NCBI GenBank assembly: GCA_021806685.1
Contig: JAJZQU010000003.1
Location: 1-40,545 of the forward strand
Origin: a bacterium
GTDB lineage: Bacteria; Patescibacteriota; Patescibacteriia; 2-12-FULL-60-25
DNA length: 40,545 nucleotides
Direction of reading: 5' to 3'
Shown: in pieces, positions 1 through 40,545 of the stretch
How the letters are laid out: the number at the start of each line of letters is the position of its first letter
How positions within the stretch are numbered: position 1 is the first letter of the stretch
Position numbers and translations under genes: made by a program
The notes under the pieces: model-generated
Told to the model about the DNA's origin: nothing
What the model saw: the letters and a program-made list of their open reading frames with translations, nothing else
The model's database searches: none

Positions 1-2037
1 CCGGCCGGTTGAGTCGGTCAATTGCCCGTCTTCCAAAATCTGAAGCAGAGTTTGTTGCACGTCATTGTGCGCTTTTTCTATTTCATCAAAACAGACGACG
101 CAATGCGGGCGTTTGCGGACAGCATCGGTCAGTTTTGTGCTTTCGCGGTAACCAACATAACCGGCAGGGGAACCGACCAGTTTGGATAGTGAGTGCGATT
201 CTGCAAACTCCGACATGTCCAGTTTGATGAGAGCGTCTTCCCGCCCAAAAAGCTCTTGGGCCAAGGCGCGGGCCAGTTCTGTCTTGCCGGTGCCTGACGG
301 GCCGACTAATAAGAGCGAAGCTTTGGGACGCCTGGGATCATGCAAACCAAGTTTTGCCCGGCGGATCACGTCAGCTATTTGGTTGATGGCACCTTCCTGC
401 CCAATGATGCGTGATGTCAGCCTTTCTTCCAATCCGCCCAGCCTTTCCCTTTCCGAAGCCAAGATGACAGAGACGGGCACATGGGCAATGCGCGCCACGA
501 CTTTTGCCACATCTTCCGGCTTAATCGTCGGGCGGTTACGGAGGCGCAAGTCATCCAGCTCATCAGCCAAGGCCAAGCGGTCTTGCTCTAGCCTGGCAGC
601 GTCAGCCGAAGCTTGCTCGGCCTGTTCCATTTCTTGGCGCTGGACATTTTGTTCGGCTTCTTCTTTTTTAGCCTTGATGGCAGCGTCCAAAACAGAAAGC
701 CTTTCCATCTGCTCGCGTGATTGGCGCTTGGCCACAACCGAAGCAGCTGCCTCATCCATCAAATCAACAGCCTTGTCTGGATATAAACGGTCGGTCATAA
801 AACGCCCGGCTAAATCAACCGCTGCCCGCAAGGTTTGGGGATGGAATTTTACGTTATGGTGTTGGGCATACCTTTCTTCCAAGCCTTTCAACATCTCATG
901 GGTGGCCTCAGCCGTCGGTTCCTCAATCATGATCGGTTGGAAACGGCGTTCCAAAGCAGCGTCCGGCTCAATGTGTTTTTTATATTCAGACCAAGTCGTG
1001 GCACCCACGCAGCGGATTTCGCCGCGGGCCAAGGCCGGCTTCAGTATGTTGGCGGCATCCAGCGAGCCGGAGGTAGACCCGGCGCCCACGATGTTGTGGA
1101 TCTCGTCGATAAAAAGGATGGTCTTAGGATCTTGCTTGGCTTCTTCAACGATTTGTTTGAGCCTGGCTTCAAACTCGCCGCGATACATGGTGCCAGCGAC
1201 CGTCGAAGCCAAATCCAAAGAAAGCAAGCGATGGCCATACAGGGCATCGGGCACATCGCCGTCAGCCAGGCGCTTGGCCAAGCCTTCCACGATGGCTGTC
1301 TTGCCTACGCCCGGGTCGCCCAAGAGGATGGGATTGCTTTTGGTGCGCCTGATCAGGATTTCAATCACCCTTTCAATCTCGCTTTCGCGGCCGATAACCG
1401 GGTCAAGCTTTTCGGCAATATCAGCTTGCGTCAAATTGCGGGCAAAACTTTCCAAAGCAGAAGTTTGCGAGGCTCGCCAATTGCGCGGCGAAGCAAAAGG
1501 CGGTTGCATGGGCCTTTCCTCTTCCATGCCGCCCGTCAAGTCATCTTCGTCTTCAGCCCTTTGCAAAACTTGGTCCATGGACGGGAAGTTGGAAGTGGAG
1601 CGCAAGACGCTCTCGGCTTGTTCGCGCAAAGTCTTGAGGTCAATGTTTTGGGATTTAAAATAATCCAAGACAGTCTTGTCATCGCATTCCGCCAAGGCAG
1701 CCACCAGGTGTTCCGTGCCCACGAATTTGTGTTCGCGCAAGTGGGCTGTCACGATGCATTTTTCCAAAAGTTTTTTAACGCCCTGTGATAAGTCCAAGGC
1801 CATGACGGATTTTTTGACAGAAGGGCTGCCCAGGAAAAAAGCAGTGGCATCAAGGTCTTTGCAACCGGCTTTCTTGAGGATCTCGCCACCCAAAGCGCCT
1901 TTTTCCTGCAAGAGGCCGACGATCAAATCGCCCGGCTCTACCAAGTCCCGGCCATTGGAAACAGCAAAGCTCAACGCTTTTTGGAGCGTGTCTTTCAGAT
2001 GGTTGGTAAACCGGTGGATGAGGTCGTTGGGGAGCAT
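1..2037 (-). CDS. clpC: ClpC/ClpB-type AAA+ ATPase, partial (runs off the left edge)
   Basis: Reverse complement reads MLPNDLIHRFTNHLKDTLQKAL..., with Walker A GDPGVGKTAIVEGLAKRL, Walker B ILFIDEIHNIVGAGS and second Walker A GPSGTGKTELARALA plus CFDEIEKAH. Absent from the ORF track, probably because it is open at the edge. Confidence 0.93.
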   Translation of the reverse strand, partial: MLPNDLIHRFTNHLKDTLQKALSFAVSNGRDLVEPGDLIVGLLQEKGALGGEILKKAGCKDLDATAFFLGSPSVKKSVMALDLSQGVKKLLEKCIVTAHLREHKFVGTEHLVAALAECDDKTVLDYFKSQNIDLKTLREQAESVLRSTSNFPSMDQVLQRAEDEDDLTGGMEEERPMQPPFASPRNWRASQTSALESFARNLTQADIAEKLDPVIGRESEIERVIEILIRRTKSNPILLGDPGVGKTAIVEGLAKRLADGDVPDALYGHRLLSLDLASTVAGTMYRGEFEARLKQIVEEAKQDPKTILFIDEIHNIVGAGSTSGSLDAANILKPALARGEIRCVGATTWSEYKKHIEPDAALERRFQPIMIEEPTAEATHEMLKGLEERYAQHHNVKFHPQTLRAAVDLAGRFMTDRLYPDKAVDLMDEAAASVVAKRQSREQMERLSVLDAAIKAKKEEAEQNVQRQEMEQAEQASADAARLEQDRLALADELDDLRLRNRPTIKPEDVAKVVARIAHVPVSVILASERERLGGLEERLTSRIIGQEGAINQIADVIRRAKLGLHDPRRPKASLLLVGPSGTGKTELARALAQELFGREDALIKLDMSEFAESHSLSKLVGSPAGYVGYRESTKLTDAVRKRPHCVVCFDEIEKAHNDVQQTLLQILEDGQLTDSTGR

Positions 2038-2100
2038 AGTATGGTGACATGTGACCTGTGACACGTTTGATCCGACAAGTCACGTATCACGTTTCACGTG

Positions 2101-2991
2101 TCAGGGTTTTTCGAGCATTTCTCTTAAAAGTTTAATCCTCTCGTTAATGGGAGGGTGAGTCGAAAATAATCCAGCGGCGCGTTGCCCCAGTGACTTGGCT
2201 GTTGGGTCGGAAATCCAAAGATGGTTGGTGGCAGGGGAGACGCTGCGTATCGGGGAGGCGTTGTCGCGGATTTTTTCCAAGGCAGAAGCCAAGCCTTCGG
2301 GATAACGCGTCAGGAGTGCGCCGGAAGCATCGGCCAAATATTCGCGCTTGCGGGAAATGGCCAGTTTGATCAACTCGCCGACCAGGGGAGCCAGCAGGAT
2401 AAAGAGTATGCCGAGGATTATCAGGATGCCTCCGCCTTCGCGGGATCGGCGTCGGCCAAACAAGCTGCCGCGAAACATCCAGTTGCCCAACATGACAATG
2501 GCTCCGACCAAGATAGCCACCAGGATCATGAGCCGCGTATCAAAATTTTTGACGTGCGACATTTCGTGGGACAAAACTCCCTCGAGTTCGTTCTTATCCA
2601 AAATTTGCAGCAAGCCGGTGGTGACTGCCACGCTGGCATGTTGCGGGTCGCGCCCAGTGGCAAAAGCATTGGGCGATGGGTCCTCAACAATGAAGATACG
2701 CGGCCTTGGGATGCCGGCCGTAATGGCCAAATTCTCGACGGCATTCCACAGCGTCATGAATTGCGCCCGGTCAGTCAGTTCAACTGCGCCTGCTGACCAG
2801 AGGGCGATGCTTGATCCGGCGTACCACGAAATAAGCGTCCAACCGGTTGAAACAAACAAGGCAAGAATCAGGCCAGTGTATCCCGTGTCAGTCACATAGC
2901 CGTAAATATAACCGACCACAGCTAACAACCCAACGAATAAGGCTATAAGCAACCACGATTTGCGTTTGTTGGAATCAATTTGGGAATACAT
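2101..2991 (-). CDS. htpX: HtpX-like M48 membrane zinc metalloprotease
   Basis: Multiple TM segments, HEMSH zinc motif (EGVLSHEMSHVKNFDTR) and the NAFATGRDPQHA motif. Confidence 0.95.
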   Translation of the reverse strand: MYSQIDSNKRKSWLLIALFVGLLAVVGYIYGYVTDTGYTGLILALFVSTGWTLISWYAGSSIALWSAGAVELTDRAQFMTLWNAVENLAITAGIPRPRIFIVEDPSPNAFATGRDPQHASVAVTTGLLQILDKNELEGVLSHEMSHVKNFDTRLMILVAILVGAIVMLGNWMFRGSLFGRRRSREGGGILIILGILFILLAPLVGELIKLAISRKREYLADASGALLTRYPEGLASALEKIRDNASPIRSVSPATNHLWISDPTAKSLGQRAAGLFSTHPPINERIKLLREMLEKP

Positions 2992-3055
2992 GGGCAGTGT
3001 CAGGTCTCAAGTTACAAGTTTCAAGCAAAAAAACTTGAAACTTGTTGCTTGGAAC

Positions 3056-3625
3056 TTACGCTTGGGGTGCCGGTTGGTTGAACTCAACCTTAGGCACATC
3101 TTTTTCTTCCTCGGCAGCTTCAAAGAATTTGTAGGCCTTGAATTGCAGGAAGTTGGCAATCAGGTTGGTCGGGAAAACCTGAATCTTGGTGTTGAAGTCG
3201 CGCACGTTGCCATTGTAGAAACGGCGTGAAGCTTGGATTTTATTTTCCGTGTCAGCCAATTCGGTTTGGAGCTGCAAGAAATTTTGGTTGGCTTTTAGTT
3301 CGGGATAGCTTTCGGCTACGGCGAACAGGCTCTTTAAGGTTCCCATCAGCTGGTTTTCGGCAGCGATCTTTTCATCGATGCTTTTGGCCTGCATGGCTTG
3401 CGACCGGGCTTCGGCCACTTTAGTGAAAACAGTGCTTTCGTGAGAAGCATAACCTTGGACAGTGGATACAAGGTTGGGGATTAAGTCATGGCGTCGCTTG
3501 AGTTGGACGTCAATGTCTGACCAGGCTTCGTCCGTCTGATTGCGGGACTTAATCAGGCTATTGTAAGTCACCAAAAGCCAAACGGCTAAAATAGCGACAA
3601 CTATCAGCAAAATCCATCCAAACAT
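3056..3625 (-). CDS. lemA: LemA family protein
   Basis: N-terminal TM then YNSLIKSRNQTDEAWSDIDVQLKRRHDLIPNLVSTVQGYASHE, diagnostic of LemA; next to htpX as is common. Confidence 0.95.
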   Translation of the reverse strand: MFGWILLIVVAILAVWLLVTYNSLIKSRNQTDEAWSDIDVQLKRRHDLIPNLVSTVQGYASHESTVFTKVAEARSQAMQAKSIDEKIAAENQLMGTLKSLFAVAESYPELKANQNFLQLQTELADTENKIQASRRFYNGNVRDFNTKIQVFPTNLIANFLQFKAYKFFEAAEEEKDVPKVEFNQPAPQA

Positions 3626-3699
3626 AGAGGATTTAAAGCTATGAATTATTACCCCGAATTATAGACGAATGGCTGCGCATGGTCAATAATGTTTTTCAT

Positions 3700-5088
3700 A
3701 TGCACAAAGAGCTTTTTTCGGTCTTTAAGGCCTATGACATCCGTGGGGAGTCGCCGCAGGTCATTGACGCTGCTTTTGCGGCTAATTTGGGTGCGGCTAT
3801 CGTTAAATCACGTAACCCTAAAAGGGTCATGGTTGGCCGAGATATGCGGCTTACCTCACCCGAACTCGAAAAGGCGTTGGTCGAGTCACTGTCTAGCCAG
3901 GGGGTTGAGGTGGTCAGGATAGGGCTTTGTTCAACTCCCATGTTCAATGTCTTGCTTGGTTTGGCAAATCCCAAGTTTGATTTGGGAGTCATGATCACTG
4001 CCTCGCACAACCCGGGAAAATACAATGGCTTCAAATTTTCAAACAGCGATTGCGTGCCCATCGGGTTGGACAGTGGCATGGATAAAATTCGTGATGCCTG
4101 GCCTGACCAGGCGCCAGGGGAGTTAAGCGTGACAAAAGGTTCAGTCACGGAAGATCCGACTGCGCTCGATCGTTATCTTGATTACGTTATCAAGCTCGCC
4201 AATCTTCCGGCCGACATGCCTGAAATGAAAGTTGTGATTGATGCAGGCAACGGCATGGGTGGCCATGTCTTGCCTAGGTTGCTGGAAAAGTGTCCTTGGA
4301 TAAAAGCTGAGCAATTATATTTTGACCTGGATGGCAATTTCCCAAACCACGAAGCTAATCCGATTAAGCCGGAAACATTGGATGTCTTGCGCCAAAGGGT
4401 CAAAGATACTAAGGCTACTTGCGGCATTGCTTTTGACGGTGATGCTGACCGAGTCGGTTTTGTTGACGAGCAGGGCGAGCAAATAAAGGGTGATATTTTA
4501 ACAGCCTTATTTTCCAGCTTGCAGGAAAAGGTTAAACAAGGCGGACGTGTCCTGTTTGATATCCGATCTTCTTGGTCAGTTCCCGAGACTGTCCAAGCTA
4601 CTGGTGGCATACCGGAAATCTTTCCAGTCGGCAGCGCCAAAATAAAAAACGCCATGCGTGAAAAACAGGCTGTCTTTGCCGGGGAAGTATCCATGCATTA
4701 TTACTTTAATGAGCTTTGGAATGTGGAGAGCGGGGATTATGCCATGCTGATTTTGTTAAAGTCTTTAGCTGCCAATAATCAGCCGCTAAGCTCAATGTGG
4801 AAAAAAATTGCTCATTACTTCCATTCCGGAGAAATAAATTTTGAGGTAAAGGATACAAAAAGTGTTCTTAGTAAATTGAAGGATGTCTACGCTGCCAAGG
4901 CCACTAAAGTCATTGAGATAGATGGTATTCGTTGTGAGTTTGGCGATCCTAAAGCAGACAAGGAAGCCTGGTGGTTTAATGTCAGGGCCTCCAACACAGA
5001 GCCTTTGGTCAGGTTAAACCTCGAAGCCACGACCGAAGAGCTGATGAGAGCCAAGGTTAAAGAACTGACTGACTTAATCAATTCGTAA
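3700..5088 (+). CDS. manB: Phosphomannomutase/phosphoglucomutase
   Basis: KAYDIRG, catalytic serine loop TASHNPGKYNGFK, metal loop DGDADRVGF, sugar loop GEVSMHYYF, SNTEPLVRLNLE. ORF opens at 3679; ATG at 3700 (MHKELFSVFKAYDIRG) is the likelier start. Confidence 0.93.
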   Translation: MHKELFSVFKAYDIRGESPQVIDAAFAANLGAAIVKSRNPKRVMVGRDMRLTSPELEKALVESLSSQGVEVVRIGLCSTPMFNVLLGLANPKFDLGVMITASHNPGKYNGFKFSNSDCVPIGLDSGMDKIRDAWPDQAPGELSVTKGSVTEDPTALDRYLDYVIKLANLPADMPEMKVVIDAGNGMGGHVLPRLLEKCPWIKAEQLYFDLDGNFPNHEANPIKPETLDVLRQRVKDTKATCGIAFDGDADRVGFVDEQGEQIKGDILTALFSSLQEKVKQGGRVLFDIRSSWSVPETVQATGGIPEIFPVGSAKIKNAMREKQAVFAGEVSMHYYFNELWNVESGDYAMLILLKSLAANNQPLSSMWKKIAHYFHSGEINFEVKDTKSVLSKLKDVYAAKATKVIEIDGIRCEFGDPKADKEAWWFNVRASNTEPLVRLNLEATTEELMRAKVKELTDLINS

Positions 5089-5094
5089 TGAGCT

Positions 5095-5868
5095 ATGATC
5101 GGTTTATTTGATTCTGGTATCGGTGGGTTGACTGTTGTTAAAGCCTTGTTGGAAAAAGCTCCTAAGGCGGATTTTGTGTATTTGGGTGATACGGCCCGTT
5201 ACCCATATGGCAATAAAAGCCAGGAAACAGTTGAACGTTATGCCAAAGAAGACGCGGAATATGTTATTAAGCAAGGTGCGCAGCTGATAATCGTGGCTTG
5301 TAACACTGCCAGCTCATTGGCCTTGCCTAAGTTGCAGGAAACATTCCCCAACATCCCTTTTATTGGCGTGGTCAAACCCGCTGCCCAGGCAGCCGCTGCT
5401 TTGGGACGCCATAAAATTGGAGTCATCGGGACCAGGGCTACGGTCAACTCAGGCATCTATGAAAAAGTCATCAAAAAATACGCCCCTTCGGCCGAAATCC
5501 TGCAGCGAGCCTGTCCATTGTTCGTACCTTTGGTTGAAGAAGGTTTGCTGGATGATCAAGTGACTAAAACCATGGTCAAGCGGTACCTCATGCCATTGCG
5601 CCAAGCTAATGTTAATGCCTTGATACTCGGCTGCACGCACTACCCATTCCTAAAACCATTAATACAAAGGTTCATGGGCAAGAAAGTCAAAGTTATTGAC
5701 TCGGCTGGGACAGTTATCCAGCAGGCCATGGAAAATTATCCTGACTTATTTCTGGCACAAGATAATCCCAAGCAAACAATTACCTTTACTGAGACCTCTT
5801 CAGCCTCGGACCAGGTGGCCAGCCGTTGGTTGGGCAGGCAGGTTAAAGGAGTCAAGGCTGACCTGTAA
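5095..5868 (+). CDS. murI: Glutamate racemase
   Basis: IGLFDSGIGGLTV, catalytic VACNTASS and LGCTHYPFL. Confidence 0.96.
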   Translation: MIGLFDSGIGGLTVVKALLEKAPKADFVYLGDTARYPYGNKSQETVERYAKEDAEYVIKQGAQLIIVACNTASSLALPKLQETFPNIPFIGVVKPAAQAAAALGRHKIGVIGTRATVNSGIYEKVIKKYAPSAEILQRACPLFVPLVEEGLLDDQVTKTMVKRYLMPLRQANVNALILGCTHYPFLKPLIQRFMGKKVKVIDSAGTVIQQAMENYPDLFLAQDNPKQTITFTETSSASDQVASRWLGRQVKGVKADL

Positions 5869-5923
5869 GCTCAAGCTGAAAGTTGATTCAGTGGGTTTAT
5901 TGATATATAATCTCATTAATTTT

Positions 5924-7648
5924 ATGCCTTTCGAAAATCCCTTCCTCATCCAAAAATACCCGGATTTGCCAGGCTCCAAGCCAGTTGAGTCGGCTGTAGG
6001 GAAGGTGCAGAGAGAGGGCGGGAAGATCCGCAACAAAGAAGACCGGGTCCAGGCCTATCTTGACCGCCTGGAAAAACTCATACTTGACCCGAAAAAAGAA
6101 CAAAAGACGATTCAGATGGCCGGCCAAACTCGTCCCCGGGCTCTTTCTCTCTTGAGGGAAATGGTCATGGACAAGTACGTGCGCGTGAACGAGCGGAAGA
6201 TGGCCGAAGGCGCGGCCCGGGTAGAGGAGCGCGCGGCCAGGGAAATGGGCATCCAGGCCCACTACGGCGAGCAGGAACTTGAGCAGCGCGGCGAGATCGC
6301 GGTTGAGGACCTGGAAAAATCTTTAGATAACTGGATTTCGTATCTTTCAGACGCCAACGAACCCTATCCAATCTGGTTCCGTTATTACGCCTTCCGCAAC
6401 ATCCTTGACCTCTCTGACTACGACAAAGACAAGCAGGAGTTTCCCAAGCGTTCGGCCGGCACGGCCCGCCTTTTCCCTGACATAGACCGCGGGGCCTTGG
6501 CATACGTCGAGGACAGGATTGAAGCCTCGAAGGATCCGGCTCAACTTGAGCGCCTTAAACGCGTGGAGCAGGCGAACGGCACTCCGGAGGACTTATTGAT
6601 CACTGAAGACAAGGCGGAGCGGTTCGCCAAACTCCCTTTTGCCAAGCAATACGCGGAAGGCATCAAGCAGGCCGGAGAGATCACGCCCGAGATGCGCGAG
6701 GAAACGCGCGGCAGGTGGGTCAAGTACCAGCAAGGCACCGATCCCACGGCCCTCTGGGCCTCGCTCCAGAACAAAGGCACGGCCTGGTGCACCAAGGGGT
6801 TTGCCACGGCCGAAACCCAGCTCAAAGGAGGGGACTTTTACGTCTATTACACTTTAGACAAGCAGGGCAAGCCCGCCATCCCGCGCATTGCCATCCGCAT
6901 GCAGGGCGATGCCATCGGCGAAGTCAGGGGAGTGGCCGACAGCCGGCAGAACCTGGAGGGCAACATGGCGGAGATTGCGGATGAAAAAATGAAACCATTG
7001 CCCGGATGCGAACGGTACAAGAAAGCCTCGGCTGATGTGAAACGCCTGAATGAGATTTATGTGAAATCCAAAGCCGGGCAGCAACTTAAGAAGGAAGACC
7101 TCATCTTCCTTTATGAGATCGACTCTCCCATTCAAGGTTTTGGTTACGAGGCGCACCCGCGCATCAAGGAGCTCCGTGACAGGCGCAACCCCAAAGAAGA
7201 CGCTTCCATTGTCTTTGAGTGTAAGCCAGATGAAATAGCTTGGAAGAAAGAGGATATTAAAGAAACCACCAAAGCCTACATCGGCCCGCTCTTCCCCGGT
7301 ATATTCAAGGCACTTGGCCATCTCGAACATATTTATACTTCTTTCCCTGAAGGCAGGATCAGGAAACAGTCAATCGAGATCGGAGGAAAGGACAAAAAAC
7401 AGCTCGAAGCAGAACTTGAAAAAGCCAAAATAAACGTCAATAATTATGCCCGCCACATGATGCGCCAAAAAGAGTTTACGACTGAAAAGAAACCCGAACA
7501 GGCAGACCTAGTTCGCCTTAAAGTCGGCGATCTTGGTTTTAACCATAATCCGACAACCGATGAAATTTACAAAAAAGTCGAAGAACTAGGTTTGGAGCTT
7601 TGCCCGGCCGAAGTCGGTCCTTATCTTCGTCTGGAGTATAAGGATTAG
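5924..7648 (+). CDS. DGR target protein, N-terminal body (ends at TAG directly in frame with the variable repeat)
   Basis: ORF from ATG 5924 (MPFENPFLIQKYPDLPG). Same frame continues past TAG 7646-7648 as ALNEWIYIAMKQIADPGGNPGVF..., i.e. into the VR. A PcfJ-like region around GTAWCTKGFATAETQLKGGDFYVYYTLDKQGKPAIPRIAIRM is possible but unverified. Confidence 0.8.
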   Translation: MPFENPFLIQKYPDLPGSKPVESAVGKVQREGGKIRNKEDRVQAYLDRLEKLILDPKKEQKTIQMAGQTRPRALSLLREMVMDKYVRVNERKMAEGAARVEERAAREMGIQAHYGEQELEQRGEIAVEDLEKSLDNWISYLSDANEPYPIWFRYYAFRNILDLSDYDKDKQEFPKRSAGTARLFPDIDRGALAYVEDRIEASKDPAQLERLKRVEQANGTPEDLLITEDKAERFAKLPFAKQYAEGIKQAGEITPEMREETRGRWVKYQQGTDPTALWASLQNKGTAWCTKGFATAETQLKGGDFYVYYTLDKQGKPAIPRIAIRMQGDAIGEVRGVADSRQNLEGNMAEIADEKMKPLPGCERYKKASADVKRLNEIYVKSKAGQQLKKEDLIFLYEIDSPIQGFGYEAHPRIKELRDRRNPKEDASIVFECKPDEIAWKKEDIKETTKAYIGPLFPGIFKALGHLEHIYTSFPEGRIRKQSIEIGGKDKKQLEAELEKAKINVNNYARHMMRQKEFTTEKKPEQADLVRLKVGDLGFNHNPTTDEIYKKVEELGLELCPAEVGPYLRLEYKD

Positions 7649-7822
7649 GCATTAAATGAATGGATTTACATTGCAATGAAACAAATAGCTGATCCCGGCG
7701 GCAACCCGGGCGTCTTCGAGCTGGGACGCATTGCCGACGGGCTCTGGCTGAGCCGCAACTGGGCGAAGCCCGCGAGTACCTGGCTTCCGCACGGCGAGTT
7801 GGTGTTCCGCTCTCGCAAGTGA
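7649..7822 (+). other. VR-bearing C-terminal coding segment, in frame with the upstream target ORF after TAG
   Basis: Translation ALNEWIYIAMKQIADPGGNPGVFELGRIADGLWLSRNWAKPASTWLPHGELVFRSRK*, ending at TGA 7820-7822. Internal ATG at 7676 without an obvious SD. Confidence 0.8.
7684..7820 (+). repeat. DGR variable repeat (VR), 137 bp
   Basis: Gap-free hand alignment to the reverse complement of 9241-9377: 19 mismatches, all at A in the template (about 40 template A's), none at C/G/T. Homology stops at non-A mismatches on both sides. Confidence 0.95.
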
Positions 7823-7845
7823 TTTTTTGAAATTTTATTTCTTTT

Positions 7846-8805
7846 TTAGACGCTTTGGTTCTTTGGTGCTTGGATGCTTTGAGCCAGCTCAAACGTATTG
7901 CCATGGCTTAGCGAGCCTAAATATGAAGCCAGAGTTTGTGGTGACTTATTTTTTCGCAAATGTTTTAGCATTCGGTTTTTTGTTGCGGTCCTCGGTATGC
8001 GATGATTTGGGAAATGAACCCAACCTAAAAAATCCACGCCAGAGGCAAGGGTCTCGATAGAAACTTTTTTAGGGTGAAGCTCAAGATGCAATTGTGTTTG
8101 CAGAAATTCTGAAATGATTGGAATTAAACCAATCAAGTATCTCTTATCTTCATGTAAGATAACAAAGTCATCAGAATAACGAATATAGAAGCGGGTTTTG
8201 ACTTGCCGTTTTAAAAACTGGTCCAAATCGTTCATATAAATGTTCACCAAGAGTTGGCTGGTGACGTTGCCGAGCGGAAGGCCGATGTTTGCTTTTCCTT
8301 CCACATGGAAGCTGTCGATAACTTGCTCCAATAGCCAGAGGATGTCGCCATCTTTTATGCGCCACCGCAAGATATTTTTTAGAATTTCATGATCAATATT
8401 GGCGAAAAATTTTCTAATGTCGCACTTCAGCACCCAAGCAGTACGCGTGTGGTTTTTTGAGGCTTTTCTTACAAAATATCTCAGGCGATCCATGGCACGA
8501 TGCGTGCCTTTGCCAATGCGGCACGAATAGGAATCGTGGATGAACTGCTTATCGAAATACGGATAAAGAATCCTGCAGATTGCGTGGTGCACCAGCCGAT
8601 CTCGTACGTTGGCTTTGTGGATATCGCGCGGTTTCGGATCGTTGATCTTGAAAGGATGGTAGGGACCATGCCGATAGGTCTTTTCCGTCAGCTCTGCGTG
8701 GAGATTCAGGACGTTGTCCATGAAATGCATGGAAAACTCCGCGACGTCTTTGCGTTTTTTCTTGCCGCGCAAAAATTCTTGCCAGGAAGCGAGCAAATTC
8801 TCCAC
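7846..8805 (-). CDS. DGR-type reverse transcriptase
   Basis: RVRDRLVHHAICRILYPYFDKQFIHDSYSCRIGKGTHRAMDRL, KCDIRKFFANIDHEIL, DGR-type LPLGNVTSQLLVNIYMNDLD, catalytic YSDD (RYSDDFVILHEDK), LHPKKVSIETLASGVDFLGW. Start is uncertain: GTG at 8805; family-like residues continue upstream (HIYDDIIFVENLLASWQEF). Confidence 0.95.
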   Translation of the reverse strand: MENLLASWQEFLRGKKKRKDVAEFSMHFMDNVLNLHAELTEKTYRHGPYHPFKINDPKPRDIHKANVRDRLVHHAICRILYPYFDKQFIHDSYSCRIGKGTHRAMDRLRYFVRKASKNHTRTAWVLKCDIRKFFANIDHEILKNILRWRIKDGDILWLLEQVIDSFHVEGKANIGLPLGNVTSQLLVNIYMNDLDQFLKRQVKTRFYIRYSDDFVILHEDKRYLIGLIPIISEFLQTQLHLELHPKKVSIETLASGVDFLGWVHFPNHRIPRTATKNRMLKHLRKNKSPQTLASYLGSLSHGNTFELAQSIQAPKNQSV

Positions 8806-8842
8806 GAAAATGATATCATCGTAAATATGAGGCAGCCATTTA

Positions 8843-8860
8843 CTCTCTCTCTCTCTCTCT
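8843..8860. repeat. (CT)9 microsatellite between the divergent RT and avd 5' ends
   Basis: tactctctctctctctctcttaat; 18 nt of perfect CT repeats. Confidence 0.95.
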
Positions 8861-8876
8861 TAATAACGCCTCGATT

Positions 8877-9224
8877 TTGCAGCGCGTCAAAGAAAGCTAT
8901 TTGGCGTGGATGCAAATCGTGCCGCACATAAACAAAGGGGCGCGTTATACCATCGGCGCACGAATTGAAAACAAATTTCTTGATCTTCTTGAACTCGCCC
9001 ATACGGCGTATTTTACAGAACGGGAGGGAAAAGCGGAAAAGGTGTCGGAAGCCATTTTTCTTTTAGACACGTTGAAGTTTATTATCTCGGTGGCTTGGGA
9101 AGGTAAATTGATTTCGCACAAACAATTTGATGAGATCGCCAACAAACTCGATGAGGTCGGCAAGATGCTAGGCGGTTGGAGGAAAAGCCTGGACAATCCG
9201 GAAAAGAAAAACCGCACTCTGTAA
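8877..9224 (+). CDS. avd: Avd-like DGR accessory protein (four-helix bundle)
   Basis: LQRVKESYLAWMQIVPHINKGARYTIGARIENKFLDLLELAHTAYF...LLDTLKFIISVAWEGKLISHKQFDEIANKLDEVGKMLGGWRKS resembles Avd/bAvd family. Start at TTG 8877 in the track; true start uncertain. Confidence 0.85.
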   Translation: MQRVKESYLAWMQIVPHINKGARYTIGARIENKFLDLLELAHTAYFTEREGKAEKVSEAIFLLDTLKFIISVAWEGKLISHKQFDEIANKLDEVGKMLGGWRKSLDNPEKKNRTL

Positions 9225-9240
9225 GCGCGGAAAAGACAAT

Positions 9241-9377
9241 ACTTTCGAGAGCGGAACATTAACTCGTTGTTCGGATTCCAGGTATTCGCGGGCTTCGCCC
9301 AGTTGTTGCTCAGCCAGAGCCCGTCGGCATTGCGTTCCAGCTTGAAGACGTTCGGGTTGCCGTCGGGATCAGTTTTT
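9241..9377 (-). repeat. DGR template repeat (TR), 137 bp
   Basis: Reverse complement aaaaactgatcccgacggcaacccgaacg...gaatacctggaatccgaacaacgagttaatgttccgctctcgaaagt; AAY-rich (KTDPDGNPNVFKLERNADGLWLSNNWAKPANTWNPNNELMFRSRK). Same strand sense as the RT. Confidence 0.95.
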
Positions 9378-9401
9378 GTGCAGCGCGCCGTCCAAGCCAC
9401 T

Positions 9402-9423
9402 GTCCTTCGACGAAGCTCAGGAC
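9402..9423. repeat. Short imperfect palindrome just outside the TR
   Basis: gtccttcgacgaagctcaggac; on the minus strand folds as GTC..CTTCG-T-CGAAGGAC, upstream of the TR. Confidence 0.5.
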
Positions 9424-9681
9424 TGTATTTTATGCGTGATCGTAAATCACAAAGCGCGTTACACCAAGTATTTCTATTTTTATGACAATCTGCACATCCT
9501 CCATGAAAAGCTATGGCCGTTCATGCTCTCAACGTACATTTGCCGGTCAGGTCTCGAATAGCCGTAGCCGTTTCGATGTAACCAAACTAAGGATAGTATA
9601 ACAAATTAATCATTTTATATTAAGAGAGGCCCTACTAGCGCAAGCTATACAAACCACGGACATTTAAGTAATATATAGGCC

Positions 9682-10845
9682 ATGTTAATCGTACTTATTT
9701 TCTTATTGGTCCTGTCCGTTTTGGTGCTTATCCACGAATTCGGCCATTTTGTGGCAGCCAGGATTTTTGGCGTTAAAGCTGACGAATTTGGTTATGGTTT
9801 TCCGCCCCGGCTGGTTGGGATTGTTAAGGACAAGGGTAAGTGGCGCAAAGTCAGCGGCAAAGACGAAAAAGAATACCAGAACACAATTTGGTCGTTGAAC
9901 TGGTTGCCTTTGGGCGGCTTTGTACGGATCAAAGGTGAAAACGGTGAAGAAGAGACGATCAAAGATAAGGATGCTTTCCATTCCAAGCCCATTTGGCAGC
10001 GCATCATCATTTTGGCAGCCGGCGTGACAATGAATTGGCTATTGGCCTTTGTGCTTTTTGCCAGCATTTTTTCGATCGGGGCAACTGCCATCTTGGAAGG
10101 TGTGCCGGCTGACGCCAAAATTGAAAACAGGGAAGTCAGGATCACAAACATCATGGTTGATAGCCCTGCTGCCAAGGCTGGTCTATTGCCGGGTGACAGG
10201 GTCCTTTCCGTAGCTGGCGTTGTGCCCGAGACTTTTGAGAAGGCACGCGAGGCCATAGCTGCCCAGAACGACAAGGCTTTTGAAGTGCAGATTGAACGGG
10301 ACGGGCAAAAGAAAAGCCTTAGCGTGAGCCCAATCTATATTGAAGAAATAAAAAAATTCGGCATTGGAGTCGGTTTAGCTGACGTCGGCAGGGTCAGATT
10401 CCGTTTTGACCGAGCCCTGTTCTATGCCGGCGAGACAGTTGCTGGCTACACGCGCGATGTGATTGTCAGTTTTGGCACCTTAATTAGGGATATTGTTTTC
10501 TTGCGTCACGTGGAACAAGATGTGGCTGGCCCGATTGGCATTGCTGTCATTACCGGCCAGGTGGCTAAGCAGGGTATTGTGCCGCTTTTGCAGTTTGCAG
10601 CCATCCTCTCCATAAATTTGGCGGTCGTGAATTTCCTGCCCATCCCGGCTTTGGATGGCGGTCGTGTGCTCTTCCTTGTCATCGAGAAGATCAGGCGCAA
10701 AGCCGTAGCCCGCAAAGTGGAAGCCAGGATTCACCAAATCGCTTTCCTTTCACTTATCATCCTGATCTTGCTCGTCACCATTCGCGATATTGGCAAGTAC
10801 GGTGGCGTTATCTGGGGAGGGATTAAGGGATTGGTAGGAATGTAA
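9682..10845 (+). CDS. rseP: RIP metalloprotease RseP (site-2 protease, M50) with PDZ domain
   Basis: HEFGHFVAARIFGVKADEFGYGFPPR; PDZ-like DSPAAKAGLLPGDRVLSVAG; NFLPIPALDGGRVLF. Confidence 0.95.
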   Translation: MLIVLIFLLVLSVLVLIHEFGHFVAARIFGVKADEFGYGFPPRLVGIVKDKGKWRKVSGKDEKEYQNTIWSLNWLPLGGFVRIKGENGEEETIKDKDAFHSKPIWQRIIILAAGVTMNWLLAFVLFASIFSIGATAILEGVPADAKIENREVRITNIMVDSPAAKAGLLPGDRVLSVAGVVPETFEKAREAIAAQNDKAFEVQIERDGQKKSLSVSPIYIEEIKKFGIGVGLADVGRVRFRFDRALFYAGETVAGYTRDVIVSFGTLIRDIVFLRHVEQDVAGPIGIAVITGQVAKQGIVPLLQFAAILSINLAVVNFLPIPALDGGRVLFLVIEKIRRKAVARKVEARIHQIAFLSLIILILLVTIRDIGKYGGVIWGGIKGLVGM

Positions 10846-10859
10846 AATAATCAAGAATT

Positions 10860-11915
10860 ATGAAAGACCAATTAGAAGCTTTGCGGCTCGAAATCGAGCG
10901 CGATGTCAAAGCAGCCAAGTCACTCGAAGAGCTCGAGCAGATTGAAGTCAAATATTTGGGGCGTAAAGGGCAGCTGACTTCGATGCTGAAGGGTTTGGCC
11001 AACGTGACCGCTGAAGAGCGGCCAATACTTGGAGCCTTGGCCAACCAGATCAAGCAAACCGGCTTGGACCTGCTCGCCAGCAAGCGTGAGTCACTTGCTT
11101 CCAGCCGCTATGATGCAGTAGCAGAAACTGAAAGAGTCGATGTGACTGAGCCTGGCATCCGCCCGCCGGAAGGCCACTTGCACCTCATGACGCATACCAT
11201 CCGCGAGATAACATCTATCTTTGAGAAGATTGGTTTTTATCGCCCGCGTTATCCTGAAATTGATTGGGATTGGTATGCCTTCGAGGCTTTGAACATGCCG
11301 CCTGACCATCCGGCGCGCGATGACTGGGAAACTTTTTTCATGGACGCTCCAATTTCCAAAAAGGGGAAGATGGTCATGACGCCGCATACTTCCAACGGCC
11401 AGATCCACGAACTCCAGCGCCATGAATTCCCGGTGCGCATGATTGATATTGGCAAGAGCTATCGCCGCCAGATCGATGCCACGCATACGCCCATGTTCCA
11501 CCAGTTTGAGGGCTTGTATGTTGACCAGGGCGTCAACCTGACGCATTTGCGCGGCATTTTGGATTATTTTGCTGGGCAATTTTTCGGCAAAGGCCGCATC
11601 TCACGCATTCGTCCGCATCACTTTAGGTTTACAGAACCTTCTTTTGAAGTCGATATCTCATGCGGAGTTTGTGGCGGCACAGGGCTCGTCAATAAACAAA
11701 AGTGTAAAGTTTGCAAACGCGGTTGGTTGGAAATCGGCGGTGCAGGCATGGTCCACCCGAACGTCCTCAAGGCTTGCGGCGTAGATCCCAAAAAATATTC
11801 GGGTTTTGCTTTTGGTTGGGGAGTTGAGCGCGTGGCTATGATGAAAGAGGGCGCCAAAATCGACGACATCCGCATCCTGTATCAGAACGATGTGCGGTTT
11901 TTGAAACAATTCTAA
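10860..11915 (+). CDS. pheS: Phenylalanyl-tRNA synthetase alpha subunit
   Basis: YLGRKGQLT near the N terminus; HPARD, TSNGQIHELQ, GKSYRRQIDATHTPMFHQFEGLYVDQG, FGWGVERVAMMKEG. Confidence 0.97.
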   Translation: MKDQLEALRLEIERDVKAAKSLEELEQIEVKYLGRKGQLTSMLKGLANVTAEERPILGALANQIKQTGLDLLASKRESLASSRYDAVAETERVDVTEPGIRPPEGHLHLMTHTIREITSIFEKIGFYRPRYPEIDWDWYAFEALNMPPDHPARDDWETFFMDAPISKKGKMVMTPHTSNGQIHELQRHEFPVRMIDIGKSYRRQIDATHTPMFHQFEGLYVDQGVNLTHLRGILDYFAGQFFGKGRISRIRPHHFRFTEPSFEVDISCGVCGGTGLVNKQKCKVCKRGWLEIGGAGMVHPNVLKACGVDPKKYSGFAFGWGVERVAMMKEGAKIDDIRILYQNDVRFLKQF

Positions 11916-11916
11916 T

Positions 11917-14394
11917 ATGAACCTCCTTGTATCTTACGATTGGCTAAAGGAATACGTCAGTCTTCCTATAAAGCCCGAAGAATTCGCGGCGCGGATTTCG
12001 CTTTCCGGTCCGGCTGTTGAAAAGATTTTGACGCTCCATTCTGGATTGGATGGAATAGTGGTGGGCAAAGTCCTCAAGCTCGCGCCACATCCGCAAGCGG
12101 ACAAGCTTAAGCTCGTAACAGTTGATATTGGCAAGAAACAGCCGCTGATATTGGTCTGCGGTGGCTCGAACTTATATGACGGCCAAAAAGTTGCGGTCGC
12201 CTTGATTGGCGCTATGGTGCGCTGGCATGGCCAAGGTGATTTGATTGAGCTGCAGGCTGCTGAGATTCGTGGCGTCAAGAGCGAGGGTATGATTTGCGCG
12301 GCCAGTGAGATTGGTTTGGGCGAGGCTTTCCCACATGAAGAGCGCGAGATTTTGGATTTGGGCAAAGAAATCCCTGAAATGAACGTCGAACCAGGCACTC
12401 CGCTGTCAGATGCTTTGGGTGGCAAAGACGACGTGGCCATGGATATCGAAGTTACCAGCAATCGTCCTGATTGCATGGGCATGGTTGGCATGGCTCGCGA
12501 AGCCTCGGCCATCCTCAAACGGCCATTCAAGTGGAAGGAGCCGCAGCTGAATTCCTCCCTACCCTCCCTTAAACAAGGGAGGCGTTCAAAAGCCCCCCTT
12601 AGTAAGGGGGGAAACAAAGGGGGAATTTCTGTTCACATTGATGCCAAGCAGGCTTGTTCTCGTTATATTGGAGTTAGGATTGATGGCGTAAAAGTCCAAA
12701 AGTCACCTTGGTGGCTAAAACGTCGCTTGATGTCGGCCGGTATTCGTCCCATCAACAACCTGGTCGACATTACTAACTACGTGATGCTTGAGACTGGCCA
12801 ACCCATGCACGTTTTTGATGCAGCCAAGCTCAAGGGCCCGGAAATCCGCGTCCGTTTCGCGCGTGCCAATGAAAAGATGCAGGCCTTGGACGGCAAGACT
12901 TACCAGCTCGATGATAAGATTTTGGTGATTGCTGATGCTGAGCGCCCGGTGGCTATTGCCGGTGTTATGGGAGGGGAGCAGACCGGAGCTGACGAAAAGA
13001 CGACCAACATCGTGCTCGAAGCCGCCACTTTTGATCCAGTCATTGTCCGCAAAGGCTCGCGCAAAATTAATTTGCAATCAGATTCACAATTGCGTTTTGA
13101 AAAAGGCTTGTCCCAGATGGCTCCGCCTCCAGCCATGGCGCGGGCTATTAAATTAGTTTTGGAGTTGGCTGGCGGAAAAGTCATGGGCGAACCGGCCGAC
13201 GTTATGTCAACTACCTATAAACCTCTGGTTTATTCTGTCACGACAGATGAGGTAAATGGTCTGATTGGCGTTGAAGTTAAAAAGACTGAAATGATCGACG
13301 TACTGCGCCGCCTCGGTTTTAAAGTTTCAGCTTCCGGTAAGCATATCAAGGCAACTGTGCCATGGTGGCGTGACCATGATATTGAGATGGGACGCGACTT
13401 GGTTGAAGAGATTGCCCGCGTCATTGGTTATGCCAAAATCCCGTCGGTTGTGCCGATAGCTGTTGCGCCGCGCGAAACAGACCAAGTTATCCAATGGGAA
13501 GACCGCCTCAAGGATATTACCAAGGCAGCCGGTTATACTGAGGTCTTCAGTTGGTCGTTTGTTTCCGAAGACATGTTGCGCAAGGCGAGCTATGATCCTA
13601 CGCACCTCTTGCATGTCCAGAACCCGCTTTCCAGCGACTGGTTAGTCATGCGGCCCTCGCTTTTGCCTGGCATGTTGCAGGCTGTGGCTGATAACCAGGA
13701 ACGTGAAAGAGATCTCCATCTTTTTGAGTGTTCAAATATTTTTGTCCGTAAGGATGGCAAGTCAACTGGCCCATGGACCGACCTGCCGGATGAGGTGCCG
13801 GAGTTTGCGCTCATGATCCGTGAAGCCGACAACCTTGAGCCTTGGCGCAAGGCAAAGGGTTTTGTTGAACATCTTTTTGAAGAGTACGGCATCAGCGATG
13901 TTCATTGGAAACGCATTTCACGCGATGCAGTTTGGCACCCTGGCCGCACTGCCCAGGCTTTTAAGGATGACAAGCCTTTGGCCATGGTCGGTGAGATTGG
14001 CCCGCAGATGTCCGAAGCCTTTAAGATTAAGGGCCGGGTCGGTGCGGCTGTGGTTAATATCCGCGAGTTCATGTCTTTTGCCAAAACTTCCAAAACATAT
14101 GTGCCACCCATGCCATATCCAGAGGCTAAGCGCGATTTGGCGTTAGTTGTCGATCGTAATGTTGATTATCGCGAAATGGAATTAGCCATCCTCCGTGCGG
14201 ATGAGCGAATCTTGAAAGTCGAGTGGTTTGATACATACGAAGGCAAGGGGATTGCAGACAATAAAAAATCAGTGGCCATGCACCTGACAATCGGTTCACG
14301 CGAAAAAACCCTCGAAAGCTCTGAGGTTGATGGCGTGCTGGAAGATGCTATTTTGGCTTGTAAGGAAAAGTTTAAAGCTGAAGTGAGGGGATAA
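11917..14394 (+). CDS. pheT: Phenylalanyl-tRNA synthetase beta subunit
   Basis: Starts 2 nt after pheS stop; MNLLVSYDWLKEYV, tRNA-binding domain, DIEVTSNRPDCMGMVGMAREASAI, C-terminal anticodon-binding domain. Confidence 0.97.
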   Translation: MNLLVSYDWLKEYVSLPIKPEEFAARISLSGPAVEKILTLHSGLDGIVVGKVLKLAPHPQADKLKLVTVDIGKKQPLILVCGGSNLYDGQKVAVALIGAMVRWHGQGDLIELQAAEIRGVKSEGMICAASEIGLGEAFPHEEREILDLGKEIPEMNVEPGTPLSDALGGKDDVAMDIEVTSNRPDCMGMVGMAREASAILKRPFKWKEPQLNSSLPSLKQGRRSKAPLSKGGNKGGISVHIDAKQACSRYIGVRIDGVKVQKSPWWLKRRLMSAGIRPINNLVDITNYVMLETGQPMHVFDAAKLKGPEIRVRFARANEKMQALDGKTYQLDDKILVIADAERPVAIAGVMGGEQTGADEKTTNIVLEAATFDPVIVRKGSRKINLQSDSQLRFEKGLSQMAPPPAMARAIKLVLELAGGKVMGEPADVMSTTYKPLVYSVTTDEVNGLIGVEVKKTEMIDVLRRLGFKVSASGKHIKATVPWWRDHDIEMGRDLVEEIARVIGYAKIPSVVPIAVAPRETDQVIQWEDRLKDITKAAGYTEVFSWSFVSEDMLRKASYDPTHLLHVQNPLSSDWLVMRPSLLPGMLQAVADNQERERDLHLFECSNIFVRKDGKSTGPWTDLPDEVPEFALMIREADNLEPWRKAKGFVEHLFEEYGISDVHWKRISRDAVWHPGRTAQAFKDDKPLAMVGEIGPQMSEAFKIKGRVGAAVVNIREFMSFAKTSKTYVPPMPYPEAKRDLALVVDRNVDYREMELAILRADERILKVEWFDTYEGKGIADNKKSVAMHLTIGSREKTLESSEVDGVLEDAILACKEKFKAEVRG
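12550..12627. repeat. 78-bp palindromic repeat element inside pheT, reading frame preserved
   Basis: AATTCC...GGAATT ends around two hairpins, CCCTCCCTTaaacAAGGGAGG and CCCCCCTTagtAAGGGGGG; encodes about SSLPSLKQGRRSKAPLSKGGNKGGI. Confidence 0.8.
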
Positions 14395-14396
14395 AA

Positions 14397-14437
14397 AAGT
14401 AGAGGCGTTGCATTGCAACGCCTCTACTTTTTTACAT
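14397..14437. terminator. Bidirectional rho-independent terminator between pheT and the convergent ferritin-like gene
   Basis: aaaaagtagaggcgttgcattgcaacgcctctactttttt: near-perfect inverted repeat with A/T tracts. Confidence 0.85.
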
Positions 14438-14707
14438 CTCATCCACTTCTTTTTTGCCGGCCGCCAGTTCGCGGACCTGTTCTTTGTCTAGCCCAAGCAA
14501 GAGCACTTGGAATTCACCGACGTGGGTCTTTTCTTCCTTGGCAATTTCCATCAGGACTTTTTTAATTTTAGCTGACTTTGACTTAGCTGCAAATTGCTCG
14601 TAGAGATTTACGGCATCCAGCTCGGCGATGATAGCTGCGCGCAGAATCTCTTTATCAATATTCTGTTGCGGAACTTTGCTTAAATCGATGGGTAGGGAAG
14701 ACATCAT
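14432..14707 (-). CDS. Small ferritin/rubrerythrin-like protein (91 aa)
   Basis: From ATG 14707: MMSSLPIDLSKVPQQNIDKEILRAAIIAELDAVNLYEQFAAKSKSAKIKKVLMEIAKEEKTHVGEFQVLLLGLDKEQ; E and ExxH positions of ferritin-like helices. Confidence 0.75.
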   Translation of the reverse strand: MMSSLPIDLSKVPQQNIDKEILRAAIIAELDAVNLYEQFAAKSKSAKIKKVLMEIAKEEKTHVGEFQVLLLGLDKEQVRELAAGKKEVDEM

Positions 14708-14737
14708 AGTATTTGATGAAGAATTATTAATATTCTT

Positions 14738-14800
14738 GTAACTCGTAACCTGTAACGCCGCGTCCAGGGTCTCGAGTTTCGAGATATAAGTTACATGATA
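14738..14800. repeat. Intergenic TGTAAC/GTTACA inverted-repeat element (copy C)
   Basis: cttgtaactcgtaacctgtaacgccgcgtccagggtctcgagtttcgagatataagttacatgatacacg. Confidence 0.7.
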
Positions 14801-14848
14801 CACGATTCTGTTAATCTTGACATTCCCCGCACGCTTCCACGTCTTCCC

Positions 14849-14879
14849 GCCTGATTCCAAGTGAGCAGGCTATTTTTTT
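14849..14879 (+). terminator. Rho-independent terminator
   Basis: GCCTG attccaagtgag CAGGC taTTTTTTTa. Confidence 0.75.
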
Positions 14880-14954
14880 ATTGACATAGTTGGCGATCTG
14901 ATATAAAAAATCGTTGGTTGTCGAGGTTGTTGTTCTGTCACAATTGGAGGTTCC

Positions 14955-15863
14955 ATGGAAACCAGGAAGATTGCGTTGGCTTGTTTCATCGGCGGAGCGA
15001 TTTGCTCGGCCGTTGCGCTGCTCTTCGCGCCAGCCTTTTGGTGGCTTGGCCTGATCGCTGGCTTTGTCGGCGGCTATCTTGCCTATGATTTCCGCGAAGT
15101 GCTCCGGGCGATTCCCAAGGCCGCACACGAAGTGGGTCGGGTCATCGCCGAAGAATGGCCGGGGGCCAAAAAGTGGCTGGCCAAGCCGCGTCCCATCATC
15201 TACCCGGCTGTGTTTTTGGCAGTTGCCGGGGGCACAGGCTTCTTGGTTTTGGCCCGACGATACGCTTCCGATCAAATCGGACTGGAATTTTTTGCAGTCA
15301 TACCATCGGCTGTGATAGCTACCTTCACGGGCGTGACTTTCTTGGGATTAATTGAAACGGGTGCGGAAGCCGAGGGTTGCTTCTGGATTCCGACGCGGGA
15401 AAACGTATTGGGATGGGCGAATCGGCGTAAATACTATTCTGACATGGGGTATACGGAAAAGCCGTACACCTATGCCAATGCCTACCGCTGGCTGGTGCGA
15501 GGAATTGGCGTCGTGTGCCTCGGAGTCATCAAGTTCCTCTTCCGGGACATGTGGAGGCCAGTGGGGGAGTTCTTTCTTAATGTTTTGATTTACGTAGGCC
15601 TATTCCTCCTCGGTTGTGTGTACTACCCCTGTCTGTTCGGCTGGAAGCTCTTCAGGCTGATCCACTCGCACAAGCGCCTGCTCTGCGCCATCGATAGTGC
15701 GATTGGCGGAGCTATGAGTTACCTCCTGCTCGCCAGGTCAACGCATACGCTGGGAGCGCAAGTCGCACTCGTCATCTTCGGTGGCTTGCTCGGCGCGGGC
15801 TTCGGCGTCCTGAACTGGGAAGTCGTTTCCAAGCGCCTCCTACACGTTGAGTCCAAGAGCTGA
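14955..15863 (+). CDS. Hypothetical multi-pass membrane protein
   Basis: Long ORF with SD (ggagg) before ATG; many hydrophobic segments; no family recognised. Confidence 0.8.
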   Translation: METRKIALACFIGGAICSAVALLFAPAFWWLGLIAGFVGGYLAYDFREVLRAIPKAAHEVGRVIAEEWPGAKKWLAKPRPIIYPAVFLAVAGGTGFLVLARRYASDQIGLEFFAVIPSAVIATFTGVTFLGLIETGAEAEGCFWIPTRENVLGWANRRKYYSDMGYTEKPYTYANAYRWLVRGIGVVCLGVIKFLFRDMWRPVGEFFLNVLIYVGLFLLGCVYYPCLFGWKLFRLIHSHKRLLCAIDSAIGGAMSYLLLARSTHTLGAQVALVIFGGLLGAGFGVLNWEVVSKRLLHVESKS

Positions 15864-15887
15864 CCTCGTCTCGTCGGCTATCTCCTC

Positions 15888-15919
15888 GCCCGAGTCCAAG
15901 TGACCGGGCTATTTTTTTT
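15888..15919 (+). terminator. Rho-independent terminator
   Basis: GCCCG agtccaagtgac CGGGC taTTTTTTTT; near-copy of the 14849 terminator. Confidence 0.8.
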
Positions 15920-15931
15920 AATTTTAGCTCG

Positions 15932-16003
15932 CAACTTGTAACCTGTAACTTGTAACGCCGAATCCGGAGTTTCGAGTTTCGTGTTACAAGTTACACGTGG
16001 TAT
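15932..16003. repeat. Intergenic TGTAAC/GTTACA inverted-repeat element (copy D)
   Basis: ctcgcaacttgtaacctgtaacttgtaacgccgaatccggagtttcgagtttcgtgttacaagttacacg. Confidence 0.75.
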
Positions 16004-16014
16004 ACTATTTGCAT

Positions 16015-16353
16015 ATGGATCTCGCCTCTTCACAAGCTTTTTTCTGGTTAGCCTTCGGCGTCGCTATCTTCGGCGTCGCGGCTTTTATTTGCTGGGTGCT
16101 TTTCGAAGTCGCCCGCATGTTGCGCCAGGGCAACGAAGTAGTGGAGCACACGCGGGAGATTGTAGGCGGCATAGAGGAAGATATTGCCCATGCCAAAGAA
16201 AAACTGGGAGGCGTGCTTGGGTCATTGGCCGGAGTGGCAGCCGCTACCAAAGGCTTGGCTTCATTCGCCAACAGCGTCAAAGAATCACCCAAGGGTCCAA
16301 AGACTTCCAAGAAACGTTTTAATAAACTACTGAACGAAGAGGAGGAAGAATAG
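16015..16353 (+). CDS. Small single-TM protein with amphipathic C-terminal region
   Basis: MDLASSQAFFWLAFGVAIFGVAAFICWVLFEVARMLRQGNEVVEHTREIVGGIEEDI... Confidence 0.65.
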   Translation: MDLASSQAFFWLAFGVAIFGVAAFICWVLFEVARMLRQGNEVVEHTREIVGGIEEDIAHAKEKLGGVLGSLAGVAAATKGLASFANSVKESPKGPKTSKKRFNKLLNEEEEE

Positions 16354-16438
16354 TCAACTTGGCAGCTCGTTGATCGCCAGCTAAGATACTGGCGATTTTA
16401 AATCTGCAGGCCTTGTGCCGTCAGCAGGAATAATGCTT

Positions 16439-19400
16439 ATGTCTGACCAGAGTCCGTTCGTCCATCTTCACGTCCACTCAATGTATTCGCTTTCGGATGC
16501 CATGGGCGATGTGGATGAAGTCGTCAAAGCAGCTAAGGCCAAAGGCTATGATGCTATTGCTTTGACGGATCATGGCGCGCTTTATGGAACGATTGAGTTT
16601 TACGAAGCCGCGCAAAAAGAGGGGATCAAGCCCATTATCGGGCTTGAGGCCAACATCGCGCCCAACCTTTTGACTGATAAGCGGCCTCGCATTGATGACT
16701 GGACTTACCATTTGACGTTATTAGCTGAAACCCACGAAGGCTACCAAAATTTGCTTAAGCTTGTGTCCATTTCGTATTTGGACGGTTTTTATTATAAGCC
16801 GCGTATGGATAAAAATGTCCTGCGCCAATATCACCAAGGCTTGATTGCGCTTTCCGGTTGCATGAAGGGGCAGATACCCAAAGCCTGCCTGGAGAAAGAT
16901 GATTTGGAAAAGGCAGAGGCAGCTCTCCGTGAGTATCAGGATATTTTTGGTGTGGATAACTTCTTTTTGGAGCTGGTCCACCACCCGGAGTCACCGACCC
17001 AGTTGGACATTAACCAGAACTTGATTAAGCTCGCAAAAAAGACGGGTGCACCTTTAGTGGCTACAAAAGATGTTCATTATATAGAGGAGGATGACGCCGA
17101 AGCTCAAGATGCTCTCCAGTGCATCCATGCCGGCAAACTGCTTTCTGACGCCAACCGTTTTACTATCAGGACCATGGACCATTCCATGGTGACGGCTGAT
17201 GTCATGATCCAGTCTTTTGCTGAAGTGCCAGAGGCGATTGAGAATACGCGCAAGATTGCAGATCGTTGCAACGTTGAACTTGAGCTAGGCAAAAATTTAC
17301 TCCCTAAATTTGAAGTGCCTGAAGGAGAGACAGAAATGTCGTATCTGCGGAATTTATGCGAGAAAGGTCTTAAGGAGCGTTATGGCGCGGAACCCTCAGT
17401 TGAAGCTAAGGAGCGCATGGAGTTTGAATTGTCGGTCGTCGAACGCATGGGTTTCCCGGGTTACTTTTTGATTGTCCAAGATTACGTGAATTGGGCCAAG
17501 GACAATGGCGTCATTGTCGGTCCCGGCCGCGGTTCGGGAGCAGGTTCTATCTTGGCTTACGCGCTTCGGATTACCAACCTCGATCCATTGCATTACGGTT
17601 TGCTGTTCGAGCGTTTCCTCAATCCAGACCGTATCAGTATGCCTGATTTTGATTTGGATTTTGATGATGTCCGGCGCAAGGACGTGATTGAATATGTCAC
17701 CAAAAAATACGGGGCAGACCGCGTGGCTGGCATTATCACCTTTGGTACTATGGCTGCTCGCGCCGCCGTGCGCGACGTGGGCCGGGTGCTGGGCTGGACG
17801 TTCCAGGAAGTGGATAGGGTGGCCAAAGTCATACCGCCGCCCGTGCAAGGTAAAAATATTCCCATCCACGTTTCACGCAAGGAAAATCCTGAGCTTAAAG
17901 CGTTAGATGAATCTGACCCACGCGTGACGCAATTGCTTGATCTCGCTTCAAGGCTCGAGGGAACTTCGCGCCATGCCAGCCAACACGCTTGCGGCATTGT
18001 CATTGCGCCTGCCGACCTGGTCGGCTATGCGCCTTTGCAAAAAGCGCAGGGTGGAGATGTAGACCAAGTCATTCAATATTCCCTGCATCCTTGCGAAGCG
18101 GTTGGCCTGCTTAAGATGGACTTCTTGGGTCTATCTAACTTAACAATCATCCGCGAATGTTTGGAAATCGTAGATGCCGTGCACGGCGATACGGTTAATT
18201 TAGATGCCATTCCTTTGGATGATGAACAATCATTTGAACTATTAGGTAGGGCGGAGACAACAGGCGTCTTCCAGCTTGAATCTGATGGCATGAAGCGTTA
18301 CATCCGCGAGCTCCGCCCATCGAGCATCGACGACATTATTGCCATGGTGGCCCTTTACCGCCCCGGTCCGATGCAATTCATTGAGTCTTTCATTGCCCGC
18401 AAACATGGCAAGGAAAAAATTGTCTATGCCCACCCGCTGACTGAAAACGCGCTCAAGAGCACTTACGGCATCCCTGTTTACCAGGAACAAGTCATGCAAG
18501 TCTCAAAAGACATGGCTGGCTTTACGGGCGGCCAGGCCGATACTTTGCGCAAGGCCATGGGCAAAAAAATCGCCAAACTCATGGCTGAGATGCGCGAGAA
18601 GTTTATCAACGGATCAATCAAGAACGGGGTCAAGCAGGAAGTGGCTGAAGCTGTCTTTACGCAATTTGAGGAATTTGCGGCTTATGGTTTCAATAAGTCG
18701 CACGCTGCCTGTTATGCCATGATTGCTTACCAGACAGCCTACCTCAAATCCCGTTATCCCGAGTGCTTCATGGCCGCGCTCCTGAATTCCGATAGCTTGA
18801 ACATGGATCGCGTGACCATCGAAGTCGAAGAGTGCCGGCGTATGGGCATGGTTGTCTTACCGCCTGACGCCAATGAATCTTATGCCGGTTTTTCTGTCAT
18901 CAAAAACAGCATCCTTTATAAGGACGATGGGACGCGGGACGAGCGACGCGGGACGATCCGCTTTGGCCTGTTGGCCATCAAAGGCCTAGGCCATGATGTT
19001 GTCGAGAACATAATCCATGAACGGAAGAAAGGTGGCCAATACAAAGATTTGGCTGATTTTGTGTCGCGGGTGCAGGGCAAGTACATCAACAAGAAGTCTT
19101 TAGAAGCTTTGGTCAGGTCAGGCGCCTTGGATTGTTTTGGCGAGCGCGGCCAATTGTACTACAACATCGAAAATATATTGGACTACCATCGTCAGGCCGA
19201 GCGCGAAGCCAGTTCCGGGCAGTTCAACCTTTTTGCCGCCTCCTCCCAGGGCCCGGCTGTGGGCTTAAACCTCAAGCAATCACCGATTGTTTCGCCGCAA
19301 GAAAAACTTAAGTGGGAAAAAGAACTTTTGGGCCTGTATGTGTCTGAACATCCATTTAAGTTCTTAGCCTCTAAACTGAGCGGAGTCATCTCGCCGATTG

Positions 19401-19993
19401 CCAAGCTCCCGGAGTTAAAACAGGAAAAGAAAGCCAGGATCGGCGGAGTTATCACGGCTGTTAAAAAAATCTATACCAAAAAGAACGAGCCAATGTTGTT
19501 TTGCCGTTTGGAAGATGGCATTTCCGATTGCGAGGTCGTGGTCTTTCCGCGGGTTTACAAGGATACTGTTGATTGTTGGGTCGAAGATAAGGTTGTGGTT
19601 GCCAGTGGCCGGCCGGCTGAAGATGCTGGCAAGTGGAAGCTCTTAGCCGAGGCGGCTTATGAAGTCACGCCACAGAATATCGATGAGATCGCGAGACAGG
19701 GTCCTTTGAGTACTGGGGGTCCTGAGTACCCGGAGGACTCTAAGGACTCATTAGGACTCGTTGAGGACGAGGAGAAGCCGGTTGTCCTGTATGTCAGTGC
19801 CACGTTGCCCGAATCAACAGTTAAAAAACTACGTGAGGTTTTTGATGCGAATCTTGGTACCCAGCCGGTTGAGTTTATGATTGATGATGTGGGTGGCCAA
19901 CGCCGGGTTAGGGCTTCTTCCCGTATCCATTTAACACCTGATGTCATAACTCAGATCGAAGCCCTGCTTGGCCCCAGGACAGTTACGTTTTAA
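16439..19993 (+). CDS. dnaE: DNA polymerase III alpha subunit
   Basis: PHP domain HLHVHSMYSLSDAMG; VGPGRGSGAGSILAYAL; PDFDLDFDD; KSHAACYAMIAYQTAYLK; C-terminal OB fold. Confidence 0.97.
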   Translation: MSDQSPFVHLHVHSMYSLSDAMGDVDEVVKAAKAKGYDAIALTDHGALYGTIEFYEAAQKEGIKPIIGLEANIAPNLLTDKRPRIDDWTYHLTLLAETHEGYQNLLKLVSISYLDGFYYKPRMDKNVLRQYHQGLIALSGCMKGQIPKACLEKDDLEKAEAALREYQDIFGVDNFFLELVHHPESPTQLDINQNLIKLAKKTGAPLVATKDVHYIEEDDAEAQDALQCIHAGKLLSDANRFTIRTMDHSMVTADVMIQSFAEVPEAIENTRKIADRCNVELELGKNLLPKFEVPEGETEMSYLRNLCEKGLKERYGAEPSVEAKERMEFELSVVERMGFPGYFLIVQDYVNWAKDNGVIVGPGRGSGAGSILAYALRITNLDPLHYGLLFERFLNPDRISMPDFDLDFDDVRRKDVIEYVTKKYGADRVAGIITFGTMAARAAVRDVGRVLGWTFQEVDRVAKVIPPPVQGKNIPIHVSRKENPELKALDESDPRVTQLLDLASRLEGTSRHASQHACGIVIAPADLVGYAPLQKAQGGDVDQVIQYSLHPCEAVGLLKMDFLGLSNLTIIRECLEIVDAVHGDTVNLDAIPLDDEQSFELLGRAETTGVFQLESDGMKRYIRELRPSSIDDIIAMVALYRPGPMQFIESFIARKHGKEKIVYAHPLTENALKSTYGIPVYQEQVMQVSKDMAGFTGGQADTLRKAMGKKIAKLMAEMREKFINGSIKNGVKQEVAEAVFTQFEEFAAYGFNKSHAACYAMIAYQTAYLKSRYPECFMAALLNSDSLNMDRVTIEVEECRRMGMVVLPPDANESYAGFSVIKNSILYKDDGTRDERRGTIRFGLLAIKGLGHDVVENIIHERKKGGQYKDLADFVSRVQGKYINKKSLEALVRSGALDCFGERGQLYYNIENILDYHRQAEREASSGQFNLFAASSQGPAVGLNLKQSPIVSPQEKLKWEKELLGLYVSEHPFKFLASKLSGVISPIAKLPELKQEKKARIGGVITAVKKIYTKKNEPMLFCRLEDGISDCEVVVFPRVYKDTVDCWVEDKVVVASGRPAEDAGKWKLLAEAAYEVTPQNIDEIARQGPLSTGGPEYPEDSKDSLGLVEDEEKPVVLYVSATLPESTVKKLREVFDANLGTQPVEFMIDDVGGQRRVRASSRIHLTPDVITQIEALLGPRTVTF
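18929..18956. repeat. Short direct repeat inside dnaE
   Basis: gggacgcgggacgagcgacgcgggacga; GACGCGGGAC at 18931-18940 and 18945-18954. Confidence 0.7.
19700..19772. repeat. GGACTC/GAGTCC-rich repeat tract inside dnaE
   Basis: gtcctttgagtactgggggtcctgagtacccggaggactctaaggactcattaggactcgttgaggac; encodes RQGPLSTGGPEYPEDSKDSLGLVEDEE in a linker. Confidence 0.6.
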
Positions 19994-20026
19994 CCCTTGT
20001 GTTTTCATGCTATAATTTGTCTCAGT

Positions 20027-21205
20027 ATGGGCATTAAGCTTTCCCGCAGTCCGGCTGGCAATTTCCCGCAGCCACCGACCCCAAAACTCTTCCGTAACAT
20101 TGCCGTAACTTTTGTATTGGTGACAATCGCCGTCATAGCCGTGGCTCTTTGGACGTCTTCGGTTAATGCCAAGGTTACGGTCAAGGTCAAAAAGGAGCCG
20201 GTTTCAGTGGATACTGTCTTGGATATTGCCTCGATGCCAGCTTCCGGCCAGATTAAGGGCCGGGTTGTGAGCGGGACTTTTGCCGAATCAAAGGAATTTG
20301 CCGTACAGGTCGTGAGTTCAACAGCGGCCGTTGCCCAAACACCAACCCAAATTTCAGGAACAGTCAGGATCATCAACCATTATTCCAAACCTCAGCCTCT
20401 TGTCGTCAAAACTCGTTTGCTGACAGCTGATGGCAGGCTTTACAGGATAACTAAGAGCGTCAACGTACCGGTCAGCGGCACGGTTGAGGTTGAGGCCATA
20501 TCAGATGAAGCAGGGGATCAGTACGCTATGCCGGCCGGTACGCGCCTGACTATCCCTGGTCTTTGGGAAGGCGTCCAGCCTTTGATTTATGCCGAGGCTT
20601 TGGCTGATTTTAAACGCCCGGGTAGCGGCGGTCCTGCTAAAATCGTCACGGCCGAGGCTCTGGCCAAGGCCCACGAAGAGCTTTATGCAGCTGCTTTGGA
20701 AAAAGCCAAACAGACTTTGACTGTTGAGGCAGGGGCTAATGCCGGCTGGGAATCAATCTTTTTAATCAACAACTCACAAAAGCAGAGTAATACGGCAGTC
20801 GGGCAAAGCGCGGACAAGCTCTTAGCCCAGGTCAAGGTCACTGTCACGGCTGTCTTTTTCCCAAAAGAAGATGTCATTGCCTTCATCCGGTCAAAGTTGG
20901 GTGACAAGATCCCCGAGGGCTATATCTTGTCAGACCTCGATTTTTCAAAAGTCTCTTTTAAACTCGAAAGCGCTGATTTATCCAAAGGCGTTGCCCATCT
21001 AGCCGTTTCAGCCGAAGCTGATAGCCAGCTAACGGCCGACAGCCCGGCTTTGCGCAAGGATTTGATTGTCGGCTTGCCGAGCGACGAAGTTATCCGCAAG
21101 TGGTCGGCCTTAAACGGCGTCGAAGAAGTTGATGTGGAACTCAAGCCCAATTGGGTGCACCGCTTGCCGAGCATGAAGGATAAGATTACGGTGGTTGTAC
21201 AATAA
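20027..21205 (+). CDS. Hypothetical single-TM protein with large extracytoplasmic region
   Basis: ATG 20027 MGIKLSRSPAGNFPQPPTPKLFRNIAVTFVLVTIAVIAVALW...; TATAAT about 15 nt upstream. Confidence 0.8.
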   Translation: MGIKLSRSPAGNFPQPPTPKLFRNIAVTFVLVTIAVIAVALWTSSVNAKVTVKVKKEPVSVDTVLDIASMPASGQIKGRVVSGTFAESKEFAVQVVSSTAAVAQTPTQISGTVRIINHYSKPQPLVVKTRLLTADGRLYRITKSVNVPVSGTVEVEAISDEAGDQYAMPAGTRLTIPGLWEGVQPLIYAEALADFKRPGSGGPAKIVTAEALAKAHEELYAAALEKAKQTLTVEAGANAGWESIFLINNSQKQSNTAVGQSADKLLAQVKVTVTAVFFPKEDVIAFIRSKLGDKIPEGYILSDLDFSKVSFKLESADLSKGVAHLAVSAEADSQLTADSPALRKDLIVGLPSDEVIRKWSALNGVEEVDVELKPNWVHRLPSMKDKITVVVQ

Positions 21206-21211
21206 ACTCAT

Positions 21212-21871
21212 ATGAAAAATTTGAGTAGAGCGGGACTCATTACATTGATTGTTTTACTGGTGGCTCTAATTGGAATAGAAGCTGTTGTAATAAGAAGTCT
21301 TTTTGTCTTGAAAAATAAGGTGGCGAATTCTCAGCCTGTGACAGTAGGTGATGTAAAGAATTTGAGTAATGAAATCGAGGCTTTATCCAAGAAAGTTGAT
21401 GAACTTGAACGTAATATGGAGACGAGGACGAATTCTAGTTTTCGTATGGATCAGTTACAAGCTGATATAACGACCTTAAGAATGGATGCTAATGCGGTGC
21501 CGCACGGCCCTGATCTTGTTTTTGATGGCAAGATCTTTAGCATGAAGCCAGGGAATACAACCATCATTGCAACTCCTTGCGGTGGCGGTACTGGCCCTGA
21601 AGCGGACGCATTTAGAACTCGTACCTCAACAACTGGGCCTTCCTTGGTTTTGAATAAAATTACGAAAACTGAAAAAGGTTATAATGTTGATGTGACATTT
21701 GGCGGATACAGACAAGTCATAAAATACGATCCTGAGAACTATGAGTACGATGGCATGGTAATTTATTCCGGGCCAAAGGAGGAGGAAAAAGATCAATTTG
21801 GCCCTATTGTAGAAATATTAAGGGTTGATTCCGATAAAATATTTGTAATTGGCAAACGGAGAGCGTGTTAA
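21212..21871 (+). CDS. Hypothetical N-terminally anchored coiled-coil protein
   Basis: MKNLSRAGLITLIVLLVALIGIEAVVIRSLFVLKNKV... then heptad-like NLSNEIEALSKKVDELERNMETR. Confidence 0.7.
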   Translation: MKNLSRAGLITLIVLLVALIGIEAVVIRSLFVLKNKVANSQPVTVGDVKNLSNEIEALSKKVDELERNMETRTNSSFRMDQLQADITTLRMDANAVPHGPDLVFDGKIFSMKPGNTTIIATPCGGGTGPEADAFRTRTSTTGPSLVLNKITKTEKGYNVDVTFGGYRQVIKYDPENYEYDGMVIYSGPKEEEKDQFGPIVEILRVDSDKIFVIGKRRAC

Positions 21872-21889
21872 TTGACGGTTTTTGGCAAT

Positions 21890-22054
21890 TGTCATATCCT
21901 ATCTCTTGTTCCGGCCACCAACCGGATCCCGGCGGAAAACTTAAGACTAAAGAGCGCCCCGACACTTCGGTCGGGGAAGACGGGTGGAACCGCCCCACGA
22001 AGCCTCGGCGAAGTGGGACCCCGACGAGTTAATTATTAGCTGGTCGGATTTTTT
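21890..22054 (+). promoter_or_regulatory. Candidate T-box riboswitch leader with terminator upstream of thrS
   Basis: T-box-like GGGTGGAACCGC at 21982-21993; hairpin CCCCGAC-acttcg-GTCGGGG (21957-21976) before it; terminator stem CCGACgAGTTA-attat-TAGCTgGTCGG + ATTTTTT (22021-22054) whose 5' arm overlaps the CCCG that could pair with CGGG of the T-box. Stem I/specifier not confidently resolved; 5' boundary is a guess. Confidence 0.55.
22021..22054 (+). terminator. Rho-independent terminator upstream of thrS
   Basis: ccgacgagttaattattagctggtcggatttttt; 10 bp stem with one G.G mismatch, then T6. Confidence 0.75.
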
Positions 22055-22067
22055 AATAAGTAACCCC

Positions 22068-22190
22068 TGTCATTTCGACCGGAACGAAGTGTAGTGGAGA
22101 AATCTCAGTTAACTAAGATTCCTCCCTGCCCGCAGATGCTACGCATCAAGCGTTGCAGGCGGGGACTCGTCGTACTCCCTCGGAATGACA
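22068..22190. mobile_element. MITE-like repeat between the thrS leader terminator and the thrS start
   Basis: TGTCATTTCGACCG... ends ...CCCTCGGAATGACA (inverse TGTCATTCCGAGGG); contains agtggagaaatc; second copy at 40462. Confidence 0.75.
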
Positions 22191-22198
22191 TAGAAAAT

Positions 22199-23983
22199 AT
22201 GAACCCGATAGAAATGATGCGCCACAGTGCGGCCCATGTCATGGCTGCCGCCATCCAAAGCTTGTTTCCCAAAGCAAAATTTGGAGTTGGTCCTGCCGTT
22301 GATAACGGTTTTTACTATGATATTGATATAGGCAGGACAGTCACGCCCGAGGATTTGAAAGATATCCAAAAGGCCATGCAAAAGTTAGCTAACAAAAAGC
22401 TGGCTTTTGAGCGGCAAGAGATGAAGATTGACGAGGCTATCAAGCTTTTTGAGAAACTTGGCCAGCCTTTTAAGGTTGAGTTGTTGAACGACATTAAATC
22501 AAAGGGCACAACTAAGCTTTCCGCCGAAGAGGAAGGCGATATTGACCCGGCCATGAAAGGCAAGGTCAGCATATACACGACAGGTGAGTTTATTGATCTC
22601 TGTCGTGGCCCTCACGTAGAAGATTCGAGCAAAATTGGAGCTTTTAAAGTCTGGAAAATGGCTGGTGCCTTTTGGCGCGGCAAGGAAACCAACCCGCAAT
22701 TACAACGCATTTATGGTTTGTGTTTTGCGACGCAAGATGAGCTGGAAGCTTATGAAAAGATGATGGAAGAAGCTGAAAAGCGTGACCACAAGAAACTCGG
22801 CAAGGAGCTAGGGTTATTCTCTTTCTCTGATTTGGTAGGCAGCGGTTTGCCGCTTTGGAGCCCAAAGGGGACTGTCCTGCGGACGCTGTTGGATGATTAT
22901 GTTTGGGAGTTGCGCAAAGCCAAGGGATTTAACAAAGTTACCATCCCGCATATCACCAAAAAGGATTTGTACGTCAAAAGCGGACATTGGTCCAAGTTCA
23001 AAGATGAGTTATTTAAGATCGTGACTCGCGAAAAACATGAGTTTGCCCTCAAGCCCATGAATTGCCCGCACCACACGCAGATATTTGATTCTGAGATGCG
23101 GAGTTATCGCGACATGCCGCAGCGCTATGCTGAGACAACCATGTGCTACCGCGATGAGCAAACGGGCGAGCTATCCGGCCTGTCTCGCGTTAGGTGCATT
23201 ACCCAGGATGATGCGCACGTCTTCTGCCGTAAGAGCCAGATAGAACAGGAAATGTTTGGAATTTGGGATATTGTGGATGCTTTTTACGCCACTTTTGGTT
23301 TTGAGCTTAAATTGAGGCTCTCAACACATGACCCGGATCATTTTGAGAAATATTTGGGCACGCCTGAGGTCTGGCAAGAGGCTGAGTCCCAACTCAAGAA
23401 ATTGATTGAGAAGCGGGGAGTAGATTGCGTGGAAGGCAAGGGCGAGGCTGCCATGTACGGGCCCAAACTCGATTTCATGGGCAAGGATGCTTTGGGCCGG
23501 TTGCACCAGGTAGCAACCATCCAACTCGATTTCAACATGCCGGCTAACTTTGAGTTGAATTGCATTAACGAAAAAGGTGAAAAAGAACAGGTTGTCATGA
23601 TCCATTGCGCCATCATGGGCTCAATCGAGCGGTTCCTGGCTGTCCTAATCGAGCATTATGCCGGCGCTTTCCCGCTCTGGCTCTCTCCTGTCCAAGTAGC
23701 TGTCCTGCCGGTAGCTGACCGCCACTTTGAGGCTGCCCACAAATTCGCATTAACCCTCAAAGCGCAGGGGATCAGGGTCGAGGTTGATGACATGGCAGAA
23801 TCGGTCGGCAAGAAAATCCGCAATGCAGAAAAACAAAAGACACCTTGCATGATTGTTTATGGCGATAAGGAAGTTGAAGGCCAGGAGCTGACCGTCCGCT
23901 GGCGCGGGGAGCAAAACCAAGAAACGCTGCCCAATGCAGCGTTCCTGGAAAAAGTCTTAGAGAAAATTAGCGAGCGAGCCTAG
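22199..23983 (+). CDS. thrS: Threonyl-tRNA synthetase
   Basis: From ATG 22199 MNPIEMMRHSAAHVMAAAIQSLFP; PMNCPHHTQIF; TMCYRDEQTGELSGLSRVRCITQDDAHVFC; GSIERFLAVLIEHYAGAFPLWLSPVQ. The longer ORF from 22094 reads through the repeat. Confidence 0.96.
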   Translation: MNPIEMMRHSAAHVMAAAIQSLFPKAKFGVGPAVDNGFYYDIDIGRTVTPEDLKDIQKAMQKLANKKLAFERQEMKIDEAIKLFEKLGQPFKVELLNDIKSKGTTKLSAEEEGDIDPAMKGKVSIYTTGEFIDLCRGPHVEDSSKIGAFKVWKMAGAFWRGKETNPQLQRIYGLCFATQDELEAYEKMMEEAEKRDHKKLGKELGLFSFSDLVGSGLPLWSPKGTVLRTLLDDYVWELRKAKGFNKVTIPHITKKDLYVKSGHWSKFKDELFKIVTREKHEFALKPMNCPHHTQIFDSEMRSYRDMPQRYAETTMCYRDEQTGELSGLSRVRCITQDDAHVFCRKSQIEQEMFGIWDIVDAFYATFGFELKLRLSTHDPDHFEKYLGTPEVWQEAESQLKKLIEKRGVDCVEGKGEAAMYGPKLDFMGKDALGRLHQVATIQLDFNMPANFELNCINEKGEKEQVVMIHCAIMGSIERFLAVLIEHYAGAFPLWLSPVQVAVLPVADRHFEAAHKFALTLKAQGIRVEVDDMAESVGKKIRNAEKQKTPCMIVYGDKEVEGQELTVRWRGEQNQETLPNAAFLEKVLEKISERA

Positions 23984-24005
23984 TTGCTAGGCTGCTTCGC
24001 TTTTT
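23970..24005 (+). terminator. Hairpin terminator embedding the stop codons of thrS and the convergent gene
   Basis: GCGAgcgAGCCTA-gttgc-TAGGCTgctTCGC-TTTTT; thrS TAG (23981) and the opposite gene's stop (23987-23989) lie inside. Confidence 0.6.
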
Positions 24006-26782
24006 CCAGGAGCCCGAACAGTTCGGGCTTTCTTGGTTTTGGGGGCGCCTGGATTATTATTTGTCTCAACCTCAGGTTCAGTGCCGCGCGGCTTGGGTTT
24101 GGCGCGCATCATGCTAAAGCCCTGCTCTTCCTTTTTCTTTTTCTCTGCCTTTGCTTTGGCCGACTCTTGTTCAGCCTTGGCAATCTCTTCATCGAGTTTG
24201 TTTAAAGTGGCTTCAACTATGTCTTGGGCCACGAAATCTGAAAAATTTTCAGGCTTGAGCGCCCTTAAGAAGATGTAAGCAGCTGATTCGGGAGATTGGT
24301 CAAAGCGCGGAGTGTTGCGGACTATGCCCATCATCTTGGCCAGGCTGCGATATTCATCTGAAAGAAGGTTTTTCTCAGATTCGTCCAGTTTATCTATCTG
24401 CTGGACCATATTGTTGATTTCCCTGGCAATCACCGGGCCGAGCTTGTGTTCCATGATGACCGGAGCAACCTGGTCCCACCTCTTAGCTGCGCCATTACCC
24501 AATCTTTCCATGGCCCAGGCTGTGTTGAAGGGTTGAAGCTCTTTTGTCTCGCGCCCACGAGTCCTTTCGAGTGTAGAGCGGGTCTTTTCACGCACGCCCG
24601 AGGGCATATGTCCCTCATATTTTCCTCTTTGAATGCGCTCGGAAGCTAAATTAGAACCAATTACGCCCATGCGGCCGATTCCTGACTTGCCGCTCAGGGC
24701 TACTGAAGGATCTTCGTTATCTGCGATCAAGCCCTGTTTGTTCCACTCCTTGTTCATCTTATCGATCCTAGCCTGGTACAAAGCTGCTTCAATTTCATCG
24801 TTCTGGCGCAAGTATCTATCACGATAACCTGCCAGCTCAATATATTCTTCAATTTGTTTCTCGTCTTTTATTCGAGCCCTCAAATCCTGCCTAAGACCTT
24901 GGTATGCATCGGCTTTTTCTTTGGTGCGTAGCGTCTTGGCTTTGCGGGCAACCGGATTTTCTACAGCCTGGGCAGCTGCTTCCAGTTCGTTAGTGGCGCG
25001 GTTGATAGCCTCAGACCTTTCTATGGATAGTTCGCGCAATTCCTGAATAATTTTTTTAGTGTACTTGCCTTTAGCTTTTTCGCTTATGCCATCTCTGCGG
25101 GCATCAAAAACACTGATATCGTGCTGCAGATCTTTCAAGAGTGAAGCCACAGCTTCGTTCTCAGCATGTTTCGCAATCAGGGGATGGTCGCGGAGTATTT
25201 TACCAAGCCAGCCTGCTTTGGCGATTTTCTCATTTTCCTCCAAAAATTCAGTGGCGGCTTTCACTATTTTTTCACCTTGGCTCGGAACTTTTTCAGGTTC
25301 TCCATAAACAGCTTGAATCTCTTCAGGTGTCAGTTCACCCTCGCCAACCTCAACTGAAGGCTGTGTCTTGCCAACTAAGGCATCTTGTAAAACTAACCTT
25401 CTCTTGCGTTCTCTGGCCGTAGGCGGCGGGGGAGCGACTTCTGATGGTTTTTTCTCTTCGATCATTTCAGCTTCCGGGAGTGAGGCTTCCTCTTCGATTT
25501 CTTTAGCTTGGGCTGCAATTTTATCCAATTCTTCCTCATATTGAGTTGCCCATTGGTAGGCGATATCAAGTGTTTTTTTATTGAAAGCTTGCAAAGCCTT
25601 GTCATATTCTGCCTTAATCGAAGCTTCAGCTGCTTTATCCTTGGCCTTGCGGGCATTGATAAGACGAGTTTCAAAGCCTTCTTTGAGGAGTGATTCTTCA
25701 GTTAATCGGGAATCATCTTTGATCCGATGGTTAACATCCTGCCGCATAAGCTCCAAAATTTGTTTGGATACTTTGGGATCATTTTTCAGCCTACCCAGTG
25801 CCATAAAATCAGCTGATGTCTTTGACAAGGCTGATACGCGGTTATTCAGCCTGTCTAAAGAATCATTCCAGAATTTGCTCTCAATTCCTTTGGCTTCCTC
25901 ACCGGCAAACTTTTCTCCCGTCATTTCTTCGGCTAGCTCACGGCGCTTTGCCTCTTCTTTGGCTTCATCTTTTTCTTCCTCAAAATGGACTGGTATCTCA
26001 ACTTCTTCTTCAGCTTGGGGCATCCTGACACTTTCAGCCATGGCTGAAGTCTTAATCTCGGGGATTATGTCTTCCTCACCAAGTGTCATTTTTTTCCTGC
26101 CCCTGGCTTTGGCCGCCTCGATTCTGGTGCCAATGCCTTCTTTAGGCGCTTCAGGTTCAACTACCTCAACATGGAGATTTTCCAAGGCCTCATCAGCCGC
26201 GCGCGATTCACCTTTGGCTCTGGCTTCATCAAGACGGGATTTGATGCTCCTTAAAGTTTTGGGTTTTTTGGGTGGGGCGGTTGGTTCAACAATTGAAATC
26301 TCCGGAGTCATCTTAACCTCCAGGGTTTTTTCGGCCAGATGCAGTTGGTTGAGCAAGTCGCTAAGGCTTGAACTCTCTTTCTTACCGGAAATCTTACTTA
26401 GCCAGGCACTGAATCTATCGCCAAGAGAGACGTTGGATTTGATCTCTTCAGCGGTTTTGCCTTTGACGGGGTGACCAACCAAAGCTTCGATCCTTCCTTT
26501 TAGTGATTTAGTTTTTGCTCTAAGCTTATCAACATCAGTTGGTGCTTTGTACGAGACTTCGGCTACACCCTTGCGGAGGGATTCCACATGTTGAGCCTCC
26601 TCAGCCTCGGATTTAACCAACCTAAGCGATCTACGTCTTGCGCTAGGAGTCTCCGCAGCCGGGACTTCACGAGGCTTTGGCTTGGCCTCCATCATGCTGA
26701 AAGGCTTCCTTTTGGAAGGCGTTTCATGTGTTGGGGTTGCTTCTGGTTCTACTTTCAGCGAAGGAATATCAAATTTTTGCAT
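23987..26782 (-). CDS. Large hydrophilic, charged coiled-coil-rich protein (931 aa), unknown
   Basis: Single uninterrupted ORF, strongly Lys/Glu/Ala rich, no TM; related motif near both ends (FSMMEAKPKPR / FSMMRAKPKPR). Confidence 0.85.
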   Translation of the reverse strand: MQKFDIPSLKVEPEATPTHETPSKRKPFSMMEAKPKPREVPAAETPSARRRSLRLVKSEAEEAQHVESLRKGVAEVSYKAPTDVDKLRAKTKSLKGRIEALVGHPVKGKTAEEIKSNVSLGDRFSAWLSKISGKKESSSLSDLLNQLHLAEKTLEVKMTPEISIVEPTAPPKKPKTLRSIKSRLDEARAKGESRAADEALENLHVEVVEPEAPKEGIGTRIEAAKARGRKKMTLGEEDIIPEIKTSAMAESVRMPQAEEEVEIPVHFEEEKDEAKEEAKRRELAEEMTGEKFAGEEAKGIESKFWNDSLDRLNNRVSALSKTSADFMALGRLKNDPKVSKQILELMRQDVNHRIKDDSRLTEESLLKEGFETRLINARKAKDKAAEASIKAEYDKALQAFNKKTLDIAYQWATQYEEELDKIAAQAKEIEEEASLPEAEMIEEKKPSEVAPPPPTARERKRRLVLQDALVGKTQPSVEVGEGELTPEEIQAVYGEPEKVPSQGEKIVKAATEFLEENEKIAKAGWLGKILRDHPLIAKHAENEAVASLLKDLQHDISVFDARRDGISEKAKGKYTKKIIQELRELSIERSEAINRATNELEAAAQAVENPVARKAKTLRTKEKADAYQGLRQDLRARIKDEKQIEEYIELAGYRDRYLRQNDEIEAALYQARIDKMNKEWNKQGLIADNEDPSVALSGKSGIGRMGVIGSNLASERIQRGKYEGHMPSGVREKTRSTLERTRGRETKELQPFNTAWAMERLGNGAAKRWDQVAPVIMEHKLGPVIAREINNMVQQIDKLDESEKNLLSDEYRSLAKMMGIVRNTPRFDQSPESAAYIFLRALKPENFSDFVAQDIVEATLNKLDEEIAKAEQESAKAKAEKKKKEEQGFSMMRAKPKPRGTEPEVETNNNPGAPKTKKARTVRAPGKSEAA

Positions 26783-26866
26783 AAGTTTATATAAAATATC
26801 TGGCTAAATTATACACTAAAAACCGCCTCGACGTTATATCGGGGCGGCTTTGGCCTGTGGATGAAA

Positions 26867-27205
26867 TTAAGCTTTAACTAATTGCTTGAACACTTCCGGA
26901 TGTTTGGCAGCGATTTGTGACAAGACTTTCTTGTCCAGCAAAATCTTGCGCTTCTTCAGGTCTCCCATGAGCTTGCTGAATGAAGTACCCAGTTCATGAG
27001 CAGAGGCGTTGATACGCACCTGCATCAAACCGCGGTTAACGCGCTTCTTGAGCTTGCGGCTGACATAAGCCTGCACGCCGGCTTTGGCTGAAGCGGTTTT
27101 GGCGAGGGTGATCTTTGATTTGCGGCCCCACATCATGCCCTTGGTCCTGGCCAAGATATTCTTACGGCGCTTGATGCGGTGCATTCCACGTTTAACTCGA
27201 GGCAT
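26867..27205 (-). CDS. rplT: Ribosomal protein bL20
   Basis: MPRVKRGMHRIKRRKNILARTKGMMWGRKS...; family recognised. Confidence 0.96.
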   Translation of the reverse strand: MPRVKRGMHRIKRRKNILARTKGMMWGRKSKITLAKTASAKAGVQAYVSRKLKKRVNRGLMQVRINASAHELGTSFSKLMGDLKKRKILLDKKVLSQIAAKHPEVFKQLVKA

Positions 27206-27216
27206 ATTTACAATTA

Positions 27217-27276
27217 TGAATTATCAACATTCAGCATTCAATTATTGTATGTTGAATATTCTATGTTGAATGTTAT
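27217..27276. repeat. Short inverted-repeat cluster between rpmI and rplT
   Basis: atgaattatcaacattcagcattcaattattgtatgttgaatattctatgttgaatgtt. Confidence 0.45.
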
Positions 27277-27464
27277 TTAGCGAAGGGGAGAAGAGTTTTG
27301 ATTGTCCTCGTGTATTGTTTTGGGACTGATTGGTCGCGGCGTTTCTTGGTAGTGATTTTACCGGAGTCGCGGCTGTTGAAGTGGTCTTGGCCGCCGTGGC
27401 GTTTCATGACCTTGCCGGTCTTGGTGATGCGGACGCGCTTGGCAACTGCTTTGCAGGTTTTCAT
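27273..27464 (-). CDS. rpmI: Ribosomal protein bL35
   Basis: MKTCKAVAKRVRITKTGKVMKRHGGQDHFNSRDSGKITTKKRR. Confidence 0.95.
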   Translation of the reverse strand: MKTCKAVAKRVRITKTGKVMKRHGGQDHFNSRDSGKITTKKRRDQSVPKQYTRTIKTLLPFAK

Positions 27465-27506
27465 ATCTTGATTAGGTTTGATCTTCGAAGTTACTTGTTA
27501 TCTTGT

Positions 27507-28064
27507 TTAGGATTTCCTTCCGATGATGGCCGAGACATTACCGCCTTGGTTCTTGGGAGGTTGTTCGATATAGAGCTCGTACTTTTTGGAAATCAGGTTG
27601 ATGAACTCTTGGATTTTGGCCAGTGCTATGTCAGCGTGAGCCTTTTCCCTGCCGCGCAACATGATTTCGATCTTGATCTTTTGTCCATCTTCCAAAAATT
27701 TGATGGCTTGATTTTCGCGGTTATCCACGTCGTGCTGTCCGATTTTGACCGAGAGCCTGATGCCTTTGACTTCCACTTTCTTGGCATGGGCCTTTTGCTG
27801 TTTGAACTCCTTATCTTTTTGGTATTTGAAAGCGCCGAAGTCCAATAGTTTGCAAACAGGCGGCTGTTCCTTGGGTGAGACCTCTACCAGGTCAAAGCCA
27901 CGTTCTTCGGCGATGGCTATGGCTTGGGCGGTTGGCATGACTCCAAGGAATTGCCCCTCTTCGTCAATGACCCTGACTTCGGGAACTTTAATTTGCTGAT
28001 TGTGCCGGTATTGCGCTGCTTCCTCTTTCGGGATGAAGCGCCTACGGCGATAATGGATGCGCAT
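27507..28064 (-). CDS. infC: Translation initiation factor IF-3
   Basis: ATG 28064 MRIHYRRRRFIPKEEAAQYRHNQQIKVPEVRVIDEEGQFLGVMPTAQAIAIAEERGFDLVEVSPKEQPPVCKLLDFGAFKYQK. The upstream extension in the track overlaps ssrA and is unlikely. Confidence 0.96.
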   Translation of the reverse strand: MRIHYRRRRFIPKEEAAQYRHNQQIKVPEVRVIDEEGQFLGVMPTAQAIAIAEERGFDLVEVSPKEQPPVCKLLDFGAFKYQKDKEFKQQKAHAKKVEVKGIRLSVKIGQHDVDNRENQAIKFLEDGQKIKIEIMLRGREKAHADIALAKIQEFINLISKKYELYIEQPPKNQGGNVSAIIGRKS

Positions 28065-28078
28065 GGTAAATAGTTTAC

Positions 28079-28473
28079 TGGTGGAGATGGGGGGAGTTGC
28101 ACCCCCGTCCGACAACGTATGCCAGGCCCTTCTTTCACAAGCTTGGCTTGCTCAGATACACGGTAACCGCGGCGAGCAAGCGAGGGCCGGTTTCCGGTGG
28201 CATAAGCCTTGTCGTTTCAATCGCTATGCCAACGATTGATTCCTAGCCCGGTTAATGACAGTCAGCCCAGCCCGTCGGGCCGCAAGTTGGGTGACCGCAG
28301 CAGTCGCTTTAAGCGAGTACTGGTTGGAGCGAAGGCATGCTGAACGCTTGCGCGAGAGCAGCCTTGGCCCTTGATAAGACGTTGGCAGTTGTCTTGTTTG
28401 ACATGGTTTTACGAGTCACGTCGGCTCGGCTTGCAGAACATGGAATGACGTGCCGTCGAAGCTCGGCATCCCC
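28079..28473 (-). ncRNA. ssrA: Transfer-messenger RNA (tmRNA)
   Basis: 5' GGGGATGCCGAGCTTCGACGG pairs with 3' CATCTCC + ACCA (acceptor stem with G3.U); T-arm GGACGGGGGTGCAACTCCCCCC; tag ORF AACAAGACAACTGCC...CCAGTACTCGCTTAA. Confidence 0.95.
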
Positions 28474-28477
28474 TTAT

Positions 28478-28552
28478 GACTTGCAACTCGCAACGTGTAA
28501 CCCGCATTGCCGATTTCGGCGTTACAAGTTACAGGTTACAAGTTTCGCGGAT
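28478..28552. repeat. Intergenic TGTAAC/GTTACA inverted-repeat element (copy E)
   Basis: gacttgcaactcgcaacgtgtaacccgcattgccgatttcggcgttacaagttacaggttacaagtttcgcg. Confidence 0.75.
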
Positions 28553-29004
28553 CAGATGTCTTCACCGCGCATGAATCGCTTGGTTTCGCGGTCCAAATCA
28601 CGGTTCTTGATTTTTTGGCGCTTCTCAAAGGTTTTTTTGCCTCGAGCCAGCCAAAAACCGATCTTTATCCGATGGCCACGAGTATATATGGAAATAGGCA
28701 CAAGTGTCAAGCCTTTTTCGCCTAATTTACCTGTAAGATAACGGATTTCTTTGGCATTGAGCAATAAGTTCCTGGTCCTTTCCGGGTCATGGGGAGACAG
28801 ACTGGATGCCTTCTTATAGCGGGAAATGACAGCCCCAACCATCCTCGGTTGTCCGCCCTGGATAATGATATGGGCAGCATCAAGCTTAGCACCCCCTTCG
28901 CGGATGGACTTGACCTCTTGGCCGGTTAAAACCAAACCACCCTCGAACTCCTCGAGTTTCTCGTAATTAAAGCCTGCTTTACGGTTAGTGGCTAAAGTCG
29001 GCAT
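28552..29004 (-). CDS. smpB: SsrA-binding protein SmpB
   Basis: NRKAGFNYEKLEEFEGGLVLTGQEVKSIREGGAKLDAAHI; LARGKKTFEKRQKIKNRDLDRETKR. Confidence 0.97.
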   Translation of the reverse strand: MPTLATNRKAGFNYEKLEEFEGGLVLTGQEVKSIREGGAKLDAAHIIIQGGQPRMVGAVISRYKKASSLSPHDPERTRNLLLNAKEIRYLTGKLGEKGLTLVPISIYTRGHRIKIGFWLARGKKTFEKRQKIKNRDLDRETKRFMRGEDI

Positions 29005-29061
29005 GGGGGTATATTACAGTGGTCAGGGGACAGTGAACAGTGGTATGATTGGTGCATCATT

Positions 29062-30093
29062 ATGACAGAACGCGTGATACATATTTCAACCTCAACTATC
29101 TTGAAGGTTGTTGCTATTGGGATTGGCTTGCTGCTCTTGTGGCAGATAGCAGATATCTTGGCTTTGATTTTCGTGGCTCTTTTCTTGGCCGCACTCATCC
29201 AGCCGGCTGCCGAATGGGGAGCAAAATATAAAATTCCGCGGGGCGTCATGGTCTTAGGCGTTTATGTGGTTATTTTTGGCCTGATGGCTTTAGTTATAGC
29301 CTTGATGGTTCCGACTTTGATCGAGCAGGCTACCAAGCTGGCTTCACTCTTTGGCCAGAAGTGGAGCACCATCCAAGATGTGGCAACAGGCTTGGCTGAT
29401 TTTGCGAAAAAACACAATCTTTCATCTACCTTTAAACCGGATCTGTCTTCTTTCCAGGACCAAGTCAGTGTTGCCGTGACGGGCCTCTTCAAAACATTGA
29501 CTGATGTCTTTGGTGGCATAGTGGCTTTCATCATTGTTCTGGTCATGGCGTTTTATCTTGTGGCTCAAGAACATAAGGCCATGACACTCATCAAAGATAT
29601 GGTGCCTTTGCGCCACCAGAAGTTTGCCTTTAGCCTGGTGGAAGCAGTACAGGAAAAAATGGGCGGGTGGTTGCGCGGCCAGTTATTGCTCTGTTTGATC
29701 ATCGGTATCCTTTACTATGTCGGTTTGCTGATCATTGGTGTTGATAGCCCATTGATACTTGCCATTTTTGGCGGGCTGACCGAGTTTATACCATACCTTG
29801 GTCCTATCTTGGGCGGCATCCCGATTGTTTTTGTGGCTTTTGCCATTTCTCCCACCAAGGGGCTATTGGCGCTTTTGCTGCTGGTCATAATCCAACAGGC
29901 CGAAGGCCACTTGATTGTCCCAAAGGTCATGCAAAAAGCTGTTGGCTTGAATCCGTTATTCAGTATCACCGCCATGTTGGTTGGTGCGAAACTTTTTGGC
30001 ATCTTGGGAGCGCTTTTGGCCATACCGGTTGCCACGGCAGTTGCTGTCATCGTTAAAGAAGCACGCAGCTATTGGTCCTCGTCTGCCCAATAA
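29062..30093 (+). CDS. AI-2E family transporter (UPF0118/PerM-like)
   Basis: 8-TM pattern with LTEFIPYLGPILGGIPIVFVAF and GLNPLFSITAMLVGAKLFGILGALLAIPVA. Confidence 0.92.
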   Translation: MTERVIHISTSTILKVVAIGIGLLLLWQIADILALIFVALFLAALIQPAAEWGAKYKIPRGVMVLGVYVVIFGLMALVIALMVPTLIEQATKLASLFGQKWSTIQDVATGLADFAKKHNLSSTFKPDLSSFQDQVSVAVTGLFKTLTDVFGGIVAFIIVLVMAFYLVAQEHKAMTLIKDMVPLRHQKFAFSLVEAVQEKMGGWLRGQLLLCLIIGILYYVGLLIIGVDSPLILAIFGGLTEFIPYLGPILGGIPIVFVAFAISPTKGLLALLLLVIIQQAEGHLIVPKVMQKAVGLNPLFSITAMLVGAKLFGILGALLAIPVATAVAVIVKEARSYWSSSAQ

Positions 30094-30095
30094 TT

Positions 30096-30746
30096 ATGTC
30101 GATCAGGCCAAAACTTGGCATGAATGCCCTAAGCTGTACGCTCATGCTTATTGGCGCGATTCTGTTATTCCTTTTGCTTTTGGCGTTTTTGATAACCAAG
30201 TCAGGCTTGTTGGCAGTGCCCATCCTTTCCAGGTTTTACCATGGACCAACGCCGATTCGCTTGGTCCAATCCAAACCAATCACCTGGGACGAGTTCCGCG
30301 TCATGCTGGCCTCGCGTATTTATGAACAACGGGGAACAAGCTCGAAAAATTATACTGTCCAATTGAGTGAACAGGAAATCTCGGGGCTTTTGTTGGACAC
30401 TGTTGAAACGGCCTTGCGCAGCTCCAAATGGAAGGTCGAGATTGCCCAAACAGTTGTCACTCCTTCGGCCATGGAACTTTATTTAAAGGTTATTTGGTCC
30501 AGTTATGTTAATGTTGATTTATTATTCAGTTTCAAGCCCGTTGTTGACCAGGATGGAGATGTGCAATTTGACGTCATGAGCGTCCGGCTAGGGGATTACC
30601 CATTGCCTCCTTCTTGGGGCAGGGCCATAGCCGGTTATGTGTTTTCGAGGGATCTAGGCTCTTGGGAAATCAATATTGGCGGCCAAAAGGGCATCCAATC
30701 CATATCCTTGCTTGAGAAAGGATTAAATATCATACTAAACAAGTAA
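30096..30746 (+). CDS. Hypothetical membrane-anchored protein
   Basis: ATG 30096; N-terminal TM MLIGAILLFLLLLAFLI; part of a same-strand cluster. Confidence 0.7.
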   Translation: MSIRPKLGMNALSCTLMLIGAILLFLLLLAFLITKSGLLAVPILSRFYHGPTPIRLVQSKPITWDEFRVMLASRIYEQRGTSSKNYTVQLSEQEISGLLLDTVETALRSSKWKVEIAQTVVTPSAMELYLKVIWSSYVNVDLLFSFKPVVDQDGDVQFDVMSVRLGDYPLPPSWGRAIAGYVFSRDLGSWEINIGGQKGIQSISLLEKGLNIILNK

Positions 30747-30751
30747 ACCAC

Positions 30752-31513
30752 ATGGTTTTCTTTTACCGATTATTACCGATTTTGACCGCACTGGCAGTTG
30801 GTTTTGTGTTTTATTTCCAGCTCAGTAACCCGTTAATTTTTCCTTGGCCGGCCTTGCTCGGTGTCGCCATAACCATTATCTCGATGTTGGCCATAGCCAG
30901 GCGGAGAGTACGTTTTACGGATTTGATGGAAAAGGTCTTGCCGACAATATTGTTCCAGTTGGCCTTGATTTTTGGGATGCTTCTGGCTGAAGGCCAATTT
31001 GCCAGGGGCCTGATTATTTTTTTCGGATCTTTGGCCACTTTCCTTTGCCTGGAATTGCTTTTCCTCTTGTCTTTCATGCCTTCCCGTTATCCGGTTAACG
31101 GGCTTTCCCATATTAATATTGCCTTAGTGCCCTTCATTGTATGGTACGTGATTGCCAACTCGGTCGGCTTGATGGCTTTCTTGCATAGCCCGCCTTGGAT
31201 ACACGTTGCTTTGCTTACGGCGCTATCTATAGTATTGTTCCGCACTACTGGCCACCCGGGCGCTACTCGCGACCAAAATAGGTTATGGGTCTTGATCGGC
31301 GGGTTAACTGGTTTGCATATCGGCTTATTGGGTATTGCCCTGCCTTTATCCATGGCTGCCCAAGGCGCGATCGGCATGATCATCTTTTGCGTGGTTTTGC
31401 GCATGCGCCGTTACCTGTACCATCCCTTCCCCGGCTTGCGCCAAGCCTGGGTGGAAGCTTCAGCGGCCATGATTGTGCTGGGCGTAGCCCTTGGCACTTC
31501 GCGCTGGTTATAA
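30752..31513 (+). CDS. Hypothetical multi-pass membrane protein
   Basis: Several hydrophobic helices; no family recognised. Confidence 0.75.
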   Translation: MVFFYRLLPILTALAVGFVFYFQLSNPLIFPWPALLGVAITIISMLAIARRRVRFTDLMEKVLPTILFQLALIFGMLLAEGQFARGLIIFFGSLATFLCLELLFLLSFMPSRYPVNGLSHINIALVPFIVWYVIANSVGLMAFLHSPPWIHVALLTALSIVLFRTTGHPGATRDQNRLWVLIGGLTGLHIGLLGIALPLSMAAQGAIGMIIFCVVLRMRRYLYHPFPGLRQAWVEASAAMIVLGVALGTSRWL

Positions 31514-31525
31514 CAAGAAAAATTT

Positions 31526-32731
31526 ATGCATGACTTCGTCCAACATATAAAACGCAATGTCTGGCCTATAGTTATCTGTGGGGCTGGTATTATTGTGCTC
31601 GGTGCCATATCCGGAGGGTTGAGCGGAGGCATTGTTGCCAAACGCATGTTTCCGGCTTCACCAAGCGGTCAGGGTTTTACTGTTCAATCTTCGACTTCAA
31701 CGGCCAACCAGAGAACTCCTCAAGTGGCCACGACAACCCCTTCATCAATTAAACTCGTCCCGGTGCAGCTGGTTGATGCCTCGACGCGCTCGGTGCCAGA
31801 AAGTATTTTTACTCGCCGTAGCCCGGTGGGCATCATTTATCTCCATAAGAAGGGTTTGCCGCTTGAGGGCCTCTTGGGACAAAACGACCAGGTGGGAAGC
31901 TTGGTGGCAGTGACATCCGATGGATGGTTTGTCACAGCTTCATCTGCCATTAAAGACTTTCGAACAGCTGATCTTTTGGTTTGGTATGATGGCAAGGCCT
32001 ATCGTGTCGAAAAAGCTATTTTAGATCACGCAACCCAAGCAGTTTTCCTTAAGACATCGGCCAAAGACTTGCCGGCCACGCCCTTTGCGGATATTTGGGC
32101 AGACCGTTCTGGTATAGCTGCCTGGTTGGAGCCTGCGCCAGAGGAATATGTCCCGTCCTCAATTATTGCTTTGCGTGCGTCAGTCCAGGCAGAACCGTTA
32201 TTGAGCGAACGGGCCGAACGGCGCCTGATTGCCCTTGGATCTTTGCAGAAGAACGAAAGGGGAGCAGCTTTTTGGGATGCTAAAGGCGCCTTGATTGGTA
32301 TTGCCGAAACCACGTCTGATGGCCGGATACAGATTATACCTGGCAGCAACCTGGCAGCGTCGCTGCAAAGCCTTGTCCAGCAGAACGAAATCCGCCATGC
32401 CAGCTTAGGAGTTTATGTTTTAGACAGGCAGGCCATACGGTCAATGTCATCAGATGCTTCCATGCCAAACCGCGGGGCATGGGTTAAAGAAGATAAGAGG
32501 ACAGGGCGGGCCATAATCAAAGACAGCGCTGCCGAAAAAGCCGGTTTAAAAAGTAATGATGTGATTCTTCAGATAGATCGTGATATAATGGATAACAGTC
32601 TGGACTTAAGCGATGCCATAATGCAGTATCGCCCAAACTCCAGCGTCACATTGCGCGTTTGGCGCAGCGGTAAAGAGCTCGACATTGCAACTGTCTTGGG
32701 CTCTCAAGTGACAAGCGAACTTTTACCATAA
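31526..32731 (+). CDS. Membrane-anchored HtrA/DegP-fold protein with C-terminal PDZ, catalytic triad apparently lost
   Basis: GSLVAVTSDGWFVTASSAIKDFRTADLLVWYDGKAYRVEKAILDHATQAVFLKT resembles the HtrA core; PDZ AIIKDSAAEKAGLKSNDVILQIDRDIMDNSLDLSDAIMQYRPNSSVTLRVWRSGKE. Confidence 0.75.
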   Translation: MHDFVQHIKRNVWPIVICGAGIIVLGAISGGLSGGIVAKRMFPASPSGQGFTVQSSTSTANQRTPQVATTTPSSIKLVPVQLVDASTRSVPESIFTRRSPVGIIYLHKKGLPLEGLLGQNDQVGSLVAVTSDGWFVTASSAIKDFRTADLLVWYDGKAYRVEKAILDHATQAVFLKTSAKDLPATPFADIWADRSGIAAWLEPAPEEYVPSSIIALRASVQAEPLLSERAERRLIALGSLQKNERGAAFWDAKGALIGIAETTSDGRIQIIPGSNLAASLQSLVQQNEIRHASLGVYVLDRQAIRSMSSDASMPNRGAWVKEDKRTGRAIIKDSAAEKAGLKSNDVILQIDRDIMDNSLDLSDAIMQYRPNSSVTLRVWRSGKELDIATVLGSQVTSELLP

Positions 32732-32733
32732 AC

Positions 32734-33342
32734 ATGGCCAGCACAAATATCTTGTACCTTTATGCCCGGGCTTGGCGCCTGCTGCTTTTGGTTACGCTTG
32801 GCGGCATGATTATTGCCTTGCTTGGCTCGGCTATCCAGCCCTTAAAATTTTCATCGACCATCCGCCTGCTGATTACGCAGACAAATGCTACTGGAGTTGA
32901 TCCTTATACTGCCATCAAGTCAACTGAACGCATCGGCCAAAACTTGACCGAGATAATTTATACCAGCAGCTTCTTTAATGCTGTCATGCAGCAGTCAGGT
33001 ATTGACAGTACATATTTCCCACAAGATGAAATAGATAAGCGACAAGAGTGGAAAGATACGGTCGAAACCAATGTCGTGGCAGGAACCGGGATTATGGAAG
33101 TGACTGTCTACCACAAGGATCGCAACCAGGCCACGGCCATTGCTGTTGCCGTTGCTAAAGAATTGGCTGCCCAGGCCCCCAATTATTTTGGTTATTCTGT
33201 CCGTTTGCAAATTATTGACGATCCGCTGCCTTCTAGGTTTTTCGCCAAACCGGACTTCCTGCGCAATGGAGCCTTGGGTGCCCTCTTTGGATTTTTAGTT
33301 GGTTCGTTATGGGTACTGGTTAAGATGAAGGAGATAAGATAG
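32734..33342 (+). CDS. Wzz-like chain-length determinant protein
   Basis: N- and C-terminal TM segments around an extracytoplasmic region; IIDDPLPSRFFAKPDFLRNGALGALFGFLVGSLWVLVK is typical of Wzz C-termini. Confidence 0.7.
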   Translation: MASTNILYLYARAWRLLLLVTLGGMIIALLGSAIQPLKFSSTIRLLITQTNATGVDPYTAIKSTERIGQNLTEIIYTSSFFNAVMQQSGIDSTYFPQDEIDKRQEWKDTVETNVVAGTGIMEVTVYHKDRNQATAIAVAVAKELAAQAPNYFGYSVRLQIIDDPLPSRFFAKPDFLRNGALGALFGFLVGSLWVLVKMKEIR

Positions 33343-33360
33343 TCTTGACATAAATGAAAC

Positions 33361-33386
33361 AAAATAGCTCAATGGAGCTATTTTTT
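33361..33386 (+). terminator. Rho-independent terminator
   Basis: AAAATAGCTC aatg GAGCTATTTTTT. Confidence 0.85.
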
Positions 33387-33438
33387 GTATAGTTAGCCAA
33401 ATCCACTTAAACCAAGTCAGCCTTGCTGCCTGGGAGGG

Positions 33439-33467
33439 TTGACAAAAATGATGTTTTGTGCTATATT
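33439..33467 (+). promoter_or_regulatory. Sigma70-type promoter upstream of the secreted-protein island
   Basis: TTGACA - 17 nt - TATATT. Confidence 0.65.
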
Positions 33468-33768
33468 TACGTATTCTTTTCATGCAAAGTGTGTGCGGCT
33501 CTGGAGCCGTTTTGTGCCAATTGGGAAGCCTTCCTCCTCTTCTCACGCGGCGCAAGACGGCTTGAGGGCCGCACTGCGCGGCAACAGTTTCCGATCTATC
33601 CCACACTGGGAGAGGGAGGTGCTGAGGCCGCATGGTGCGGTTCAGTACATTGACTTTATTTCGAGGGAATTCAAGATCCGACACGTTGCTCATAGTGACG
33701 TGGCCTGTCCCGCATGCGGCGGGCAGAACTAGTTTCTGCCCCTGCAAGGGCAGGAGAAGGAGCTCACA

Positions 33769-35040
33769 ATGATTCGTACGGTCAAGCATCTCTGGGCGGC
33801 GGCTGCTTTGGCAGTTGTCATGTTCTTCAACCTCAACCTTGCGATGGCGCAGTACACTCGGCCTCAGGCTGGCACGGCGCAGACGGGTTGCGATGCAAGC
33901 CACCCCAACATCACGGCGGTCCTCTGCCAGCAGCCCGGCTTCGCAGCCACCTGCAGCCTGTGCATCAACGTACAGGTCAACTGCACGGTGAACTGCGGAC
34001 CGGCGCCGGCAGCGCCTACTGGCACGGGCACTGGCCCGGCAACAACCCCTCCGGCCACGGTCAGGAACGTCTACCATTCGCATGCCGATTGCGGCGAGGG
34101 TGGCAAGATGGTCATTGACGCGAATCGCAGGGAGACCTGCGAGTGTCGCGAGGGCAGCGTCGCGGTGGTTCGCCTGAACACGCGGGTAACGAGCGACCAG
34201 ACAACGAAAGAAGTCCGGTCGATCAACGTCACCACGTGGTACCAGTGCGTTCCGACAGAGAAGGCTCTGGACTTGATCATCGCTGATCTCAAGTCATTCC
34301 GGAAGGAATTCGACTTGTTCAAGGCCCAGCAGGCCGTGATCGACGCTAATCAAGACGCCAAGATCGCTGATCTCTACGCCAAGATCGACAAGGCGCTCAA
34401 GGAGGCCGAAGAGGCCAAGCGGCTGGGACTCAGCGCCATGGCTCGGATCGACGCACTCAATGCGTGGCTCAGTTTCATCCCCGGCGCTTTCATGGAGCTG
34501 CGAAGGGACATCGAGCGCATCAGCGCAGCAGCTGTCAAACTCTCGGTCGCGGCAGGTGTCGGAGCCATGAGCCTTGGCGATGCAGGCACTACGGTCCATG
34601 GGATCGGGTCTGTTGGCTTCCATGGCACCGTCCCCGATACCAGGCTGATCCTCTGGGCAGACGCTCGGTTCGGCTACGGATCATCCGACGGCATCAAGAT
34701 CGACGGCAGCTCCGGACCTCTCTGGACGGCCGGCGGCGCTGCAGGCTTTGGCACGACCTTCGACCAAGAAGGCCGCTTCCAGGGTCGGATCGGTTTCCGA
34801 ACCACGCAGCGGTTCGTCACCGGCGGCAATGGCGAGCACTTCCGCGGCTTCATGCTCTCCGGAGTACTGCAGCTCCGCTACGACATCCCCAAGTCACCGA
34901 TCTTCGTCGGAATTGAGGGTGGGATCGGAAGCGGCAAGGCTTCGTACTTCGGCGGAGAGAAGCCCCAGTCCCGCGCCCACACCGTTACGCCCATCATGCT
35001 TGATGGGAACGTGTTCCTGGGCTTCACCACCAACCTCTAG
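33769..35040 (+). CDS. Secreted protein: signal peptide, Cys-rich segment, coiled coil, C-terminal beta-rich (barrel-like) domain
   Basis: SD aggag; MIRTVKHLWAAAALAVVMFFNLNLAMAQ; Cys cluster CDASHPNITAVLCQQPGFAATCSLCINVQVNCTVNC; KIADLYAKIDKALKEAEEAKRLG; GSVGFHGTVPDTRLILWADARFGYGSSDG. Confidence 0.8.
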   Translation: MIRTVKHLWAAAALAVVMFFNLNLAMAQYTRPQAGTAQTGCDASHPNITAVLCQQPGFAATCSLCINVQVNCTVNCGPAPAAPTGTGTGPATTPPATVRNVYHSHADCGEGGKMVIDANRRETCECREGSVAVVRLNTRVTSDQTTKEVRSINVTTWYQCVPTEKALDLIIADLKSFRKEFDLFKAQQAVIDANQDAKIADLYAKIDKALKEAEEAKRLGLSAMARIDALNAWLSFIPGAFMELRRDIERISAAAVKLSVAAGVGAMSLGDAGTTVHGIGSVGFHGTVPDTRLILWADARFGYGSSDGIKIDGSSGPLWTAGGAAGFGTTFDQEGRFQGRIGFRTTQRFVTGGNGEHFRGFMLSGVLQLRYDIPKSPIFVGIEGGIGSGKASYFGGEKPQSRAHTVTPIMLDGNVFLGFTTNL

Positions 35041-35182
35041 TCGCCAACTAGAAGTTTCCCTCGAGCTTGAGGCGGCAAGGTAACCACTCCTTTGCCGCCT
35101 CGTTCGACACGAGGCACTTACTCTGTAAGTAACTCATGTCGCTGCATAACTCTGTTGTGCAGATGCTCAATAGACAACAAAA

Positions 35183-35291
35183 TTCCCCTCCTGATTTTAG
35201 GATGTTGTGACGGATAAAATGGATTCAGCTACTATCGATTGTTTTAGATCCAACGTTTAAAAATTCACGGCGCCTAAAATTAGGAGGGGAA
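35183..35291. repeat. 109-bp element bounded by 19-bp inverted repeats
   Basis: ttcccctcctgattttagg (35183-35201) vs cctaaaattaggaggggaa (35273-35291), one mismatch. Confidence 0.7.
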
Positions 35292-35381
35292 AAATCTGAC
35301 GGCATACTGTCGGCAGATTGAGTTCGTAACTATTCGTGGCGCTCATGTGCACCGCGAGAAGGTCTCAAGGAGAGAACGACG

Positions 35382-36620
35382 ATGAAGACGAAGAATTTCC
35401 GATTTGGTTTGGCGGCTCTTGTGGGTCTGATTCTCGGCGGTTGCGCTATGGACGCCAAGGAGTGGGACGATCAGCACCCCATTGATGGGGCTGCTGGAAC
35501 TGCAGCAGGCGGTAGCGGCGGAAACTGCGGCACGCCCAGCTGCGGCGGGTCAGGCATCGGAGGCGCGGGTGGCTCGGGCGGCGGCAATCTTTGCACGCCG
35601 GGCGCCGAGTTCCCATGCCAGTGTATGAACCTTTCGGGCAAGTATCACTGCAACGCCGACGGACGTTCGTTCTCGGCCTGCGAGTGCAGCACGCCGGTTG
35701 GCACGTACTGCCGCGACAGCGACAGCGACGGCTTCGGCGACCCGAACCAGTGCGCTCAGTACGCGACCCCGCCGTTCGGCTGGGTCAACAACGGCAGCGA
35801 CTGCAACGACAGTTGCAATACCTGCCACCCCGGCGGTACGGAAGTGTGCGGCGATGGCCTGGACCAGGACTGCAACGGCAGCGACCTCAGCTGTCAGCCG
35901 ACGAACAACACGTACTACAGGGACAGCGACGGCGACAGCTATGGCAGCGCAGAGTCGATCCAGGCGCCAACCAAGCCCGCAGGCTACGCAGACAAGTCCG
36001 GCGATTGCAACGATGCCGATCCCACGGTTCACCCCGGGGCGGTCGAGATCTGCGGCAACGGCAAGGACGACGACTGCGTGGGCGGCGACCAGCCGTGCGG
36101 CGCGGGTGGCTCTGGCGGCGGTAGCCCTGCCAACGAGTGCGTAGGATCGAATCCCGCACGCGAGGTCAAGATCGACTGCACGTCCCATGCCAAGCAGATG
36201 GATGCCAAGGGCGGCCAGGTTCACTACCTGGACCACAACCCCGAGGCGTGCCCGGCCAACTTCCCCAACTGCGTCAAGGCAGAGTGGTGCGGTTACTACC
36301 AGGCAATTCCGAACTGCTCGTCCACCAACGGGAAGCTCACGTGCTCACTGTGGATGCTCCGCTCGACGTCCGAGGACCTGCAGGTCTACCTGCGCGACAC
36401 CGGGGCAGAGAATGATGGCGTTTGCCGCTTTGGCTTCGACATCACCAATCACCTGGCGAGCGGCGAGTACTGCGTGGTCACCATCGACGGCCAGAAGGTG
36501 GCCGAGGCGGATTCCAGCGGAGTGAAGGTCTATACCTCTTCCGTCGGGTCGGCCGAGACCGTCATCAACGTCACAGGTGACCCGCGCTGGGTCAACCTGC
36601 GGCTCCACGTGGCGCCGTAA
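35382..36620 (+). CDS. Lipoprotein with MopE-like metal-binding repeats
   Basis: SD aaggag; lipobox LILGGC; Gly-rich linker; YCRDSDSDGFGDPNQC...CNDSCNTCHPGGTEVCGDGLDQDCNGSD and YYRDSDGDSYG...CNDADPTVHPGAVEICGNGKDDDCVGGD. Confidence 0.85.
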   Translation: MKTKNFRFGLAALVGLILGGCAMDAKEWDDQHPIDGAAGTAAGGSGGNCGTPSCGGSGIGGAGGSGGGNLCTPGAEFPCQCMNLSGKYHCNADGRSFSACECSTPVGTYCRDSDSDGFGDPNQCAQYATPPFGWVNNGSDCNDSCNTCHPGGTEVCGDGLDQDCNGSDLSCQPTNNTYYRDSDGDSYGSAESIQAPTKPAGYADKSGDCNDADPTVHPGAVEICGNGKDDDCVGGDQPCGAGGSGGGSPANECVGSNPAREVKIDCTSHAKQMDAKGGQVHYLDHNPEACPANFPNCVKAEWCGYYQAIPNCSSTNGKLTCSLWMLRSTSEDLQVYLRDTGAENDGVCRFGFDITNHLASGEYCVVTIDGQKVAEADSSGVKVYTSSVGSAETVINVTGDPRWVNLRLHVAP

Positions 36621-36689
36621 GGCAGCCACGACTTCTCGATTATCAGCCCTCATGAACGAGCTAAGGGGCTGACAATCACAATCTCAACT

Positions 36690-36735
36690 GGGGCGCTGGT
36701 TCAGGAATGCTCATCCTGACACCGGCGCCTTTTGC
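36690..36735 (+). terminator. Hairpin terminator after the MopE-like gene
   Basis: gGGCGCtggttCAGGA atgctca TCCTGacaccgGCGCC TTTT. Confidence 0.65.
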
Positions 36736-36769
36736 ATTTCTGCTAATTTTAGCTAAATAACTCGCTTAG

Positions 36770-36857
36770 CCTAACTCACCCTGCCCTCTCTTTAGCAAAG
36801 AGAGGGTTCTGATCAGAACCTCCTCTTGCGAAGTAAGAGGAGGCAGGAGGAGTTAGG
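36770..36857. repeat. Palindromic repeat element (MITE-like) with double hairpin
   Basis: CCTAACTC...GAGTTAGG ends; CCCTCTCTTtagcAAAGAGAGGG and CCTCCTCTTgcgaagtAAGAGGAGG inside. Confidence 0.75.
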
Positions 36858-36858
36858 C

Positions 36859-36888
36859 TTGACAAATTCCCATTTTTTTGCCTAAATA
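36859..36888 (+). promoter_or_regulatory. Sigma70-type promoter adjoining the repeat element
   Basis: TTGACA - 18 nt - TAAATA, upstream of the 36947 ORF. Confidence 0.6.
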
Positions 36889-36946
36889 CGAGCACAACCC
36901 AAAGGCTAAACGGACGTCATACGTCCTCAACGAGGAGGAAGGTCAG

Positions 36947-38356
36947 ATGAGAAACGCACTTTTCATGCTGTTCGTAGGACTCGCTGTCCTACTGCTGGCC
37001 ATGCCAGCTTTCGCGGATGATCCGCCGGATGCCGGCGCGCCATCAGTCGAGGCCTGTGCCAATGCCTGCGGCAAGGCCTACAACATCTGCATCGACGGCA
37101 ACGCACCCGACCTCAAGGCCAAGTGCGGCGCACTGCCAGAGTGCAAAGCCGTCAGCGACGCAGACTTCGCCAGCTACAACGCGTGGTTCAAGTCTTGCAT
37201 CGCGAGCGTCACGGCGCATTGCCATCCGGCCTGCGTGCCCCCGGCCACCACGACCACACCGGCTGGCGGCGACCAAGCACAGCCCGGAACCAAGACGCCG
37301 CAACCTGGTGGCGGACACACGACCCAGACCAAGCGCGACCGACCATCGTCGTACCGGGACAATTGCGTAGCTGCCCAAGGCATCTATCGCAAGACCGAGA
37401 CGACTGATGAGAACGGAATCTTGGTCACACGGGAAGAGTGCCTCAAGCTCCAGGATGCCTTCGACCGCATCGCCAAGATCGAGGCACGGCTGGCTGTGCT
37501 CGAGGGCAATCCTCCGGCACCCGGCACCAAGGCGCCGCCCGGCGTTCAGCAAGACTACCGTACGCTCGAGCAGATCCGCCAAGGCGTCGACAAGATGGGT
37601 GCTGAAGCCGAGAAGCTGCGCATCGCCACGGAGAAGGCCATTGCCAGGTTCGGCACGATGTACAACGACTTGAACCAGCGCATGGGCAAGGTCGAGACCA
37701 ACGTCTCGAACCTGGGTAGCAGAGTGACGACAGTCGAGAGCCGGTTGGACCAGCAAGGCCCGAACGGATCAACGCTGGTGAACTACGGCGCCGCGAGGTT
37801 GCCCTGTTCGCTCTCAGCCTATGGCTCGGTTCACGCCAAGCAGATCTACAGCTACACGATCGGCGCAGTTGGCGGCGAAGCAGCTTGTTCGCTCTTCGGC
37901 AGCAGCAACGGGAGTGCCAACTTCTACTTCGCGGCTGGCATCGGCTACGGCAACAACTACGCCCGAGACAGCCATCTCTACGAGTGGCACATGGAGCCGG
38001 GCGGCATGTTCCGCCTAGGGGACTACGTCAAGTTCCTGATCGGCCCCCGTTTCCAGCGCCACAACGTCTACTCGTTCGAGTCCGGTGCCATCAGCTGGCT
38101 CGGCATCAACAGCGGCCTGCGGTTCCTGTTCAGCAGGGATCAATGGACCCCGTTTGTCCAAGCCAACCTCGGCCTGGGTGCCAGCCACTTCTCGCACCCT
38201 GTCAACGAGGGCCAGCAATACACCCGATTCGATGCTCTTGTGGGCATCAACCTGGGGTTCGAGTTCGACCCGTTCAACACGGCCAAGCCGGTCACGCCAA
38301 GTACGGACAAGCCGGAAGCGAAGACAGCTTCGCGCCGGTTCGTGACCCGCTTCTGA
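36947..38356 (+). CDS. Secreted protein: signal peptide, Cys-rich segment, coiled coil, C-terminal beta-rich (barrel-like) domain
   Basis: SD gaggaggaagg; MRNALFMLFVGLAVLLLAMPAFADD; CANACGKAYNICIDG...CHPAC; heptad region MGKVETNVSNLGSRVTTVESRL; GGMFRLGDYVKFLIGPRFQRHNVYSFESGAISWLGINSGLRFLF. Confidence 0.8.
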   Translation: MRNALFMLFVGLAVLLLAMPAFADDPPDAGAPSVEACANACGKAYNICIDGNAPDLKAKCGALPECKAVSDADFASYNAWFKSCIASVTAHCHPACVPPATTTTPAGGDQAQPGTKTPQPGGGHTTQTKRDRPSSYRDNCVAAQGIYRKTETTDENGILVTREECLKLQDAFDRIAKIEARLAVLEGNPPAPGTKAPPGVQQDYRTLEQIRQGVDKMGAEAEKLRIATEKAIARFGTMYNDLNQRMGKVETNVSNLGSRVTTVESRLDQQGPNGSTLVNYGAARLPCSLSAYGSVHAKQIYSYTIGAVGGEAACSLFGSSNGSANFYFAAGIGYGNNYARDSHLYEWHMEPGGMFRLGDYVKFLIGPRFQRHNVYSFESGAISWLGINSGLRFLFSRDQWTPFVQANLGLGASHFSHPVNEGQQYTRFDALVGINLGFEFDPFNTAKPVTPSTDKPEAKTASRRFVTRF

Positions 38357-38387
38357 CCGAATGGTTCGTCCTCCTCCTCGCTCGCGT

Positions 38388-38414
38388 GCGACCCTAACCA
38401 GGTCGCTCTTTTTT
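38388..38414 (+). terminator. Rho-independent terminator
   Basis: GCGACC ctaacca GGTCGC tcTTTTTT. Confidence 0.75.
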
Positions 38415-38430
38415 ATGTTATAATCATCCC

Positions 38431-39366
38431 ATGCCATCCAAATATTGGGATGACGTGATTGGCCATGGGCAAGTGGTCGATCTTTTGAAGTTGTGGGTTA
38501 AGACCCCGGCTTTTTCATATCTTTTCTACGGCCCGCCTCATGTCGGCAAATCAACTTTGGCTGAAAAGTTTGTCCGGGCGCTGGTAGATGGAGGTTCCGC
38601 AGGGGACTTGAATCTCCATCCGGATGTGGTTGTGTTTGCGCCGGAAGAAGGTAAAAAAGATATTTCTGTCGAGCAGGTCAGGAAAAATCGCCTAAGGCTT
38701 TATGAACGTCCCCAGTTGGCCAAACAGGTAGTGGCCTTTTTGCCAAAACTTGATCGCTTAAATGAAACCGGGTTTAACGCGCTTTTGAAAGTCATGGAAG
38801 AACCGCCGGCTGATGCTGTTTTTATAGCTGTTGCCGAAAACCTAACACGCATACCATCAACTATCTTAAGCCGGACAGTTTGCGTACCGCTCGGGCTTGT
38901 TTCCCAAAAAGAAATTCAAAAAGGTTTGGAAGCCAAGGGTTTGGCGCCAAAAGAAGCAGAAGAGCGCGCTTTGGTTAGTCGCGGAAGGCCGGGTTTGGCC
39001 ATCCAATCAGATGAAAGCCTGGAAGTTTATGCTTCAGCTGCCCGCCAATTTGTGGCAGGCCCGACAGTCGGCCATCGTTTGGCGGCAACAGAAAAGTTAC
39101 GGCAAGTCTGTGAGTCTCAGGAAGATGTAGCTGCTGCTTGGTCATCGGCCCTCGAATCATGCATGCTGGCTTTGAGGCAAGAGCTGGTCGCTCAAACTCG
39201 TCCGGCATTAATCCTGGCCCAAGGAGTGGCTGATGCCAAAGCCAGTATCAACAGCGCTGTCCAGCCGCGTTTGATGTTGGATGCGGCCAGCCTCCAAGTT
39301 TCGCGCGATTTTTTGCCAATGCCAACCCTTTATCCGAAATATTTCCCATTGAGTTTAACCATTTGA
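38431..39366 (+). CDS. holB: DNA polymerase III delta' subunit-like AAA+ protein
   Basis: YWDDVIGHGQVVDLLKLWVKTPAFSYLFYGPPHVGKSTLAEKF; NETGFNALLKVMEEPPADAVFIAVAENLTRIPSTILSRT. Confidence 0.88.
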   Translation: MPSKYWDDVIGHGQVVDLLKLWVKTPAFSYLFYGPPHVGKSTLAEKFVRALVDGGSAGDLNLHPDVVVFAPEEGKKDISVEQVRKNRLRLYERPQLAKQVVAFLPKLDRLNETGFNALLKVMEEPPADAVFIAVAENLTRIPSTILSRTVCVPLGLVSQKEIQKGLEAKGLAPKEAEERALVSRGRPGLAIQSDESLEVYASAARQFVAGPTVGHRLAATEKLRQVCESQEDVAAAWSSALESCMLALRQELVAQTRPALILAQGVADAKASINSAVQPRLMLDAASLQVSRDFLPMPTLYPKYFPLSLTI

Positions 39367-39373
39367 TCTTTAT

Positions 39374-40450
39374 ATGTCATCACATTATCTCCGTTTTACT
39401 GCCATTGCGCTCGGCCTGACGCTGTTCGGAGCCGGTTGCTCTTTGACGCCGGCCAAGCCGACCGGTCCGACAGGGCCTGACAGCGGCATTTGGAAAACAT
39501 CTGACCATGGCCAAACCTGGGTTAACAAAAAAGCTTTAGTGGATGGCCCGCGCCTGACTGCCGGCGCAGCTGAGTTTGCGGTTCAGAATTTGACTTTTGA
39601 TCCGCAAGACAGGCTGACAATTTACCTCGGCACCAAGGCTAATGGCTTGGTTTATTCATTGGACGGTGGCGATTCATGGCAGCGTTTCAAGACTTTGGAA
39701 GCGGTTGATGTCAAAGACGTGGCGGTTGACACTAAGAATAAATGCACGGTTTATGCTGCCAGCCAAAACAAGATTTACAAGACCAAGACTTGCGGCCGTG
39801 ATTGGCAAGTAGCCTTTTTCGACCCGCGGACAGACAAGACTTTTACGCAAATCACTCTAGACTGGTTTAACCCGACTTTGCTCTACGCCGGCACAAACGA
39901 TGGTGATGTCTTTAAGTCAACGGATGAAGGCGCGACATGGCAATCGATCAAGCGCGCCAACGCGCCAGTGACATTTATGGTGGTCAGCCCGCAAGACTCG
40001 CGGATTATCTACGTTGGTACTGACGGCGATGGCCTTTGGAAGACTTTGGATGGTGGCATCACCTGGTTGCAGACCAAAAAAGAGTTTGGCAGCATTACCG
40101 AAGCCAGGCGCGTAATCGAGGTCGTGCTTGACCAATCAAATCCCAATCGCGTTTATATCGTGCATCGTTCGGGTATAGCTAAGAGTGAAGACCAGGGCCA
40201 GACGTGGACAGCCATGAAGCTGCTGACTGATGTGGGCGAAGGCAAGATTGCCTGGATGGCCATAGACCCGAATAACAGCAAGAACTTAGTTTATACCGGG
40301 CCAACGGCCATAGTCTTTAGCTTGGACGGGGGACAGACTTGGGAGACTAAAAAGTTACCAGCTACCAGTTTAGGCTCAGTCATCGCCGTTGATCCCAAAG
40401 ACGGCAATGTTATTTACCTAGGTACGACACCGGCACCCAAGAAAAAGTAA
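39374..40450 (+). CDS. Lipoprotein with BNR/Asp-box beta-propeller repeats (YCF48/sialidase-like)
   Basis: Lipobox LFGAGC; repeated Asp boxes SLDGGDSWQRF, STDEGATWQSI, TLDGGITWLQT, SEDQGQTWTAM, SLDGGQTWETK. Confidence 0.88.
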   Translation: MSSHYLRFTAIALGLTLFGAGCSLTPAKPTGPTGPDSGIWKTSDHGQTWVNKKALVDGPRLTAGAAEFAVQNLTFDPQDRLTIYLGTKANGLVYSLDGGDSWQRFKTLEAVDVKDVAVDTKNKCTVYAASQNKIYKTKTCGRDWQVAFFDPRTDKTFTQITLDWFNPTLLYAGTNDGDVFKSTDEGATWQSIKRANAPVTFMVVSPQDSRIIYVGTDGDGLWKTLDGGITWLQTKKEFGSITEARRVIEVVLDQSNPNRVYIVHRSGIAKSEDQGQTWTAMKLLTDVGEGKIAWMAIDPNNSKNLVYTGPTAIVFSLDGGQTWETKKLPATSLGSVIAVDPKDGNVIYLGTTPAPKKK

Positions 40451-40461
40451 AAAAGTCAGAT

Positions 40462-40545
40462 TGTCATTTCGACCGAAACGAAATGAAGATGAAGTGTAGC
40501 GGAGAAATCCCTTGACTTATAACTTAGGTTATTTAAGGGATTCCT
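40462..40545. mobile_element. Second copy of the TGTCATTTCGACC MITE-like repeat, cut by the right edge
   Basis: tgtcatttcgaccgaaacgaaatgaagatgaagtgtagcggagaaatccc...agggattcct; shares TGTCATTTCGACCG and AGTGTAG(T/C)GGAGAAATC with 22068. Confidence 0.7.

What the first reader, a model, noticed from the sequence alone, without database searches (positions are those of the whole stretch)
7640..7660. In-frame TAG splits the DGR target from its variable repeat
Seen directly: the target frame reads ...GPYLRLEYKD-TAG-ALNEWIYIAMKQIADPGGNPGVFELG...RSRK-TGA. DGR targets normally carry the VR at their C terminus, so the full protein would be about 632 residues (5924-7822). TAG is one base from CAG (Gln). 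Options: recent nonsense mutation disabling display, UAG readthrough, internal initiation at ATG 7676, or an assembly error.
Basis: partly seen in the sequence, partly recalled or inferred. Interest (0 to 1): 0.75.

Follow-up and report, generated by a model that had tools for sequence, protein, structure and literature searches.

The report
Broken DGR target beside slippery switch
A protein-diversifying element in an ultra-small (CPR) bacterium has its target gene cut short by a one-letter stop mutation, and its two working genes start across a stuttering DNA repeat that, in this and over a hundred related elements, looks like a built-in on/off switch not previously described for such elements.

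Summary
TAG at 7646-7648 is in frame and separates a 574-residue target from a 57-residue tail holding the variable repeat. The DGR is genuine: all 19 TR/VR differences are at TR adenines. In 59 homologous stretches the position is Gln (CAG/CAA) in 38 and a stop in none, so the TAG is most simply a C-to-T nonsense mutation in a conserved Gln codon. No CUA tRNA was found, RF1 is present and TAG ends other genes, which argues against readthrough. Reads are unavailable, so an assembly error or minority allele remains possible. Alone, this is ordinary.

Following the locus gave something better. RT and avd are divergent with overlapping 5' ends, and a (CT)9 repeat lies between them. A GA, poly-G or TTGA tract sits there in about 120 of 132 CPR DGRs but in none of 12 phage or plasmid DGRs. 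Conserved start codons lie beyond the tract. In the GA class one tract sets both reading frames together (30 of 32 concordant). Here nine repeat units put both genes out of frame; eight or eleven would restore both. I infer slipped-strand phase variation of hypermutation. I found no published description.

The parts
5924..7645 (+). DGR target gene, part before the stop (574 aa); N-terminal module plus the first half of the variable domain
   Evidence: 75% identical to same-genus G002, where the frame continues through the VR
7646..7648 (+). in-frame TAG at a position that is Gln (CAG/CAA) in homologues
7649..7822 (+). 57-codon tail of the target, including the VR, ending in TGA
7684..7820 (+). 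variable repeat (VR)
   Evidence: 19 differences from TR, all at TR adenines
9241..9377 (-). template repeat (TR)
7846..8838 (-). DGR reverse transcriptase, recognisable coding part (LGNVTSQ and YSDD motifs); no in-frame start codon between the repeat tract and the conserved N-terminal block
8861..9224 (+). Avd accessory protein, coding part after the tract
   Evidence: PF22296 bAvd 1.9e-13, NF033474 6.9e-17
8843..8860 (.). (CT)9 / (AG)9 repeat tract between and within the overlapping 5' ends of RT and avd; proposed frame switch
8827..8829 (+). ATG of avd on the far side of the tract (antisense of a conserved RT His codon); out of frame at 9 units, 131-aa or 133-aa Avd at 8 or 11
8925..8927 (-). 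GTG, candidate RT start on the far side of the tract (ATG in relatives); out of frame at 9 units, 359-aa or 361-aa RT at 8 or 11

Best explanation
The window holds a cellular DGR of the Patescibacteria (CPR) type. Shown: its target gene carries a nonsense codon at a conserved Gln position. As assembled, the target should make a 574-residue protein lacking the four C-terminal strands and the whole VR. Shown: RT and avd are divergent with overlapping 5' ends, and a (CT)9 tract lies between their far-side start codons and their conserved coding parts, leaving both out of frame in this assembly. Inferred: the tract is a contingency (phase-variation) repeat. Slipped-strand changes in repeat number would switch RT and Avd, and so targeted hypermutation, on and off together in a minority of cells. 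Inferred: the TAG is a separate, ordinary loss-of-function mutation, or a minority allele or consensus error. It would remove the display domain in the sequenced type whether or not the DGR is on.
For: TAG: Gln in 38 of 59 other homologous stretches, stop in none; one stop among about 100 domain matches in 288 genomes; no CUA tRNA, RF1 at 454 bits, TAG ends 4 of 25 window genes. Tract: 91 tracts within a 106-nt window at the RT start of 93 loci versus 9 in 838,653 bases elsewhere; 30 of 39 more distant CPR RTs also have one; 0 of 12 phage or plasmid DGRs. Avd lies opposite to RT in all 125 loci where it was found. All 113 tract loci have an ATG on the avd strand that is open to the tract; in the GA class 33 of 33 lie within 22 nt versus 32% at random antisense positions. 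The RT His codon that forms it is CAT 59:0 versus 1167:711 background, p = 6e-13. GA-class RTs have an ATG 58-74 nt before the tract in 31 of 33, versus 9 of 76 in the poly-G class, p = 7e-17, and RT and avd phases agree in 30 of 32. 25 of 35 GA-class RTs have no start codon after the tract. Relatives 92% identical differ in repeat number and phase: L129 has 8 units and is off, L132 has 6 and is on.
Against: No reads or expression data, so neither the TAG allele frequency nor switching was observed. In-frame loci are 27 of 113, slightly below one third, which alone does not show that frame matters. In the poly-G class RT usually has its own ATG after the tract and about half of avd genes have a possible ATG, GTG or TTG after it, so control there may be partial or transcriptional. 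Tracts are purine on the RT strand almost without exception, which could reflect another role.
Confidence: 0.7

Rival explanations
1. The TAG is an assembly or consensus error, or a minority allele that entered the consensus; most cells have an intact target.
For: The genome is a fragmented draft (61 contigs, 84.8% complete); a single C-to-T difference; N-terminal part, tail and VR are otherwise intact; the VR looks recently homed (97 of 97 non-A positions identical).
Against: No other frame damage in the target, and no independent sign of poor sequence in the window.
Confidence: 0.15
2. UAG is read through (suppressor tRNA or recoding), so the full 632-codon protein is made.
For: The tail is open and the VR diversified.
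Against: No CUA anticodon in the 34 tRNA loci found, RF1 present, TAG used as an ordinary stop. The genome is 15% incomplete, so a missing tRNA cannot be fully excluded.
Confidence: 0.04
3. The tail is a separate small VR protein started at ATG 7676.
For: An ATG lies in frame before the VR.
Against: The Met is a conserved internal residue (IAMKQI/IGMKQI) of one folded domain (pLDDT 92) in homologues. The start would leave out the first half of the domain.
Confidence: 0.03
4. The tract is not a switch: transcriptional slippage or ribosomal frameshifting at the repeat makes the right frame from any repeat number, giving low but constant RT and Avd.
For: Most assembled loci are out of frame (86 of 113 by the nearest avd ATG), yet DGRs persist and VRs look recently homed.
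Against: Long GA dinucleotide and TTGA tetranucleotide tracts are poor sites for RNA polymerase slippage. Tract length differs between near-identical loci.
Confidence: 0.2
5. The tract acts as a DNA or RNA element (promoter spacer, ribosome-binding stretch or polypurine tract for cDNA synthesis) rather than through reading frame.
For: Purine on the RT strand almost always; in the poly-G class often followed by TANNNT and the RT ATG.
Against: A (TTGA)7 tract replaces it in L121. Far-side start codons are conserved beyond codon bias. In the GA class it lies inside both coding frames.
Confidence: 0.15

Closest known systems
Diversity-generating retroelements (Bordetella phage BPP-1 mtd/avd/TR/brt; the Patescibacteria-only DGR clade 2 of Roux et al. 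2021, PMC8144416)
   Same: RT with SQ and YxDD motifs, Avd, TR/VR with adenine-specific changes, VR at the C terminus of a C-type-lectin-like domain.
   Different: avd is on the strand opposite to RT with overlapping 5' ends, and a repeat tract lies across the starts; the 12 phage and plasmid DGRs examined have no tract, and where avd is annotated beside RT it is on the same strand. The target here is cut by a stop.
Inactivated DGRs (nonsense, frameshift or insertion in RT with intact TR/VR; DiGReF survey, PMC3521204)
   Same: A DGR with a single disabling mutation.
   Different: Here the nonsense codon is in the target, not the RT; RT and avd frame loss is at a repeat tract and looks reversible.
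Contingency (phase-variable) loci with simple sequence repeats, such as Neisseria and Haemophilus surface genes (general knowledge; Moxon et al. 2006 cited in PMC3521204)
   Same: Short tandem repeat in the 5' coding region; unit changes shift the frame; near-identical relatives differ in repeat number.
   Different: The switched genes are the hypermutation machinery itself, and in the GA class one tract sets two divergent genes at once.

Membership tests
Diversity-generating retroelement | TR and VR differing essentially only at TR adenines | tested here: met
   19 of 19 differences at TR adenines, 97 of 97 other positions identical
Diversity-generating retroelement | DGR-type reverse transcriptase nearby | tested here: met
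   RVT_1 3.2e-23 with GLPLGNVTSQ and YSDD motifs
Diversity-generating retroelement | Avd-type accessory protein | tested here: met
   PF22296 above cut-off, NF033474 6.9e-17
Diversity-generating retroelement | VR in frame at the C terminus of an intact target | tested here: not met
   TAG 7646-7648 separates it; intact in homologues
Diversity-generating retroelement | variable domain with C-type-lectin fold | tested here: inconclusive
   Model of the L127 homologue pLDDT 92; best PDB matches are C-type lectins, but weak (E 0.04, TM about 0.4)
Phase-variable contingency locus (simple sequence repeat) | hypermutable repeat far above background at a fixed gene position | tested here: met
   91 tracts at 93 RT starts versus 9 in 838,653 other bases
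Phase-variable contingency locus (simple sequence repeat) | repeat number decides whether start codon and gene are in frame | tested here: met
   Window: 34-aa/73-aa products at 9 units, 131-aa/359-aa at 8, 133-aa/361-aa at 11; RT and avd concordant in 30 of 32
Phase-variable contingency locus (simple sequence repeat) | repeat number varies between close relatives | tested here: met
   L111 G9 versus L178 G12; L129 8 units versus L132 6 units; L210 G11 versus L214 G9
Phase-variable contingency locus (simple sequence repeat) | reversible switching of expression within a population | not testable with these tools
   needs reads or culture
Stop-codon recoding or UAG suppression | suppressor tRNA or loss of RF1 | tested here: not met
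   no CUA tRNA found, RF1 present; genome 85% complete

The most novel reading that the evidence does not exclude
Across CPR bacteria, the DGR hypermutation machinery (Avd, and in the GA-tract class RT and Avd together) is itself phase-variable: a slippage-prone repeat in the overlapping 5' ends of two divergent genes sets both reading frames at once, so only a minority of cells hypermutate their target at any time.
Probability: 0.65. Interest if true: 0.85.

Novelty: new variant of a known kind. Interest (0 to 1): 0.66.

Why it matters
The stop codon alone is an ordinary loss-of-function mutation. The repeat tract, if it works as inferred, answers how tiny-genome bacteria could keep a permanent hypermutator safe: it would be off in most cells and switched on at random, with one repeat serving two genes. 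It joins two classic diversity generators, slipped-strand contingency loci and DGRs, in one circuit. It can be tested directly by mining existing metagenome reads for tract-length polymorphism linked to VR diversity. It may also explain why many CPR RT and avd genes appear to lack a start codon.

Tried and rejected
DGR mutagenesis as the cause of the TAG: rejected, because it lies 38 nt outside the VR and the homologous codon is CAG or CAA, so a C change is needed. Suppressor tRNA or recoding: none found. Other VR copies in the genome that could make this one dispensable: none for this TR. IMG/VR scan with the conserved 17-mer CAAATATCCCTCTTTGA, hoping for population variants, gave 4 hits that are not DGR junctions. 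Pfam and PDB sequence searches of the variable domain gave nothing significant. A standard -35/-10 promoter around the poly-G tract was considered, but by eye the spacing (20-22) does not fit 17, so it is not claimed. Literature searches for DGR with phase variation, phase-variable, slipped-strand mispairing, homopolymer, simple sequence repeat, contingency loci, or frameshift plus Avd found no description of the tract. Two key papers (Paul 2017, Wu 2018) are not held.

Full report
Observation. The frame starting at ATG 5924 runs 574 codons to TAG at 7646-7648 and then 57 further codons to TGA 7820-7822. The tail contains a variable repeat. VR 7684-7820 and TR 9377-9241 (minus strand) are 137 nt long with 19 differences, every one at a TR adenine, and 97 of 97 non-adenine positions identical. 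The RT ORF (minus strand, 7846 to about 8838) has RVT_1 and the motifs LGNVTSQ and YSDD. The ORF on the plus strand at 8861-9224 is Avd. TR and VR of this pair occur once each in the genome. A second DGR with its own TR, VR, RT, avd and an intact 274-residue target lies on contig C14.

What the TAG is. In the same-genus genome G002 the homologue is 75% identical and has the VR in frame within a 698-codon open frame, with CAG at the site. Of 59 other homologous stretches spanning the site, 38 have Gln (24 CAG, 14 CAA), 8 have a gap, the rest other sense codons and none a stop. In a sample of 288 genomes of the class, about 100 domain matches include one with a stop, the window's. A model of a homologous domain (L127, 162 residues, pLDDT 92) puts the site just before the last four strands. 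The best solved matches are C-type lectins, but weak (E 0.04). The truncated protein would lack these strands and the VR. No tRNA with anticodon CUA was found among the 34 tRNA loci (one odd candidate on C10 contains no CTA anticodon loop), RF1 is present, and TAG ends 4 of 25 window genes. I conclude a nonsense mutation in a conserved Gln codon (inference). Reads were not available, so an assembly error or minority allele cannot be excluded. Similar disabled DGRs (nonsense in the RT) are known (PMC3521204).

Where the locus led. The RT frame in the window has no start codon before its conserved N-terminal block, and Avd has none except a TTG; both frames run into a (CT)9 repeat at 8843-8860. 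I therefore compared the junction in relatives. With 13 loci from the search of near relatives and 80 named loci of many CPR phyla (Woesebacteria, Nomurabacteria, Uhrbacteria, Moraniibacteriota and others), a poly-G or GA tract lies within 60 nt of the RT start in essentially every locus: 91 tracts in 93 loci, against 9 such tracts in 838,653 bases elsewhere in the same loci. One locus (L121) has (TTGA)7 instead. More distant RTs (36-79% identity to the nearest query) show it in 30 of 39. Twelve DGR-type RT loci from phages and plasmids of other hosts have no such tract, and where avd is annotated beside RT it is on the same strand. In CPR, avd is on the opposite strand in 125 of 125 loci where it was found.

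How the tract could work. On the avd strand every one of 113 tract loci has an ATG 5' of the tract with an open frame into it. In the GA class all 33 are within 22 nt (32% of random antisense positions would be), and in the poly-G class 76 of 76 are within 75 nt (60% at random). In many loci this ATG is the antisense of a conserved RT His codon, which is CAT 59 times and CAC never, against 1167:711 for other His codons of the same genes (p = 6e-13). In the GA class RT itself lacks a start after the tract in 25 of 35 loci, and an ATG lies 58-74 nt before the tract in 31 of 33 loci, inside antisense avd coding sequence, versus 9 of 76 in the poly-G class (p = 7e-17). Both strands of this stretch then code (Avd SILxRIKEGYLxW, RT NPNQISLFDSxQNRG), which fits its striking DNA conservation. 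The codon boundaries of the two genes coincide on each side of the tract, so the same repeat number brings both in frame: 8 loci both on, 22 both off, 2 discordant. In the window 9 units give 34 and 73 residues, while 8 or 11 units give 131 or 133 residues for Avd and 359 or 361 for RT. The C14 DGR (10 C) has avd off too; 8 or 11 would open it. Near-identical loci differ in tract length: L111 G9 and L178 G12; L129 8 units (off) and L132 6 units (on) at 91.8% identity.

Limits. In-frame loci make up 27 of 113, a little below one third (p = 0.036), so frame statistics alone would not show function; the weight rests on tract conservation, start-codon conservation and the GA/poly-G contrast. The top-80 set was chosen by RT similarity. 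In the poly-G class RT usually has its own ATG after the tract (56 of 78), and about half of avd genes have a possible start after it, so the switch may act on avd only, or on transcription. Transcriptional slippage or frameshifting is a live alternative. No switching was observed.

Verdict. The given finding is correct in fact, and its best reading is an ordinary nonsense mutation (low interest alone). The repeat tract across the RT and avd starts, present here and in most CPR DGRs examined, is the surprising part. I found no description of it in the papers that could be searched; two relevant papers were not held.

Noticed in passing
window 8843-8860 and loci L105-L246: Poly-G, GA or TTGA repeat tract at the RT/avd junction of most CPR DGRs, with far-side start codons; described in the main report.
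   Followed up: yes
L105 (G000:C14) 3545-6380: Second complete DGR in the same genome with an unrelated intact 274-aa target and a C10 tract that leaves avd out of frame.
   Followed up: partly
L004/L114 (G002:C2): Same-genus relative keeps an intact target with VR, but no RT, TR or avd relative was found in its genome: an apparently orphan target.
   Followed up: partly
L011 (G111:C63), L022 (G066:C12), L007 (G109:C28): Homologues of the target with stops in the N-terminal part (TAG, TAG, and TGA with a frame shift): target genes seem to decay now and then.
   Followed up: partly
L120, L122, L117, L123 junctions: In the poly-G class the tract is often followed at once by TANNNT and, about 7 nt later, the RT ATG, as if a leaderless promoter abuts the tract.
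   Followed up: no
L022 (G066) after residue about 460: The N-terminal module of the target is joined there to leucine-rich-repeat-like units (SAEGLELPESVGGDLDL...), so the module is used with other C-terminal domains.
   Followed up: no
L108 (G000:C10:2833-2919): tRNA-like gene with an unusual anticodon arm that ARAGORN reads only weakly (as Pro-GGG); identity unclear.
   Followed up: partly
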